Shown: positions 1-64,000 of the stretch, piece after piece
Numbering within the stretch: position 1 is the stretch's first letter
Layout of the letters: the number at the start of each line of letters is the position of its first letter
Position numbers and translations under genes: made by a program
The notes under the pieces: generated by a model
Seen by the model: the letters and a program-made list of their open reading frames with translations, nothing else
Databases searched by the model: none
What the model was told of the DNA's origin: nothing
NCBI RefSeq assembly: GCF_003860345.1
Contig: NZ_CP034179.1
Location: 1,844,001 to 1,908,000, forward strand
Direction: 5' to 3'
Source of the DNA: Caenibius tardaugens NBRC 16725
Lineage (GTDB): Bacteria; Pseudomonadota; Alphaproteobacteria; Sphingomonadales; Sphingomonadaceae
DNA length: 64,000 nt

Positions 1-553
1 CGTAGTCGCGCAGGCGGAACCCCCCGGCTTCGGCGATGTGGGTATAGGCGTAGAGCACGATGTCGGCCAAAGTCACCGAAGTGCCCACGAGCCACGCATG
101 ATCGGCAAGATGCCGATCCATGACCGTCAGCGCATCATCGCCCGCCATTCTTTTCGGAAGCAGTTGATGACGCTGCAACTCGGTCAGATTGCGCTCTCCG
201 ACATAGAGCAGCCAGAACCGCAAGGTCGCGATATTCGGTTCGTGATTGTATTGTTCGAAAAACATCCAGCGCAGCATGTCCGCCCGGTCGAACCGGTCCT
301 GCGGGATCAGCGCGCTGCCTTCTGCGAGATAGAAACACGCCGCGTTGCTTTCGGGGAGATAGCGATCACCGATCTGCAGCACGGGAATGCGTCCGTTCGC
401 ATTGATCTGCGAAAGAAATTCCGGCGTTCGCGTCTCCCCCCGGATGATATCGTAGGACACCCGTTCCAGCGCCTGCCCGAGCAGGGCCGCCGTCAGGCGT
501 ATCTTGTAGCAATTGCCGCTGCGGGCATCTTCATGAAGGACCAGACTCTCCAT
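1..553 (-). CDS. Glutathione S-transferase family protein (3' end outside window)
   Basis: The reading frame runs leftward off the window edge, so about 184 N-terminal residues are visible of a family that is usually 200-230. The first ~80 residues look like the thioredoxin-like GST domain: NGRIPVL contains the cis-proline and ESNAACFYL carries the Glu-Ser pair that holds the glutathione gamma-glutamyl group. The start of the all-helical C-terminal domain follows (LADIVLYAYTHIAEAGG). A GGAGG lies 6 bases before the ATG at 553; a second ATG at 556 is too close to it. The start overlaps the end of the upstream oxidoreductase by about 23 bases, so the two are probably co-transcribed. Glutathione-dependent detoxification is the family role; the substrate is unknown. 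Confidence 0.85.
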   Translation of the reverse strand, partial: MESLVLHEDARSGNCYKIRLTAALLGQALERVSYDIIRGETRTPEFLSQINANGRIPVLQIGDRYLPESNAACFYLAEGSALIPQDRFDRADMLRWMFFEQYNHEPNIATLRFWLLYVGERNLTELQRHQLLPKRMAGDDALTVMDRHLADHAWLVGTSVTLADIVLYAYTHIAEAGGFRLRDY

Positions 554-1556
554 CATCTACCTCCAGAACAATTTTGCCGATGTGATCCCCCGCTTCCATC
601 CGGGCATGGGCGGCGGCGGCTTCCCGCAACGGGAAACGCCGGTCCATGACCGGCCGCAGTTCGCCGTCGGCAACCAAATCCCAGACATTACGCTGAATAT
701 CATCAGCCAGCAGCGTCTTGAAAGCGTCGGAACGGGGGCGCAGTGTGGAACCGGTCAGCGTGTAACGCCGCGTCATCACTTGGGCGAGGTTGATTTCCGC
801 CTTCACTCCGCCCTGCACCGCGATCGTCACATGGCGGCCGTCTTCCGCCAGACACTTGAGATTGCGCGCGACATAATCGCCGCCCACCATGTCGAGCACG
901 AGATTGACCCCCCGCCCATCGGTTAGCGCCTTCACTTCCTCCACGAAGTCATGGGTCCGGTAGTTGACTGCATGCGCCGCACCAATGCGTCGTGCCGCCG
1001 CGCACTTTTCATCGCTACCACACGTAACGATCACATTGATACCAAACAGCTTTCCCAGCATTGACGTCATGGTACCAATACCGCTGGTGCCCCCGTGGAC
1101 CAACATCGTTTCTCCTTGTGTGGCATAGCCGCGTTCGAACACGTTGTGCCACACGGTGAACAGCGTTTCGGGCAATGCCGCCGCCTGATCCAGCGGCAGG
1201 CTTTCGCAAACCGGCAGGCAATGCCCGGCTTTAGCCAGACAATATTCGGCATAGCCGCCGCCCGTCACCAGTGCGCAGACTTCCTGATTGAGCAGTTCTG
1301 GCGGAACCTCGCGTCCCACCGCCACCACTGTGCCGGACACTTCGAGCCCGGGAATCGGCGATGCGCCCGGAGGCGGCGGATAAAGCCCTTGCCGCTGCGC
1401 CACATCCGGCCGGTTCACCCCGGCAAATGCGACTTTGATCAGCACATCTTCCGGCCCCACCTGAGGCACGGCCATATGCACTGGTCGCAACACATCCGCC
1501 CCCCCGGGCGCGTCGAATCCCATCGCCAACATTGTTCGCGGTATTATTCCGGCCAC
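531..1556 (-). CDS. Zinc-independent NAD(P)H quinone oxidoreductase (MDR superfamily, PIG3-like)
   Basis: About 341 residues. It has an N-terminal GroES-like fold (APGGADVL, FAGVNRPDV), then a Rossmann domain with the nucleotide motif HGGTSGIGTM near residue 155 and a C-terminal GKIVLEV strand. The structural and catalytic zinc ligands of alcohol dehydrogenases are absent, as in quinone oxidoreductases and the PIG3-type enzymes that reduce quinones with NADPH. I chose the GTG at 1556 because an AGGGGGG precedes it by about 4 bases and the resulting N terminus (MAGIIPRTML) fits the family; the longer frame begins at a TTG at 1577, and ATGs at 1532 and 1523 are alternatives. It is transcribed with the overlapping GST gene and diverges from the DUF1192 gene. 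Confidence 0.85.
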   Translation of the reverse strand: MAGIIPRTMLAMGFDAPGGADVLRPVHMAVPQVGPEDVLIKVAFAGVNRPDVAQRQGLYPPPPGASPIPGLEVSGTVVAVGREVPPELLNQEVCALVTGGGYAEYCLAKAGHCLPVCESLPLDQAAALPETLFTVWHNVFERGYATQGETMLVHGGTSGIGTMTSMLGKLFGINVIVTCGSDEKCAAARRIGAAHAVNYRTHDFVEEVKALTDGRGVNLVLDMVGGDYVARNLKCLAEDGRHVTIAVQGGVKAEINLAQVMTRRYTLTGSTLRPRSDAFKTLLADDIQRNVWDLVADGELRPVMDRRFPLREAAAAHARMEAGDHIGKIVLEVDDGESGPS

Positions 1557-1665
1557 CAAGCCCCCCTGGTTTCCCAACTATTCCTGTGGCTAAGCCGCCA
1601 CATGGCCCTTGGGTAAACCCCATGTGCATTGACAGCAAGCGTCAGAAGGGAAATGCTGCATTGCA

Positions 1666-1872
1666 ATGGATGAGAACGATCTCCCGAGACGGCGCGGAGA
1701 CGCTGCCACCCAGCTCTCTCTTGAGAGCCTGGACAGTTATTCGCAGGACGAGCTGGATGACCGCATCCATATGCTCGAGACCGAGATCGCACGCGTAAAA
1801 GCCCACCGCGACAAGGCGGCGGCACACAGGCAGGCAGCCGATGCGCTGTTCAGGCCGCGAAATAACGGGTGA
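1666..1872 (+). CDS. DUF1192 family small protein
   Basis: 68 residues. The protein matches the small alphaproteobacterial DUF1192 pattern: an acidic N terminus with the MDENDLPRR type of start, then LSVEEL-like text (LESLDSYSQDELDDRI) and a short amphipathic helix ending in Lys/His/Ala-rich sequence. The helix could form a coiled coil. No function is established for the family, and no enzymatic residues are apparent. It lies between the divergent quinone oxidoreductase and clpA, 114 bases before the latter. Confidence 0.75.
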   Translation: MDENDLPRRRGDAATQLSLESLDSYSQDELDDRIHMLETEIARVKAHRDKAAAHRQAADALFRPRNNG

Positions 1873-1986
1873 TGAATACCGCCTCTCCTTTTTTTGGCGA
1901 TGGCGCACCATATAGGTTTCAACAGTCCCGTCCCGACACCTCTCCCGGTCGAGGGACAGTCATTTCCTCTAGCGAAAGGCCCCTAG

Positions 1987-4368
1987 ATGCCCAGTTTCGC
2001 CGCAAATCTGGAAAAGACGCTCCACAACGCGCTCGCCAATGCCGCTGACCGGAGCCATGAATATGCGACGCTCGAACACCTCCTGCTCGCCCTGATCGAT
2101 GATCCCGATGCCGCCGAAGTGATGACCGCCTGCGGCGTGGATCTCGGCGATCTTGGCGATGTCGTGCGGCAGTATCTCGATCAGGAATACCAGTCTCTCA
2201 AAACCGGAGACAGCGCCGACCCACAGCCAACCGCAGGTTTTCAGCGCGTGATCCAGCGCGCGATCCTGCATGTCCAGTCATCCGGCAAGGACACCGTAAC
2301 CGGCGCCAATGTGCTCGTCGCGCTGTTCTCCGAACGGGACAGCTACGCCGTCTATTTCCTGCAGCAGCAGGATATGAGCCGACTCGATGCGGTCAGCTTC
2401 ATCAGCCATGGCATCGGCAAGGGCGGTCGTCAGGTCGACAACCGTTCCACCGGCGGGACGGAAGAACCCACGCAGGCGGAAGAGAAAACCGAAAGCAAAT
2501 CCTCGGGCAAGGATTCGGCGCTCGATCAGTTCACCGTCAATCTCAACGAGAAGGCGCTGGCTGGGAAGGTCGATCCGCTGATCGGGCGTGGTCCGGAAGT
2601 GGATCGCACGATCCAGATCCTGTGCCGCCGGTCCAAGAACAACCCGCTTTATGTGGGCGATCCAGGCGTGGGCAAGACCGCGATTGCCGAAGGGCTGGCG
2701 CGCAAGATCGTCGAAGGCGATGTGCCGGAAGTCCTGCGCGATGCCGTTATCTATTCGCTCGATATGGGCTCCCTGCTGGCGGGCACCCGTTATCGCGGCG
2801 ATTTTGAGGAGCGGCTGAAACAGGTCGTGTCCGAACTGGAAAAGATGCCCGACGCAGTGCTGTTCATCGATGAAATCCATACGGTGATCGGGGCCGGGGC
2901 AACCAGCGGCGGCGCGATGGATGCATCCAACCTGCTCAAGCCTGCGCTTTCGGGCGGGACGATCCGCTGCATCGGTTCGACCACGTACAAGGAGTTCCGC
3001 AATCACTTCGAGAAGGATCGCGCGCTGTTGCGCCGGTTCCAGAAGATCGATGTGAACGAACCCACGATCGAGGACACGATCAAGATCCTGCGCGGATTGC
3101 GCACGGCGTTCGAGGAACATCACAAGGTCAAATACACCCCCGATGCGATCAAGACCGCGGTGGAATTGTCCGCCCGCTACATCAACGATCGCAAGCTGCC
3201 GGACAAGGCGATCGACGTGATCGACGAAGTCGGCGCGATGCAGATGCTGGTCCCCCCCAGCCGCCGGAAGAAAACCATCACCGCCCGCGAAATCGAGGCC
3301 GTGATTGCGACAATGGCGCGCATCCCGCCCAAATCCGTGTCGACCGACGACAAGAAAGCGCTCGAACATCTCGATCGCGATCTCAAGCGGGTGGTTTACG
3401 GGCAGGACAAGGCCATCGAACTGCTGGCCAGTGCGATGAAGCTGAGCCGCGCCGGTCTGCGTGATCCGGACAAGCCGATCGGCAGCTTCCTGTTTTCCGG
3501 CCCCACGGGTGTCGGCAAGACCGAAGTGGCGCGTCAGCTCGCCTCGATCATGGGCATCGAACTGAAACGCTTCGACATGTCGGAATATATGGAGCGCCAC
3601 AGTGTGTCCCGTCTGATCGGCGCGCCTCCGGGCTATGTCGGTTACGATCAGGGTGGCCTGCTGACCGATGCCATCGACCAGCATCCGCATTGCGTGCTGC
3701 TGCTCGATGAAATCGAGAAGGCACATCCCGATCTGTTCAACATCCTGCTGCAAGTCATGGATAACGGTCGCCTGACCGATCATCATGGCAAGACCGTGGA
3801 TTTCCGGAATGTCGTTCTCATCATGACGACCAATGCCGGGGCATCCGATATGGCGCGTCAGGGCATCGGCTTCGGGGATGTGTCGAAAGAAGATGCGGGC
3901 GACGAAGCGGTGAAGCGGATGTTCAGCCCCGAATTCCGCAACCGTCTGGATGCCATTGTTCCCTTTGCCTATCTCGGCACGGAAACGGTCAGCCGGGTGG
4001 TGGACAAGTTCATCCTCCAGCTCGAACTCCAGCTGGCGGAACAGAATGTCCATATCCAGTTCGACGGCGACGCCCGCGAATGGCTGTCGAAGCGCGGTTA
4101 CGACAAACTCTATGGCGCGCGTCCGATGGGCCGACTGATCCAGGAGAAGGTCAAGCAGCCGCTCGCGGAAGAACTGCTGTTCGGCAAGCTGGCGCACGGC
4201 GGCGAGGTCCATGTGAGCATCAAGGACGACAAGCTCGCCTTTGAACTCACACCGGCACCGCCCAAAGTCAGCAAGCCGAAGAAGAAATCGGCATCGAAGA
4301 AGCCTTCGGCAAAAACGGACGACGCCCCTGACAGCGGTCAGGATGAGCCTTTCGACAACGAAAAGTAA
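1987..4368 (+). CDS. clpA: ATP-dependent Clp protease ATP-binding subunit ClpA
   Basis: 793 residues. ClpA is the AAA+ unfoldase that feeds substrates, including N-end-rule proteins delivered by ClpS, into the ClpP peptidase. Visible parts are the Clp N domain (about 1-140), AAA module 1 with Walker A GDPGVGKT near 223 and Walker B VLFIDEIHT, and AAA module 2 with SGPTGVGKTE near 503 and VLLLDEIEKAHP. The ClpP-docking loop GIGFGD is near 626 and distinguishes ClpA from ClpB. The protein ends in a Lys/Ser-rich then acidic tail of about 35 residues beyond the usual ClpA length. No clpS lies next to it in this window, although the two are often adjacent in proteobacteria. A strong terminator follows at 4389. 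Confidence 0.97.
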   Translation: MPSFAANLEKTLHNALANAADRSHEYATLEHLLLALIDDPDAAEVMTACGVDLGDLGDVVRQYLDQEYQSLKTGDSADPQPTAGFQRVIQRAILHVQSSGKDTVTGANVLVALFSERDSYAVYFLQQQDMSRLDAVSFISHGIGKGGRQVDNRSTGGTEEPTQAEEKTESKSSGKDSALDQFTVNLNEKALAGKVDPLIGRGPEVDRTIQILCRRSKNNPLYVGDPGVGKTAIAEGLARKIVEGDVPEVLRDAVIYSLDMGSLLAGTRYRGDFEERLKQVVSELEKMPDAVLFIDEIHTVIGAGATSGGAMDASNLLKPALSGGTIRCIGSTTYKEFRNHFEKDRALLRRFQKIDVNEPTIEDTIKILRGLRTAFEEHHKVKYTPDAIKTAVELSARYINDRKLPDKAIDVIDEVGAMQMLVPPSRRKKTITAREIEAVIATMARIPPKSVSTDDKKALEHLDRDLKRVVYGQDKAIELLASAMKLSRAGLRDPDKPIGSFLFSGPTGVGKTEVARQLASIMGIELKRFDMSEYMERHSVSRLIGAPPGYVGYDQGGLLTDAIDQHPHCVLLLDEIEKAHPDLFNILLQVMDNGRLTDHHGKTVDFRNVVLIMTTNAGASDMARQGIGFGDVSKEDAGDEAVKRMFSPEFRNRLDAIVPFAYLGTETVSRVVDKFILQLELQLAEQNVHIQFDGDAREWLSKRGYDKLYGARPMGRLIQEKVKQPLAEELLFGKLAHGGEVHVSIKDDKLAFELTPAPPKVSKPKKKSASKKPSAKTDDAPDSGQDEPFDNEK

Positions 4369-4388
4369 GCGCACAGTCCCACAAATGC

Positions 4389-4428
4389 GATCCGGGCGGC
4401 TCATCCCAGAGCCGCCCGGATCTTTTTA
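4389..4428 (+). terminator. Rho-independent terminator of clpA
   Basis: A perfect 14-base-pair stem (4389-4402 with 4409-4422), 6-base loop, followed by TTTTTA. It starts 21 bases after the clpA stop codon. Confidence 0.9.
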
Positions 4429-4528
4429 TCCTCATCGGGCGACTGCCGCGATTTGCGGCAGATCAAGGAATTGTCCTGATCGGCTGGCTACAGAAGAATT
4501 GTATTATTGCGATTTGGTGAGGATTCTT

Positions 4529-4927
4529 ATGGCCAGTCAGGCACAGACCCCGGCGACCCCCTACGATCTGATCGGTGGCCATCCCACGCTACAGCGCGTT
4601 GTGGAGCGGTTCTATGATCTTATGGAGCAGGACCCCGCCTATGCCGAACTGCGGGCACTGCACGCCCCCGAACTGGCACCGATGCGCCATTCACTGACCG
4701 GGTTTCTCGCCGCGTGGTCGGGCGGCCCGCGCGACTGGCACACCGAAAACCCCGGCAAGTGCATGATGAGCGCGCATAAAGGCATCGCCATTTCCGCTGC
4801 CGTGGCGGAACAATGGGCCGATGCCATGACCCGCGCCATAGCCGATGCCGACCTGCCGCATGCGGATCTCAGCGCAGAAATGACAGAACTTCTCGCCCGT
4901 ATGGCGCGAAGCATGGCACGTAACTGA
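4529..4927 (+). CDS. Group II truncated haemoglobin
   Basis: 132 residues, the normal size for a 2-over-2 globin. The N-terminal LIGGHPTLQRVVERFYDLM, then ALHAPELAPMRHSLTGFLA and WSGGPRDW match group II truncated globins, and SAHKGI supplies the proximal haem-ligating histidine. Such globins bind O2 or NO and are linked to oxidative or nitrosative stress; the exact role here is unknown. I use the ATG at 4529 because GGTGAGGA lies 5 bases upstream and the globin homology starts there; a longer open frame upstream overlaps the clpA terminator and is not coding. It stands alone and converges with the DUF167 gene. Confidence 0.88.
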   Translation: MASQAQTPATPYDLIGGHPTLQRVVERFYDLMEQDPAYAELRALHAPELAPMRHSLTGFLAAWSGGPRDWHTENPGKCMMSAHKGIAISAAVAEQWADAMTRAIADADLPHADLSAEMTELLARMARSMARN

Positions 4928-4994
4928 CAGAACCAGGCTGACAGAACCGGGCTGATGGGGCTGGTTGATCGGGGCGGATAGTCCGCCCGATCAA
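4924..4994. other. Short tandem repeat and hairpin between convergent genes
   Basis: Just after the globin stop the unit CTGACAGAACC(A/G)GG occurs twice in tandem. It is followed by an inverted repeat (4965-4978 with 4982-4994, one bulged G, 3-base loop) whose far arm contains the stop codon of the DUF167 gene. No T tract follows on either strand, so it may be a weak or Rho-assisted bidirectional end rather than an intrinsic terminator. Confidence 0.5.
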
Positions 4995-5272
4995 TCGCCG
5001 AGTTGGACGAGCTTGTCGCGCGAAGTTGCGCCGCGCAACATTTTTACGTGCGAAGGGGCGATCCCCAGTGCCGCAGCCAGCGTGGCCAGGACCGCGCTAT
5101 TCGCTTCTCCATCCTTGGGCTTCGCACGCACTTTTATCACGACCCGGCCATCGGCAATATCGATCCCCTCGCTGCGGGCGCCGGGGGTAACCCGCACGGC
5201 CAGTCGCCCCTCCCCATCGGCCAGTGCGCGAATAGCCTCCGCCGGTGGAAAGTCAGCCCGGAGGCGCGCCAC
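4991..5272 (-). CDS. DUF167 (YggU/UPF0235) family protein
   Basis: 93 residues covering the whole YggU fold: RLAVRVTPGARSEGI, then VVIKVRAKPKDGEANSAV and a final VKMLRGATSRDKLVQ strand. The PKDGEAN motif is the family signature. No biochemical function is established. It begins with GTG two bases after the stop of the gamma-carbonic anhydrase gene, so it is the last gene of the leftward hemB-GNAT-carbonic anhydrase cluster. Confidence 0.85.
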   Translation of the reverse strand: MARLRADFPPAEAIRALADGEGRLAVRVTPGARSEGIDIADGRVVIKVRAKPKDGEANSAVLATLAAALGIAPSHVKMLRGATSRDKLVQLGD

Positions 5273-5274
5273 GG

Positions 5275-5880
5275 CTAGACTCCGGCTTCGCCACCCGCAT
5301 CCGCGATCGCAGCCAGATGCGCGCGCCCATTTTCCACATAACGGGCAACACCGGCCTGCATATCCACCAAAGCCTCATCAGGCAGATCCCGCGCATATTT
5401 CGCGGGGCGGCCCATCCATAGCTGGCGCGCGCCGATGGTTTTTCCGGGAGAAAGCATGGCACCCGCAGCCAGCATGCCGTCGCTTTCAATCACGCAGCCG
5501 TTCATCACTGTGGCGCTCAGGCCCACGAAAGCCCGATCATGCAGCGTGCAGCCGTGCAACATCGCCAGATGCCCAACCAGCACATCATCGCCGATCGTGG
5601 TCGGAAAGCCATGCGGTTCGTGCGCTTCCGGCCCATCGCAATGAATGACCGTGCCATCCTGGATATTGCTGCGCGCGCCGATCACGATCCGGTTCACATC
5701 GCCCCGCAGCACGCAATTGTACCAGATGCTGGCATCGGGGCCGATTTCCACGTCCCCGATTATACGCACACCGGGTGCGATGAAGGCTGTATCGTGGATG
5801 CGCGGCGTTTTGCCATGAAACGGCAGGATGGTTGCACCGGGCCGCTGGGCAAGCTCCGCGCCAAACCGCTGGGTAGTCAT
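5275..5880 (-). CDS. Gamma-class carbonic anhydrase family protein
   Basis: 201 residues. The left-handed beta-helix hexapeptide repeats are clear (for example IGDVEIGPDASIWYNCVLRG, and IGARSNIQDGTVIHC). The three zinc histidines are visible in AHEPHG and VGHLAMLHGC, which matches the YrdA/CaiE subgroup of gamma carbonic anhydrases. Proteins of this subgroup are trimers; some hydrate CO2 and some have other acyl-related roles, so the activity is not certain. It lies downstream of the GNAT gene and 2 bases upstream of the DUF167 gene. Confidence 0.87.
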   Translation of the reverse strand: MTTQRFGAELAQRPGATILPFHGKTPRIHDTAFIAPGVRIIGDVEIGPDASIWYNCVLRGDVNRIVIGARSNIQDGTVIHCDGPEAHEPHGFPTTIGDDVLVGHLAMLHGCTLHDRAFVGLSATVMNGCVIESDGMLAAGAMLSPGKTIGARQLWMGRPAKYARDLPDEALVDMQAGVARYVENGRAHLAAIADAGGEAGV

Positions 5881-5890
5881 GATCGGAACC

Positions 5891-7499
<1,609 letters not shown>

Positions 7500-7517
7500 T
7501 CAATCAGGCGGATTGTC

Positions 7518-9140
7518 TCAGCCCTGCGGTTTTACGCGGGCCACCCGATCGATCTCACGCGTGGGTTCGTCCAAAGCCGCCGTTCTGGTCGGTGCGAGGC
7601 TTTCCAGTGCCGCGCCCGAAGCAACGCTTTTCAGCGATGCCAGCCGGGCCCGGAATGCCGCCAGTTCCTGACCTGACAACTGCGCGCGCGTAACAAACTG
7701 GACGCTGGCCGGATTCACCGCCCGCCCGCCGCGATACATTTCATAATGCAAATGCGGCCCGGTGGAGAGCCCGGTCGACCCGACATAGCCAATCACCTGT
7801 CCGCGCCGGACCTGCGCACCCGATGACACCGCAAAGCGGCTGAGATGCGCATACCCCGTGCCAAGACCACCGCCATGTTCAAGCCTGATATAGTTGCCGT
7901 GACCACCATGCCGCCCGGCATAGGTCACCCGGCCATCGGTGACGGCATAGACCGGTGCGCCATAGCCTGCCTTGAAATCGAGGCCTTTGTGCATGCGCGC
8001 AAAACCCAGAATCGGATGACGCCGCATGCCAAACGGCGATCCTATCCGCCCGTTGACCGGCGCCAGTAGCCCGCTGCGCGATTCGCCAACGCCCGATGCC
8101 TCGAAGAACTGGCCATTCGCCCCCCAGCGCAGCAGTTGCGCCCTGGGTTTGCCACCGCGTTCAAGCCCCGCATAGAGCAGGTCACCAGCCTGGGCCTCCC
8201 CGGTTTCGGCGCGTTTGTAGGCCACGATAATATCGAAGGTATCACCGGCCGCGAGTTCACCGTCAAAACTGCCATTGGTGGCCAATGTGCGCAGATATTG
8301 CTGCACCGCATGCGCGGGCACGCCGGCATTGCGGGCGGAACGATAGAGGCTGGGCCCGACAATCCCCCTGACACGCAGGGGCGTGGCATCCACCCTGATC
8401 TGCCGGGGCACCAGCACCAGACCGCTATCCCGACGATCAATGGCGACTTCCAGATCGAAACGCGCGCGAAACGAGAGCGATTCGAGCGGCCGTGCCTCAT
8501 CTGTGCCGGTTCTGCGGCCCAGCACGAGATCAACGCGGGTGCCCGACGCGATATCGCCGGGTGATATCGCCCCGGCTATCATGCCGTTGACCCGCGCGGC
8601 TTCACCGGCACCAACCCCGGCACGCTGCAGCATGCGGCTGAAACTGTCACCCGGAGCCAATGTCGCAACCATTTCAACGCGCGGTCGTTCCGGCGCGGCG
8701 TGCAACGGGGTGACAGCCTGTGTCGCCCCCATGTGTCGGCCGCTGTCCGCACCTAGCGCGAGCGGCATGATCATCTGGCTGCGGAATTCATCCCGCGCCG
8801 CCGGGTCGATTGTCATGGCCGGGGCCGCTTCCAACGGTGCGAAATCGGGCCAGAACGCCAGCGCCACGGCCGTAAGGCCCAGCAATGTCCCAGCCCCGCG
8901 AAACCACCGTGCGCTGCCGATATCTTCGGCAAGATCCGGAGCCAGATCGAGCGCCTGCGCCCGTTGCCATGCCGCTTCTTTCCACGCTGCGAAACGTTCC
9001 GCATAGGAACAGATCCGGTTGTGGACGAACAGTTCAGGCTCGCCCAGCATCTGCGCATGAGTCAGCGCAGCAGCGCCCACACCTGGGCCGCCCCTGTCAC
9101 CGGCTTCGTATCCAGAAAAATGTTCGCGCGATTTGAACAA
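7518..9140 (-). CDS. LytM/M23-family metallopeptidase, membrane-anchored
   Basis: 540 residues. A cytoplasmic N-terminal stretch of ~75 residues precedes one hydrophobic segment (GTLLGLTAVALAFWPDFAP), so the rest is probably periplasmic. A LysM-like or OapA-like middle region is followed by the M23 domain with the zinc ligands in MHKGLDF (near 383) and GPHLHYEMYRGG (near 463), both intact. M23 enzymes cut peptide cross-bridges of peptidoglycan. The C terminus is a short Ala/Thr-rich tail. The start at 9140 is not supported by a clear ribosome site, and the N terminus could be shorter. It is separate from hemB (43-52 bases) and diverges from the helicase gene. Confidence 0.87.
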   Translation of the reverse strand: MFKSREHFSGYEAGDRGGPGVGAAALTHAQMLGEPELFVHNRICSYAERFAAWKEAAWQRAQALDLAPDLAEDIGSARWFRGAGTLLGLTAVALAFWPDFAPLEAAPAMTIDPAARDEFRSQMIMPLALGADSGRHMGATQAVTPLHAAPERPRVEMVATLAPGDSFSRMLQRAGVGAGEAARVNGMIAGAISPGDIASGTRVDLVLGRRTGTDEARPLESLSFRARFDLEVAIDRRDSGLVLVPRQIRVDATPLRVRGIVGPSLYRSARNAGVPAHAVQQYLRTLATNGSFDGELAAGDTFDIIVAYKRAETGEAQAGDLLYAGLERGGKPRAQLLRWGANGQFFEASGVGESRSGLLAPVNGRIGSPFGMRRHPILGFARMHKGLDFKAGYGAPVYAVTDGRVTYAGRHGGHGNYIRLEHGGGLGTGYAHLSRFAVSSGAQVRRGQVIGYVGSTGLSTGPHLHYEMYRGGRAVNPASVQFVTRAQLSGQELAAFRARLASLKSVASGAALESLAPTRTAALDEPTREIDRVARVKPQG

Positions 9141-9288
9141 GCGCGCCCTCCGTTGGCAACCTGCGATCTATCCGGCAGGCTGCGTGTCGATCCCGGCAAC
9201 CCATCTGGCGGAAAACACTGCCACTCCAAAGTTAATAAGCTCCTAAGCAAGATCAGTTGCGCACCCGTCGCGGTGGGATGAAGCAGCG

Positions 9289-11220
9289 ATGGGGATAGGA
9301 TGGTCCCGCCTGCTTGCAGCCGCAGCCGCACACGGCCACAATCGCGGGGTGACTGGCAAATTTGCGACCCTCTCTGGCGATGCCAATGTGAAAGCCGTGC
9401 TTGGGCCGACCAACACGGGCAAGACCCATCTGGCAATCGAACGGCTTTGCGCGCATTCCAGCGGGGCCATTGGCTTCCCGCTGCGGCTGCTTGCCCGCGA
9501 GGTCTATGACAAGGTCTGCGCAATCAAGGGACCGAAAGAGGTCGCGCTGATCACCGGAGAGGAACGCATAGAGCCCCCCGGCGCGCGCTGGTTGCTGTGC
9601 ACGGTCGAAGCCATGCCGCGCGATACCGAGGAACGGGCCTTTGTCGCGCTCGATGAAGTGCAACTCGCCGCAGATCGCGAACGCGGGCATATTTTCACGG
9701 ACCGGCTGCTCAATGCGCGGGGACGCGAGGAAACCATGCTGCTTGGCTCCTCCACCATGGAGCCGATGATCCGTTCGCTTCTGCCCGAAGCCGGGATCAC
9801 CACACGCCCGCGCTTTTCCACATTGCGCCACGCGGGTGCCGCCAAACTGTCACGTCTCCCGCCGCGCAGTGCCATCGTCGCCTTCTCCGCCGAACAGGTC
9901 TATGCAGTGGCCGAAATGCTGCGGCGGTTCCGCGGTGGTGCGGCAGTGGTCATGGGCGCGCTCAGCCCGCAGACCCGCAATGCCCAGGTCGCCCTGTTCC
10001 AGTCGGGCGAAGTCGACTATATCGTCGCGACGGATGCGATCGGCATGGGCCTCAACCTTGACGTCAGCCATGTCGCCTTCGCCGGGCTGTCCAAGTTTGA
10101 CGGTGTGCGGCAACGGCGTCTTACCCCTGCGGAAATGGCCCAGATCGCAGGCCGGGCCGGGCGCCACCAGAAAGACGGGACATTCGGCACCCTGTCGGGC
10201 GGCGGACGCGACGTGGCCTTCACCGATGAAGAAGTCTACGCGATCGAGGAACACCGCTTCGCCCCGATCAGCCACCTGTTCTGGCGCGATGGCGATCCCC
10301 GCCATGACAATCTCGATACCCTGATCGCCGATCTGGAAGCCAAACCCGGCGAGCCTGGCCTTGTCCCCGCACCCGAAGCGATCGACCTTGGCGTGTTGAA
10401 ACGACTGGCCGAAGAACCCGAGATTGCTGCAGGCGTCACCTCTCCGGCGCTGGTTGCGCGCTTCTGGGATGTCTGTTCGCTGCCCGATTTCCGGCAACTC
10501 GGCATCGAAAACCACGCACGGTTCGTGGCACGGCTGTGGCAGGATCTGCGCAGCGGTGACCTCGGCAGCGATTATGTGGCCGCACGGATCGCGGAACTCG
10601 ACAAACCGGATGGAGACATCGATACACTGCAAGGGCGGATCGCGGCGATCCGCAGCTGGGCCTATATCTGCCAGCGCCCGGACTGGGTACTGGCCAAGGA
10701 GGAAATGGCTGCACGGGCGCGCGCGGCAGAAGCGCGCCTGTCGGATGCATTGCACGGGCGCTTAACCGAGCGTTTCGTCAATCGTCGGACTGCGGTACTG
10801 ATGAAAACTATGGGTAAGGATGCAAATTTGTTGCGGGTAGAACTGGCCGAGGACGGCGCGGTATCGGTCGAAGGCGAAGTGATCGGCCATCTCGATGGGT
10901 TCCGGTTCGTGGTCGATGCCAGAACCGGTCATGATGATCGAAAACTGCTGCTGGCGGCGGCGGAACGGCACATGCCCGAATTGCTCGCGCAAAAGGCCGG
11001 ACACCTGATTGCCAGCCAATTCGGCGAACTGACTATCGAACGCGGCGAGATTCTGCGCGGTGAACAAGTGGTCGCGGTTCTGCGGGAAGGCAAGGCCATC
11101 GCCGCCCCGCGCATCGAACTGGCCCGCGAACTGGCTGCACTTGCGCCTGTTCAGCGCACGCAACTTGCCGAAGCGCTGGACCTGTGGCTGGCGCGCGAAC
11201 TGGCCCCCCTTGCCCCCTGA
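9289..11220 (+). CDS. SUV3-like ATP-dependent RNA helicase, N-terminal part (frameshifted gene)
   Basis: 643 residues up to an in-frame TGA. Helicase motifs are intact: Walker A LGPTNTGKTH near 45, DEVQ (motif II, FVALDEVQLA), GSSTM (motif III) and a second RecA domain ending in QIAGRAGRHQKDG (motif VI). These fit the mitochondrial SUV3/alphaproteobacterial group that unwinds RNA for degradation. The frame stops at LARELAPLAP, where homologues as I recall them continue; the next frame continues with LTKLEEAARDP, so the gene extends to 11861 with a one-base shift at the C run 11213-11217. The ATG at 9289 gives an unusual N terminus; a GTG at 9349 just before the helicase domain is an alternative. 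Confidence 0.85.
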   Translation: MGIGWSRLLAAAAAHGHNRGVTGKFATLSGDANVKAVLGPTNTGKTHLAIERLCAHSSGAIGFPLRLLAREVYDKVCAIKGPKEVALITGEERIEPPGARWLLCTVEAMPRDTEERAFVALDEVQLAADRERGHIFTDRLLNARGREETMLLGSSTMEPMIRSLLPEAGITTRPRFSTLRHAGAAKLSRLPPRSAIVAFSAEQVYAVAEMLRRFRGGAAVVMGALSPQTRNAQVALFQSGEVDYIVATDAIGMGLNLDVSHVAFAGLSKFDGVRQRRLTPAEMAQIAGRAGRHQKDGTFGTLSGGGRDVAFTDEEVYAIEEHRFAPISHLFWRDGDPRHDNLDTLIADLEAKPGEPGLVPAPEAIDLGVLKRLAEEPEIAAGVTSPALVARFWDVCSLPDFRQLGIENHARFVARLWQDLRSGDLGSDYVAARIAELDKPDGDIDTLQGRIAAIRSWAYICQRPDWVLAKEEMAARARAAEARLSDALHGRLTERFVNRRTAVLMKTMGKDANLLRVELAEDGAVSVEGEVIGHLDGFRFVVDARTGHDDRKLLLAAAERHMPELLAQKAGHLIASQFGELTIERGEILRGEQVVAVLREGKAIAAPRIELARELAALAPVQRTQLAEALDLWLARELAPLAP

Positions 11221-11861
11221 CCAAACTGGAAGAAGCCGCGCGCGATCCTGCGGCGGGTTCGGAAGTCCGCGCCCTTTTGCTGTCAGTCATCGCCGGACGC
11301 GGCGTTATTGCACGCGAACGCACGGGCCTCGCCCAAGTGCCTCAGGAACGGCGGCGCGAACTGCGCAAACTGGGGGTCACGATCGGCGCGCTGGATATTT
11401 TCGTGCCAGCACTGCTCAAGCCCGCACCGCGCAAGTTGTTGCGCGCGATCGGGGCTGACCGCCGATTCCTGCGCGAAGACATGGCCAGCGTCATCCCCGG
11501 CGGCCAGAAACTGCCCGCCGGATATCGCCATGCCGGAAAACAGGCCATTCGGGTCGATATGGCCGAAAAACTGTTTCGCGCCGCCCATGAAAGCCGCGGA
11601 TCGGGCAGGAAACGCTTCATCGTGGATGCCGCGCTCGGTACATCGATGGGCCTCGCCCCGGGCAGCTTCGTGCGGTTGATGCGCGAGGCGGGTTTCCGCA
11701 AAATACCTGCGCCAGTGCTGCCGGAAGGGGCCTTTGGCCCGCCACAGCCCGATCTGTGGGAATGGCGTGCCCCACGCAAGGATCAGCCCGCCGCCCGCAA
11801 ACCCGAAGCAGCGCCACGCGAAGGCAACGCCTTTGCCGCCCTGGCCGATCTTATGCGGTAA
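11184..11861 (+). CDS. C-terminal part of the SUV3-like helicase (other frame)
   Basis: Reading continues in the -1 frame from 11217 and gives about 215 residues that belong to the helicase gene upstream. They include RRRELRKLGVTIGALDIFVP, ALLKPAPRKLLRAIG, and LPAGYRHAGKQAIRVDM, blocks I recognise as the conserved C-terminal region of alphaproteobacterial helicases of this type. The ATG at 11184 lies inside the upstream frame and is unlikely to be a true start. Either one C is missing in the run at 11213-11217 (mutation or sequencing error), or the ribosome slips back one base at CCC before the UGA. The tail is Lys/Arg/Ala-rich. The S4 gene follows after 11 bases. Confidence 0.7.
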   Translation: MAGARTGPPCPLTKLEEAARDPAAGSEVRALLLSVIAGRGVIARERTGLAQVPQERRRELRKLGVTIGALDIFVPALLKPAPRKLLRAIGADRRFLREDMASVIPGGQKLPAGYRHAGKQAIRVDMAEKLFRAAHESRGSGRKRFIVDAALGTSMGLAPGSFVRLMREAGFRKIPAPVLPEGAFGPPQPDLWEWRAPRKDQPAARKPEAAPREGNAFAALADLMR

Positions 11862-11872
11862 GGCGGGCCCCG

Positions 11873-12193
11873 GTGCGAATCGACAAGTTGTTGTGGTTTC
11901 TTCGTTTCGCCAAAACCCGGGGGCTTGCCCAGAAATGGGTGAAAGAAGGGCATATCCGCCGCAACAGCAAGCGGGTCGAACGGACGGATCAGCCCACGGC
12001 AATGGGCGATATTTTGACATTGCCCCTGCGCGGTGGAGTCGTTGTCATAGAATTGCTGGCCTTGCCCACACGCCGCGGACCGGCTTCGGAAGCGCGCGAA
12101 TGCTATCGCGTGCTTGACGGCGCCACCGACTTCGCCATAGCAGGGCAACGAAATGAACTGCCCGAAGGGCCTGAAGGGGATTACCGTCAATGA
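11873..12193 (+). CDS. S4-domain RNA-binding protein (Hsp15-like)
   Basis: 106 residues with a GTG start at 11873, preceded by AAGGCGGG. The N terminus [16 protein letters not shown], then [18 protein letters not shown] form the S4 RNA-binding motif as in Hsp15, which binds free 50S subunits carrying nascent chains. A short C-terminal region ([18 protein letters not shown]) follows. Longer frames upstream belong to the helicase region. Its last bases ATGA overlap fdxA by 4 bases, so helicase, S4 protein and ferredoxin form one unit. Confidence 0.87.
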
Positions 12194-12528
12194 CCTATGT
12201 CGTCACCGATGCATGCATCAAGTGCAAGTATATGGACTGCGTAGAAGTCTGTCCGGTCGATTGTTTCTATGAGGGCGAGAACATGCTCGTCATCAACCCC
12301 AGCGAATGCATCGATTGCGGCGTCTGCGAACCCGAATGCCCTGCAGAAGCGATTCTGCCCGATACCGAGAACGGTCTCGAACAATGGCTGGAACTGAACG
12401 CCAAGTATTCGGCGGAATGGCCGAATCTCACCAGCAAGCGCGATACGCCAGCCGATGCTGACGATTTCAAGGGTGAAGAAGGCAAGTTCGAGAAGTACTT
12501 CTCCGCCGAGCCCGGCGAAGGCGACTGA
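12190..12528 (+). CDS. fdxA: Ferredoxin FdxA (7Fe/8Fe type)
   Basis: 112 residues, the usual FdxA length. Two cluster motifs are visible: [18 protein letters not shown] at the N terminus and [15 protein letters not shown] near residue 40, followed by the FdxA-specific C-terminal extension ([16 protein letters not shown]). It transfers electrons in the cytoplasm; its partner is not known. The gene starts in a 4-base ATGA overlap with the S4-domain gene and is followed by 284 bases without a gene before carD. Confidence 0.93.
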
Positions 12529-12550
12529 TCCCCAAATTACCCCATACATT

Positions 12551-12623
12551 CCGGTGCGAAAGCACCGGAGCGCTATTGGTCTGCACACTTCCTTGCGGCG
12601 ATTCTTACGCGAATCGCCCAAGG
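12551..12623 (+). other. Two hairpins in the fdxA-carD gap
   Basis: The first hairpin is CCGGTGC-GAAA-GCACCGG (12551-12568), a 7-bp stem closed by a GNRA tetraloop. The second (12591-12604 with 12611-12623) has a 13-bp stem with one bulged base and a 6-base loop. Neither has a T run. A TATATA at 12649-12654 lies just downstream and could belong to the carD promoter. The rest of 12529-12812 shows nothing I can assign. Confidence 0.5.
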
Positions 12624-12812
12624 GGTAGTAATTTTCGCTGAAATTCGCTATATACGCCTTGACTGCCACGGATTTCCCGTCGCGCAGCATGTGACACAAG
12701 GCAGGCAAGGACCCCCAGCGAAACGTGAACACACACCCGGCCGTGCTGTCGCCACGGTCGTTTGTGCGCTTCACTGTCCCGCACCGGCCCTTCCGGTAAG
12801 AAAGGACGTTAC

Positions 12813-13346
12813 ATGGCAGGCAAGGCTCCCGCCTTCGATGTTGGTGACTATGTCGTTTATCCCAAGCATGGCGTAGGCCGTGTTATCGAACTGCAAAGCC
12901 AGGAAATAGCCGGCATGCAGCTTGAACTGTATGTGCTTCGTTTCGAAAAAGAGCGGATGACGCTCCGCGTGCCGGTCAACAAAGTTGAAGCGATCGGTAT
13001 GCGCAAACTTTCCAGCGACAAGACGCTGAAAGAAGCGATGGAAACGCTCAAGGGCAAACCCAAGGTAAAGCGCACCATGTGGTCGCGCCGCGCCCAGGAA
13101 TACGAAGCGAAGATCAATTCCGGGGATCTGGTTTCGATTGCCGAAGTGACGCGTGATCTGTTCCGTCCGGATGATCAGCCGGAACAGAGCTATTCGGAAC
13201 GGCAGATTTTCGAAGCGGCATCCAGCCGTCTTGCGCGTGAACTGGCCGCGATGGAAAAAACCGACGAGCCGGCTGCGCTGCAGAAGATTCTGGCTGTGTT
13301 GAACGAACACGCCCCCAAATATTACGAGAACGCCGAAACCGCCTGA
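12813..13346 (+). CDS. carD: CarD family transcriptional regulator
   Basis: 177 residues. The N-terminal DVGDYVVYPKHGVGRVIEL begins the Tudor-like RNA polymerase-interacting domain of the CarD/CdnL/TRCF family, and the C-terminal helices contain RDLFRPDDQPEQSYSERQ, which resembles the DNA-binding part. CarD binds the RNA polymerase beta subunit and stabilises open complexes at rRNA and other housekeeping promoters. The ATG at 12813 has AAAGGA about 6 bases upstream, and the longer frame back to 12762 has no homology. A terminator follows at 13373. Confidence 0.93.
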   Translation: MAGKAPAFDVGDYVVYPKHGVGRVIELQSQEIAGMQLELYVLRFEKERMTLRVPVNKVEAIGMRKLSSDKTLKEAMETLKGKPKVKRTMWSRRAQEYEAKINSGDLVSIAEVTRDLFRPDDQPEQSYSERQIFEAASSRLARELAAMEKTDEPAALQKILAVLNEHAPKYYENAETA

Positions 13347-13372
13347 TCCGTCCGGCCAATCGGTTGCAACAG

Positions 13373-13405
13373 AAGGGCTGCCCTCACCGGGGCGGCCCTT
13401 TTCTT
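13373..13405 (+). terminator. Rho-independent terminator of carD
   Basis: An 11-bp stem (AAGGGCTGCCC at 13373-13383 with GGGCGGCCCTT at 13390-13400, one T-G pair), loop of 6, then TTCTTA. It begins 26 bases after carD. Confidence 0.85.
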
Positions 13406-13532
13406 ATGCGGGCCTCCTTGCATTCTCCCCGATCGCGCCGTCGCGAGTCCTACCCTGCCCGACGCATCGCCGATAAGCCCCTTGGCGCCGTTGGTGGACA
13501 CCGCAAAAGAAGTGCGCCATTCTTGGCGCGCT

Positions 13533-13862
13533 ATGACTTCGGCTCCATTCGTACCTACTGGCCTGGCGCTGGTTGCCGCACTGACCCTGCCAGGCTGCGT
13601 CGTGCGCACGGCTGCGGATATTGTCACCGCGCCGGTAAAGGTCGTGGGCGGGGCGGTCGATGCCGTCACCACCAGCCAGTCCGAGGCCGATGAAAAACGC
13701 GGCCGCGCCCTTCGCAAACAGGAAGAACGGCTCGGCAAGCTGGACCGCAGCTATCGTAAGGATAGTCGGCGCTGTCAGAATGGCGATCAGGCCGCATGCA
13801 CCAGTGCGGACGCAACCTACGCGGAAATGCAGTCCTTGCAGCGGTCGCCCTACGGGAATTGA
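13533..13862 (+). CDS. Small putative lipoprotein, function unknown
   Basis: 109 residues from the ATG at 13533. The N terminus (MTSAPFVPTGLALVAALT) is a signal peptide ending in the lipobox LPGC, so the mature protein should be lipid-anchored. The remaining part is charged: an amphipathic helix (SEADEKRGRALRKQEERL) and a short tail with two cysteines (CQNGDQAACTSAD). I do not recognise a family. The in-frame ATG at 13482 would place a charged stretch before the signal peptide and is less likely. It converges with the Sua5 gene. Confidence 0.65.
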   Translation: MTSAPFVPTGLALVAALTLPGCVVRTAADIVTAPVKVVGGAVDAVTTSQSEADEKRGRALRKQEERLGKLDRSYRKDSRRCQNGDQAACTSADATYAEMQSLQRSPYGN

Positions 13863-13880
13863 GGCTGTACGCCCTATTGC

Positions 13881-14825
13881 TCAGGCAGCGGCGCGGCGCA
13901 GACGATCATTGATCGCCGCGCCAATACCTTCATCCGGAATGGCGGCCACCGCCACTCTGGCATGTGGCGCTTCCGCAGCAGCGTACAGGCAAGCATAAAG
14001 GCGGGCCGCAGCTTCCGCCAGATTGCCGCCTTCAGACAGGTTACAGTCGCCAGACACGGGCCCGTAACCGATGAGAAATTCATCCGGCTCCGCCGCTGTT
14101 GCGCCAAGCCGCACGGGCTTGCCTGGTGCATAATGGCTGGCAAGCTGCCCCGGCGCCTCTATTTTTGACGTCATGGTGGCAATCGGCGGCCCCAGCAGAG
14201 CCGACAACTGGGCGCTGGTCACTGGCCCTGGGCGCAGTAATTGCCATTCATCAAAGTCGCGCAGCGCAACTATGGTGGATTCAAGCCCCTGCGCACAGGC
14301 ACCGCCATCCAGAATATAGCCCGCGCCTTCCCCTAACGATGCCGCAACGTGGGCTGCCGTGGTCGGGCTGACCGCGCCGCTGCGATTGGCAGAGGGCGCT
14401 GCCAGCGGCAGACCGCTTTCCCGCAGCACCGCCCGCATGAGCGGATGGGCAGGCATGCGAATCGCAATGGTGGGTAAGCCGGCCGTCACCGCCGCCGCAA
14501 TGCCGGAATCAGGCCGGAGCGGCAGAACCATCGTCAGCGGGCCGGGCCAGAAATTGCGCGCCAGCAATTCCGCCCGTGCATCAACCACGGCAAGGTGCGC
14601 CGCCTGTTCGAGGCTGGCCACATGAACGATCAGCGGATTGAAATCCGGTCGCCCCTTCGCGCGATAGATCGCGGCGACCGCATCCGCGCTATCCGCACGC
14701 GCGGCAAGGCCATAGACGGTCTCTGTCGGCACTGCGACGAGTTGACCGTTCCGCAGCCGATGCACCGCCTCGGCGATACCAGCAGCGTCCGCCTGTTGGA
14801 TGAGGGAAGAGTGGTCCGGGTTCAC
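13881..14825 (-). CDS. L-threonylcarbamoyladenylate synthase (Sua5/YrdC/YwlC)
   Basis: 314 residues. The enzyme makes threonylcarbamoyl-AMP from threonine, bicarbonate and ATP for the t6A modification of tRNAs that read ANN codons. The YrdC core (about 20-200) has AVPTETVYGLAA, KGRPDFNPLIVHV, and SANRSGAVSPTTA. A C-terminal Sua5 domain of ~100 residues (APGQLASHYAPGKPVRL onward) makes this the long Sua5 type rather than TsaC. The start is a GTG at 14825; no good Shine-Dalgarno precedes it. It is divergent from the DUF815 gene. Confidence 0.93.
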   Translation of the reverse strand: MNPDHSSLIQQADAAGIAEAVHRLRNGQLVAVPTETVYGLAARADSADAVAAIYRAKGRPDFNPLIVHVASLEQAAHLAVVDARAELLARNFWPGPLTMVLPLRPDSGIAAAVTAGLPTIAIRMPAHPLMRAVLRESGLPLAAPSANRSGAVSPTTAAHVAASLGEGAGYILDGGACAQGLESTIVALRDFDEWQLLRPGPVTSAQLSALLGPPIATMTSKIEAPGQLASHYAPGKPVRLGATAAEPDEFLIGYGPVSGDCNLSEGGNLAEAAARLYACLYAAAEAPHARVAVAAIPDEGIGAAINDRLRRAAA

Positions 14826-14983
14826 CCCTGCTCGCTAGATTGCCTGTTGCGATTAGCCAAGAGAAAGCATGCGCGGCCCACTATGACGATTGCGGATTCC
14901 GGCGCATCGGGTTGACAGGGTCGAGGTAGCTGGTCACCTCCCCATCACCGAATAGTCCGAAAATTGCGATAAGAAGGCTTCTG

Positions 14984-15808
14984 ATGACTGATCAAGGCGA
15001 TCCACTAGCCCGTATAGCCAATGCGCTGGAACGGCTCTCACCACCGCCTGTGGTGACCGACTGGATGGCGTGCCCTGCCTATGTCTGGAATGGACGCTCC
15101 GCCCGGGGCATCAAGGTGCTGGATGCCCCTGCCCTGTCCCTCCTGCGCGGGATCGATCGTCAAAAGGATCTGGTGGTCGCCAACGTAGGACGCCTGTCAG
15201 CCGGACATGCCGCCCATGACATGCTGCTCTGGGGATCGCGCGGGATGGGCAAGTCCGCATTGATCCGTGGCAGCATTCTCGCAGCCCAACAGGAACGGCC
15301 GGGCAGCATTGCCCTGGTGCAGATCGCAGCGGATGCCATGGAAGGTCTCGCCGATCTGTTTACCGAACTCGGCGGGTATGACCGGAATTTCCTGACATAT
15401 ATCGACGACCTCGGGTTTGCCGATAATGATTCCATCGGCCCACGCCATCTCCGCAGCTGGCTGGAAGGGGGCGTCGAAGCCCGGCCTGCCAATGTTCGTC
15501 TTGCCGTCACATCGAACCGGCGCGCCATTGTACCGCGGAATATGGGCGAGCAGGACGACCCCATCAATCCGCGCGATGTTGTCGATGACAAACTGGCACT
15601 GGCCGATCGCTTCGGGCTCTCCATCGGGTTCCATGCCTGCGATCAGGATGCCTACCTCGCGATCATCGCGGGCTATTGTGAGAGTATGAGCCTTGACTGG
15701 GATCAGGGTGAGGCGCTGGAATGGGCACGCCGCCGCGGGGCACGATCGGGCCGCACAGCCTGGCAATTCGTCACGGAAGTGGCCGGACGGGCCGGAAGGA
15801 CGCTCTAA
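14984..15808 (+). CDS. DUF815 family ATP-binding protein
   Basis: 274 residues. This is an AAA-like ATPase of the DUF815 group: Walker A GSRGMGKSAL near residue 85, a Walker B-like TYIDDLGFAD near 140 and the sensor block RLAVTSNRRAIVPRN typical of the family. The function of DUF815 proteins is not known. AAGAAGG lies 7 bases before the ATG. The gene is monocistronic between Sua5 (divergent) and the PQQ-type dehydrogenase (convergent), with a shared terminator at 15833. Confidence 0.85.
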   Translation: MTDQGDPLARIANALERLSPPPVVTDWMACPAYVWNGRSARGIKVLDAPALSLLRGIDRQKDLVVANVGRLSAGHAAHDMLLWGSRGMGKSALIRGSILAAQQERPGSIALVQIAADAMEGLADLFTELGGYDRNFLTYIDDLGFADNDSIGPRHLRSWLEGGVEARPANVRLAVTSNRRAIVPRNMGEQDDPINPRDVVDDKLALADRFGLSIGFHACDQDAYLAIIAGYCESMSLDWDQGEALEWARRRGARSGRTAWQFVTEVAGRAGRTL

Positions 15809-15832
15809 CCCCCATTCGCTCGCAGCATCGCA

Positions 15833-15868
15833 CAAAAAAAGGGAGCGGCATCTACCGCTCCCTTTTTG
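15833..15868. terminator. Bidirectional terminator between DUF815 and dehydrogenase genes
   Basis: GGGAGCGG (15841-15848) pairs with CCGCTCCC (15855-15862) around a 6-base loop. It is flanked by seven A on one side and five T on the other, so it works for both convergent transcripts. Confidence 0.88.
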
Positions 15869-15886
15869 TATCCATCGCGTGAACGG

Positions 15887-17338
15887 TCAGTTCTTTTCGA
15901 TGAAATCATCCTTGAACGCTTCTATCGGATCGCCTTTCAGTTCGCGCTGCGGCGGCAGGGATTTGACCTTCTGCGGTACGATTTTTGCCGCTGGCTTCGC
16001 TGCAGGGTCCCACACACGCCAGACAATACCGGCGGTGTCGTCCGTCACCAGCAAGGCCCCAGCCTTGTCCCATGCCACCCAGGTCGGGCGACCGTGGGTG
16101 TCACCCTTGTCCGTGAGGAAACCAGTCAGCAAGGGCACGGGCTTGCCTTCCGGATTGCCACGTGCATCGAACTTCACGAAAACCACATCATAACCCGAAG
16201 CCGGGTTACGATTCCACGAGCCGTGCCGGGCGATGAATGCACCACTGGCAAACCTGTCGCCCATGAGATTGCCTTCCTGCGAGAAGACAAGACCCAGTGC
16301 GGCGGTATGCGGGCCCAGCGCATATTCCGGTTTGCGCGCATACTCCGTCAGGAAATCGGGCGGTGGCGCCTGTACACGACGATCGAACTTGTTGCGCCAG
16401 TACACCCACGGCCACCCGTATTGCGCGCCGATGGGCACATTGGTGAGATAATCCGGCACCAGATCCGATCCCAGCATGTCGCGCTCGTTCACGGTGGTCC
16501 ACAGTTCGTCGGTCCACGGGCTCCACGCCAGCCCATTGGGATTACGCAGGCCGGTTGCGAACATGCGCTGACTTTTACCGGAAAGATCATACTCCCAGAT
16601 CATCGCCCGGCCCTGTTCGGCGTCCATGCCATTCTCGCCAATATTCGACGATGATCCCACTGCGACATAGATCGCCTTGCCATCGGGACGCAGCGTAATG
16701 TTGCGCATCCAGTGATTACCAGCAGCGGGCAGGTCCATCAGTTTGCGCGGCGCGCCTGCGACAGTTGTGTCGCCAAGCTTGTAATCGAAGACCAGCAGGG
16801 CATCGTGATTGGCCACATAGAGCTTGTCGTCTGCCCAGGCCATACCCGAAGGCGATGAGAGATCGGTGCGCAACGGAAAGCGTGCTTCGGCGGTTCCGTC
16901 GCCATTGGCATCGCGTAGCAGGACAATCGTGTTGGCCGAGTCCACGGTCGCACCAGCACGGCCCATTAACAGCCCGGTGATCCAACCGACGAAACCGCTC
17001 CCGCTCGAACCCGGGGGGGCTGACGTTTCAGCAACCAGCACGTCCCCATTGGGCAAGGTCAACATGGTGCGAGGATGCTTCAGCCCCTCTGCAAAACGCG
17101 TAACCTTGAGACCTTGCGCCGGGGTGGGCGCCGCACCCGCGGGCCAGCCAATGGGTTTGGCGATCCCTACGGTGGGGATCATTTCCGCATCCGGATCTTC
17201 TTTCAGAACAGGTTTGACCCCACTGACCTCATCAACGGAAAGCGTGGCGACATCGCCCCGACGTATCCACGCCCCGAATGCGATCAGGATGATAAGCAGG
17301 ACAACCAGGGCGATAAGGAGTTTGCGCTTCGTACTCAT
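15887..17338 (-). CDS. PQQ-dependent sugar dehydrogenase family protein (sorbosone dehydrogenase-like)
   Basis: 483 residues. An N-terminal membrane anchor (KLLIALVVLLIILIAFGAW) precedes a beta-propeller domain with the blocks EGLKHPRTMLTLPNGDVLVA, FATGLRNPNGLAWSP, TTVNERDMLG and DDTAGIVWRV, as in the soluble glucose/sorbosone dehydrogenase family. The long middle region also contains the family's NHWMRNITLRPDGK and ARHGSWNRNPASGY strings. The propeller should lie in the periplasm; the true substrate and whether PQQ is bound are unknown. The start is the ATG at 17338, because the preceding 13 residues are outside the membrane anchor region of relatives. Confidence 0.83.
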   Translation of the reverse strand: MSTKRKLLIALVVLLIILIAFGAWIRRGDVATLSVDEVSGVKPVLKEDPDAEMIPTVGIAKPIGWPAGAAPTPAQGLKVTRFAEGLKHPRTMLTLPNGDVLVAETSAPPGSSGSGFVGWITGLLMGRAGATVDSANTIVLLRDANGDGTAEARFPLRTDLSSPSGMAWADDKLYVANHDALLVFDYKLGDTTVAGAPRKLMDLPAAGNHWMRNITLRPDGKAIYVAVGSSSNIGENGMDAEQGRAMIWEYDLSGKSQRMFATGLRNPNGLAWSPWTDELWTTVNERDMLGSDLVPDYLTNVPIGAQYGWPWVYWRNKFDRRVQAPPPDFLTEYARKPEYALGPHTAALGLVFSQEGNLMGDRFASGAFIARHGSWNRNPASGYDVVFVKFDARGNPEGKPVPLLTGFLTDKGDTHGRPTWVAWDKAGALLVTDDTAGIVWRVWDPAAKPAAKIVPQKVKSLPPQRELKGDPIEAFKDDFIEKN

Positions 17339-17536
17339 CCCGCATGGATAGTGCGCTTGGGTACGTTGGGCAATCACATCCCGCGATCGCTACGCACTGG
17401 CGGATCACCATCACGCGCCCCGATTCGGGACAGACGATAATCAACCCCTCCCCCACCTTGGTAAGGCACGGATCAACATGCTAAATTTTCTGTTAATGCC
17501 AGCAGCCCGTGCCCTGTCGTGAAGGATAATCATATC

Positions 17537-18088
17537 GTGCGCCACAACCTCCCCGTATATGCGACTGTCGCGCTTGCGCTGTTTCTGGCCGGTCGCGGGA
17601 TGCTTCGTGCGGAAGAGGCGCCGACGCTCCCCTACATGCCTGTGACGGAAGAGCATGGCGATCGCACGCAAGACCATCCGGTCGTGCAAAATGGTGCGCA
17701 CAATGCTGATGCGCAGTATCAGCAGGCACGCCTGCGCTGGCTTGCCGATTGCCGTCAGCGGTTCGGTATCAACAACGCCGGCGATCGCGCCACCGGTCGT
17801 CGTTTCAGTGACAAAAGGAAACGCCTTGCTGACACAGCCAGCAAGGAAGCCCAGGCCTACTGTGAGGATTATCTGGCCCGCGCCACTTACAGCGCGGCCG
17901 CTTATCCGAACGCCTATCCCGCATCCATCTATCCGTCAGCCACAGCACAAACTGCAGGTCACGCAATCGGCCTACCCCATGCTCAGGGTTACAGCGGATA
18001 CGGGCCCTTCATGATGGTTCCCACCTGGGTCGCCGTCCCGGCAAAGCAGGTGGAACGCATCCGCGAAGTCGTGGATTATGGCGATTGA
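17537..18088 (+). CDS. Exported protein of unknown function
   Basis: 183 residues from a GTG at 17537 with AAGGA 10 bases before; a GTG at 17519 in the same frame is the longer alternative. The first 25 residues (RHNLPVYATVALALFLAGRG) look like a signal peptide. The rest has an RWLADCRQRFG stretch and a Tyr/Pro/Ala-rich segment (AAYPNAYPASIYPSATAQ) and ends in VERIREVVDYGD. I do not recognise a family. The gene converges with parB, and a 7-bp hairpin without a T run lies at 18097-18115. Confidence 0.6.
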   Translation: MRHNLPVYATVALALFLAGRGMLRAEEAPTLPYMPVTEEHGDRTQDHPVVQNGAHNADAQYQQARLRWLADCRQRFGINNAGDRATGRRFSDKRKRLADTASKEAQAYCEDYLARATYSAAAYPNAYPASIYPSATAQTAGHAIGLPHAQGYSGYGPFMMVPTWVAVPAKQVERIREVVDYGD

Positions 18089-18139
18089 GGATTGCGGCGA
18101 CGCAAGTTGCGTCGCGCGACTTCTCAGCCGGGTATGGAG

Positions 18140-19132
18140 TCAGATACCGCCACCGGTCAGCCGCTGGCAAATGAGATCAAGCTGATCGAGCGAACGGTAA
18201 CGGATGGTTACAGCGCCGGAACGCGGATCGGCATCGGCAGTGATACTGACCGGGAGCCCCAGAAATTCCTCGAGATGGTTTTGCACCGCCAGAATATCGG
18301 CGTCACCTGCAACATCGCGCGGTTCGCGGGCGTGCCGCCGCGCCTCACCCACCCGCGTGCCGGGCTTGCGCGTGCGCTTCTCCATTTCACGGACGGAGAG
18401 ATTCTTCGCAATCGCCTCGTCCGCCAGCGCTTCGGCATCGTCACGGCCTACCAGCGCGCGCGCATGCCCCATCGAAAGACGGCCCGTCTCGACATGGGCA
18501 ATCACCCCGTCGGGCAAAGACAGTAAACGTTGAAGATTGGCGACATGGCTCCGCGATTTATCAACCAGCTCCGCAATTTCGGCCTGAGACAGACTCTCGA
18601 CCTCTGCAAGACGCTGATATGCCCTCGCTTCTTCGATCGGATTAAGATCTTCACGCTGAATATTCTCGATCAGCGCCAGTGCGAGCACATCTCGCTCTTC
18701 CAGATTCCTAATTAACGCTGGAATTTCATGCAGTTGCGCGCGCTGCGCAGCACGCCAGCGGCGTTCACCGGCCACCAGACGATAGTGCCCGCCACCCTGC
18801 GGTGTCACAATAACCGGTTGAATAACCCCGCGCGCCGCAATCGAGGCTGCCAGTTCATTCAATGCATCGTCATCAAAATGCCGTCGCGGCTGATCGGGAT
18901 GCGGCGCAATCGCCGCAATAGCGAGCATGGCAAGGCCGCGATCCGGGCCAGTCGAATCACCGCGTGACGAGGTGCCGCCATCAACAGAGCCACGCTCGGC
19001 CCCCGGCTGCGCCAGAGGCTCTTCACGCTGCATTTCACCCAGCAGTGCGCCCAACCCCCGCCCCAGCCGTTTCGCGGCCGGCTTTGCCGGTTGCGCTGGC
19101 GTACGCGCGGTGTCCGGGTTGTTCTCGCTCAT
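18140..19132 (-). CDS. parB: Chromosome partitioning protein ParB
   Basis: 330 residues. ParB is the CTPase that loads at parS sites and spreads along DNA as part of the chromosome centromere. The N-terminal region carries the ParB/Srx domain with GERRWRAAQRAQLHEIPALI and the helix-turn-helix LSQAEIAELVDKSRSHVANL near the middle; the C-terminal dimerisation helix (SLDQLDLICQRLTG) is present. An Ala/Pro-rich N-terminal segment of ~50 residues precedes the core. It overlaps parA by 4 bases (ATGA). Confidence 0.96.
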   Translation of the reverse strand: MSENNPDTARTPAQPAKPAAKRLGRGLGALLGEMQREEPLAQPGAERGSVDGGTSSRGDSTGPDRGLAMLAIAAIAPHPDQPRRHFDDDALNELAASIAARGVIQPVIVTPQGGGHYRLVAGERRWRAAQRAQLHEIPALIRNLEERDVLALALIENIQREDLNPIEEARAYQRLAEVESLSQAEIAELVDKSRSHVANLQRLLSLPDGVIAHVETGRLSMGHARALVGRDDAEALADEAIAKNLSVREMEKRTRKPGTRVGEARRHAREPRDVAGDADILAVQNHLEEFLGLPVSITADADPRSGAVTIRYRSLDQLDLICQRLTGGGI

Positions 19133-19905
19133 GCCGCTTTCCTCTTCTCAGGCAGGCGCCCGATCAATTCCCGTGCCAGCGCCATATAGGCGCGACTTCC
19201 TGCACAGGCATGGTCGTAAACCAGCGCGGGCAAACCATGACTGGGCGCTTCGGACAAACGCACATTGCGCGGAATGACCGCCTCGAACACCAGCGGACCG
19301 AGGCAATCTCTTACGTCGTCCGCCACCTGATCGGTAAGCCGGTTGCGCCTGTCAAACATGGTCAGGACCACACCGATGATTCCTAGATCGGGGTTGAAAC
19401 GCTGTTGCACGCGTTCCACGGTCTGCAACAATTGGCTCAAGCCTTCGAGTGCAAAGAACTCACACTGCAATGGCACGAGAAGGGTATCCGCCGCAGCCAG
19501 CGCATTGAGTGTCAACAGACCCAGCGACGGCGGACAGTCGATAAAACAGATTTCATGGTCCGTATGCCCGGCCAGGGCAGCACGCATCCGATCCGTACGC
19601 TGTTCCACAGTAACAAGCTCAACCTCGGCGCCGCTCAGATCAACCGTGGCGGGAACGATATCCAGCCCCGGAATATTGGTCGGCATGATGCACTCGGCCA
19701 AGGGCGTCTGATCAACCAGAAGGTCGTAGCTCGATCGCGCACGATCTGCCGCGTGAATGCCGAAACCGGTCGAGGCGTTACCCTGCGGATCGAGATCGAT
19801 AAGCAAGGTCTTCCAGCCGGTGGCTGCCATCGCCGTGGCGATATTGATCGCTGTCGTGGTCTTCCCCACACCGCCCTTCTGGTTGGCAATCGCGATTCGA
19901 ATCAT
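19129..19905 (-). CDS. parA: Chromosome partitioning ATPase ParA
   Basis: 258 residues. The deviant Walker A motif is NQKGGVGKTTTAIN at the N terminus, with the switch region LIDLDPQGNAS and CFIDCPPSLG further in. ParA uses ATP-dependent DNA binding to move ParB-bound origins to the cell pole. The ATG at 19905 fits the family start [12 protein letters not shown]; the longer frame to 20067 would cover the end of rsmG. It overlaps rsmG and parB by 4 bases each. Confidence 0.97.
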   Translation of the reverse strand: MIRIAIANQKGGVGKTTTAINIATAMAATGWKTLLIDLDPQGNASTGFGIHAADRARSSYDLLVDQTPLAECIMPTNIPGLDIVPATVDLSGAEVELVTVEQRTDRMRAALAGHTDHEICFIDCPPSLGLLTLNALAAADTLLVPLQCEFFALEGLSQLLQTVERVQQRFNPDLGIIGVVLTMFDRRNRLTDQVADDVRDCLGPLVFEAVIPRNVRLSEAPSHGLPALVYDHACAGSRAYMALARELIGRLPEKRKAA

Positions 19906-20549
19906 GATGCTTGCCTCGCTTCCAGACGGGCGCCTTGTACCGGCCCGCCAATGATAATGCCCGCCTCCGGATCGGTGAGCGATTGTTCCACGTGAAACAT
20001 GGACCGGCGACTCTTGGCTACGCTCGCCAAATCTTGCGCGGCGGAGCGCCCTTTGGGCAACAGCCACACTGTCTGCTTTGTGGAAAACCGCCCAGCCAAT
20101 TCCAGTAGCCGCGGCATCGGCGCAAATGCACGCGCCGAAATTACCCCCGCCGAGAAATCGGGTACATTCTCCAACCGTTCACCTATCACCCGGCAGTGTG
20201 AAAGTTGCAATGCTTCGCGCGCAGCATCAAGCCATTCCACGCGCCGCTTGCGCGATTCAACCAGGTAAACCGTCCAATCCGGGCGCATCGCGGCAATGAC
20301 CAGACCAGGAAAGCCTGCACCCGTGCCGAGGTCCAGCCAGACGCCGGTTTCACGTGGAACATAGCACAGCAGCTGCGCGCTATCCGCAATGTGGCGCTGC
20401 CACAACGAATCCACGGTGGCACGCGCAATCAGATTCTGGCGCGTATTCTCCGCGCGCAGCAGTTCAGCGAGATGCTCAAGGCGAGCCATCGCCGCAGCGT
20501 CACACAACCCCGCCGTGAAGACGCGCGCAGTCTCCTCACTGTCAATCAT
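19902..20549 (-). CDS. rsmG: 16S rRNA (guanine-527-N7)-methyltransferase RsmG
   Basis: 215 residues. The SAM-binding motif is [14 protein letters not shown] near residue 66; [21 protein letters not shown] before it is a family signature. RsmG methylates G527 of 16S rRNA, and its loss gives low-level streptomycin resistance. The gene overlaps mnmG upstream and parA downstream by 4 bases each, the classical mnmG-rsmG-parAB layout. Two parS sites lie inside its coding sequence (19984-19999, 20346-20361). Confidence 0.95.
19984..19999 (+). promoter_or_regulatory. parS site 1 (ParB-binding centromere sequence)
   Basis: TGTTCCACGTGAAACA matches the bacterial parS consensus TGTTNCACGTGAAACA exactly. 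It lies in the 3' end of rsmG, about 80 bases upstream of the parA start. Confidence 0.93.
20346..20361 (-). promoter_or_regulatory. parS-like site 2
   Basis: Read on the minus strand it is TGTTCCACGTGAAACC, 15 of 16 positions of parS. It lies inside rsmG. Confidence 0.8.
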
Positions 20550-22393
20550 GCAGCAGCCCGGCGCGCATGAACCAGTAGCGCAGCAAGCGCGGCCGGTGTG
20601 ATTCCCGGAATACGCCCAGCCGCAGCAAGCGTACCCGGCTTAGCACTTTCGAGCCTCTCCACCATTTCTTTCGACAGGCCGGGAACGGCGCCGAAGGGAA
20701 AATCTTCCGCGAGTGGTACACTCTCACTGGCGCGCAGATCGCGCAATTCAGCATCCTGTCGCGCAAGATAGGGCGCATAGGCGGCATCTTCCGCAACCTC
20801 CGCAGCGAGATCACATCCGACATCAAGACCATCTGGCAACCACTGCGCGATATCGTCCAGTTCAATCCCACCGAAACGAAGCCAGTCCCTCAAGGAGCGA
20901 CGCCCACTATCATTGCGAACGGGCTTGCCCGCCTTCGCCATTTCCGCCGCGCTCACCTCGACACGAAGCGCATCCTCCCACGTGGAACGCGCGACCTCCC
21001 GCGTCGCAAAGCAGTGCTTGCGATCTTCGCCAACACATCCGGCGGAAATCGCCAGAGGTGTTAGCCGGCTGCTCGCGTTGTTGACGCGCAGGCGCAACCG
21101 ATACTCCGCACGTGCAGTCAGCATGCGATAGGGTTCACTCACCCCATGCAAGGTGAGATCATCGATCATGACCGCCATGTAGGAATTGGCCCGATCGATT
21201 GCCGCAGGCTCCCGCCCCACTATCGCGGCGGCCGCATGCATCCCCGCAACCAATCCTTGCGCTGCGGCTTCTTCATAACCTGTCGTGCCGTTGATCTGCC
21301 CAGCGCAATAAAGCCCTGGCATGGCCCGCAGTTCCAATGAAGGATGCAATGCCCGGGGATCGATGTGATCGTATTCGACGGCGTATCCGGGAACGACCAT
21401 ATCGACCTGTTCCAGCCCATCCATCGTGCGCAAAAGATCCAGTTGAACATCAGCCGGAAGCGATGTGCTGATACCGTTGGGGTAGACAAGATGCGTGGCC
21501 AGCCCCTCAGGCTCGAGAAAAATCTGATGGCCATCGCGATCCGCAAAGCGGTGAATCTTGTCTTCGATGGACGGACAGTATCGCGGGCCGCGTGCGTCGA
21601 TAGCGCCGGTGAACAAGGGGGAACGATGCAGGTTCGCGCGAATGGTATCATGCGTGCGCGGATTGGTTCGGGTGATTGCGCAGAACACTTGCGGATTCAC
21701 GCGCCGCGGAACCATCGCAGACATTGTCCAGGGATCAGCGTCCGAATGCTGTTCATCGAGACGCGCCCAGTCTATCGTGCGACCATCAAGGCGAGGTGGT
21801 GTTCCGGTCTTGAGGCGCGCCATTGGCAGTTTGGCGTCCCGCATCTGCGCGGCGAGACGTTGTGCCGAATCTTCGCCAATTCTGCCGCCGATGATACGCT
21901 CTTCCCCGCGGAACAATGTGCCGCCGAGAAAAGTGCCAGTGCACAGAACAACAGCACGGGACTCAAGCACGCCACCATCGGCGAGACGCAATCCACAAAC
22001 CCGCCCGCCCCGCATGACCAACTCTGCCGCCTCACCGGCGATGCAGGTAAGGTCACCCTGCAGTTGCAGGAGCGACTGGATTGCAGCCTTGAACAAGGTA
22101 CGGTCCGCCTGAACCCGCGGACCCCATACCGCACTCCCCTTTGAACGGTTCAACATACGATAATGGATGGCTGCCGCATCCGCAGCTTTGCCGATCAAAC
22201 CGTCAAAGCCATCCACTTCCCGAACAAGGTGCCCTTTGCCCAGACCACCGATTGCCGGATTGCAGCTCATTGCCCCTATTGTTGCCAGATCAAAGCTGAC
22301 GAGTGCGACGCGCGCACCCATGCGCGCGGCAACCGCCGCCGCTTCGCAACCGGCGTGACCGCCGCCTACAACCAGAATATCGAAGTTCTGCAT
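20546..22393 (-). CDS. mnmG: tRNA uridine 5-carboxymethylaminomethyl modification enzyme MnmG (GidA)
   Basis: 615 residues. With MnmE it installs the carboxymethylaminomethyl group at the wobble uridine 34 of several tRNAs, using FAD. The FAD motif is [15 protein letters not shown] at the N terminus; the second signature [14 protein letters not shown] is near residue 150 and [20 protein letters not shown] near 370. The C-terminal helical domain is present ([19 protein letters not shown]). It begins a cluster mnmG-rsmG-parA-parB with 4-base overlaps; a parS site lies upstream. Confidence 0.97.
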
Positions 22394-22459
22394 TCCCGAC
22401 CGTTACTGGATGCAGCGAGTCCGGTCAAAGGACATCGGCAAGGCGGAATGCATAGCGAT

Positions 22460-22475
22460 TGTTCCACGTGAAACA
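22460..22475 (+). promoter_or_regulatory. parS site 3
   Basis: TGTTCCACGTGAAACA, an exact parS match, in the 88-base gap between mnmE (stop 22482) and mnmG (start 22393). Confidence 0.93.
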
Positions 22476-22481
22476 TCGCCG

Positions 22482-23759
22482 CTACTTTCCGATGCAAAAT
22501 CGTCCAAACAACGCGTCGAGCATGTCTTCCGTCGTTGCACGACCGACCAATCGATCCAATGCGACACGGGCGATGCGCAAATGCTCCGCGATTATCAGTG
22601 GATCAAATTCACCCCGCGCACCGACCAGCCCTTCGTAGGTGGCCGACACCAGTTCACGCTGCCGGGTGTTGAGGGCAGCTTCACCCGGCTTGGGCATGGC
22701 CTTTCGCGCAGTGGCAACCAAGGCGTGCCGTAATTTATCAAGACCTTCACCATTCACAGCGGATAGACGATGGGAAGCTGACTGCTTTGCCGAATGCCCG
22801 ACGCGATCGATCTGCGCCTCTATCTCCCATGCCCCGTTTGGCCCCGCCCCTTCAGGGCCGAGCCATAACACGAGATCGGCACGATCAAGTTCCACGTGGG
22901 CACGTCCGATTCCGATCATCTCGATCGCATCTTCGCTTCCTTCGTGCAGACCTGCCGTATCCACGAATATAAAGGGGACGCCATCCAACGCCACCGGCCG
23001 GGTGATGACATCACGCGTTGTTCCGGCTGTGGGCGCGGTAATGGCCGCATCACTTTCCACCAGCGCATTGAACAGCGTTGACTTGCCGGCATTGGGTGGT
23101 CCGGCGAGGACCACACGAAAACCGTCTTTCAGGACTTCAGCATGGGGGCGATCCAGCCAAGTGGCAATCTCGCCAGCCAGCACATCGAGTTGAAGATTGA
23201 AATCCGCGGGCAAGGCGGCAACATCATCCTCGTCCGCAAAATCCAGAACGGCCTCCACGCGCGCACCCAGCATGAGCAGATTGGCGCGCCAGCTTTCAAC
23301 CTGGCGGGACAGGGTCCCCCCGGCCATCGCCAGCGCCGATCGACGCTGCAATTCCGTTTCCGCCGAGAGAAGATCGGCAAGCCCTTCCGCTTCCGCCAGA
23401 TCGATCCGCCCATTGGCAAAAGCGCGCCGGGTGAATTCCCCCGCATCCGCGCTGCGCAAACCTTCGATGCGGGCAAGAGCCAACTCCACAGCGCGGACGA
23501 CCGCCCTGCCCCCGTGAAGATGAAGTTCCGCGATATCCTCGCCCGTCGCAGTGCCTGGCCCCGGCAACCACAACACGAGGGCATCGTCGAGCGGCGCCCC
23601 ATCAGCGTCCCGCAGACGGGCAAAACTGGCGCGCCGCGCCAATGGCATCTTCCCAGCCAGTGTCGCCAGTGCATGCGCCGCTGACGGGCCACTGATGCGT
23701 ATCACTGCAATCCCTGCGGGGGGTTGACCACTCGACAGGGCAAATATCGTGTCGTTCAT
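22482..23759 (-). CDS. mnmE: tRNA uridine-5-carboxymethylaminomethyl GTPase MnmE (TrmE)
   Basis: 425 residues. The N-terminal folate-binding domain begins MNDTIFALSSGQPPAGIAVI, the helical region follows, and the inserted G domain has AGPPNAGKSTLFNAL near 220 and the Switch II motif DTAG. The C-terminal FCIGK contains the catalytic cysteine of MnmE. It works as a heterotetramer with MnmG on tRNA wobble uridines. The ATG at 23759 matches the family start; the longer frame to 23786 has no homology. It sits upstream of mnmG with 88 bases between. Confidence 0.96.
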   Translation of the reverse strand: MNDTIFALSSGQPPAGIAVIRISGPSAAHALATLAGKMPLARRASFARLRDADGAPLDDALVLWLPGPGTATGEDIAELHLHGGRAVVRAVELALARIEGLRSADAGEFTRRAFANGRIDLAEAEGLADLLSAETELQRRSALAMAGGTLSRQVESWRANLLMLGARVEAVLDFADEDDVAALPADFNLQLDVLAGEIATWLDRPHAEVLKDGFRVVLAGPPNAGKSTLFNALVESDAAITAPTAGTTRDVITRPVALDGVPFIFVDTAGLHEGSEDAIEMIGIGRAHVELDRADLVLWLGPEGAGPNGAWEIEAQIDRVGHSAKQSASHRLSAVNGEGLDKLRHALVATARKAMPKPGEAALNTRQRELVSATYEGLVGARGEFDPLIIAEHLRIARVALDRLVGRATTEDMLDALFGRFCIGK

Positions 23760-23812
23760 ATCATCGTCCCGCAAGTCCGGCTTCACCCGGCATATACGGG
23801 AGCGAACCAGAC

Positions 23813-24076
23813 CTAGCCGTCTTTCTTTTTGCGTCCGGTTGCGCCCTGCGCAAATGCTGCCCCACCTTCAAGGATGTTCTGGAACATCTTGAGTCCCATT
23901 TGCCCCATGGGGGCCCATTGCTGGGAAAGATCGTTGAGCTGTTCAAGGCTCGTAACACCTTGCAAAGCTTTGGAAAGATTATCGACATAGAGGGCGTTGA
24001 CCTGGCTTACATCAGGCAATCCCAGAAATGCCCGCGCTTCTTCCGGCGTGCAATCGATCTCGATATTTACTTTCAT
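23813..24076 (-). CDS. DUF6489-type small conserved protein
   Basis: 87 residues from the ATG at 24076. The N terminus MKVNIEIDCTPEEARAFLGL and VSQVNALYVDNLSKALQG look like a small alphaproteobacterial family that I associate with DUF6489, with no known function; this family name is from memory. The C terminus is basic (GATGRKKKDG). The gene precedes mnmE by 53 bases on the same strand and is divergent from the dienelactone hydrolase gene. Confidence 0.65.
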   Translation of the reverse strand: MKVNIEIDCTPEEARAFLGLPDVSQVNALYVDNLSKALQGVTSLEQLNDLSQQWAPMGQMGLKMFQNILEGGAAFAQGATGRKKKDG

Positions 24077-24180
24077 GGACACCCCTCGTGGCGCAATCTG
24101 CAAGGAACCTGTCACACGGCCTTGGCAAAGTCCATCATCGACGCTTAAATTCAGGCGAAACCACTTTGGAGAGCCCCCAC

Positions 24181-24879
24181 ATGACCCAGACAATCGCGAT
24201 TCCCGAACTCGATGGTGACGGTGCAGTTCCGGTCTATGTTGCGCGGCCCGCCGGCACACCACGCGCGGCGATCATCGTCATTCCCGAAATCTTCGGCGTG
24301 AACCCCGGTATTCGTCAGAAATGCGATCACTGGGCAGAACGTGGCTATCTTGCGGCCGCACCGGATATCTTCTGGCGGTTCGCACCAGGCGTGGAACTGG
24401 ACGCCGACGTGGACGAACAACTTCAGGAAGCATTCGGTTATTTTGCACAATTCGATGCCGATCTGGGCGTGAAGGATATCGAAGCACTCATCCGGTATCT
24501 GCGGGCCAAGGAAGGTACGGAAAAAGTCGGACTGGTCGGTTACTGCCTCGGCGGGCGTATGGCCTATCTCGCCGCTGCACGGACTGATATCGATGCCAGC
24601 GTCGGGTACTACGGTGTGATGATCGATCAGATGCTCAATGAATCGCATGCGATCGCCAATCCGCTGATCCTGCACATCGCAGGCGATGACGGCTTCGTCC
24701 CGGCGGACGCGCAGAAAGCTATCCATGAAGGTCTCGATACCAACCATCATGTGACGCTGTACGACTATCCCGGCCTCGATCACGGGTTCGCCGCGGAAAT
24801 GGGAAATCGTCGTGATGAAGCAGGCGCACAGCTTGCGGACAGCCGGACTGAGGCTTTCTTCGTGGAGCAACTTGGCTAG
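24181..24879 (+). CDS. Dienelactone hydrolase family protein
   Basis: 232 residues. The alpha/beta-hydrolase triad is visible: Cys122 in VGYCLGGRM, Asp170 in IAGDDGF and His201 in GLDHGF. IIVIPEIFGVNPGIRQKCDH is the family's N-terminal block. Dienelactone hydrolases open lactones in chlorocatechol breakdown, but many paralogues have other ester substrates, so the substrate is not known. TTGGAGAGCC lies upstream of the ATG at 24181. The next gene begins 14 bases after its stop. Confidence 0.87.
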   Translation: MTQTIAIPELDGDGAVPVYVARPAGTPRAAIIVIPEIFGVNPGIRQKCDHWAERGYLAAAPDIFWRFAPGVELDADVDEQLQEAFGYFAQFDADLGVKDIEALIRYLRAKEGTEKVGLVGYCLGGRMAYLAAARTDIDASVGYYGVMIDQMLNESHAIANPLILHIAGDDGFVPADAQKAIHEGLDTNHHVTLYDYPGLDHGFAAEMGNRRDEAGAQLADSRTEAFFVEQLG

Positions 24880-24892
24880 GAGGCCCATCGGC

Positions 24893-26479
24893 ATGGTACT
24901 GCCTTTGCGCTACGTCGTCCCTTTGGTGACAATAGCGGCAGTGGCCGCTTCCGCAGCCATTTCGCGGTTCCATTGGACCTTGTGGATCACCATACCAATC
25001 CTCCTGATAACGCTGTGGGATTTCCTGCAACCACGCCATACGCTGCGTCGCAATTACCCGCTGATTGCGCGTCTGCGTTGGCTTTCCGAAGATCTTCGAC
25101 CTTACGTCCGCTCCTATTTTATCGAAGGCGATCTGGAAGGGCGACCATACAGCCACGACGAACGCGCCCTTATCTACGCGCGGGCTAAGAACGAGTTGGA
25201 TACCCATCCGATGGGTACCGAGCTTGATGTCTATTCGGACGAGTATCGCTGGCTGGGCCATTCGATAGTCCCGAATGCCGATATTCCCGAGGAATGGCGA
25301 CTGCCTATTGGCGGGCCGGACTGCAAACAACCCTATTCTTCCGCGCTGCTGAATATTTCGGCAATGAGCTTCGGTTCCCTGTCGGCACGGGCGATCGAAG
25401 CGCTGAACAAGGGTGCCAAACTGGGCAATTTCGCCCACGATACCGGGGAAGGATCGATCAGCCCGTACCACCGGATTCACGGGGGCGATCTGATCTGGGA
25501 ACTGGGCAGTGCCTATTTCGGATGCCGGACGGACACCGGCCGGTTCGATCCCGGACGTTTTGCCGCGCAGGCGCAAAGCGATCAGGTCAAAATGGTGGAA
25601 ATCAAGCTGAGCCAGGGTGCCAAGCCCGGGCATGGCGGGATGCTCCCGGGTGCGAAGGTCACACGCGAGATTGCCGAAACCCGCGGTGTTCCGATTGGCA
25701 AGGACGTGATATCTCCGGCCGCCCATCCCGAGTTCTCAACCCCAATAGAACTCCTTGAATTTGTTCAGAAATTACGCGAATTATCGAATGGAAAGCCCGT
25801 CGGCATCAAATTGTGCGTGGGGCAGCCGCATGAAGTTCTCGCGCTGACCAAGGCAATGCTGCGTACGGGAATAAAACCCGACTATATCGTTGTGGATGGT
25901 GCCGAGGGCGGCACCGGCGCGGCACCGGTTGAATTGACCAACAGCGTCGGGATGCCCTTGCGCGAAGGTCTGATATGGGTGCGTAATGCGCTGGTTGGCG
26001 CCTCGCTCAAGCAGGACATCAGGATCGGTGCATCGGGCAAGGTGCATTCAGGCGCAGGCATCGCTGAATTGCTGGGCTATGGTGCGGACTGGTGCAACGC
26101 TGCCCGCGCATTCATGTTCGCCTTGGGATGCGTGCAGTCAATGCAATGCCATACCGGTCTGTGCCCCACCGGGGTGGCCACGCAAGTACCGTGGCGCCAG
26201 CGTGGTCTCGTGGTCAATGATAAGGCTGAGCGTGTTGCCAGTTTCCAGCGCCATACACTGCACGCCTTCCGCGAAATCGTGATTGCGATGGGTTTGGAAA
26301 ATCCATGGCAAATTGCGCCTATGGACATGCGCGAGCGGATCAATTCAGCCCGTGCCGACGCTGTGGACCGCATCTACGACTTTGTGCCCGAAGGGGCACT
26401 CTTGACCGAACCGGAAGCCACGCATCTTGCCCGCCAATGGGCTGCCGCCAGCGCGGAAACCTTCCGCCGCGTGGCCTGA
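24893..26479 (+). CDS. FMN-binding glutamate synthase-like protein
   Basis: 528 residues. Two hydrophobic stretches at the N terminus (VVPLVTIAAVAASAAISRF and LWITIPILLITLWDFL) suggest membrane attachment, then a GltB-like FMN/3Fe-4S core with SALLNISAMSFGSLS, GAKPGHGGMLPGAK, DGAEGGTGAAPVE and the Cys-rich SMQCHTGLCPTGVATQ. It resembles stand-alone glutamate synthase alpha-subunit-like proteins that lack the glutaminase domain; the reaction is unknown. The ATG at 24893 follows TAGGAGG, which overlaps the stop codon of the hydrolase gene. It converges with rho. Confidence 0.85.
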   Translation: MVLPLRYVVPLVTIAAVAASAAISRFHWTLWITIPILLITLWDFLQPRHTLRRNYPLIARLRWLSEDLRPYVRSYFIEGDLEGRPYSHDERALIYARAKNELDTHPMGTELDVYSDEYRWLGHSIVPNADIPEEWRLPIGGPDCKQPYSSALLNISAMSFGSLSARAIEALNKGAKLGNFAHDTGEGSISPYHRIHGGDLIWELGSAYFGCRTDTGRFDPGRFAAQAQSDQVKMVEIKLSQGAKPGHGGMLPGAKVTREIAETRGVPIGKDVISPAAHPEFSTPIELLEFVQKLRELSNGKPVGIKLCVGQPHEVLALTKAMLRTGIKPDYIVVDGAEGGTGAAPVELTNSVGMPLREGLIWVRNALVGASLKQDIRIGASGKVHSGAGIAELLGYGADWCNAARAFMFALGCVQSMQCHTGLCPTGVATQVPWRQRGLVVNDKAERVASFQRHTLHAFREIVIAMGLENPWQIAPMDMRERINSARADAVDRIYDFVPEGALLTEPEATHLARQWAAASAETFRRVA

Positions 26480-26488
26480 TCGCCAAAT

Positions 26489-26528
26489 CACAGCATGGCC
26501 CGGCGCTAATAACCTGGGCCATGCTGTG
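26489..26528. other. Hairpin between convergent genes
   Basis: A perfect 13-bp stem (26489-26501 with 26516-26528) with a 14-base loop in the 60-base gap between the glutamate-synthase-like gene and rho. No T run follows on either strand, so it is not a classical intrinsic terminator. Confidence 0.5.
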
Positions 26529-26539
26529 GCAGAAACCTA

Positions 26540-27805
26540 TTACTGGTTCATCGTGGCGAAGAAGTCTTCGTTGGTCTTGGAATCCTTCATCTTGTCGAGA
26601 AGGAATTCCATCGCATCGATCGTGCCCATCTGCATCAGAATACGGCGCAGGACCCACATCTTCGAAAGCTGATCCTTTCCGACCAGCAGTTCTTCCTTGC
26701 GGGTGCCGGACTTGCCGACATCGAGCGCCGGGAAGATGCGCTTGTCCGCAACCTTGCGATCAAGCACGATTTCCGAGTTACCCGTACCCTTGAATTCTTC
26801 GAAGATGACTTCGTCCATACGGCTGCCCGTATCGATCAGCGCGGTCGCGATAATCGAAAGCGAACCGCCTTCCTCGATATTACGGGCTGCACCGAAGAAA
26901 CGCTTCGGCCGCTGCAGCGCATTGGCATCGACACCACCAGTCAGAACCTTGCCCGAGCTGGGCACAACGGTGTTGTAGGCACGGCCCAGACGCGTGATCG
27001 AGTCGAGCAGGATCACCACATCCTTCTTGTGTTCGACCAGACGCTTGGCCTTTTCGATCACCATTTCAGCGACCTGCACGTGACGGCTTGCGGGTTCGTC
27101 GAAGGTTGAGGAGATCACCTCACCCTTCACGCTGCGCTGCATGTCGGTGACTTCTTCCGGACGTTCATCGACCAGAAGAACCAGCAGGAACACTTCGGGG
27201 TGGTTGTCGGTAATCGCCTTGGCAATGTTCTGCAGCAGAACGGTTTTACCCGTACGCGGCGGTGCGACGATCAGGGCGCGCTGCCCCTTGCCCTGCGGCG
27301 CGATAATATCGATCACGCGTGCGGACTTGTCCTTCACCGTAGGATCGACCGTATCGAGAACCAGCTTCTCGTCCGGATAGAGCGGCGTCAGGTTATCGAA
27401 ATTGGTGCGATGGCGCACCATGTCCGGATCGTCGTAATTGACGCTGGTGAGCTTCGTGAGGGCAAAATACCGCTCCCCATCCTTGGGTGCGCGAATTTCA
27501 CCTTCCACGGTGTCGCCGGTACGCAGACCCCATTTACGGACCTGGTTGGGCGATACGTAGATATCATCGGGGCCCGCGAGATAGTTCGCTTCGGGGCTGC
27601 GCAGGAAACCGAACCCGTCGGACAGGACCTCGATCGTGCCGACGCCCATGATCTCCTGTTCGTATTCCTCGTCCTCCGCCAGTTCGCGCAGGATGCAAAA
27701 CATCAGATCCTGCCGGCGCATGGTGGAGGCCCCTTCGACCCCCAGCTCTTCGGCCATTTCGACAAGCTCGGCCGGAGTTTTTTTCTTAAGTTCTTTCAAA
27801 TGCAT
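26540..27805 (-). CDS. rho: Transcription termination factor Rho
   Basis: 421 residues. The N-terminal Rho helical and cold-shock domains ([20 protein letters not shown], then [13 protein letters not shown]) bind RNA, and the ATPase has [14 protein letters not shown] near residue 180, [15 protein letters not shown] and [14 protein letters not shown]. Rho is the hexameric helicase that ends transcription at Rho-dependent sites. The ATG at 27805 matches the family start. A 201-base leader lies between hemJ and rho on the same strand; rho leaders are often autoregulated. Confidence 0.98.
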
Positions 27806-28006
27806 GTTTCGGGATTCCGAATAATAGTGATGTGGCCGGCCGGTTCTGGGGCTTGGGGAAAGCGGACCGTGTTGCCAGGATAAATGCAACCATGCCGGAA
27901 TTGGATCGCGCTGAAATAGGCATGACAACGCGCGCAGTCAATCGATCCTGCGATAAAACGATTCAGTGCTGTCAGATACTTGCCGCTCGCGCAGGCATCA
28001 TTCCGG

Positions 28007-28450
28007 TCAGAACGGCTTGATCACCACGAGGACCACGATCACCGCTGCAGCAATACCGGGAACCTCGTTCAGCATGCGCAACTGCCGCCCGGTCAGTTTG
28101 CGTTCGCCCCGCGCCAGCGCGGCACCGTAACCGGCAAGCCAGACGTGATAGGCGGTAAGAAGCAGAACCAGTGCGAGTTTGGCATGGAACCAGCCCTGGC
28201 TGAACGCACCGATATTTATCGCCAGCGCCAGTCCCAATATCCAGACCAACGCGAGCGAAGGCCAGAGAATGATCTTCAGCAGTTTGCGTTCGCGATCGAT
28301 CCAGCGCGCACTTTCAGCGGAATTCGGATCGGATTCCTGATGATAGACGAAATAGCGGGGCAACATGAACAGCCCTGCCATCCAGAAAATCACGAAAATG
28401 ATGTGACCAGCCTTAAGCCAGAAATAGGTCATGGAAAGCACGTCCTGCAT
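28007..28450 (-). CDS. hemJ: Protoporphyrinogen oxidase HemJ
   Basis: 147 residues. The protein has four hydrophobic segments (HIIFVIFWMAGLFMLPRYF, IILWPSLALVWILGLALAI, LALVLLLTAYHVWLAGYG and GIAAAVIVVLVVIKPF) and the conserved YHQESDPNS loop of the HemJ/UPF0093 family, which oxidises protoporphyrinogen IX in the membrane. KAGHIIFV contains the conserved histidine. The start is not certain: ATG at 28450 or 28432. It lies downstream of hemE, whose stop is at 28482. Confidence 0.9.
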   Translation of the reverse strand: MQDVLSMTYFWLKAGHIIFVIFWMAGLFMLPRYFVYHQESDPNSAESARWIDRERKLLKIILWPSLALVWILGLALAINIGAFSQGWFHAKLALVLLLTAYHVWLAGYGAALARGERKLTGRQLRMLNEVPGIAAAVIVVLVVIKPF

Positions 28451-28481
28451 GGGGGAAATGTATGGCAGAGAGGCGCGTTCG

Positions 28482-29507
28482 TCACCCCCTCCAACCGCGG
28501 ACGGCAGCAATCAGGCGCTCCACATGCGCAATCGGGGTATATTGCCCGATCCCGTGACCGAGATTGAACACATGCGGCCGGTCGACAAAGGCCTCGAGCA
28601 GGGCAATGGCCCGCTGTTCCAGCAGGTCCCCACCCGCTTCGATCAACAGCGGATCGAAATTGCCCTGCACCGGCAAGCCTTCGGGCAAGGTCTTTGCCGC
28701 CCATATCGGATCGACGGTTTCATCCACACCCACGGCGTCGACACCCGTTTCCCGTGCATAGGCAGGCAGCTTTTCGCCCGAACCCTTGGGGAATCCGATG
28801 ATCGGCACATCGGGATGGCGATCACGCAGGCGCGCCGCGATGGCGGCATTGGGGGCAATGACCCAGCGTTCATATTCCGCTGGCGCGAGACTGCCTGCCC
28901 AACTGTCGAACAACTGGACGGCTTCCGCGCCCGCCACAATCTGCCCCGACAGATAATCGACTGTTACCTCCACGATTGCATCGATAATCGCCTGAAACGC
29001 TGCCTGATCGCGATAGGCCATGGCGCGGGTGACATGCTGGTCACGGCTACCCTCCCCTGCGACCATGTAGGTTGCCACTGTCCAGGGACTGCCTGCAAAG
29101 CCCAGCAACGTCGTCTGTGAGCCCAGTCGGGCCTTCACCCGAGTCACCGTCTCGTAGATGGGCGAAAGACGCTCAGGAACAGCCTGAAGGCTTTCCAGAG
29201 CATGATCGACCAGTGTCGGGGACAGCCGTGGCCCTTCCCCAGCGGTGAAACGCAGATCCTGCCCCATGGCGTAAGGCACGATCAGAATATCCGAAAACAG
29301 GATCGCACCATCGAAACCAAACCGGTCGATCGGTTGCACGGTTACTTCGGCAGCAGCCTCTGAATCGTACACCAGTTCCAGAAATCCGCCCTTTTCCGCG
29401 CGCAAGGCACGGTATTCAGGGAGATAACGTCCCGCTTGGCGCATGAGCCAGATCGGGCGGGGAAACAGCGATTTGCCATGCAGGGTATCAAGCAGCGGGC
29501 CGGGCAT
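28482..29507 (-). CDS. hemE: Uroporphyrinogen decarboxylase
   Basis: 341 residues. It decarboxylates the four acetate groups of uroporphyrinogen III to give coproporphyrinogen III. The signature PIWLMRQAGRYLPEYRALR is at the N terminus, DSWAGSLAPAEYERW near 210, and FNLGHGIGQYTPIAHVERL near the C terminus. The gene is transcribed away from the presumed origin and is followed by hemJ after 31 bases, so two haem genes are linked here. Confidence 0.96.
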   Translation of the reverse strand: MPGPLLDTLHGKSLFPRPIWLMRQAGRYLPEYRALRAEKGGFLELVYDSEAAAEVTVQPIDRFGFDGAILFSDILIVPYAMGQDLRFTAGEGPRLSPTLVDHALESLQAVPERLSPIYETVTRVKARLGSQTTLLGFAGSPWTVATYMVAGEGSRDQHVTRAMAYRDQAAFQAIIDAIVEVTVDYLSGQIVAGAEAVQLFDSWAGSLAPAEYERWVIAPNAAIAARLRDRHPDVPIIGFPKGSGEKLPAYARETGVDAVGVDETVDPIWAAKTLPEGLPVQGNFDPLLIEAGGDLLEQRAIALLEAFVDRPHVFNLGHGIGQYTPIAHVERLIAAVRGWRG

Positions 29508-29829
29508 CGGGAAGGTCCAATCTAAATAATAGAATATTTATAAGAAGGATGATGGATTCTGTTGGTCTGTGGATATCGGGGATTGCCGGGCCTTGCCCGA
29601 TTTCTCCCGCGCTGAACAGAGGAACCACTAATCCCGACTCCTGTTTATGACGCGTCAATGACAATCTGTCCCCGTTGCCCACAGGCTGTCGATAAACCTT
29701 TCAACCTGTCTGCAAGAGTCAGATTGGATAACCGGAATCGGGCATGAAATCTGTCCCTGCGCTTGTCCCCCGTTTCGTCCCGTGATTTATGCCGGTGATT
29801 GTCCACAGGCTGAGGAAGCGTTCCGATCC
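29508..29829. other. oriC: Probable replication origin (oriC) between hemE and ppsR
   Basis: A 322-base gene-free region flanked by divergent hemE and ppsR, the position of oriC in Caulobacter and many alphaproteobacteria. At the hemE side 29521-29543 has only two G/C in 23 bases, a likely unwinding element. DnaA-box-like 9-mers (consensus TTATCCACA) are at 29568-29576 minus (8/9), 29675-29683 plus (7/9), 29687-29695 minus (8/9), 29723-29731 minus (7/9) and 29799-29807 plus (8/9). Three GANTC sites lie at 29555, 29636 and 29716, the methylation sites of CcrM. Flanking genes run away from the region on both sides. Origin function itself is inferred. Confidence 0.75.
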
Positions 29830-30675
29830 ATGAAGCGATTGCACCTGCATCTTCTGTCGGACTCTACCGGCGAAACGCTGGAAATGATCGCCAAGGCGGC
29901 TTTGGCACAGTTCGACGATGCCGATGTTGTCCGCCATTTCTGGCCCATGGTGCGATCGCAACAGCATCTGGAGCGTATTCTGGCGGAAATCGCCGCGCAT
30001 CCCGGCCTGGTAATCTTTACGCTGGTCAATCCCGATATCCGGCAACAGCTGGAAACGCGCTGTACCACGCTGGGATTGCCGGCCGTGTCGGCGCTGGATG
30101 CTGTGATTGCCGCCTTGCAGAACCAGCTTGGGCAGGAAGCGAAAGGACGCCCCGGGCGCCAGCACCTGATGGACGATGCCTACTTCGCACGGGTGGGCGC
30201 CATTCACTACACCATTGCCCATGATGACGGGATCGGCTGGGAAGACTGGGAAGATGCCGATATCGTTCTGGCGGGCGTATCGCGCACGTCCAAGACACCG
30301 ACGTCGATCTATCTGGCCAATCGCGGCTACAAGGTTGCGAATATCCCGCTGGTGATTGAATCCCCTCCGCCCCGGGCGCTGTTCAGCTTGCGCAAACCGT
30401 TGGTCGTCGGGTTGATCACTGCAGCGGACCGGTTGGTGCAGATCCGCCGCAACCGCCTGCTTTCGCTCAACGAGGCGACCGAAACCGATTATGCCGATCT
30501 CGAGGCGGTCCAGCGCGAACTGAAATTTGCACGGCGGATGTTTGCCGATAATGGCTGGCCTGTGATTGATGTATCGCGCCGTTCGATCGAGGAAACCGCC
30601 GCCGCCATCCTTCGGCTGCAGGGGGAACGCGATCATGGTGCCGCGTCGCAGGAACAGGGGCCCAAACCGATATGA
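29830..30675 (+). CDS. ppsR: Pyruvate, phosphate dikinase regulatory protein (bifunctional kinase/pyrophosphorylase, DUF299)
   Basis: 281 residues. The N terminus HLHLLSDSTGETLEMIAKA and P-loop GVSRTSKTPTSIYLAN near 160 define the DUF299 kinase/phosphotransferase, which phosphorylates and dephosphorylates PEP synthase or PPDK using ADP and phosphate. The C-terminal region (RRMFADNGWPVIDVSRRS) has the family's basic block. The ATG at 29830 fits the family start. It is the first gene to the right of the origin and overlaps maf by 4 bases. Confidence 0.93.
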   Translation: MKRLHLHLLSDSTGETLEMIAKAALAQFDDADVVRHFWPMVRSQQHLERILAEIAAHPGLVIFTLVNPDIRQQLETRCTTLGLPAVSALDAVIAALQNQLGQEAKGRPGRQHLMDDAYFARVGAIHYTIAHDDGIGWEDWEDADIVLAGVSRTSKTPTSIYLANRGYKVANIPLVIESPPPRALFSLRKPLVVGLITAADRLVQIRRNRLLSLNEATETDYADLEAVQRELKFARRMFADNGWPVIDVSRRSIEETAAAILRLQGERDHGAASQEQGPKPI

Positions 30676-31271
30676 CCGTTTTTTCTGCACTGGTGCTGGC
30701 GTCGAAAAGCGCATCGCGCCGGGCCATGCTCGACGCGGTGGGCGTCGCCTATCGCTGCGTGCCCGCAAATATTGATGAACGCGCGCTTGAGGCGAATCTT
30801 CAGGATACGACAGCCCATGCAACCGCGCTGGCACTGGCCGAAGCCAAGGCTTTGGCCGTGTCACAGAGCTGCCCCGGCGAACTGGTTCTGGGCAGTGATT
30901 CCCTGGTTGTTGTGGATGGCCGGCGTTTCGACAAGCCTGTGGACAGGGATAATGCGGCCGAACATCTGCGTTTCTTTTCAGGCCGCATGATGGAACTGCA
31001 CAGCGCGGCGGCACTGGCCCAAGATGGGCAGATTGTCTGGCAGGCCGCCGATTGCGCCCGGTTGCAGGTCCGGCCCTTGTCGGAAGAATTCATCGGCTGG
31101 TACCTTCAGCAGGAATGGCCTGCCGTCAGCGGCTGCGTCGGAGTCTTTCGAATAGAAGCGCTTGGCCCACACCTGTTCGCAACGATTGAGGGAGATCAGT
31201 TTACCGTGCTGGGGATGCCTTTGCTTTCCGTGCTCGATGCTTTGCGCCAGTATGGCGGAATCCCGGCATGA
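30672..31271 (+). CDS. maf: Maf family nucleotide pyrophosphatase
   Basis: 199 residues. The Maf signature LASKSASRRAMLDAVG is at the N terminus and the catalytic region LGSDSLVVVDGR near 75, followed by DNAAEHLRFFSG. Maf proteins hydrolyse dTTP, UTP or modified nucleotides such as methylated pyrimidine triphosphates; the exact substrate cannot be told. The gene overlaps ppsR and aroE by 4 bases, so it belongs to the ppsR-maf-aroE-coaE run. Confidence 0.9.
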   Translation: MTVFSALVLASKSASRRAMLDAVGVAYRCVPANIDERALEANLQDTTAHATALALAEAKALAVSQSCPGELVLGSDSLVVVDGRRFDKPVDRDNAAEHLRFFSGRMMELHSAAALAQDGQIVWQAADCARLQVRPLSEEFIGWYLQQEWPAVSGCVGVFRIEALGPHLFATIEGDQFTVLGMPLLSVLDALRQYGGIPA

Positions 31272-32143
31272 CAGAACCCCTTGCCGCGACACGGCCATAT
31301 GCCGAAGTGATCGGCGATCCGATCGTGCAATCGAAATCACCAGCGATTCATGGATACTGGATAAGGCAGCTTGGCCTTGATGCCGATTATCGCGCGGCCC
31401 ATGTGACGGTCGCGCAACTGGAGGATTATCTTGCCGAGCGGCGGGGCGATCCGTTGTGGCGGGGCTGTAACGTGACCATGCCGCACAAGCAGGCGGTTAT
31501 TCCATTACTGGACAAGCTCGATCCGCTTGCCGCGCGGATTGGCGCGGTGAATACCATCGTGCCCGAAGGAGGGGGGCTGGTCGGGTACAATACCGACGCT
31601 GGCGGTTTTCTGGAGCCGTTGCGGCCCTATCTGGCACAGGATCATTTGTTCCGTATGGCCCGGGTGCTTGGCACGGGCGGCGCGGCGCGGGCGATTATCG
31701 CGGCGCTGGCAGGGGAAAATGTGATGATCGTGCTGGCCGGGCGCAACACCGAAAAGGCGCGCGCGCTGCTCAATGAACTCGATCCGGGTGGCGAACATCA
31801 TGTCGCCCCGCTCGATCATTTTGCGAGCGTGACTGACTTCCCGTTTGACGACCGGAAAGGTTGCTTCGATCTGGTGGTCAATGCGAGCCCGCTGGGTATG
31901 GAAGGGCAGGTGCCGCTCGCCTTTGAACTGAGCCACGCGCCGCCGGGCAGCATCGTCTATGATATCGTGACGCATCCGCTGGATACGCCGTTGCTCAAGG
32001 CCGCGCGGGCAGCGGGATTTCGCACGGTCGATGGCCTTTCGATGCTGATCGGGCAGGCGGCGGAAGCCTTCGAACGGTTTTTTGGCGTGGCTCCACCCCG
32101 CGATCACGGCGATACCGCATTGCGCGGCCTGTTGATCGCATGA
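31268..32143 (+). CDS. aroE: Shikimate dehydrogenase (NADP+)
   Basis: 291 residues. It reduces 3-dehydroshikimate in the aromatic amino acid pathway. The N-terminal GDPIVQSKSPAIHGYWI binds shikimate, the catalytic lysine is in NVTMPHKQAV, and the NADP site is LGTGGAARAIIAALAG near 135, followed by GRNTEKA for the 2'-phosphate. VNASPLGMEGQVPL is a second signature. It overlaps maf and coaE by 4 bases. Confidence 0.95.
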   Translation: MTEPLAATRPYAEVIGDPIVQSKSPAIHGYWIRQLGLDADYRAAHVTVAQLEDYLAERRGDPLWRGCNVTMPHKQAVIPLLDKLDPLAARIGAVNTIVPEGGGLVGYNTDAGGFLEPLRPYLAQDHLFRMARVLGTGGAARAIIAALAGENVMIVLAGRNTEKARALLNELDPGGEHHVAPLDHFASVTDFPFDDRKGCFDLVVNASPLGMEGQVPLAFELSHAPPGSIVYDIVTHPLDTPLLKAARAAGFRTVDGLSMLIGQAAEAFERFFGVAPPRDHGDTALRGLLIA

Positions 32144-32739
32144 CGCGCCCCGTGATTCTCGGCCTGACCGGATCGATCGGTATGGGCAAATCGACAGTCG
32201 CGCAGATGTTTCGCGAAGCGGGCGTGCCGGTATTCGATGCCGATGCCGAAGTGCACAAGCTGCAGGGGCCAGGCGGGCCGTTGCTCCCGGCCATTGAAGC
32301 GGCTTTTCCGGGCACAACCGGGCTGGACGGTGTCGATCGTTCCACGCTCGGCAATCAGGTGTTCGGTGATCCGGATGCCCTCGCCCGCCTGGAAGCGATC
32401 GTGCACCCTGCTGTCGGGCGGGTGCGCGATCTGTTCTTGCTGGAACATGCGGCCATGCCGCTGGTGGTGTTTGATGTGCCCCTGCTGTTTGAAAAAGGCG
32501 GCTGGGACCGGGTCGACGCGATTGTTGTGGTCTCCGCCCCGGCAGAGGTGCAGCGCGCCCGTGTGCTGGCCCGTCCGGGCATGACACCGGAAAAATTCGC
32601 GCATGTGCTCGGGTTGCAGGTTCCCGATGCGGAAAAGCGCGCGCGGGCCGATTATCTGATCGATACGGGCACCACGCTGGAGCGAACCCGCGATGCGGTT
32701 GGTCGGGTGATTGAAAGCTTGCGCCACCGCTCTATTTGA
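32140..32739 (+). CDS. coaE: Dephospho-CoA kinase
   Basis: 199 residues. It phosphorylates dephospho-CoA in the last step of coenzyme A synthesis. P-loop LGLTGSIGMGKSTVAQMF is near the N terminus and VFDADAEVHKL follows. LVVFDVPLLFEKGG near 110 is the family block. The gene is the fourth of the overlapping run starting at ppsR and precedes dnaQ by 39 bases. Confidence 0.95.
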   Translation: MTRPVILGLTGSIGMGKSTVAQMFREAGVPVFDADAEVHKLQGPGGPLLPAIEAAFPGTTGLDGVDRSTLGNQVFGDPDALARLEAIVHPAVGRVRDLFLLEHAAMPLVVFDVPLLFEKGGWDRVDAIVVVSAPAEVQRARVLARPGMTPEKFAHVLGLQVPDAEKRARADYLIDTGTTLERTRDAVGRVIESLRHRSI

Positions 32740-32778
32740 CTTGCCTCCGGCGTCTTGCGGGTGGATAGTAAGGAAACG

Positions 32779-33465
32779 ATGCGCGAAATCATCTTCGACA
32801 CGGAAACCACAGGTCTGGACCCCAGGAAAGGGGACCGTCTCGTCGAAATCGGATGCATCGAAATGGTCAACCGGGTTCTGACCGGTCGTACCTTTCACGC
32901 CTATTTCAATCCCGATCGCTCCATGCCGGCAGAAGCGGAAGCCGTGCATGGGCTTTCGGAAAAATTCCTCTCGGACAAGCCCCGTTTCCATGAACGGGTT
33001 CAAGAATTTCTCGCCTTTATCGAGGATTCGCCGCTGGTTGCGCATAATGCCGGATTCGATTTTGGCTTCGTTAATGCGGAACTCGATATTTGTGGCCTCG
33101 AAGCGATCTCGCTCACGCGGATGGTTGATACGGTCGCGATCGCACGCGTACGGCATCCCGGCGCGAAAAACTCGCTCGATGCCTTGTGTACGCGCTATGG
33201 TATCGATCGCAGCCATCGGACCAAGCACGGCGCATTGCTGGACGCGGAATTGCTGGCGCAGGTCTATGTCGAGCTGACGGGTGGCCGGCAGATTGGTCTT
33301 GAACTGGCCGCGCAGGCCGATGATCCGATTGTGGCCGCCGCAGTGCCGGTGGCCGCGCGGGAGAGAGTGTTTCGTCCGGCACGGCCGCATGCGGCCAGTG
33401 CTGACGAGCTGGCACGCCATGCCAGCTTTTTGGAATCGATCAAATCGCCTCTGTGGTCCGGCTGA
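32779..33465 (+). CDS. dnaQ: DNA polymerase III epsilon subunit
   Basis: 228 residues. This is the proofreading 3'-5' exonuclease of the replicative polymerase. All DEDDh motifs are visible: FDTETTGLDP (Exo I), HNAGFDFGFV (Exo II) and HRTKHGALLDAELLA (Exo III). A C-terminal region of ~45 residues (SADELARHASFLESIKSPLW) follows, where the alpha subunit binds. The ATG at 32779 has AAGGA 4 bases upstream; the longer frame to 32755 is not needed. It closes the ppsR-dnaQ block of the origin region. Confidence 0.95.
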   Translation: MREIIFDTETTGLDPRKGDRLVEIGCIEMVNRVLTGRTFHAYFNPDRSMPAEAEAVHGLSEKFLSDKPRFHERVQEFLAFIEDSPLVAHNAGFDFGFVNAELDICGLEAISLTRMVDTVAIARVRHPGAKNSLDALCTRYGIDRSHRTKHGALLDAELLAQVYVELTGGRQIGLELAAQADDPIVAAAVPVAARERVFRPARPHAASADELARHASFLESIKSPLWSG

Positions 33466-33504
33466 TATGCCGGTCTGGTCGATATGAAAGGAGTACACAA
33501 CATT

Positions 33505-34068
33505 ATGGATATTCGCGTGTCAGGCCACCAGATGGAAACCGGTGCAGCCCTGCAGGGACATGTCTCCGACCGCCTCAACGGCATCGTCGAGAAGTATTTC
33601 GGTCGCGCGCTGTCCTCCAACGTCACGTTTGGGAAGGCGCCCGCCGGTGCTTTCAGTTGTGATATCGTGACGCATGTGATGCAGGGTCTGATCCTCAAGG
33701 GACATGCCGTTGCCCATGATGCGCATGTCGCGCTCGATCAGGCGGCGGAAAAGATTGACAAGCAGCTGCGACGTTACAAGCGCCGCCTGAAAGACCGCCA
33801 TGAGCAGATTGCACACGCCGCGCGGGAAGAAGACGCTGCCTACACGATTTTCGCGCTTTCCGATGAGGAAGAAGAAGTCGTGGCCGATGCGCCGCCGGTG
33901 ATTGCTGAAACGCGCGTGGATATTCCGGAAGCGACGGTTTCGGATGCCGTGATGCAGCTCGATCTGCGGAACACCAATGCGCTGTTCTTCAAAAATGCTG
34001 GCACTGGACGTCATAATATGGTCTACCGCCGCAACGATGGGTCAATCGGCTGGGTTGAACCGTCCTGA
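33505..34068 (+). CDS. hpf: Ribosome hibernation-promoting factor, long form (HPF/RaiA)
   Basis: 187 residues. The N-terminal domain (MDIRVSGHQMETGAALQGHV, FGRALSSNVTFGKAPAGAFS) binds the 30S subunit near the decoding site, and the C-terminal dimerisation domain ends in LFFKNAGTGRHNMVYRRNDG, which marks the long HPF that makes 100S ribosome dimers. The long linker is Glu/Pro-rich. I chose the ATG at 33505 after an AAGGAG at 33488; an in-frame ATG at 33484 adds 7 residues. rpoN, often upstream of hpf, is not here. Confidence 0.93.
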   Translation: MDIRVSGHQMETGAALQGHVSDRLNGIVEKYFGRALSSNVTFGKAPAGAFSCDIVTHVMQGLILKGHAVAHDAHVALDQAAEKIDKQLRRYKRRLKDRHEQIAHAAREEDAAYTIFALSDEEEEVVADAPPVIAETRVDIPEATVSDAVMQLDLRNTNALFFKNAGTGRHNMVYRRNDGSIGWVEPS

Positions 34069-34090
34069 ACCGGGTAATGCATTAATCGCG

Positions 34091-34133
34091 CCGCCCGGTT
34101 TCCCTATTACTCAGAGAGTGAGAGGCCGGGCGG
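34091..34133 (+). other. Inverted repeat in the hpf-ptsN gap
   Basis: CCGCCCGG (34091-34098) pairs with CCGGGCGG (34126-34133) around a 27-base loop that contains a smaller CTCA-TGAG hairpin. No T tract follows. It lies between hpf and ptsN and could be a leader or processing structure; the rest of the 126-base gap shows nothing clear. Confidence 0.4.
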
Positions 34134-34194
34134 ATTTCCGCGACAAGTGCAGCTGACCCGTGTTTACGCGGGCCTATTCACAAAGCCGATTCAT

Positions 34195-34656
34195 ATGACT
34201 ACGCTCTATTCGTTACTTCCCGATGCAGTGGCCACGATTACTGCTGACAGCAAACAGGCGATTCTTGAGGCATTGGCCGAACGATTTGCCCGTGTTTACG
34301 AACTCGAAGCCAGCGAAGTGCTGGAGCGGATCGAGGAACGGGAAAAACTCGGCAGCACCGGTTTTGGCCGGGGCGTGGCGATCCCCCATGCACGGGTACC
34401 CGGGCTGAAACGCCCGGTTGCGGTATTCCTGCGGCTGGAAAACTCCGTGGAATTCGCTGCGGCCGACGGCATGCCTGTTGATCTGGTTTTTGGCCTGCTC
34501 TCGCCCGAAAACGCCGGTGCAAGCCATCTGCAGGCCCTTGCCGCGATTTCCCGCATGGTGCGGGATGAAACCCTGCATGCCGCGCTGAGCGATGCCAAGG
34601 ACAAGGAAGCGCTGTTTGCGCTCCTCACGAATGTTATCGACCGGGATGCAGCCTGA
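34195..34656 (+). CDS. ptsN: PTS IIA-like nitrogen regulatory protein PtsN
   Basis: 153 residues from the ATG at 34195 (a GTG at 34147 is a longer alternative). The phosphorylated histidine is His65 in GVAIPHARVPG, preceded by the EREKLGSTGFGRG block of EIIA-Ntr. PtsN is the end of the PtsP-NPr phosphorelay and regulates potassium transport and nitrogen or carbon balance. It follows hpf, as in many proteobacteria, and its last 11 bases overlap the thioesterase gene. Confidence 0.92.
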   Translation: MTTLYSLLPDAVATITADSKQAILEALAERFARVYELEASEVLERIEEREKLGSTGFGRGVAIPHARVPGLKRPVAVFLRLENSVEFAAADGMPVDLVFGLLSPENAGASHLQALAAISRMVRDETLHAALSDAKDKEALFALLTNVIDRDAA

Positions 34657-35107
34657 TACATCTGAAAGCGGCGCGTCCTTGCATTGGCGGGCGCTGGAAG
34701 CGCTCTATGCGTCCGCACCGATAAACCGCCTGTTCGATTCGTCGCTTGCCGTTCTTGGCGATGGCAGGGCGCGCATCACGTTCACGATCGATGAGCGGCA
34801 CTTTCACGCCGCGGGGGCAGCGCACGGCACGATCTATTTCAAAATGCTGGATGATGCCGCCTTTTATGCGGCCAATACGCTGGTTAGCGATCGATTCCTT
34901 CTGACAACATCGTTCAACCTCCATTTCACCAGACCAGTCAAATCCGGCAAGATCATCGCGGAAGGACGCTGGATCAGCGGTCGCCGCAGGGTGCTGGTTG
35001 CTGAAGCGAACCTGGTGGACGAAGAAGGCGAAGAAATCGGCCGCGGTACCGGAACATTCATGCGTTCGCACATCCCTTTGTCCAGCCTTCCCGGTTATCG
35101 CCCCTGA
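34646..35107 (+). CDS. PaaI family thioesterase
   Basis: 153 residues. This is a hotdog-fold thioesterase: the active-site helix region HAAGAAHGTIYFKMLDDAAFYAA is preceded by INRLFDSSLAVLGDG and followed by TTSFNLHFTRPVKSGKIIAE and SGRRRVLVAEANLVDEEGEE. PaaI-like enzymes hydrolyse acyl-CoA or aryl-CoA esters; the substrate is unknown. The start at 34646 lies inside the end of ptsN, so translation is probably coupled; the DUF1491 gene starts 2 bases after its stop. Confidence 0.83.
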   Translation: MQPDTSESGASLHWRALEALYASAPINRLFDSSLAVLGDGRARITFTIDERHFHAAGAAHGTIYFKMLDDAAFYAANTLVSDRFLLTTSFNLHFTRPVKSGKIIAEGRWISGRRRVLVAEANLVDEEGEEIGRGTGTFMRSHIPLSSLPGYRP

Positions 35108-35108
35108 C

Positions 35109-35450
35109 ATGACGGAACGATTGCCCGCGCATCTGGAAGTCGGCGGGCTTGTGCGATCGGTGCAGGTTGCGGGGGGCTTTGCCACCGTCCTGCAAAAAGG
35201 CGAACACGACGCTGGAGTCATTCTTGTAGTCTGTTGTCTTCATGGAAGAAATCAGCGCCTCTATGAACGTATGCCGGACGTGTCGGGTGACCGTAAATGG
35301 GTGTCGGTTAAAGTAGAAGATACTGAAAATACTTCAGAATTTTTGGATTATCTGGATCGGCGCAGGCATCAGGACCAGGATACCTGGATTGTGGAACTGG
35401 ATATCCCGAACGCAGAACGTTTTATCGGTTTGTCTGCGCAAAACGATTGA
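35109..35450 (+). CDS. DUF1491 family protein
   Basis: 113 residues. MTERLPAHLEVGGLVRSVQV, then GEHDAGVILVV and LDYLDRRRHQDQDTWIVELD match the DUF1491 pattern, a small alphaproteobacterial family of unknown function. The ATG at 35109 follows the stop of the thioesterase gene by one base, so ptsN, the thioesterase gene and this gene form one unit. Nothing assignable lies in 35451-35642. Confidence 0.8.
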   Translation: MTERLPAHLEVGGLVRSVQVAGGFATVLQKGEHDAGVILVVCCLHGRNQRLYERMPDVSGDRKWVSVKVEDTENTSEFLDYLDRRRHQDQDTWIVELDIPNAERFIGLSAQND

Positions 35451-35642
35451 CTTTGCTGCAGCGCAAAATAAATGGCCCTTCAAATTACGTGTGCGCAGGC
35501 GGCTGATCGAGCAATTCGGCTCTTTGGGCTAGCACGCAGACGGGGAATGGCCGGCAGGTTCTTTTCCGGTTCGTAACGCGCTCCGGTGCGACGGATCGAC
35601 AGCCTGCGTCGGGCGCATTCACCGCCTATAGTGATATTTTGA

Positions 35643-36314
35643 ATGAGTCGTCAGACCCGGGTGGCCGGAACCTTTGCCGTTGCCGCTCTGCTGATTACAG
35701 CACTTTTCGCCGCAGAAAGCTCCGGCGCCGCAGCCCAGGATTATACGCCGGGCCTGTTAAGTGAGATACTCCCCCTCACCTCCTCGACGGCCACAGAGGC
35801 GACGAGTGAGGCGACGCAGGTGGTATTCACTGCCAAGGAAGTGGTGCAGCAACTTCCGGCTGAAACGTCCGAAACCCCGACTACGGATGATGACGGCTCG
35901 CACGCTTCGCTGCGTGAACTGGTTGCCGCAACCGATGTCGACGACACGCTTTCGCAGAACATGCGTTGCCTTGCCGCAGGAATCTATTTCGAATCCAAGG
36001 GCGAACCGCTCGAAGGGCAGCTGGCTGTCGGTCATGTGATCGTCAATCGCGCGACTTCGGGTCGTTTCCCGTCCAGCTATTGCGGCGTGTTGTTCCAGCC
36101 CTCACAGTTTTCCTTCATTCGCGGTGGCCAGATGCCCGCCATTCGCACCGGGTCTGCGGCTTGGCGCACGGCGAAAGCGATCGCACAGATTGCGCACGAA
36201 GGCAGTTGGAAAAGCCCGGCACAGGGCGCTCTGTTCTTTCATGCACGCTATGTGTCGCCCCGCTGGCGGCTGCAGCGTGTCGCACAGGTCCATAATCACG
36301 TTTTCTATCGTTGA
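35643..36314 (+). CDS. Cell wall hydrolase, SleB/CwlJ type
   Basis: 223 residues. An N-terminal signal peptide (GTFAVAALLITALFAAES) leads to a Ser/Thr-rich linker, and the catalytic domain starts near residue 105 with CLAAGIYFESKGEPLEGQLA, including the glutamate of the SleB/CwlJ family. GHVIVNRATSGRFPSSYCGV and FHARYVSPRW are further family blocks. In spore formers these enzymes degrade cortex; here a role in peptidoglycan turnover is inferred. A terminator follows at 36348. Confidence 0.88.
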   Translation: MSRQTRVAGTFAVAALLITALFAAESSGAAAQDYTPGLLSEILPLTSSTATEATSEATQVVFTAKEVVQQLPAETSETPTTDDDGSHASLRELVAATDVDDTLSQNMRCLAAGIYFESKGEPLEGQLAVGHVIVNRATSGRFPSSYCGVLFQPSQFSFIRGGQMPAIRTGSAAWRTAKAIAQIAHEGSWKSPAQGALFFHARYVSPRWRLQRVAQVHNHVFYR

Positions 36315-36347
36315 TCCCGGCACGGCGGCGGGTTGATCGCCGAATCC

Positions 36348-36389
36348 AAAAGCCCCAGTCCACTATCGTGGTGGACTGGGGCTTTTCGT
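36348..36389. terminator. Bidirectional terminator between SleB-like gene and xthA
   Basis: A perfect 16-bp stem (36348-36363 with 36371-36386) with a 7-base loop; it begins with AAAA and ends with TTTT, serving both convergent genes. Confidence 0.9.
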
Positions 36390-36422
36390 TGTTTGGCGTC
36401 GCAGGCTGATCGTACGCCCTGT

Positions 36423-37196
36423 TCAGGTGCGCAGTTCGACCCATACAGGCGCATGATCGCTGGCCTTTTCCCGGCCCCGATAGGCCCGGTCTACCCCCGT
36501 TGCGATCAGGCGATCGGCGCATTCCGGCGACAGCAGGATATGATCGATCCGGAAACCGTGATCGCGTTGCCAGGCGCCAGCCTGATAATCCCAGTAAGTC
36601 CACACGCCGCCACGCGGGTTATGGGCTTGGATGGCATCAGTCCATCCATCGTGCAGCAGTCGCATATAGGCGTCGCGGGATTCGGGCTGCATCAGCGCAT
36701 CGTCGGCCATCGCTGCGGGTGACCAGACGTCCTTGTCTTCGGGGATCACGTTGAAATCGCCCAGCACCACTGCGGGGACTTCTTCAGCCCAGATAGCTGC
36801 CATGCGATTACGCAGACGTTCCATCCAGCGCAGTTTGTAGTCGAATTTCGGACCGGGCCGGGGGTTGCCGTTGGGCAGATAAAGGCAGGCGATACGCACC
36901 CCGCCGACATCGGCTTCGAGATAGCGTGACTGTTCGTCTTCGGGATCGCCGGGAAGACCGCGTATCACTTCCACGGGGGTTTCATCCCGCGCGAGAATGG
37001 CCACCCCGTTGAAGCTTTTCTGACCCTGCCAGATCGCCTTGTATCCAATCGCCTCGAAGGCATCGTGCGGGAAATTTTCGTCCTGGCATTTGATTTCCTG
37101 AAAACACGCGACCGCTGGCCGGGTTTCCTCGAGCCACTCGATGACGCGCGGCAGGCGTGCCCTGATGCCGTTGATATTGAACGTAGCGATGCGCAT
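36423..37196 (-). CDS. xthA: Exodeoxyribonuclease III
   Basis: 257 residues. The enzyme cleaves abasic sites and removes 3'-blocking groups in base excision repair. MRIATFNINGIRARL with CFQEIKCQDENFP at the N terminus, LGDFNVIPEDKDVW near 150 and the C-terminal DHGFRIDHILLSPE and SDHAPVWVEL carry the endonuclease/exonuclease/phosphatase active site residues. The ATG at 37196 is the family start; the longer frame to 37307 is not supported. It follows erpA by 8 bases. Confidence 0.95.
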   Translation of the reverse strand: MRIATFNINGIRARLPRVIEWLEETRPAVACFQEIKCQDENFPHDAFEAIGYKAIWQGQKSFNGVAILARDETPVEVIRGLPGDPEDEQSRYLEADVGGVRIACLYLPNGNPRPGPKFDYKLRWMERLRNRMAAIWAEEVPAVVLGDFNVIPEDKDVWSPAAMADDALMQPESRDAYMRLLHDGWTDAIQAHNPRGGVWTYWDYQAGAWQRDHGFRIDHILLSPECADRLIATGVDRAYRGREKASDHAPVWVELRT

Positions 37197-37204
37197 TGCG
37201 ATGA

Positions 37205-37546
37205 TCAGATGCCGAAGCTGGAACCGCAACCGCATCCTGCGGTGGCGTTGGGATTCTCGACACGGAAGGCCGCACCACCCAGTGATTCGACGTAATCGAC
37301 CACGCAACCGGCCACGAGATCGAGGCTGACCGGATCGACGAGCAGCTTCACACCATCGGTTTCGGCAACGGCGTCGTCGTTTTCGACGCTATCGGCGAGG
37401 CCGAACTTATACTGAAAACCGGAACAGCCGCCGCCTTCCACCGACAGCCGCAGCATGGCGGGTTTTGCCTGTTTCTGCGCAATGGTTGCCACGCGCGCGG
37501 CAGCCGAGGGCGTGAGGGAAACATGCGAGGGGGATTGTGTGGCCAT
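37205..37546 (-). CDS. erpA: Iron-sulfur cluster insertion protein ErpA-like (A-type carrier)
   Basis: 113 residues. The three A-type ligand cysteines are visible: Cys41 in GGGCSGFQY, and Cys105 and Cys107 in AGCGCGSSF. An extra Cys81 is in LVAGCVVDY. ErpA delivers Fe-S clusters to target proteins including isoprenoid enzymes. It is the gene upstream of xthA on the same strand. A second A-type carrier is at the end of the suf operon in this window. Confidence 0.9.
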   Translation of the reverse strand: MATQSPSHVSLTPSAAARVATIAQKQAKPAMLRLSVEGGGCSGFQYKFGLADSVENDDAVAETDGVKLLVDPVSLDLVAGCVVDYVESLGGAAFRVENPNATAGCGCGSSFGI

Positions 37547-37628
37547 GCCCTGATGTAGGATGCGTACCGCCCTGCGGCAAGACACATGCCGACATCCATA
37601 GCAAATCCATCAGGCCGGTCTGGGCCGA

Positions 37629-38057
37629 TCAGGCTGTCTGAATGTAGGTACGCATTGCCTCTGCATCGGATTCGGCCGCTTCGACCCGCACCTTCACCAG
37701 ATCGCCGATCGAAATCAGGCCGATCATCTTGCCATTATGGATCACGGGCAGGTGACGAATGCGCCGCCGCGTCATCAAGCCTAGCGCTTCCATCACGTCC
37801 GTGTCGCGAGACACGGTGATAGGGGGGGAGGTCATGACTTCGCCAACGGTGAGTTGCAGTGCGGCCGCGCCGACTTTCGCCACGCAGTAGAGCAGGTCGC
37901 GTTCGGAAAAGATGCCGACCACGTCATCGCCATCCATGACCGGAAGTGCGCCAATCCGCCGTTCTGCCAGAAGTTGCGCCGCTTCCGCGACACCCTGGGA
38001 GCGGCTGCAGGTATGGACCGATCCGTCACGCAGTTCGAGAATCCGGGCGATATTCAC
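37629..38057 (-). CDS. CBS-domain protein
   Basis: 142 residues consisting of two CBS domains: first around ILELRDGSVHTCSRSQGVAE with GALPVMDGDDVVGIFSERD, then VGEVMTSPPITVSRDTDVME with HLPVIHNGKMIGLISIGD. Pairs of CBS domains bind AMP, ATP or SAM and usually sense energy state. No partner domain is present. I chose the GTG at 38057 because AGGAG lies 8 bases upstream; a TTG at 38060 is also in frame. The target is unknown. Confidence 0.87.
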   Translation of the reverse strand: MNIARILELRDGSVHTCSRSQGVAEAAQLLAERRIGALPVMDGDDVVGIFSERDLLYCVAKVGAAALQLTVGEVMTSPPITVSRDTDVMEALGLMTRRRIRHLPVIHNGKMIGLISIGDLVKVRVEAAESDAEAMRTYIQTA

Positions 38058-38207
38058 CAAGCACTCTCCTTTTTTCGTTCTTGTCCGCCGATCATGCCAT
38101 GAAGTGAAAGGATTATCCAGAAATCAGCCAGTCCAAGGGACAAAATGCGCCAATCAACCCGCAATGCCCGTTTGCTTTGGACGATAATGCGGTGCACAGG
38201 GGCGGAC

Positions 38208-38522
38208 ATGATACCCCGGTCCCCGCTCGACGATCCTGAAAAGGCTGCCTTCGCCTGGGCGCGCTATCGCCGTCTGATGCGCTTCATGATGGGCATTACG
38301 CTGGCAGTGGTGATCCTGTCCATGGCGTTGCTTTACAAGCATAACGGGTTTGTCTCGGTACACTTTTACATCGCCACAGCGCTAGGCATCGGCTTTGCCA
38401 TGCTGCTTATGTCCGCGCTGATGGGGCTGGTATTTCTCTCCAGCGGCACCGGACATGACGAATCGATTCTCGATCCACTGGACGACGAACAGCAACCGGA
38501 TGGCCCCGCCGACAAGGCCTGA
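38208..38522 (+). CDS. Small inner-membrane protein, function unknown
   Basis: 104 residues from the ATG at 38208. Two membrane segments are clear (MMGITLAVVILSMALLY and FYIATALGIGFAMLLMSALM), then an acidic cytoplasmic tail (HDESILDPLDDEQQPDGPAD). GGGGCGG lies 4 bases before the ATG. I recognise the general look of a small membrane protein found next to Fe-S genes in sphingomonads but cannot name a family. It converges with the 2Fe-2S protein gene. Confidence 0.65.
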   Translation: MIPRSPLDDPEKAAFAWARYRRLMRFMMGITLAVVILSMALLYKHNGFVSVHFYIATALGIGFAMLLMSALMGLVFLSSGTGHDESILDPLDDEQQPDGPADKA

Positions 38523-38571
38523 AGCGCGTGGGCCTAAAGCGCGCGAGCCTGAAAAGCTTCGGCCTGAACCG

Positions 38572-38943
38572 TCAATCCGCAGGGTAGAGGCGGAAATCCT
38601 CGACCGGCTGACCGCCGATCAGATGCTCCTGAATGATCCGTTCGAGCACGTCTTCCGTGCAGCTGTGGTACCAGACCCCATCGGGCCAAACCACGGCGAC
38701 CGGCCCGGCAGCGCAAATCTTCAGGCAATCGGCCTTGGTTCGCGCAACGCCGCCATCACGATCCAGACGCAGCTCTTTCAGCCGTTTCTTGAGATATTTC
38801 CACGCAGGGGCACCCACCGCAGGCGAACAGCATTCCCCCTTTTGTGGTTCGGCACAGAGGAAGATGTGTCGCTGGATGGCATTGCCGCCATTGGTGGCGA
38901 GCGCCTTGCGCGCCTTTTCAAGTTGATGATGGGAAACGGTCAT
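38572..38943 (-). CDS. Thioredoxin-like [2Fe-2S] ferredoxin-type protein
   Basis: 123 residues from the ATG at 38943. Cys30, Cys38 or Cys39, Cys73 and Cys77 (in [14 protein letters not shown] and [14 protein letters not shown]) match the thioredoxin-fold 2Fe-2S ferredoxins. [13 protein letters not shown] and the final [15 protein letters not shown] are family blocks. It likely transfers electrons or stabilises clusters; partners unknown. The start overlaps the acyl-CoA thioesterase stop by 4 bases (ATGA). Confidence 0.83.
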
Positions 38944-39374
38944 GGCTGCAACATATAGGGTTCCAGCGCCGCTCGAAAAGCCTCTGGAATAGCGGTGGGG
39001 CGATCCTTCACCACCCAGACGATGACTGTGGTGACCAGAGCGACGGGGCGCCCTTGCTGCAGCGCCAGTTGCACCATGGTGAAACTGGAGTTCCCGATGT
39101 GTGAAAACGCGGCTTTCACGTCCATTGGATCGGGATAGTAGGATTGGCCGAGAAATTCTGTCGCCAGACTGGCTGTCATGATCTGCCAATCGTACAGCGT
39201 TCCGCCGTCCGGTTTGCAATCCAGGATGAAGCGTAGCCTGGCGTCTTCCAGAATCCGGATCAGCCCGACATTGTTGATATGGCGGTTGGGATCCAGATCC
39301 CCATAGCGCGTCGGAATGCTGCACGTGTGCACATAGCGTGCAGGGTCAAGCAGCGCGGCATCCGGTTTCGGCAC
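38940..39374 (-). CDS. Acyl-CoA thioesterase (4HBT superfamily)
   Basis: 144 residues from a GTG at 39374; no ATG fits before the homology and a longer frame to 39584 is a shadow of the PopZ-like gene. [20 protein letters not shown] is the 4HBT signature including the catalytic Asp, and [17 protein letters not shown] and [16 protein letters not shown] follow. These enzymes cleave acyl-CoA esters; the substrate is unknown. It lies 16 bases after the PopZ-like gene and overlaps the 2Fe-2S gene by 4 bases. Confidence 0.8.
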
Positions 39375-39390
39375 GGGAGAAGCGCCCCGC

Positions 39391-39849
39391 TCAGCCCTTC
39401 TTGCCGGCGATTCGCGCGATTTCTGCCGCGACGAGATTCTCGACCATGCCGGGCAGGTTCTTATCGAGCCAATCGGCGAGCATCGGGCGCAGCATTTCGC
39501 GCACCAGACCTTCCAGCGAGGTTTCACCGGAACGCACGATCTGCGGGGGCACGCCGGGCTCTGCCAGCATCGCGAGGGCTGCAAGTGATTCGCGCATCGA
39601 GCTACGGGCTTCTGCGTTCACGAGCGATTCGCCATCGTCCGCAACGTGTTCGAGCAGGAGTTCGGCATCCCCGCCAAGTTCGAGGATAGCATTATCATCG
39701 ATCGTGGCGGATTCTTCGGAACCCGTTGGAATACCGGTATTTTCGCGCTGACGGCGCTGTTGGGCGGCAGCGTCGCGATTGTCGCGTGCGATCACTTTCT
39801 TGATCGATTCAAGAATTTCCTCGACCGAAGGTTCGTTCTCTTGCCGCAT
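39391..39849 (-). CDS. DUF2497 family protein, PopZ-like polar organizing protein
   Basis: 152 residues. The N-terminal EPSVEEILESIKKVIARD matches the conserved PopZ helix, and the C-terminal LEGLVREMLRPMLADWLDKN matches the PopZ oligomerisation region. The middle is Glu/Asp/Ala-rich, as in PopZ, but the protein is shorter than Caulobacter PopZ (177). PopZ forms a pole-organising condensate that anchors ParB-parS. The gene lies upstream of the thioesterase gene and downstream of tolC, about 10 kb from the candidate origin and 17-20 kb from the parS sites. Confidence 0.8.
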   Translation of the reverse strand: MRQENEPSVEEILESIKKVIARDNRDAAAQQRRQRENTGIPTGSEESATIDDNAILELGGDAELLLEHVADDGESLVNAEARSSMRESLAALAMLAEPGVPPQIVRSGETSLEGLVREMLRPMLADWLDKNLPGMVENLVAAEIARIAGKKG

Positions 39850-39867
39850 GCTTTTTAACCCAGCCCC

Positions 39868-41328
39868 TTAGTTTGAAGCGGAAATTTCGCCGTCTTGGGC
39901 CGGCGTGTCAACGGTGCGGGTGGATTGGGCGACCGGATCGGGATCGAAACTCCAGTCGAATATCTTGCCTTTCACCCTGCGATAATTGTCCTGCGGGTCG
40001 TAAAGCGGACCCCCGGTATCGATGCCGAGATCGCGCGCTTCGGCCTTGCCCATGGCGGCAAGCAGTGTGAACCCGGCGACATAGGCATTGCGTTGCGCCG
40101 TGACCAGTTGCACCCGGGCGCGCTGCAGTTCCTGCTGCGCATCGAGAATATCGAGAATGGTGCGATTACCGACGGTGTTTTCCGCCTGCACGCCTTCGAG
40201 GCTCAGTTCGGCTGCCGCGATCCCGCTTTTGCTGGATTCAATGATGGCGTTGGCGGCTTGCCAACTGGAGTATGCGGCGCGAACTTGTGCGATCACACCG
40301 CGTTCGATTTCGATCTGTTGTTCCAGCGCCGCGGCGGAACCAGCCTGTGCCTGTCGTTCCAGCGCGGCGGGCCGCCCACCCTGATAAAGGGGAATCGTTG
40401 CCCGCACCCCGGCCGTGGCCGATGTGGTCCGATCCTTGCCGGTGCCCGACAGGGTGTCCAGTGGGCCACTGCCCAGCGTGTCGACAACGTTGCCGCTGGT
40501 GAACAGTTCGATTTTGGGCAGACGCGTGGCGCCGGCCACTTCGATATCGTAGTCCGAAGCCTTGGCGCGTTCCTGTGCCGCGATCAGGTCGGGATTGGAT
40601 TGCAGGGCAATCGTGACGGCTTCGTCCACCTGTTCGGGCAGGCCGGGCAAGGGCGGCGGCGGTGCGAGGTGCCCGGGTTCGTGACCGACCAGGCGAATGT
40701 ACCGTTCGCGCGATTCCACCAGATTCGCCTGCGCCGTGCGCAGATCACCGCGCGCCAGCTGCAAACGGGATGTGGATTGCGCGACATCGGTGCGCGTCAG
40801 ATCGCCTATCTCGAAACGATCGCTGGTGGCCTGCAGGTTCACGGACAGAACATTGACCAGATGTGCGTTGAGGCCGACGACCGCCTCGTTCAGGATCACA
40901 TCCATATAGGCGGCGGTAACCTGACTGAAAATCGCGGATTCCGTTGCCCGAAGGTCGGCCTGACCTGCTTTGACGCGGGTTTTCGCCGCACGCACAGAAT
41001 TGCGCACCGCCCCGCCCGAATAGACCGGAACCGTCAGCGAGAGCCCGCCGCTGAGCTGCCTGTCGGGGTAGAGATTGCCCGGGTCGCTGTAGGTGTCATC
41101 GAGGATTTCGGTGTAGCTGGCGTCGCCATGAACGGCGGGAAGGCCCGCCGCGCGTTCGATGACGACGTTCTCGTCCACGCCGCGCTGGCTGGCCCGGGCA
41201 CCTTGCAGGGTCGGGTTGGTGTTGTAGGCGCTGGCCAGGGCTTCACGCAGCGTGTCCGCATACGCGGGCATGGCAGAGGCAGCCAGCAGCGCCACGGCCA
41301 AGGCGATTCGCGATCCCCCCAAACGCAT
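39868..41328 (-). CDS. tolC: TolC family outer membrane efflux protein
   Basis: 486 residues. A signal peptide (GSRIALAVALLAASAMPAYA) is followed by LREALASAYNTNPTLQGARA. Two repeats of the TolC fold are visible, with long coiled-coil helices and beta-strands (VIERAAGLPAVHGDASYTE, and ALERQAQAGSAAALEQQIEI). TolC forms the outer-membrane channel for tripartite pumps and type I secretion. No inner-membrane partner lies here. It is 2 bases downstream of the methyltransferase-like gene and 18 bases upstream of the PopZ-like gene. Confidence 0.93.
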   Translation of the reverse strand: MRLGGSRIALAVALLAASAMPAYADTLREALASAYNTNPTLQGARASQRGVDENVVIERAAGLPAVHGDASYTEILDDTYSDPGNLYPDRQLSGGLSLTVPVYSGGAVRNSVRAAKTRVKAGQADLRATESAIFSQVTAAYMDVILNEAVVGLNAHLVNVLSVNLQATSDRFEIGDLTRTDVAQSTSRLQLARGDLRTAQANLVESRERYIRLVGHEPGHLAPPPPLPGLPEQVDEAVTIALQSNPDLIAAQERAKASDYDIEVAGATRLPKIELFTSGNVVDTLGSGPLDTLSGTGKDRTTSATAGVRATIPLYQGGRPAALERQAQAGSAAALEQQIEIERGVIAQVRAAYSSWQAANAIIESSKSGIAAAELSLEGVQAENTVGNRTILDILDAQQELQRARVQLVTAQRNAYVAGFTLLAAMGKAEARDLGIDTGGPLYDPQDNYRRVKGKIFDWSFDPDPVAQSTRTVDTPAQDGEISASN

Positions 41329-41330
41329 GT

Positions 41331-41936
41331 TCAGAAGCTCCAGCCCTTCGGCCGGGCGAATTCCGGCAGAACGGGAATACCCATTTCGATGATCGTCAGC
41401 AGCGCGACTTCCCCGGCGGCCTTGCGCCCCACAGTCAGGCGGGTGACGCCCCGATCGACGATACCGGTCACCAGACGCCCGTTATCGGCCAGGCGCCCGG
41501 AGAGGTTGTCGGGCAGTTCCTCGATCGCGCCATCGATCAGCAGCAGGGTGTAATCGCCATTGCCTGCCGTGCCTCGCGTGGCTTCGGTCGCATCGATTAC
41601 ATCGACGGATCCGGCGATCGTGCGCACAAGCGCGGGAAGATAGCCGCTTCCGCCATCGACGATCAGGACCTTGTCCTCTGCTTTCGGCGCAGCTTCGGTC
41701 AGCGTCTGGCCGTAGAACAGCGGCGCGGCAAGGAACTGTCCGTTGCCCAGCGAAACGGCCCGGTCGATATAGGCCAGTGCCTGTGCGCTTTCGGGCACGT
41801 GATGTTCACGCCCGACCTTGTTGATCGCGGTGAGGACGTATTCCTCGTTCACACCGCTGACCCGGAGCTGGCAATCGATCATGGCGCGTCGCGCAGCAGC
41901 GAAGCCGTCGACCGGGCGATCTTGTACCGTCGTCAT
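41331..41936 (-). CDS. Protein-L-isoaspartate O-methyltransferase family protein
   Basis: 201 residues. The start RRAMIDCQLRVSGVNEEYVL and VLIVDGGSGYLPALVRTIA (SAM motif I) match the PCMT family, and RLVTGIVDRGVTRLTVGRK is the family's C-terminal part. The classical PIMT repairs isoaspartates; many alphaproteobacterial members near tolC are of uncertain function and have a divergent motif I, as here (DGGSGY instead of GTGSGY). It is the first gene of the leftward group with tolC and popZ. Confidence 0.82.
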   Translation of the reverse strand: MTTVQDRPVDGFAAARRAMIDCQLRVSGVNEEYVLTAINKVGREHHVPESAQALAYIDRAVSLGNGQFLAAPLFYGQTLTEAAPKAEDKVLIVDGGSGYLPALVRTIAGSVDVIDATEATRGTAGNGDYTLLLIDGAIEELPDNLSGRLADNGRLVTGIVDRGVTRLTVGRKAAGEVALLTIIEMGIPVLPEFARPKGWSF

Positions 41937-42190
41937 TACTGAACCCTTTTCCGCCGCTTGCCGGATGCGGGCAAGCCGTCAATCTTTCCCGTCGCTTTAG
42001 GGGAGAGGTCACCGCTCGCCAAGGGCTTTGACGGGGGGGTATGCGCGCGACTATGGGGGCAGCGAATTTAGCCATTTTGCGCGCGGGATTGGACACCATG
42101 TCCTATGCCACGCGTGATATCGAAGTTTCGACAAAGACGGGCCGCGATTCCTGCAGGTGGGATTCCGGTCCAGCAAGGAGCCCCCAGCCC

Positions 42191-43717
42191 ATGGCCGATA
42201 TGGTGACTATCCGTGAAGATGACGTGATCGAAAGCGTCGCCGATGCACTGCAATATATCTCATACTTTCACCCGATGGATTACATTCGCGCGCTGGGCGA
42301 TGCCTATCAGGCGGAACAGGGTCCGGCGGCCAAGGATGCCATTGCGCAGATCCTGACCAACAGCCGCATGTGCGCCGAAGGGCATCGACCGATCTGTCAG
42401 GACACGGGCATCGTCAACGTCTTCGTCAAATGGGGACAGGATTGCCGACTCGATTCGCGGCTCAGCCTGCAGGATGTGGTCGATGAAGGCGTGCGTCGCG
42501 CCTATAATCACCCCGAAAACAAGCTGCGGGCCTCGGTGCTGGCCGATCCCGCCTTCACGCGCCGGAACACCAAGGACAACACCCCCTGTGTGCTGGCGGT
42601 GGAAATGGTTCCCGGCAACAAGGTGTCGATCGATGTTGCCGCCAAGGGCGGTGGCAGCGAGAACAAATCGAAGTTCAAAATGATGAATCCGTCGGACAAT
42701 ATCGTCGACTGGGTTCTGGAAATGCTGCCGCAGATGGGCGCTGGCTGGTGCCCGCCGGGCATGTTGGGCATCGGTATTGGCGGCACGGCCGAACATTGCG
42801 TGCGGTTGGCCAAGGAAAGCCTGATGGAGCCGATCGACATGGCCCAGCTCAAGCAGCGGGGTCCGCAGAACGATATCGAGGCGCTGCGCATCGAGATTTT
42901 CGACAAGGTCAACGCGCTGGGTATCGGTGCGCAGGGTCTGGGCGGGCTGTCCACGATTCTCGACGTGAAGATCAAGGATTGGCCCTGCCATGCCGCAGGC
43001 AAGCCGGTTGCGATGATTCCCAACTGCGCGGCAACCCGCCATGCGCACTTCACGCTGGACGGTTCGGGGCCGAGCTTCCTGGAACGGCCCAAGCTGGATG
43101 AATGGCCCGAAGTGCACTGGGCGCCGGATTCGGCGGCCAAGCGCGTCAATCTCGACACATTGACGCCGGAAGAGGTCAAGAGCTGGAAAGCGGGTGATCG
43201 CCTCCTGCTCAATGGCAAGATGCTGACCGGGCGTGATGCCGCGCACAAGCGTATTCAGGATATGCTGGCCAAGGGTGAGGAGCTGCCCGTCGATTTCAGG
43301 GGCCGGGTGATCTACTACGTCGGTCCGGTCGATCCGGTGGGCAATGAAGTTGTCGGTCCCGCTGGCCCGACCACAGCCACCCGCATGGACAAGTTCATGG
43401 ACATGATGCTGGAACAGGGCCTTCTGGCCTGCGTCGGCAAGGCCGAACGCGGCCCGGCGGCCACGGAATCCATCGCGAAGCATCAGTCGGCCTATCTCAT
43501 GGCTGTGGGTGGCGCGGCCTATCTGGTGGCGCGCGCGATCAAGGCTTCGAAAGTCGTTGGCTTTGAAGATCTTGGCATGGAAGCGATTTACGAATTCACC
43601 GTCGAAGATATGCCGGTCACCGTGGCGGTCGATGGCGAAGGTCAGAACGTCCACAAGCTTGCCCCGCAAGTGTGGCAGAAGAAGATCGCCGAAGAACACT
43701 TGCTGCCCGTCGGCTGA
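42191..43717 (+). CDS. Fumarate hydratase, class I (iron-sulfur)
   Basis: 508 residues. Interconverts fumarate and malate with a [4Fe-4S] cluster. The ligand cysteines are plausible in RPICQDTGIVNVF, MIPNCAATRHAH and GLLACVGKAERG. VYYVGPVDPVGNEVVGPAGP-like text (43309-43368) is the C-terminal signature. It is the single-chain fumA/fumB type. AAGGAG lies about 10 bases before the ATG at 42191; the open frame continues to 42041 but without homology. 41937-42190 shows no other gene. Confidence 0.94.
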   Translation: MADMVTIREDDVIESVADALQYISYFHPMDYIRALGDAYQAEQGPAAKDAIAQILTNSRMCAEGHRPICQDTGIVNVFVKWGQDCRLDSRLSLQDVVDEGVRRAYNHPENKLRASVLADPAFTRRNTKDNTPCVLAVEMVPGNKVSIDVAAKGGGSENKSKFKMMNPSDNIVDWVLEMLPQMGAGWCPPGMLGIGIGGTAEHCVRLAKESLMEPIDMAQLKQRGPQNDIEALRIEIFDKVNALGIGAQGLGGLSTILDVKIKDWPCHAAGKPVAMIPNCAATRHAHFTLDGSGPSFLERPKLDEWPEVHWAPDSAAKRVNLDTLTPEEVKSWKAGDRLLLNGKMLTGRDAAHKRIQDMLAKGEELPVDFRGRVIYYVGPVDPVGNEVVGPAGPTTATRMDKFMDMMLEQGLLACVGKAERGPAATESIAKHQSAYLMAVGGAAYLVARAIKASKVVGFEDLGMEAIYEFTVEDMPVTVAVDGEGQNVHKLAPQVWQKKIAEEHLLPVG

Positions 43718-43759
43718 CGATTTTATCCTGCCGCAATTTCCGTTGGCAGGTGCGATGAA

Positions 43760-44050
43760 ATGGCGCAGGATCGCCCTGTAATGGCGATCCTGTTCATCTT
43801 CCTTTTGGGTATTGGCAATTTTGCCATGCACAAGGCCGTGCTGGAAAGTCGGCACCCGCTGCTCGGGCAGATGCCGTGGTACGTGCACATGCTGGGCGGG
43901 CGCGTCAGCATGGCCAGCGAATTCCTTATCCTGCTTGCTGCCATGCTTCTGGTGGCGAACAGCCATTCTACGTGGTGGGGCGTGGGCTATCTCCTGTACA
44001 GCGCGATCAACGGGCTGGCGGCATGGCTGATCATCACACGCCGGGTGTGA
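43760..44050 (+). CDS. Small integral membrane protein, unknown function
   Basis: 96 residues. Three hydrophobic stretches (MAILFIFLLGIGNFAMHKAV, SEFLILLAAMLLVANSH, GYLLYSAINGLAAWLII) suggest a small multi-pass membrane protein. The short loop HPLLGQMPWYVHMLGGRVSM is conserved-looking. I do not recognise a family. It lies between fumarase and the diacylglycerol-kinase-like gene. Confidence 0.65.
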   Translation: MAQDRPVMAILFIFLLGIGNFAMHKAVLESRHPLLGQMPWYVHMLGGRVSMASEFLILLAAMLLVANSHSTWWGVGYLLYSAINGLAAWLIITRRV

Positions 44051-44098
44051 TCGTTTGGGCAGCGGGAACCTTGGGCAGGGTTTTGCGCTTTCTTTTCC

Positions 44099-44950
44099 AT
44101 GACATCCCATCACACGACATGGCTGGTTCTCAATACGGCCAGCGGCAGCCACGATGACGAACGGCAGGCCGAACTGCTGCATGGTCTCGAACAGGCGGGG
44201 CACGCTCCGGCGCGGATTGTCGATTGTTCGCAGGACGATTTGCCGGGCGTGGAGGAGCTGGACGGTGCCGGTGTCGCGCTGCTGGTGGTTCACGGCGGCG
44301 ACGGCACGATCAATTCGGCGATAGACAAGGTACAGGGATGGCGCGGCAAGGTTCTGCCCCTTCCGGGTGGCACGGCCAACCTGCTGTGCCGGGATCTGTT
44401 CGACGAAACGGAGATCGGGGATATCCTTGGCCATCTTGGCGGGGGTCGACTTTCCACGGTGCGGCGGACTTGTGTGCGCGGCGATGGGTGGATCGCGCTG
44501 GCCGAAGTGCTGGCCGGGCCGGGCGCCGCCTGGGCAGATGTCCGCGAGGATATGCGTGACGGCAATATTGCCGATGTCGTGAAAGGCACGATTGATGCTG
44601 CCAGCGCAAGCACGACGGGCCCTATGGTCGTTCTGGAAAACCCCGCAGTCGGGCGGGAAGAAGGCTATTCCGGGTTGCGCATGGTGCCCGAGGCGGCCGG
44701 TATGGTTGTCGATGGCTATGGCGCGGCCGAACTGGGTGACTATCTGAAACAGGCCGTGGCGATCATCGGGCGTGATTTTCGCAATGGTCCGCATGATGAA
44801 CTGGGATTGCACCCCACAGTTGTCTGCCGGATGACCGAGGAGGCCCCGATTGCCCTGATGGTCGACGGCGAAAGGCGCGATGGCGGGCTGCGCGAGCAGT
44901 TTTCCCTTGCGGAGCTGGCTGTCGATCTGTTTTGCCTGAAGGATGGCTGA
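44099..44950 (+). CDS. Diacylglycerol kinase family protein
   Basis: 283 residues. The N-terminal WLVLNTASGS and VVHGGDGTINSAID are the lipid-kinase nucleotide-binding motifs, and LPLPGGTANLLCRDL follows. The C-terminal region (EEAPIALMVDGERRDGG) contains the family's last strand with its Asp-Gly. Members phosphorylate diacylglycerol or related lipids; the substrate is not known here. Its end overlaps the phosphoesterase gene by 8 bases. Confidence 0.85.
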   Translation: MTSHHTTWLVLNTASGSHDDERQAELLHGLEQAGHAPARIVDCSQDDLPGVEELDGAGVALLVVHGGDGTINSAIDKVQGWRGKVLPLPGGTANLLCRDLFDETEIGDILGHLGGGRLSTVRRTCVRGDGWIALAEVLAGPGAAWADVREDMRDGNIADVVKGTIDAASASTTGPMVVLENPAVGREEGYSGLRMVPEAAGMVVDGYGAAELGDYLKQAVAIIGRDFRNGPHDELGLHPTVVCRMTEEAPIALMVDGERRDGGLREQFSLAELAVDLFCLKDG

Positions 44951-45704
44951 TCCGCTTACCCTGTTCCATGTCAGCGACGTGCATTTCGGCGTCGAAGACC
45001 ATCTTGCCCACGACTGGTTCGCACAGGCTGTTGCCCAGGAACGGCCCGATGCGGTTGTCTGCACGGGCGATGTGACCCAGCGGGCGACGCGGCGGCAATT
45101 TGCTGCTGCGGCGGAATGGTTCACCGGGATGGGTGTGCCGCTCACGATCGAGCCGGGCAATCATGACATGCCCTATTACAATCTTTTTGAACGGTTCAGC
45201 ACGCCTTTCAAACGGTTTGAGAAGCTCAGGAGCGCGGTGCATGCCGAACTGAAATTTGCCGATCTTGTGATCATTCCCTTGCGCACCACAGTGCGGGCGC
45301 AGACCCGGTTTCCCTGGTCGGACGGCGTGGTAACCGAAAAGGCGCTGGGGCGCACGCTGGCAGAGCTTGAGCGGCTGCGTGATGATGGGAAATACAAGAT
45401 CATCGCATGTCATCATCCCCTGATGGCCGGACCACCGGGATCGCACAATCCCACGATCGGTGGAGATCGTGCCTTTGCCGCGCTGGCACGGGCCGGGGCC
45501 AAGGCTATCCTTTCCGGCCATGTGCATGATGCGTTTGATTTGAGCTATGAAGCGGCCGGTAATCCGCTGCGCATGATCGGTGCGGGTACCCTGTCCACCC
45601 GTCTGCGGGCCAGTCGCCCGTCTTTCAACGTGCTGCGCTATGATCCGGCGGGCGGGTTGCAGGTCGAGAACCGCACCTTGCACCTGGCCCCTGATGGGGG
45701 GTGA
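44943..45704 (+). CDS. Calcineurin-like metallophosphoesterase
   Basis: 253 residues. All five metal motifs are visible: HVSDVHFG (D-x-H), TGDVTQRA (G-D), EPGNHDMP (G-N-H-D), ACHHPLMAG and LSGHVHDAFD. It is predicted to hydrolyse phosphoesters with two metal ions. Linked by an overlap to the lipid kinase gene, so a role in phospholipid or lipid-linked phosphate turnover is conceivable, but not shown by sequence. A terminator follows. Confidence 0.87.
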   Translation: MADPLTLFHVSDVHFGVEDHLAHDWFAQAVAQERPDAVVCTGDVTQRATRRQFAAAAEWFTGMGVPLTIEPGNHDMPYYNLFERFSTPFKRFEKLRSAVHAELKFADLVIIPLRTTVRAQTRFPWSDGVVTEKALGRTLAELERLRDDGKYKIIACHHPLMAGPPGSHNPTIGGDRAFAALARAGAKAILSGHVHDAFDLSYEAAGNPLRMIGAGTLSTRLRASRPSFNVLRYDPAGGLQVENRTLHLAPDGG

Positions 45705-45750
45705 GAGGTCGGCGGGTGACGTCGGGTCACCCGACCCTCCCCTGTGAAGC

Positions 45751-45789
45751 AACAAAAAAGGCGGCTCCTTGCAGAGCCGCCCCTTTGTT
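45751..45789. terminator. Bidirectional terminator between phosphoesterase gene and rpsI
   Basis: GGCGGCTC (45760-45767) pairs with GAGCCGCC (45774-45781) around a 6-base loop. A tract of A lies upstream and CCTTTGTTT downstream, so it serves both convergent genes. Confidence 0.85.
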
Positions 45790-45810
45790 TGGGCAAGTCC
45801 TGAAACGCGA

Positions 45811-46344
45811 TTAGCGCTTCGAGAACTGGAAGCTGCGGCGTGCCTTGGCGCGACCGTACTTCTTACGTTCAACCACGCGGCTGTCGCGGGTCAGGAAGCC
45901 GGCGGCCTTGACCGTGGAGCGCAGGACCGGTTCGTACTTCGAAAGCGCCTGGCTGATGCCGTGCTTCACCGCGCCAGCCTGACCGGAAAGGCCACCGCCC
46001 TTGACGGTTGCAACGACATCGTACTGACCGGTGCGGTCGGTGATGTCGAACGGCTGGTTGATGATCAGACGCAGCGTCGGACGTGCGAAGTACACTTCCT
46101 GATCGCGGCCGTTGATCGTGATCTTGCCGGTGCCGGGCTTGACCCACACGCGGGCCACGGCGTCCTTGCGGCGTCCGGTGGCGTATGCGCGGCCCTGTGC
46201 GTCCAGTTCCTGTTCGCGCAGCGGTGCGGGAGGCGCAGCAGGAGCAACAGCGACGGGCGCTTCTTCACCAGCAGGAGCGGCAGGAGCAGCGCTTGCGATG
46301 TCCTTCAGATCGGCGAGGTCGGAGATGGTGTTGTTGTCGGCCAT
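45811..46344 (-). CDS. rpsI: 30S ribosomal protein S9
   Basis: 177 residues. The S9 core starts near residue 49 ([20 protein letters not shown]) and ends in the conserved [15 protein letters not shown]. The first ~48 residues are an Ala/Pro/Glu-rich extension, longer than in E. coli S9 (130 aa). The start codon shares one base with the rplM stop (TAATG), so translation is coupled. Confidence 0.97.
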
Positions 46345-46823
46345 TATGCAGTAGCCTTGTTCTTGCGGTTCAACGAAGCGACGTCGAGCGGCTGGGGCTG
46401 GGTGCCACCATGCGGATGCTCGGTGCCGGCATAAAGGTGCAGGGCTTTCATCTGCACGCGGCCCAGCGGGCCACGCGGGATCATGCGCTCAACTGCCTTT
46501 TCCAGGACACGCTCGGGGAAACGGCCTTCCAGAACCTTGGCGGCCGTGATCGCCTTGATGCCACCGATGTAACCGGTGTGCTTGTAATAGGTCTTGTTCT
46601 TGAGCTTGTTGCCCGTCAGCCGCACCTTGTCGGCATTGATGACGACGACATGATCGCCGCAATCGACGTGCGGGGTGAAGCTCGGCTTGTGCTTGCCGCG
46701 CAGGATATTGGCGATGATCACCGCGAGGCGGCCAACCACCAGACCGTCAGCATCGATAAGATGCCAGTTCTTTTCCACTTCGGCCGGTTTGATCGACCGT
46801 GTGGTCTTGCTGAGCGCCTTCAT
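46344..46823 (-). CDS. rplM: 50S ribosomal protein L13
   Basis: 159 residues. [33 protein letters not shown] and [14 protein letters not shown] are the L13 signature blocks, and the C-terminal [16 protein letters not shown] follows. L13 is an early assembly protein of the large subunit. The order rplM-rpsI is the standard one. A possible promoter lies upstream in the gap 46824-46985: on the minus strand TTGACT (46919-46924) is followed after 17 bases by CATTGG (46896-46901), which is weak. Confidence 0.97.
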
Positions 46824-46985
46824 GGGCTGTCAAATCCTCATATTGAAAACGTGGCCGGTACGCGCGGATTCGCCGAACGCACCTGCGAAGGGGCGCCAAT
46901 GTTCAAGAATGGCTCCGAAGTCAAGCGATTCTGCGCGTTCTCAGGGAGGTAAAATAATACCTTTCACGGAAAATTGCGGTGCCGG

Positions 46986-47315
46986 TCAGGTCTCTCCGGA
47001 CGGGATCAAGGCGCCCAGCCATGCCAGTGTGGCGGGCGCGGCAGCATCGCAGTGCCAGCCGGAAATCGCGGGTGTGTCATAGGGGTGAATCTCTGCCAGC
47101 CGCGCAACGGCGGCATCGAGGAGAACCGCGTTGGTCTTGAACAGAACGCCGCATTCGTGCCCTTCCCCGCGCTCCCCCTGCCAGACGTAGAGTGATCGCA
47201 TGGCGGGGAGGATATTGGCACAGGCAATCAGCCCTTCATCGAGCAACGTGGCAGCGGCCGCTTCGGCCGAAGCCTGATCGGCAAAGGGCGACCAGATCAG
47301 TGCCGCCCCGTTCAT
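46986..47315 (-). CDS. cutA: Divalent-cation tolerance protein CutA
   Basis: 109 residues. LLDEGLIACANILPAMRSLYVW and VLFKTNAVLLDAAVARLAEIHPYDTP are the CutA1 signature, and PAISGWHCDAAAPATLAWL ends it. CutA1 is a trimeric cytoplasmic protein; its role in copper tolerance is indirect. It follows ctaA by 10 bases on the same strand. Confidence 0.92.
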   Translation of the reverse strand: MNGAALIWSPFADQASAEAAAATLLDEGLIACANILPAMRSLYVWQGERGEGHECGVLFKTNAVLLDAAVARLAEIHPYDTPAISGWHCDAAAPATLAWLGALIPSGET

Positions 47316-47325
47316 GCCCGCCTCG

Positions 47326-48378
47326 TCATGTCCGGCTGCCGACCACGTGGCAGGCCCAGGCCGTGGCTGCTACCAGCAAGGCGCCAACCAATTGGTGCAG
47401 GACGGCCACCCACAGCGCGACGCCGGTCATCACCGTGGCAATGCCCAGCAGGATTTGCGTACCGAACATGCTGTGGACGGCAATCGACGCCGGGCGGCTT
47501 CCTGCGGCGCGGGCCTTGCGTGCGAGAACCACCAGCAGTGCGACAACCACCCAGGCCCACCAGCGGTGAATGAAATGGATCAGAAACGGATCATACAGCA
47601 CCGCGTGCAGAACACCTTGCGACCAGTCGACCCCTTCCGGGAAGAAATGGCCCTGCATCAGTGGCCAGTCGTTCGCGACATAGCCCGCGCGTTCGCCGGC
47701 AACGAAGGCACCGAACAGCAGTTGCAACAGTAGCGCGATCAGCGTTGCCGTGGTGAAGCGGGTCAGCCGCGATGGTTGCGCAGCCCTGGCCAGCGCGCGC
47801 ATGTCCAGTGCGGTCCACACCAGCCCTGCCAGTGTTACCAGCGCCACCAGCAAGTGCGCGGCAAGGCGGAAGTGGCTCACGCGGTCGGCCGAATCCGCGT
47901 TGAGGCCGGAGGTGACCATCCACCAGCCGACGACACCCTGCAATCCGCCCAGCGCAAGCAGGCCAAGCAGCCGCAATTTGAAACCGTCGGGAATCTGGCG
48001 CTTGACCCAGAACCACGCAAGCGGGAGCGCGAAGGCGACGCCGATGATCCGCGCCAGCAGCCGGTGCACCCATTCCCAGAAATAGATGAACTTGTAGTCG
48101 GCCAGCGTCATCCCCGCCGGGCCGTTGACCTCGATATATTGGGGAATCTGCTTGTAGGCTGCAAATTCCGCCTGCCATTGCGCCTCGGTCAACGGCGGGA
48201 GCGCCCCGGTTACCGGTTTCCATTCGGTGATCGACAGGCCTGATTCGGTCAGTCGGGTAATCCCGCCGACAGCGACGATCGCCACGACCAGAAACGCGAC
48301 CACGAACAACCAGTGCGACAAACGCAGGGGATTGGGTGCCGACCCCGAGTGTGCCGTCGCTGTTAGCCCGCGCTGCAT
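47326..48378 (-). CDS. ctaA: Heme A synthase
   Basis: 350 residues. It oxidises the methyl group of haem O to make haem A for the cytochrome aa3 oxidases. Multiple membrane segments with the histidine ligands in IYFWEWVHRLLARIIG, SHFRLAAHLLVAL, FLIHFIHRWWAWVV and AVLHQLVGALLVA. The N terminus LRLSHWLFVVAFLVVAIVAV and GGITRLTESGLSITEWKPVT are type signatures. The ATG at 48378 is chosen. cutA is 10 bases downstream. Confidence 0.95.
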   Translation of the reverse strand: MQRGLTATAHSGSAPNPLRLSHWLFVVAFLVVAIVAVGGITRLTESGLSITEWKPVTGALPPLTEAQWQAEFAAYKQIPQYIEVNGPAGMTLADYKFIYFWEWVHRLLARIIGVAFALPLAWFWVKRQIPDGFKLRLLGLLALGGLQGVVGWWMVTSGLNADSADRVSHFRLAAHLLVALVTLAGLVWTALDMRALARAAQPSRLTRFTTATLIALLLQLLFGAFVAGERAGYVANDWPLMQGHFFPEGVDWSQGVLHAVLYDPFLIHFIHRWWAWVVVALLVVLARKARAAGSRPASIAVHSMFGTQILLGIATVMTGVALWVAVLHQLVGALLVAATAWACHVVGSRT

Positions 48379-48530
48379 GCTATTCCCTTTTTCTGCCCCG
48401 CCAATCATGCGGGGCTTGTGCGCAGGCAATGATCAAAGCGCAAGAGGGCAGGATGTCCCAGCCCGATAGGCGGTGAACCACCATGTCCTGCTGCATTTTC
48501 AAGCCATCCCGCGCGGTTTTGTCGTTGCAT

Positions 48531-48548
48531 GATGTTACAACATATCAT
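48531..48548 (+). promoter_or_regulatory. Zur-like palindrome upstream of merC-like gene
   Basis: The 12-mer ATGTTACAACAT (48532-48543) is an inverted repeat (ATGTT-AC-AACAT) followed by ATCAT. It differs by one base from the alphaproteobacterial Zur-like core ATGTTATAACAT. It ends 12 bases before the ATG of the MerC-like gene, inside the position of a -10 region or leader. It is consistent with zinc repression; assignment is by pattern, not search. Confidence 0.55.
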
Positions 48549-48559
48549 AGTGGACCGTT

Positions 48560-48931
48560 ATGCGCGCAGCCCTGCTTTCGATTCGTGACCGTCTGGATCG
48601 CGTCGGTATTACGCTTTCCGGTCTGTGCCTGATCCATTGCCTTGCCGGATTGCTGCTGGTGACGGTGCTGGGCGTGGGTGGCGATTGGTTGCTGGCCCCT
48701 GAAATTCACCGGATCGGATTGGCGCTGGCGATTGCCGTGGGCGTGTTCACGATCGGACTGGGTGTTTTCCGCCATGGGCGGATGGGTCCGATGGTTATGG
48801 GCACATTCGGTCTCGCGCTGATGACGACGGGTCTGTTTGTCGAACATGGCGCGCAGGAAGCGATATTTACGGTGAGCGGCGTGGTCCTGCTCGCCGTCGC
48901 GCACATCCTCAACTTGCGTCATACGCATTGA
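48560..48931 (+). CDS. MerC-domain membrane protein
   Basis: 123 residues with four membrane segments. The first contains the Cys-x3-Cys pair (Cys23, Cys27) in [15 protein letters not shown], the metal-binding motif of MerC, and the rest is a small multi-pass protein ending in [10 protein letters not shown]. MerC moves mercury across the inner membrane in mer operons; stand-alone chromosomal members are thought to handle other metals. The Zur-like site upstream suggests a link to zinc. thiSG follows after 16 bases. Confidence 0.83.
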
Positions 48932-48947
48932 ACGCTATCTGGGCGGC

Positions 48948-49937
48948 ATGACCACCGCCCTTTCCCTCACCGTGAACGGCGAACCGCGCCGTGCAGAGCC
49001 AGGCAGCATTGCCGATCTTGTGCGCCAGCTCGATCTCGATCCGGCCAAGGTCGCGGTGGAACGCAACGGGGATATCGTCCCCCGGTCGACTCTGGCAGCC
49101 GTGATGCTGGCGGATGGCGATGTTCTCGAAATCGTGCACTTTGTAGGAGGCGGCAGCGGCGTGACCCAAGATGACAGCTGGACAGTAGCAGGCCGGACAT
49201 TTCGTTCGCGCCTGATCGTCGGCACCGGCAAGTACAAGGATTTTGCGGAAAACGCTGCCGCAGTAGAAGCAAGCGGTGCGGAAATCGTGACCGTCGCGGT
49301 GCGCCGGGTCAACCTGTCGGACCCCAAGGCGCCGATGCTGACCGATTTCATCGACCCCAAGAAGATCACCTACCTGCCCAATACTGCCGGTTGCTATACC
49401 GCCGATGAGGCGATCCGCACGCTTCGCCTCGCGCGGGAGGCCGGGGGCTGGGATCTGGTCAAGCTCGAGGTGCTGGGCGAAGCGCGTACGCTTTACCCCG
49501 ACATGCGCGAAACGCTCAAGGCGACCGAAGTCCTCGCGAAAGAAGGCTTCCTGCCAATGGTCTATTGTGTCGACGATCCAATCGCGGCCAAGCAGCTGGA
49601 AGAAGCGGGCGCGGTGGCTATTATGCCGCTGGGCGCGCCGATCGGGTCCGGGCTGGGTATCCAGAACAAGGTGACCGTGCGGCTGATCGTGGAAGGCACC
49701 AGTCTTCCGGTTCTTGTCGATGCCGGAGTCGGTACCGCCAGCGATGCTGCCATCGCCATGGAACTCGGTTGCACGGGTGTGCTGATGAACACGGCCATCG
49801 CCGAAGCGAAAGATCCGCTGCGTATGGCTCGCGCCATGAAACTGGCGGTCGAGGCTGGGCGGGATTCGTACCTCGCCGGACGAATGGCCACGCGCAAATA
49901 TGCCGATCCTTCCAGCCCGCTGGCGGGCCTCATCTGA
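48948..49937 (+). CDS. thiG: ThiS-ThiG fusion: sulfur carrier and thiazole synthase
   Basis: 329 residues. Residues 1-68 are a ThiS ubiquitin-like domain ([20 protein letters not shown] to EIVHFVGG); residues 75-329 are ThiG ([19 protein letters not shown] to [13 protein letters not shown]). The Schiff-base lysine is in [10 protein letters not shown]. ThiG condenses deoxyxylulose phosphate, dehydroglycine and ThiS thiocarboxylate into the thiamin thiazole. Here the ThiS diglycine (67-68) is followed directly by Gly-Ser-Gly and ThiG instead of ending the protein, so its carboxylate is not free unless it is cleaved. No thiC or other thiamin genes are next to it. Confidence 0.93.
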
Positions 49938-49949
49938 CATAGGCCTCAT

Positions 49950-49971
49950 CCCGCCGATATCCCGCCGATAT
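49950..49971 (+). repeat. Tandem 11-bp repeat
   Basis: CCCGCCGATAT occurs twice in tandem just after thiSG. Function unknown. Confidence 0.6.
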
Positions 49972-50005
49972 TTGCCAGCGTTTACCGAATGCTAACCCTG
50001 TTTGT

Positions 50006-50581
50006 GTGACACAGGTGCCTGACGCCGCATGCGCGGCGCATGGGAACCGGATGATGCGCGATACGGGAACGGCAACGCTGGCCATTGCGGAACTGCGGGA
50101 ATTCGCAGGCTTCAGTGCGGCAGAGCAACGGTACATCAGGTGCAGTCTCGACGTCGGGTTGCGGCGGACCGATGCCCTCGCCTTGTGGGGGCGCAGCGCG
50201 GCAGAACGGGCGTCTATTCGCACCCAGTATGCGGCCTATCGCGATCTCGATCACTTGTGCGATGCCATGCCCGACGAATTCCGATTGGAAGGCGTTGGCC
50301 CCTTTATGGGCGGGCTTATCCAGTTGAGCCTGTACGATCTGGCGCAGGGGCGCCTCTCCAGCTTTTCCGCCTATCGTTTCCTTTACGAGCGTCTGTTGGG
50401 CGCCCGCGTGCGGCCGTGGTTGCCTGCGGCCTTTTGCGCAGCGGCTGCCCTGCCCCAGATCCTGCCGGAGCGGCGGAAAGCCTTGCTGCGTTCACTGAGC
50501 GAATCCGCAGCCACAGCACCGGGTTGGTCGGAGCATGCGCCGCGTTTCTTTCCTGACTATGTCGAACAGGAAGTCGCCTGA
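50006..50581 (+). CDS. Protein of unknown function
   Basis: 191 residues with a GTG at 50006; an ATG at 50051 (MMRDTGTATL) is another possible start. It is soluble-looking, Ala/Leu/Arg-rich, with two helical blocks (ALWGRSAAERASIRTQY and LPERRKALLRSLSESAA) and a hydrophobic RPWLPAAFCAAAALPQILP. I do not recognise a family. It lies between thiSG and the convergent acyl-CoA synthetase. Confidence 0.5.
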   Translation: MTQVPDAACAAHGNRMMRDTGTATLAIAELREFAGFSAAEQRYIRCSLDVGLRRTDALALWGRSAAERASIRTQYAAYRDLDHLCDAMPDEFRLEGVGPFMGGLIQLSLYDLAQGRLSSFSAYRFLYERLLGARVRPWLPAAFCAAAALPQILPERRKALLRSLSESAATAPGWSEHAPRFFPDYVEQEVA

Positions 50582-50627
50582 TCGCGCCGCCTGTCCGTAA
50601 CCCCGGCGCCATGAACAGGCGACCGGA

Positions 50628-52439
50628 TCAGGCCTTGTAAAGCGCGTCCAGCCGCGAGCCATAGCGTTCGCGGATCTTGTGGCGGCGGATTTTCATGCTG
50701 GGCGTCAGTTCTTCGTTGGCAATCGTGAAGGCTTCGTCAGCGAAGACGAACTGCCGGACTTTCTCGATCACGGAAAGATCCTGGTTCACCCGGTCCACGG
50801 CCTCGCGCATTGCGGTGCGGAATGCGGGCAGGCGTTGCAGGCTGGGCAGATCGAAGCGTTCGTCATTGGCCTGCGCCCATTCCACCGCCCATTCCGCGTC
50901 CGGAACGATCAGCCCGACCAGGTAGGGGCGGCGATCGCCGGCAACCATGACCTGCATGATTTCGGGTTGGAGAGTCAGCATGCCCTCGATCTTCTGGGGG
51001 GCGATGTTGTCCCCCTTGTCATTCACGATCATGTCCTTCTTGCGATCGGTAATGACAATGCGCCCTGCCTTGTCGATATGGCCGATGTCACCGGTATGCA
51101 GCCACGGGCCCTTGTCCGGTTCCGCGGGGTCCACGATCAGCACGGCCGCAGTCTGCGCTGGGTTCTGCCAATAGCCATGCATGACCAGTTCGCCGCGGCA
51201 AAGGATTTCGCCATCGTCCGCTATGCGTACCTCGACATCGGGTAAAGGCGGCCCGACTGTATCCATTTTCAGCCCGGCGGCAGGGCGGTTGCAACTGATC
51301 ACCGGCCCGGCTTCCGTCTGGCCATACCCTTGCAGCAGAGTCAGTCCCATGGCGGAAAAGAACGTGCCGACATCGGGATTGAGCGGTGCGCCGCCGGAAA
51401 CCATCGCCTTGATCCGGCCGCCGAAACGTTCGCGGATTTTGGGGCGCAGCGTGCGTTCAAGAATGAAGTCCATCGGCCGGTCGATCAACCGCTTGCGCGT
51501 GCCGATCGCCAGTGCGCGGTCCATCAGATAATTGGCAAGGCGCCCTTCCTTTTCTATCTGCTTGATGATCCGGCTGCGCAGCACCTCGAACAGTCGGGGC
51601 ACCACGACCATGATGGTCGGACGCACTTCGGCGATATTGCTGGCGAGCTTTTCGAGTCCTTCCGAATAGTAGATCTGCGCACCGACCCCGATGGGCAGGA
51701 ACTGCCCGCCGGTGTGTTCGTAAGCGTGCGACAGCGGGAGGAACGACAGGAACACTTCTTCGTCGAGCCCGAAATCTTCCATGAGAACCGCGCTCGCCCC
51801 GGCGACATTGGCCAGGATCGCACCGTGATGTTGCATCACGCCGCGCGGCGCACCCCCGGTACCGCTGGTGTAGATGATGCAGGCGGTATCTCCGCGTCCG
51901 ATCCCGGCAATCCGGCTGTCCACCGCTGCCCTCGCTGCCCCGGCATCGCCTTGCGTCATGGTATCCCAGCTATGGCGCGCAAACGGACTGGCCTGCGCAT
52001 GGCGCAGCGTATCCATGCTGATCAGGTGTTCCGCCAGGCCCGAACGCATCATTGCGGGAACCAGTTGATCGGCCAGTTTAGCCGTGGAAATGATCGCCGC
52101 GCGCGCACCGGAATTGTCGAGAATGTGCAGATGATCGCGTTCGGTATTGGTGGTGTAGGTCGGCACGGTCACACAGCCTGCCGCCATGATCGCGAGATCG
52201 GCAATGCACCATTCCGGACGGTTCTCGGACACCAGAACCACGCGATCGCCCCGTTTGAGGCCAAGTTTGCACAGATTGTCCGCCAGCAGGCAAACCTGCC
52301 GTGCGGCTTCGCTCCAACTCAGGGGATGCCATGCACCCTGGCGTTTGGCCCAGAGAAACGGCCGATCCCCATTCCTGTCCGCCTGCTTGAGAAACAGGCT
52401 GACAAGATTGTTCGCCGTCTTGAACTCTGAAAGCTGCAC
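50628..52439 (-). CDS. Long-chain acyl-CoA synthetase (AMP-dependent ligase)
   Basis: 603 residues, GTG start at 52439. It activates fatty acids with ATP and CoA. The adenylate-forming P-loop reads CIIYTSGTGGAPRGVMQHH, one residue off the usual TSGTTGxPKG pattern. GYGQTEAGPVISCNRP near 340 (A5 motif) and WLHTGDIGHIDKAGRIVITD (A7-A8) are normal, followed by the A10-region NEELTPSMKIRR lysine. It is single; 50582-50627 separates it from the unknown gene. Confidence 0.88.
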   Translation of the reverse strand: MQLSEFKTANNLVSLFLKQADRNGDRPFLWAKRQGAWHPLSWSEAARQVCLLADNLCKLGLKRGDRVVLVSENRPEWCIADLAIMAAGCVTVPTYTTNTERDHLHILDNSGARAAIISTAKLADQLVPAMMRSGLAEHLISMDTLRHAQASPFARHSWDTMTQGDAGAARAAVDSRIAGIGRGDTACIIYTSGTGGAPRGVMQHHGAILANVAGASAVLMEDFGLDEEVFLSFLPLSHAYEHTGGQFLPIGVGAQIYYSEGLEKLASNIAEVRPTIMVVVPRLFEVLRSRIIKQIEKEGRLANYLMDRALAIGTRKRLIDRPMDFILERTLRPKIRERFGGRIKAMVSGGAPLNPDVGTFFSAMGLTLLQGYGQTEAGPVISCNRPAAGLKMDTVGPPLPDVEVRIADDGEILCRGELVMHGYWQNPAQTAAVLIVDPAEPDKGPWLHTGDIGHIDKAGRIVITDRKKDMIVNDKGDNIAPQKIEGMLTLQPEIMQVMVAGDRRPYLVGLIVPDAEWAVEWAQANDERFDLPSLQRLPAFRTAMREAVDRVNQDLSVIEKVRQFVFADEAFTIANEELTPSMKIRRHKIRERYGSRLDALYKA

Positions 52440-52524
52440 GCCGTGCTCCCAAATGTTGCCGTTCGTGTTAGGGCGGGCAAAATTCTAGGGTGTGGGCGGA
52501 CATGCGGCAAGCCTTTGCCACGCT

Positions 52525-54252
52525 TTAAGGATCGATTGCGGTGCCTTCGCTGCGAGGATCGGCTGCCCCTGTCCATTTCCCGTTTTCAAACAGGGCTGTA
52601 TTCGCTTTCAGCGGCATATTGCGGGGGGTGACTGTGTGGCCCAGATCGCGCAATGCGGGGATCATCGCCTCTAGCGCGCTGCCTTGTTCCACAAAAACAG
52701 TGTCACCCGGTGCGAACAGCACCGGCAGGGCAAGGGTTTGTTCCGCGGTGAGTTTCCAGTCGATGGCACCGATGATCGCCCGTACCACTTGCGCCGGAAT
52801 GGTGGCGCCGCCCGCAGCGCCGACAGCCATGAAAAGCCTGCCGTCGGGGCTGTAGATGACAGTCGGCGCCATGGAACTGCGGGGGCGCTTGCCGCCCTCC
52901 ACCCGATTGGCCACAGGCCGGCCATCCGCTTGCGGCGTAAAGCTGAAATCGGTCAGTTCGTTGTTGAGATAGTAGCCATCGATAACGATGCCCGACCCGA
53001 ACGAGCCTTCGATCGTCGAGGTATAGCTGATCGCCGTACCATCCCGGTCGATCACCACGAAATGGGAGGTGCCGGATTCCGCGCCTGATGCGCCTTTCCC
53101 ATAGGCGACGACCGCACCGGCCGGGGTTCCCGGCAGCGCTTGGGCCATGGTTTTCGTGGGCGCGATCAACCGTGCGCGGTCGGCAAGGTATGCGGGATCG
53201 GTCAGCCCGGCCACGGGTACCGAAACGAAATCGCTATCCCCGAGATAGCGTTCGCGATCCGCATAGGCGAGCCGCATGGATTCGGCGATCAGATGCCATG
53301 CAATAGGTGATCGGGGGCCAAGCGCGCCCAGATCGAACCCTTCCAGTTGCTTCAACGTGGCGAAAACCGTGGTCGCGCCGGAGGATGGGGGCCCCATTCC
53401 GCATATGCGATAGGCACGATAGGTGCCGCAGACGGCTGCGCGGGGCACGGCGCGATAACGGGCAATGTCCTGCCCGGTCATGGCCCTTGTATGGGGGGTC
53501 GCGGCGGCCACGCGTGTGGCAATGGTCTGCGCGTTATCGCCACTGTAGAAGGCCTTGGCACCATCACCGGCGATCCGTTCCAGCACTGTCGCCAACGCGG
53601 GATTTTTGACACGCGTTCCCGCAGGCAAGGGTTCGCCCTGTTCGTTGAAAAACAGGGCCCGGCCCTGGGCATCGGCCGCGGCCCTATCGCGGGCCTGATC
53701 GAGATATTCGTGCATGCGCGGGCTGATTACAAAGCCGTCACGCGCCAGTGCGATGGCAGGCGCGAACAGGGCGGCCCAGGGCAGTTTGCCATGCTGGCGA
53801 TGCGCTTCTTGCGCCAGTTGCACATTGCCCGGCACCCCCACGCTCAAACCCGAGAGCACTGCCTGATTGAACGACACCGGCTTGCCCGCCGGATCGAGAA
53901 ACCATTCCGGCGTGGCGGCGCGGGGTGCGGTTTCGCGCCCGTCGATCGTTTCGACCGAACCATCCGCCGCGCCGCGCACATAGAATCCGCCGCCGCCTAT
54001 GCCCGAACTTTGCGGTTCGACCACAGTCAGCGCCAGCATGACCGCAATGGCCGCGTCGGTGGAACTGCCCCCTTGCTTCAGTATCGCTGCACCGGCGGCC
54101 GCGGCGCGCGGGTCAGCCGCGCTGACAAGGCCGGTGTCGATTGGCGCCGCGTGCGCGACAGGGGCCGCCGGTTCCGCAGGGACTGTGGCGCAGGCCCCCA
54201 GCACAAGCGGCAGCGTGAATGCAGCCAATGCATGACGGAACGGTGTGCGCAT
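52525..54252 (-). CDS. ggt: Gamma-glutamyltransferase, predicted lipoprotein
   Basis: 575 residues. The N-terminal signal (ALAAFTLPLVLGAC) ends in the lipobox LGAC, so it is likely a membrane-anchored periplasmic enzyme. AVMLALTVVEPQSSGIGGGG and FVVIDRDGTAISYTSTIEGS are family blocks; the autocatalytic nucleophile threonine is in GAESGTSHFVV. The enzyme cleaves gamma-glutamyl bonds of glutathione. The stop at 52525 ends just before the acyl-CoA synthetase promoter region. pyrD is 5 bases upstream. Confidence 0.9.
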   Translation of the reverse strand: MRTPFRHALAAFTLPLVLGACATVPAEPAAPVAHAAPIDTGLVSAADPRAAAAGAAILKQGGSSTDAAIAVMLALTVVEPQSSGIGGGGFYVRGAADGSVETIDGRETAPRAATPEWFLDPAGKPVSFNQAVLSGLSVGVPGNVQLAQEAHRQHGKLPWAALFAPAIALARDGFVISPRMHEYLDQARDRAAADAQGRALFFNEQGEPLPAGTRVKNPALATVLERIAGDGAKAFYSGDNAQTIATRVAAATPHTRAMTGQDIARYRAVPRAAVCGTYRAYRICGMGPPSSGATTVFATLKQLEGFDLGALGPRSPIAWHLIAESMRLAYADRERYLGDSDFVSVPVAGLTDPAYLADRARLIAPTKTMAQALPGTPAGAVVAYGKGASGAESGTSHFVVIDRDGTAISYTSTIEGSFGSGIVIDGYYLNNELTDFSFTPQADGRPVANRVEGGKRPRSSMAPTVIYSPDGRLFMAVGAAGGATIPAQVVRAIIGAIDWKLTAEQTLALPVLFAPGDTVFVEQGSALEAMIPALRDLGHTVTPRNMPLKANTALFENGKWTGAADPRSEGTAIDP

Positions 54253-54257
54253 TCTGT

Positions 54258-55307
54258 TCAGTCCTGTTCTGTCCCCACGGCATCGGCGATGGAGGAAAAA
54301 CCATCGCGGCGCATGCAGGTTTCCAGCCCTGTCACAATGGCCCGCGCAATGCCCGGCCCTTCGTAGACCATGGCGCTGTACAACTGCACCAGACTGGCCC
54401 CGGCCCGAATGCGGGCCCAGGCGTCTTCAGCCGTGGCGATCCCGCCAACGCCGATGAGCGGGATTGCCCCGCCGGTGGCCTTGCGGAAATCGCGCAGGCG
54501 CTGTTGCGCCAGATCGCGCAGGGGCGCGCCCGACAGGCCGCCGGTTTCGTCGCGCTGCGGTGCCGCCAGCGGGGGGCGGGAAATGGTGGTATTGGACACG
54601 ATTAACGCGCCCAGACCCTTATCCATGGCAATCCGGGCGATCGCGTCGATATCCGCTGCCTCCAGATCGGGTGCGACTTTCAGGAAAACTGGTGGGCCAT
54701 CCGCCCCGCATGTTTCGGCCCGCGCATCAAGCACCGCATCCAGCAGCCCGGTCAAGGCGCTTTCATCCTGCAGCGCGCGCAGGCCGGGGGTGTTCGGGCT
54801 GGAGATATTGACGGCAAGATAGCTGGCCAGAGGCGCCATGATCCGGGTCATCGTGGCGTAATCCGCGACGCGATCGGCCGCGTCCTTGTTCGCCCCGATA
54901 TTGATGCCGACGATTCCGCCCCGGTGTTGGCGTGCGGCCAGTCGCTCTGCCGCAGGCCGCGCACCGCCATTGTTGAAACCCATGCGATTGATGACGGCGC
55001 GATCCTCTGTCAGGCGGAACAGGCGCGGCTTGGGATTCCCTGCCTGTGCCAGCGGCGTGATCGAGCCGACTTCGGCAAAACCGAAGCCAAGGCCAAGCAG
55101 GGCATCCGGAACTTCCCCATCCTTGTCGAAGCCCGCCGCCATGCCCAACGGATTGGGGAAGGTCAGCCCTGCGACGCGGGTGACCAGAGGCCCGGTTGCG
55201 CTGGCAGGTGCGCGAGAAGGCAGGAGTTTCAGTGCGCCGATAGCCATGCGATGCGCCTGTTCGGGCGTGAAACTGTAGATGAGCGGGCGCAGAAGAGGGA
55301 ACAACAT
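54258..55307 (-). CDS. pyrD: Dihydroorotate dehydrogenase (quinone), class 2
   Basis: 349 residues. It oxidises dihydroorotate to orotate at the membrane with quinone as acceptor. The N terminus MLFPLLRPLIYSFTPEQAH is the membrane-associated helix of class 2 enzymes; LTFPNPLGMAAGFDKDGEVP follows. NISSPNTPGLRALQDE and LIVSNTTISRPP bind FMN and orotate, and the active-site Ser lies in the SSPN block. The ATG at 55307 is chosen. ggt follows after 5 bases. Confidence 0.95.
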   Translation of the reverse strand: MLFPLLRPLIYSFTPEQAHRMAIGALKLLPSRAPASATGPLVTRVAGLTFPNPLGMAAGFDKDGEVPDALLGLGFGFAEVGSITPLAQAGNPKPRLFRLTEDRAVINRMGFNNGGARPAAERLAARQHRGGIVGINIGANKDAADRVADYATMTRIMAPLASYLAVNISSPNTPGLRALQDESALTGLLDAVLDARAETCGADGPPVFLKVAPDLEAADIDAIARIAMDKGLGALIVSNTTISRPPLAAPQRDETGGLSGAPLRDLAQQRLRDFRKATGGAIPLIGVGGIATAEDAWARIRAGASLVQLYSAMVYEGPGIARAIVTGLETCMRRDGFSSIADAVGTEQD

Positions 55308-55664
55308 CGGCTGCCTATGGCAAAGGGGGAATAACCTGTCGATGCCCTGAACGCCGATGCGCAAAGGGTCAGGGTGAGGTCAAAACGCGTTGAGTTGCTT
55401 TGGAAATTTCTCATTCTGGGTGATTTTGTCGTTTTTTTACAAGCCTATCGGCGCAAACTCCCATAATCCGGACATGCGACCCGAAGGGCTCGATGCTTTG
55501 CAACGAGTTCCTCAACTTCAAGGCGGTCCTCTCAGGAGGGCCGCCTTTTTTCTTTTCCGCACAGATGCGCGTGCGGGTTGCCGATTCTTTCATTGAAAAC
55601 GCCCGGCACCGCTCCTAGGTGAAACCGGAACGAATCAGTCTTATTTCGCTGGAGCCCGTGTCTC
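55308..55664. other. Gene-free 357-base region upstream of the suf operon
   Basis: It lies between leftward pyrD and rightward sufR. I see a terminator at 55520-55553 with no gene before it on that strand (possible small RNA, see findings) and a CATAAT at 55462-55467. A TTGAAA at 55593-55598 could be the -35 of the suf promoter, but no convincing -10 follows. No protein gene is supported. Confidence 0.6.
55520..55553 (+). terminator. Rho-independent terminator with no gene in front
   Basis: The stem AAGGCGG (55520-55526) pairs with CCGCCTT (55541-55547), extended inside by a further five pairs (one T-G), then TTTTTT. On the plus strand no gene precedes it, which suggests a small RNA or an attenuated leader. 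Confidence 0.8.
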
Positions 55665-56081
55665 ATGCGCCTTTCGAGCATGGCCGACTATGCCGTTGTC
55701 ACGATGAGCGCCGCCGCGCGCCATTGCGGCGGTGCGCGTGTTTCCGCCGCGCAGCTGGCATTGGAGACGGGTTTGCCCGCGCCAACGGTGCAGAAACTGG
55801 TCAGCCGGCTAACGGCGGCGGGCCTGTTGCGCTCGGTCCGCGGGGCCGGTGGCGGGTTGCAACTCGCGCGTCCGGCGGCGGCGATTAGCCTTGCCGATAT
55901 TGTGGAGGCGGTCGAAGGACCTATTGCGCTTGCCACCTGTCTCGAACAGGGGCGGCATGATTGCGCGTTGGAACCATGCTGTTCCGTGCGCCCGCATTGG
56001 CCGGCGGTGAATGAGGCGTTGCGGGGTGCACTGGCACAAGTGCCACTGACGCGCCTCGCGCAGATGGAAGTTGTCGCATGA
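55665..56081 (+). CDS. SUF operon regulator, Rrf2 family
   Basis: 138 residues. The winged-helix N terminus ([20 protein letters not shown], then [20 protein letters not shown]) is Rrf2, and Cys92, Cys100, Cys105, Cys106 with His111 can hold an Fe-S cluster, like IscR and the SUF regulator of alphaproteobacteria. It probably represses suf when holo. The stop overlaps the sufB start by 4 bases. Confidence 0.9.
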
Positions 56082-57553
56082 CGGATGAACTCAAGGACTG
56101 GCAGGCCCGTGAAGCCGCCGCGAAAGTGGCCGATTACGAACACGGCTGGTCCGCTGATATCGAACAGGAATTCGCACCCAAGGGCCTCAATGAGGATACG
56201 GTGCGCTTCATTTCGGGCAAAAAGAACGAGCCGGAATGGATGCTGGAATGGCGCCTGAAGGCGTTCCGCATGTGGCAGGACATGAAAGAGCCTGAATGGG
56301 CCAAGCTCAATATCCCGCCCATCGATTATCAGGATGCCTACTACTACGCCGCGCCCAAGGTGAAGAAGGAACTGGCCAGCCTCGACGAGGTTGATCCCGA
56401 GATTCTGCGGGTTTACGAAAAGCTGGGCATCCCGCTGGAAGAGCAGAAAGTGCTCGCCGGGGTCGAAGGCGCGCGCAAGGTTGCGGTCGATGCCGTGTTC
56501 GACAGCGTTTCGGTGGCCACCACCTTCCGCGAGGAATTGCAGAAGGCCGGGGTTATCTTCCTGTCGATCAGCGAGGCGATCCGCGAATACCCCGATCTCG
56601 TGAAGAAGTGGCTGGGCAAGGTCGTGCCGATGCACGACAACTATTTTGCTGCACTCAATTGCGCGGTCTTTTCCGACGGGACATTCGTCTACATCCCCGA
56701 AGGGGTGCGTTGCCCGATGGAGCTTTCCACCTATTTCCGGATCAATGCGGAAAATACGGGCCAGTTCGAACGGACGCTGATCGTCGCCGACAAGGGCAGC
56801 TATGTCAGCTATCTTGAAGGGTGCACCGCGCCGCAGCGCGATGAGAACCAGCTGCATGCGGCCGTGGTGGAACTGGTCGCGCTGGACGATGCCGAAATCA
56901 AGTACTCGACCGTGCAGAACTGGTATCCGGGCGATGCCGAAGGCAAGGGCGGGATCTACAATTTCGTCACCAAGCGGGCGCTGTGTCAGGGCGCGCGCAG
57001 CAAGGTCAGCTGGACGCAGGTCGAAACCGGCAGTGCCATCACCTGGAAATACCCCAGCTGCGTGCTGAACGGCGTGGATTCGGTGGGGGAATTCTATTCG
57101 GTTGCCGTCACCAACAATTACCAGCAGGCCGATACCGGGACCAAGATGATCCACAATGGCGCAGGCAGCCGTTCGACGATCATTTCCAAGGGGATCAGTG
57201 CGGGCAAGAGCAACAACACCTATCGCGGGCTGGTGCGGGTTGCTGGCAATGCCGATGGCGTGCGCAATTTCACCCAGTGCGATTCCCTGCTGCTGGGCGA
57301 CCGGTGCGGGGCGCATACGGTGCCCTATATCGAGGTTAAGAATCCCAGCGCCCAGATCGAGCATGAGGCGACGACCAGCAAGATCAGCGATGACCAGTTG
57401 TTCTACGCGATGCAGCGTGGATTGGGTCAGGAAGAGGCGGTTGCCCTGATCGTCAATGGATTTGCCAAGGAAGTGTTGCAGCAATTGCCTATGGAATTCG
57501 CGGTCGAGGCGCAGAAACTTCTCGGAATCAGCCTGGAAGGGAGCGTGGGATGA
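56078..57553 (+). CDS. sufB: Fe-S cluster assembly protein SufB
   Basis: 491 residues. SufB is the scaffold of the SufBCD complex. [60 protein letters not shown], and [19 protein letters not shown] are family blocks, and [20 protein letters not shown] contains the cysteine close to the cluster. It begins with a 4-base overlap with the regulator gene and its stop overlaps the DUF559 gene by 4 bases. Confidence 0.97.
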
Positions 57554-58248
57554 CCGAACGCCCCAAACTGACTCTCGGCATCAAGGCCGGGGCCGAAGAA
57601 GCGACGGCGGCGGTCGACAAGACCCGCGGCTGGAATATTTCGGCTGCCCGCGCGGAAAAGTTGAAAGAACAGGCCCGCGACATGCGCCGCAACCCCAGCG
57701 AAGCGCAGGCGCTGCTGTGGGAACGTCTGAAAGATAAAAAATGCGGCGGTTTTTCCTTCACCCGGCAAGTGGTGATGGGCTCGGCGATTGTCGATTTCGC
57801 CTGTCGTTCGCGCTGGCTTGTGGTGGAAACCGGTGCGGCCAGCGACGCCGACGTGGCGCTGGCGGAACTGAGCGATCGCAAGCTGACCGAAGTGGGCGTG
57901 CGGGTACTGCGTTTCACCGACGATCAGATACTGGCCGATATCGATGGCGTGGTGTCGCAGATTGCGGCGGAACTGGAAAAGCCTTTCGAAAAACCGGGCG
58001 GATCTGCACGGCGTAGCCATGGCGATCGCCCTGCCCGTCCCGGCCCGCGCGGCGATCGGCCCGGAGGCGGGCATCGTCCGGGTGGCAGGACCTATGGTGA
58101 TCGGTCCGGAAACGACCGCTCATGGGGTGATCGCAGGGATGGTGATCGGCGCGGCGATGGCCGACGTGATGGTGGCGGTGATGGTAGACGACCGCGCTCG
58201 GACCGTTTCCCGGGACAAGGGCGGGGAACCGCGCGACGGGATGATTGA
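57550..58248 (+). CDS. DUF559 domain protein with Arg/Gly/Asp-rich tail inside the suf operon
   Basis: 232 residues. Residues ~40-142 fit the DUF559/Vsr-like endonuclease fold: [36 protein letters not shown], then [20 protein letters not shown]. The first Asp (IVDF, 82) and the Glu (93) remain, but the usual ELDGGQH motif reads ETGAASD, so the second Asp and the His are missing. The last ~80 residues are Arg, Gly and Asp repeats ([20 protein letters not shown]), probably disordered and nucleic-acid binding. It overlaps sufB by 4 bases and sufC follows, so it is part of the operon. The role is unknown. Confidence 0.78.
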
Positions 58249-58313
58249 ACTCTCACGCTGCATCCATCGCACGCAGCGTTGAACGCATATTCGAACGAAA
58301 AGACGAACTAACC

Positions 58314-59069
58314 ATGCTGACCATTTCGAACCTGCACGCCACAGTGGCCGACAAGCCGATCCTCAAGGGGCTTTCGCTCGAGGTGAAACCGGGTGAAATC
58401 CACGCGATCATGGGCCCTAATGGCGCGGGCAAATCCACGCTGGGCTACACGCTGGGCGGACGCCCGGGCTACGAGGTGACCGGCGGGTCGGTCGATTTCC
58501 TCGGGCAGGATCTGCTGGCGCTGGAACCGCATGAACGTGCGGCGGCGGGGCTGTTTCTCGGTTTCCAGTATCCGGTCGAGATTCCCGGTGTGTCGTTCGT
58601 GCAGTTCCTGCGTGAAGCCTTGAATGCCCAGCGCAAGACGCGTGGCGAAGCCCCGCTGTCAGGCGGGGAATTCCTCAAGCTGGCGCGGGAAAAGGCCGGG
58701 CTGCTCAAGCTCGACATGGATATGCTGAAGCGTCCCGTGAACGTGGGCTTTTCCGGCGGGGAGAAGAAACGCGCCGAAATGGTCCAGATGGGCATTCTCG
58801 ATCCGAAATTCGCTGTGCTCGACGAAACCGACAGCGGCCTCGATATCGATGCGCTGCGGATTGTCGGCGAAGGGATCAACAGCATCATGCGCCGTCCGGA
58901 CAAGGCGGTTCTGCTGATCACGCACTATCAGCGCCTGCTCGATTACGTGAAACCCGATGTGGTGCACGTGCTGGCTGGTGGCCGTATCGTGAAATCGGGT
59001 GGGCCGGAACTGGCGCTCGAACTGGAACGCGAAGGCTACGAAGCGGTGGCGCAAGAGGCGGCTGCGTGA
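58314..59069 (+). CDS. sufC: Fe-S cluster assembly ATPase SufC
   Basis: 251 residues from the ATG at 58314 (the longer frame to 58245 overlaps the DUF559 gene end and lacks homology). An ABC-type ATPase: Walker A GPNGAGKSTLGYTLGG, Q-loop FLGFQYPVEIPGVSFVQFL, signature FSGGEKKRAEMVQM and Walker B FAVLDETDSGLD, H-loop LLITHYQRLLDY. Drives the SufBCD scaffold. sufD begins with GTG in a 4-base overlap. Confidence 0.97.
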   Translation: MLTISNLHATVADKPILKGLSLEVKPGEIHAIMGPNGAGKSTLGYTLGGRPGYEVTGGSVDFLGQDLLALEPHERAAAGLFLGFQYPVEIPGVSFVQFLREALNAQRKTRGEAPLSGGEFLKLAREKAGLLKLDMDMLKRPVNVGFSGGEKKRAEMVQMGILDPKFAVLDETDSGLDIDALRIVGEGINSIMRRPDKAVLLITHYQRLLDYVKPDVVHVLAGGRIVKSGGPELALELEREGYEAVAQEAAA

Positions 59070-59845
59070 GCGAACTCGCCTCTCCCCCCCCTGCCCGCCC
59101 GACAAACCGGGATGAGGATTGGCGTTATGCCGATTCCGGCTTCCTCGCACAGGCCGATCTGACGGACCTGACGGAATGGGCCGACCTGCGCGTTGCCCCG
59201 GGCGAAACCGTGCGCGATTACCGCGTGCTGCCCCGCGATGCCGAAGGGGAAAGCCTGGTCGAACGGGTGCGTGTGCATGTTGGTAAGGGCGGCCGGTTCG
59301 AACTGGCCGTGGTCAACGCTGCCGGGCCTTATGCCCGGTTCGAAGCCGAAGTGACGCTGGCCGAAGGCGCGCATTTCGAATTCGGCGGGGTGACGATCGG
59401 TGGCGATGCCAAAGTGCAGGAATTCGTCACCCGGGTCATCCACGCCGAACCCGAAGCGACATCGCAGCAGGTTGTGCGGGCGGTGCAATGGGGCCGGGCC
59501 ACGGGCAATTTCCTTGGCCGGGTCGAAGTGGTGCGCGATGCGCAGAAAACCGATGCGGGGCAGAATTTTCGTGCGATCCTGCTGGAAAAGGGTGCTTCGG
59601 CCAATGCCAAACCGGAACTGGAAATCTACGCGGACGATGTGAAATGCGCCCATGGCACGGCCATCGGCGCGTTGGATCAGCAGGCCGGGTTCTACATGGC
59701 CTCGCGCGGGATTCCGCCCGAAGTCGCGCGCAAACTGCTGGTCCGGGCGTTCATTGCCGATGCCTTTGAAGGGGTGTCGGACGAGACCGAACAGACCCGC
59801 CTGCTCGACATGGCGCTGTTCGCGCTGGAGGAAGCGGCACTGTGA
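59066..59845 (+). CDS. sufD: Fe-S cluster assembly protein SufD
   Basis: 259 residues, GTG start overlapping sufC by 4 bases. It is the SufB paralogue and partner. The C-terminal part RAILLEKGASANAKPELEIY, DDVKCAHGTAIGALDQQAGF and RGIPPEVARKLLVRAFIAD matches SufD, including the conserved HG of the SufB/SufD interface. The N-terminal part is shorter than in E. coli SufD (423 aa), as is common in alphaproteobacteria. Overlaps sufS by 4 bases. Confidence 0.92.
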   Translation: MSELASPPPARPTNRDEDWRYADSGFLAQADLTDLTEWADLRVAPGETVRDYRVLPRDAEGESLVERVRVHVGKGGRFELAVVNAAGPYARFEAEVTLAEGAHFEFGGVTIGGDAKVQEFVTRVIHAEPEATSQQVVRAVQWGRATGNFLGRVEVVRDAQKTDAGQNFRAILLEKGASANAKPELEIYADDVKCAHGTAIGALDQQAGFYMASRGIPPEVARKLLVRAFIADAFEGVSDETEQTRLLDMALFALEEAAL

Positions 59846-61053
59846 CCACTGATACGCTCACCCGCAGGATGGACTTTCCCGGCCTTGTCACGGCAGCGGG
59901 TAAGCCCTGGCACTATCTCGATAGCGGCGCCACCGCCCAGAAACCGCACGCGGTGCTGGACGCCACGGATCGTGCGATGGGCGCGGATTACGCGACCGTG
60001 CATCGCGGGGTCTATGCCCGTTCTGCCGAAATGACGCTGGCGTTCGAAGCCGCGCGCCGCACCATTGCGGGCTTTATCGGCGGTCAGGAAGACGAACTGG
60101 TCTTTACCCGTGGCGCGACCGAGGCGATCAATCTGGTTGCTGCGACATGGGGCGTCGAAAACCTCCGCGCGGGCGACCGGATTTTGCTGTCGGTGCTGGA
60201 ACACCATTCGAATATCGTGCCCTGGCAGTTGCTGCGGGACAGGACGGGCGTTGCGATCGACGTTTGCCCGCTGACCCCGGATGGGCAGATCGATCTCGAT
60301 GCGGCGGAACGGATGCTGACGCCGCAGCATAAGCTGGTGGCTTTTGCCCACGTGTCCAATGTCCTGGGATCGGTCCTCGATGCGCGCCGCGCGGCGGATC
60401 TGGCCCATGGTGTGGGGGCGAAATTCCTGCTCGACGGGTGCCAGGCCGTGCCGCGCATGACTGTCGATGTCGCCGCGCTCGATTGCGATTTCTACGCCTT
60501 TTCCGCGCACAAGCTCTATGGTCCGACCGGGATCGGTGCCTTGTGGGCGCGCAAGGATATTCTCGCCGCGATGCCGCCCTATCAGGGCGGTGGGTCGATG
60601 ATCGACCGGGTGACGTTCGAACGCACCACTTATGCCCCCGCCCCGCAGCGGTTCGAGGCGGGAACGCCCGCCATTGTCGAGGCGATCGCCTTTGCCGCCG
60701 CCGTCGATTATGTTTCGGCCATCGGGCTGAACGTGATCGAACAGCACGAACATGCGCTGGTGGCGCGGCTGCGCGATGCCTTGCGCGGGATGAACGATGT
60801 GACCCTGTTCGGGCCGGACCATTCCGCCGGGATCGTCAGCTTTGCGATGGATGGCGTGCATCCGCACGATCTCGGCACGATTCTGGATGAAGAAAACGTG
60901 GCGATCCGTGCCGGGCACCATTGTGCCCAGCCGCTGATGGATCATCTCGGCGTTCCGGCGACGGCACGGGCCAGTTTCGGCCTTTACAGCGATGACAGCG
61001 ATATCGATGCCCTGCTGCGCGGCATCGAACGCACCAGGAGAATCTTCGGATGA
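59842..61053 (+). CDS. sufS: Cysteine desulfurase SufS
   Basis: 403 residues, GTG start. PLP lysine in FSAHKLYGPTGIG near 222; the catalytic cysteine is in RAGHHCAQPLMDHLG near 360. TRGATEAINLVAATWG and SVLEHHSNIVPWQLL are group II desulfurase signatures. It supplies sulfur from cysteine to SufB. The usual acceptor SufE is not adjacent. It overlaps both neighbours by 4 bases. Confidence 0.96.
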   Translation: MTTDTLTRRMDFPGLVTAAGKPWHYLDSGATAQKPHAVLDATDRAMGADYATVHRGVYARSAEMTLAFEAARRTIAGFIGGQEDELVFTRGATEAINLVAATWGVENLRAGDRILLSVLEHHSNIVPWQLLRDRTGVAIDVCPLTPDGQIDLDAAERMLTPQHKLVAFAHVSNVLGSVLDARRAADLAHGVGAKFLLDGCQAVPRMTVDVAALDCDFYAFSAHKLYGPTGIGALWARKDILAAMPPYQGGGSMIDRVTFERTTYAPAPQRFEAGTPAIVEAIAFAAAVDYVSAIGLNVIEQHEHALVARLRDALRGMNDVTLFGPDHSAGIVSFAMDGVHPHDLGTILDEENVAIRAGHHCAQPLMDHLGVPATARASFGLYSDDSDIDALLRGIERTRRIFG

Positions 61054-61523
61054 GTGACGAGCCCGAAAAGTTCGCGATCGAGGAAGTGGACGGCGTGGAG
61101 CCGCCGCGCCGCGCCCGCGTGGAAGACGTTGTGGAAGCCGCCCCGGCGGCGCACAAGCCGGACTATCTTGAAGGCTTCCTCAAGGAAAAGCCGCAGGGGA
61201 TCGCCCCCGGTGAACCCGGTGGGACGCTCTATGAAGGGGTGATTGCGGCATTGCGGGATATCTTCGATCCCGAAATACCGGTTAACATCTACGATCTCGG
61301 TCTTATCTATGGTGTGGACGTGTCCAGCGATGGCGATGCCAAAGTGATCATGACGCTGACCACACCGCACTGCCCGGTTGCCGAAAGCATGCCGGGCGAG
61401 GTGGAATTGCGGGTCGGGGCGGTTCCCGGCATTCGTGATGCGGAAGTCAACATCGTCTGGGATCCGCCGTGGGACCCGTCCAAGATGAGCGACGATGCGA
61501 AGCTCGAACTGGGAATGTTGTAA
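61050..61523 (+). CDS. sufT: SUF system Fe-S assembly protein (SufT/DUF59, MIP18-like)
   Basis: 157 residues. A charged N-terminal ~65 residues (VEEAAPAAHKPDYLEGFLK-like) precedes the DUF59 domain: LYEGVIAALRDIFDPEIPVN, IYDLGLIYGV and MTLTTPHCPVAESMPGEVE with the conserved cysteine. It assists Fe-S maturation in several bacteria. Overlaps sufS by 4 bases; its stop shares one base with the next gene (TAATG). Confidence 0.88.
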   Translation: MSDEPEKFAIEEVDGVEPPRRARVEDVVEAAPAAHKPDYLEGFLKEKPQGIAPGEPGGTLYEGVIAALRDIFDPEIPVNIYDLGLIYGVDVSSDGDAKVIMTLTTPHCPVAESMPGEVELRVGAVPGIRDAEVNIVWDPPWDPSKMSDDAKLELGML

Positions 61524-61879
61524 TGACCGAAACCAAAGTCCGCGCCCGCCCCGCCGCTGTCATCCTGACGGCATCGGCCGAGCAGCGCATTGCCGATCTC
61601 ATGGCGCAGGCGCCTGAAGGCACGATCGGGGTGAAGCTTTCCACTCCGCGGCGCGGTTGTTCGGGGCTCGCCTATTCGGTCGACTATGTGGATCAGGCCA
61701 ATCCCATGGATGAAAAGATCGAAACGCCCGGTGGCACGTTCTTTATCGATGGTGCCAGCGTGCTTTATCTGATCGGCAGCACGATGGACTGGGTCGAAGA
61801 CGATTTCACCGCAGGCTTCATCTTCCAGAACCCCAATGCCAAGGGCAGTTGCGGTTGCGGGGAGAGCTTTACCGTCTGA
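61523..61879 (+). CDS. sufA: A-type Fe-S carrier (SufA/IscA family)
   Basis: 118 residues. Ligand cysteines Cys46 (RRGCSGLAY), Cys110 and Cys112 (GSCGCGESF) are in place. It receives clusters from SufBCD and passes them to targets. The ATG at 61523 overlaps the stop of the DUF59 gene by one base, the last gene of the operon that starts at 55665. It converges with the lipoprotein gene. Confidence 0.92.
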   Translation: MTETKVRARPAAVILTASAEQRIADLMAQAPEGTIGVKLSTPRRGCSGLAYSVDYVDQANPMDEKIETPGGTFFIDGASVLYLIGSTMDWVEDDFTAGFIFQNPNAKGSCGCGESFTV

Positions 61880-61909
61880 ACCCCGGCGGGCATTCGGGTG
61901 CGGCCGGTC

Positions 61910-62329
61910 TCAGCGCCGCCGCAGCGCCGCCACACACGATACCCGGTCCACATCCTGCCCATCGCTGGCGCGCCGCGTATCGACATAGGTGGCCTGCGGC
62001 TCCTCCCCCTTCTTCGGGGGATAGAGATAGACATCCAGCACACAGGCTTGGCCGCTGAACTGCAGTTTGCGCGCGTCGCCTTCCTTCACATCCAGCCGGG
62101 GCTTGCCGAACTGTTGCGCCAACCCCTGCGTGGTTTGCCCGATAATACCTTCCAGCCCGGGCAGGTTCATGGCGTGCGCCGGACGCCATGTCTGCGCGGG
62201 CGGCGGCGGTGTCGTTGGCGGGACACGCCCCGCGCCCGTTGTGGGGCGAGTCTGCTGTTGCGGTGCTGTGCTGGCGCAAGCAGCCAGTAGCGGAAACAGC
62301 GCAAGAGAAAGGATAAATCGGGGCGACAT
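61910..62329 (-). CDS. Putative lipoprotein, unknown function
   Basis: 139 residues from the ATG at 62329 (ATG at 62347 also in frame). The signal peptide (PRFILSLALFPLLAAC) has the lipobox LAAC. A Pro/Thr-rich linker (RVPPTTPPPPAQTWRP) follows, then LEGIIGQTTQGLAQQFGKPR and FSGQACVLDVYLYPPKKGEE, resembling small envelope lipoproteins. No function is known. The gene is divergent from the adenosine-kinase-like gene. Confidence 0.7.
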   Translation of the reverse strand: MSPRFILSLALFPLLAACASTAPQQQTRPTTGAGRVPPTTPPPPAQTWRPAHAMNLPGLEGIIGQTTQGLAQQFGKPRLDVKEGDARKLQFSGQACVLDVYLYPPKKGEEPQATYVDTRRASDGQDVDRVSCVAALRRR

Positions 62330-62485
62330 CTTGGCACTTTCAGTCATTGCAGGGGGATGTGCGGCGGCAAGGATCGCAAGTCAACGCAGGAGAACGGTGA
62401 TGCGCGGATAAGCGCTCCCCTGTCTTGGCCTCTGCGGGATGAACCGCTAAGCGCCGCACAGGCACAGTTTGGAACAGGAATTCTC

Positions 62486-63481
62486 ATGTCCGCACCCCGT
62501 TACGACGTTCTCGCCATCGGCAACGCCATTGTAGATGTGATGTCTCCTTGTGCGGATGATCTGATCGAGGAATTGGGCATGGCGCGCGGTGGGATGACTC
62601 TGATCGACACTGCGCGGGCGCATGAACTCTATGACGCGATGGGCCCTGCGCGTGAGGTTTCGGGTGGGTCCGCCGCCAATACGCTGGCGGGGCTTTCCGC
62701 GCTGGGGCTGCAATGCGCGTTTATCGGGCAGGTTGCACAGGATCAGCTGGGCGAAGTTTTCGCGCACGATATCCGCGCGGTGGGGATCGATTTCGATACG
62801 CCGGCGCGTGTGGCGGATGCATCGACCGGGCGCTGCCTGATTTTCGTCAGCCCCGATGGGCAGCGCACGATGAACACCTATCTCGGCGCATCGCAGTTCC
62901 TTCCTGCGGCCGCGCTGGACGATGCAACGGTGGCCAGCGCCGCCGTGCTCTATCTCGAAGGGTATCTGTGGGATCCGGAAGAGCCGCGCGCGGCGATGAA
63001 GAAGGCGATCGCCGCGGCGCGCAATGCCGGGCGCAAGGTTGCCTTCACCCTGTCCGATGCTTTTGTGATTTCCCGGCATGGCGATGATTTCCGGGCGCTG
63101 ATCGAAGCGGGGCAGATCGATATCCTGTTTGCCAATGCTGCGGAACTGGCGGCGCTGACGGGTGAGGATGATTTTGAGGCCGGTCTGGCCGCGCTCGCGC
63201 CCAGTGTGCCGGTGCTGGTGGTCACCCGCAGCGAACATGGGGCCGTTGCGGTTAGCGGCGGTGCGCGTGTGGAAGTTGCGGCGGAACCCGTGGACGCTGT
63301 CGTCGACACGACGGGCGCGGGTGATCTGTTCGCGGCCGGTTTCCTTGCCGGGCATGTGCGCGGCGCGAGCCTGCAGCAGAGCCTGGCCATGGGCGCAGTG
63401 GCGGCGGGCGAAATCATTTCGCACTATGGCGCCCGGCCGGAAGCGGATCTCAAGGCGCTGATGGCCCAGCGGTTCGGTTGA
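62486..63481 (+). CDS. PfkB family sugar/adenosine kinase
   Basis: 331 residues. The ribokinase fold motifs are VSGGSAANTLAGLSALG near 55 and the C-terminal DTTGAGDLFAAGFLAG with the catalytic Asp near 275. The family adds a phosphate to a sugar or nucleoside; adenosine kinase is the usual annotation for this sphingomonad type but the substrate is not shown. The ATG at 62486 has CAGGAA upstream; the frame back to 62357 has no homology. A GC-rich 7-bp hairpin lies at 63494-63520, between it and purD. Confidence 0.85.
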   Translation: MSAPRYDVLAIGNAIVDVMSPCADDLIEELGMARGGMTLIDTARAHELYDAMGPAREVSGGSAANTLAGLSALGLQCAFIGQVAQDQLGEVFAHDIRAVGIDFDTPARVADASTGRCLIFVSPDGQRTMNTYLGASQFLPAAALDDATVASAAVLYLEGYLWDPEEPRAAMKKAIAAARNAGRKVAFTLSDAFVISRHGDDFRALIEAGQIDILFANAAELAALTGEDDFEAGLAALAPSVPVLVVTRSEHGAVAVSGGARVEVAAEPVDAVVDTTGAGDLFAAGFLAGHVRGASLQQSLAMGAVAAGEIISHYGARPEADLKALMAQRFG

Positions 63482-63532
63482 TATTTACGCGGGCCGGGGC
63501 AGCCTGATCGCAAGCCCCGGTCACGACGATGC

Positions 63533-64000
63533 TCAATCCGGGGTCTGCTCGCGCGCCACTTCGCGCCAGCCGATATCGCGGCGGCAGAAACCGTCAGCGA
63601 AATCGAGCGCATCCACCGCAGCGTAGGCGGCGGCTTGTGCCTGCGTGACATTGTCGCCCAGCGCCGTGACATTGAGAACGCGCCCCCCGCTCGACTGCAG
63701 CGTGCCGTCCGCGCCCAGTACGGTGCCTGCGTGGAACACTTTCGCGCCCGTGGCCTCTGCCGCATCGATGCCAGCGATCCGCCCGCCCTTCTTGGGCGTG
63801 CCGGGGTATCCGTCGGCGGCCATGACCACGGTCAACGCTGTCTCGGGGGAGAAACGCGGCGCAGGCAGGGCGGCCAGCCGGTTATCGGCACAGGCCAGCA
63901 ACAATTCGCCCAGATCGCCTTCGTACCGCATCATCAGCACCTGGCATTCGGGATCGCCGAAGCGGGCGTTGTATTCGATCAGTTTCGGCCCTTCCACCGT
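63533..64000 (-). CDS. purD: Phosphoribosylamine-glycine ligase, C-terminal part (5' end outside window)
   Basis: About 156 residues are visible; the N terminus lies beyond the right edge. LIEYNARFGDPECQVLM is the ATP-grasp metal-binding signature of PurD, followed by the C-domain (TVVMAADGYPGTPKKGGRI, SSGGRVLNVTALGDNVTQA). It makes glycinamide ribonucleotide in purine synthesis. It converges with the kinase gene. Confidence 0.95.
   Translation of the reverse strand, partial: TVEGPKLIEYNARFGDPECQVLMMRYEGDLGELLLACADNRLAALPAPRFSPETALTVVMAADGYPGTPKKGGRIAGIDAAEATGAKVFHAGTVLGADGTLQSSGGRVLNVTALGDNVTQAQAAAYAAVDALDFADGFCRRDIGWREVAREQTPD

Follow-up and report, generated by a model that had tools for sequence, protein, structure and literature searches.

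A Suv3-like RNA helicase gene of Caenibius tardaugens NBRC 16725 is split into two reading frames by one missing base, and sequence comparisons suggest that this base was probably lost to a sequencing or assembly error, the under-calling of a G/C homopolymer. In the proposed course of events, a short run of C would have been under-called during sequencing or assembly, which would have dropped one base and created an apparent frameshift; in the living organism the helicase is probably encoded by one uninterrupted reading frame. The gene lies in a window of 64,000 nucleotides, the whole stretch of DNA analyzed, which is part of a single-contig genome of 4.36 Mb.

On its domain and structure matches, the gene is a predicted RNA helicase and an alphaproteobacterial homologue of mitochondrial Suv3/SUPV3L1. 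Its N-terminal part contains the Pfam domains DEXQc_Suv3 (PF22527, the DEXQ-box RecA1 domain; E 2e-25, 89.6 bits against a cut-off of 27) and Helicase_C (PF00271, the RecA2 domain; E 4.6e-12), and a PDB search with this part matched the Suv3 helicase 6f4a (2.6e-36) as well as human SUPV3L1. The gene thus has the same two domains as the mitochondrial Suv3/SUPV3L1-like SF2 RNA helicase, from which it differs only by the frame break in the assembly; the C-terminal 214 residues gave no significant match in the PDB, but they are common to relatives. Read through the break, the gene would encode an unremarkable Suv3-like RNA helicase with a length of about 857 residues. Literature searches returned methods papers, and none that deals with this helicase in bacteria. 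Downstream of the gene (window 11873-13346) lie genes for an S4-domain RNA-binding protein, a 4Fe-4S ferredoxin with DUF3470 and a CarD-family regulator, and an M23 peptidase gene is located upstream on the minus strand. The neighborhood is ordinary housekeeping.

The N-terminal frame ends with GAA CTG GCC CCC CTT GCC CCC TGA, and the second half of the helicase is offset by -1, which corresponds to the lack of one base. The sequence-only reading had described this split and its -1 continuation at two runs of C, and both runs lie where it placed them, with the downstream frame (ORF 11184-11861) free of stops before 11861. Its further claim that the downstream frame encodes the conserved C-terminal region was borne out by a protein-guided codon alignment with 22 relatives. 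None of the 22 has a gap at the joint, the C-terminal 214 codons match over their full length, and the two halves abut exactly, the N-terminal frame ending at alignment column 1212 and the C-terminal frame beginning at column 1213. This alignment also located the absent base, exactly one, in the codon preceding TGA. The coordinates of the two halves, of the runs and of the other lesions described below are listed in the table.

Features of the split helicase gene (window coordinates) and the other one-base losses found in the genome (G000:C1 coordinates)
Feature	Position	Strand	Description
Suv3-like SF2 RNA helicase, N-terminal 643 codons (643 aa)	9289..11220	+	Stop TGA at 11218-11220; Pfam and PDB matches
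C6 run, in frame, just upstream of the joint	11204..11209	+	Alignment in register throughout, so the break lies elsewhere
C5 run at the joint, apparent deletion site	11213..11217	+	One base fewer than in all aligned relatives
Helicase C-terminal 214 codons plus stop, -1 frame	11217..11861	+	Full-length match to relatives; dN/dS ~0.12 against congener G002
purU-like formyltetrahydrofolate deformylase	G000:C1:2413645-2413668	-	One base lost at a C run; last 40 residues in another frame
828-aa molybdopterin-binding oxidoreductase	G000:C1:2351820-2351842 and 2352683-2352703	+	One base lost at each of two C runs
S49 signal-peptide-peptidase-like protease gene	G000:C1:2704289-2704308	-	One base lost at a G run
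TauE/SafE permease gene	G000:C1:2739678-2739698	+	One base lost at a G run

We searched the family for homologues and found one in 292 of 298 genomes, with one open frame in every best match listed. The other three species of the genus each carry a single open frame of 882-1009 aa that runs uninterrupted through the joint; the congeners compared include Croceicoccus estronivorus (NZ_JRQQ01000005.1) and Novosphingobium sp. STE_139. Among the strong matches listed, two pieces in two frames were found only in the genome of the window. Five family genomes yielded two matches each, and none of them showed a frame split at the joint; their second matches were a contig break, a weak distant match or a piece in the same frame. 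The draft genome G119 also has a homologue split close to this point (L153, L157), the pieces being on different contigs and one of them at a contig edge, which looks like an assembly break. These comparisons indicate that the helicase break, as read from the sequences at hand, is private to this genome and either recent or artefactual.

The same data bear on the idea that the halves are two separate proteins, the C-terminal ORF being translated alone, for example from the GTG at 11184. An open frame with such a start does exist, but the continuous frame in every family best match listed, the five two-match genomes without a frame split at the joint and the failure of the Pfam search to find any family covering the C-terminal part alone make this idea all but untenable. 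The sequence-only reading had proposed a comparison with related genomes, which returned single frames throughout the best matches listed and no relatives with two separate proteins.

That reading had also suggested a -1 slip at CCC-UGA, in which the P-site tRNA-Pro slips back by one base on CCC before UGA, so that a programmed or tolerated event yields both truncated and full-length helicase. Re-pairing on CCC is possible within the run and would yield exactly the protein of the relatives, and the C-terminal frame is conserved. However, a stop or frame change at the joint occurs in none of the 22 aligned relatives, T GCC CCC before TGA is not an X XXY YYZ slippery heptamer, and the RNA downstream is no more strongly folded than its shuffles (z 0.16; 108 of 200 shuffles do equally well or better). 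Transcriptional slippage typically involves runs of at least eight nucleotides (PMC3711429), longer than the five here, and the same type of lesion is present in unrelated genes of this genome. Slippage at this joint is therefore extremely improbable.

We examined the base composition of the codon at the break, which is CCG in 13, CCT in 4, CCC in 3, CCA in 1 and GCC in 1 of the 22 relatives, and CCG in two of the three congeners. Since most relatives have CCG, a G may have been lost. The earlier claim of a lost C thus holds as to the loss of exactly one base, which may have been either C (C6 to C5) or an interrupting G.

The age of the lesion was assessed from substitutions on both sides of the joint. 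The N-terminal part has 27 nonsynonymous and 67 synonymous changes specific to this lineage, the C-terminal part 14 and 25, respectively. For the latter, pairwise dN/dS was 0.122 against the congener G002 and 0.09-0.13 against relatives, no higher than the 0.135-0.155 between intact gene pairs. Neither measure gave any sign of relaxed selection or decay in the C-terminal part of the helicase, and this half is still under purifying selection. These results suggest either a very recent origin of the lesion or no real lesion at all.

A real lesion would be a recent one-base deletion in the strain that truncates the helicase after residue 643, leaving a young pseudogene or a partly functional protein. 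This is the main rival to assembly error. In its favor, the break is confined to this genome, a young lesion would not yet show decay, and no intact second copy of the helicase was found in the genome. Against it stand the retention of the gene in nearly the whole family and, as described below, five additional lesions of this type, two of them in one gene, all of which would also need to be real. We consider such a deletion unlikely.

To survey the genome for other one-base lesions, 1.32 Mb of sampled stretches were compared with the matching stretches of G002, covering about 213,000 aligned residues (137,457 + 75,764), although some of the counted ORFs are shadows. The first two rounds produced many false candidates from antisense shadow ORFs, and a filter on third-codon-position excess removed most of them; a frame change was accepted only when the excess was present on both sides and inspection agreed. 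The survey yielded six one-base deletions in five genes, the helicase included. No other intact close copy of the purU-like deformylase was found in the genome. At each of the six sites a run of 4-5 C or G remains, on either strand, and the 1.32 Mb contained no confirmed insertion and no confirmed lesion at an A/T run, although the sample has 1013 A/T runs of at least five bases, against 1976 of G/C. Deletions placed at random would leave at least 4 G or C in a row at the junction in 4.9% of cases, and the chance of six of six at such runs is about 1e-8, or 3e-7 with the five genes as units, which indicates that the lesions are homopolymer-linked.

Several candidates were set aside. The one at window 23994-24876 is a shadow ORF, its first piece being antisense to the upstream gene and its second a dienelactone-hydrolase-like gene with its own ATG, and a candidate in a DnaB-like gene (o603) was dropped because it sits at the gene's 5' end, before the conserved part. 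A candidate at about 1780188-1782265 of G000 (o69/o209) had a weak codon signal and was left out of the lesion count. In the reverse direction, no lesion in G002 was confirmed; the script gave one candidate per data set, and neither resembles a lesion, one being a short antisense-type ORF and the other a weak 5' extension of 47% identity. A short ORF at about G000:C1:1709553-1709873 is 100% identical to G002 but in two frames, which may reflect either a mobile element or a single-base difference.

No global collapse of homopolymers in the assembly was seen: the run-length spectra were normal, with 210 G/C runs of six per Mb here and 208 in the congener. The assembly is thus good, and under-calls would be only occasional (6 lesions for 1976 G/C runs of five or more).

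We favor assembly error for the helicase because five further one-base losses occur at G/C runs in the same assembly, and sequencing error, one of the causes named in the sequence-only reading, is the best supported of them. The helicase lesion is private to this assembly and located at a homopolymer, as seen in the family search and the alignment with 22 relatives. A set of deletions only, at G/C only, linked to homopolymers and spread over several conserved genes is what residual base-calling error looks like, with decay tested for the helicase only, and from these sequences we infer that the losses are most likely technical rather than real mutations. Genuine slippage mutations likewise prefer homopolymers. 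At some sites another base stands within the congener's run (CCG, GGC), so that the genuine loss of a single base is just as parsimonious in these cases. That all six lesions are real, with the strain tolerating many homopolymer frameshifts through a replication-slippage mutator phenotype or through frequent slipping of ribosome or polymerase at G/C runs, is very unlikely.

Taken as an assembly error, the break no longer counts as a candidate case of translational recoding, and a pseudogene call for this conserved RNA helicase would be false; without reads, it should be annotated as neither. It also flags the assembly: G/C-run losses break other genes, and further frameshifts in it are suspect until reads are checked.

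Deletion errors in long-read assembly peak after four to five identical bases (PMC12007338), and Antonov et al. expected unclustered, BLASTp-validated frameshifts to be sequencing errors and not genuine indels (PMC3711429). The lesions described here resemble the gene-fragmenting homopolymer errors of the former study and the singleton frameshifted genes of the latter in being one-base deletions at runs of four to six, and they are likewise unclustered, leave the downstream frame intact and occur at several sites in one assembly. In contrast to a raw long-read draft, the lesions in this genome are much rarer (5 genes in 1.32 Mb) and confined to G/C runs.
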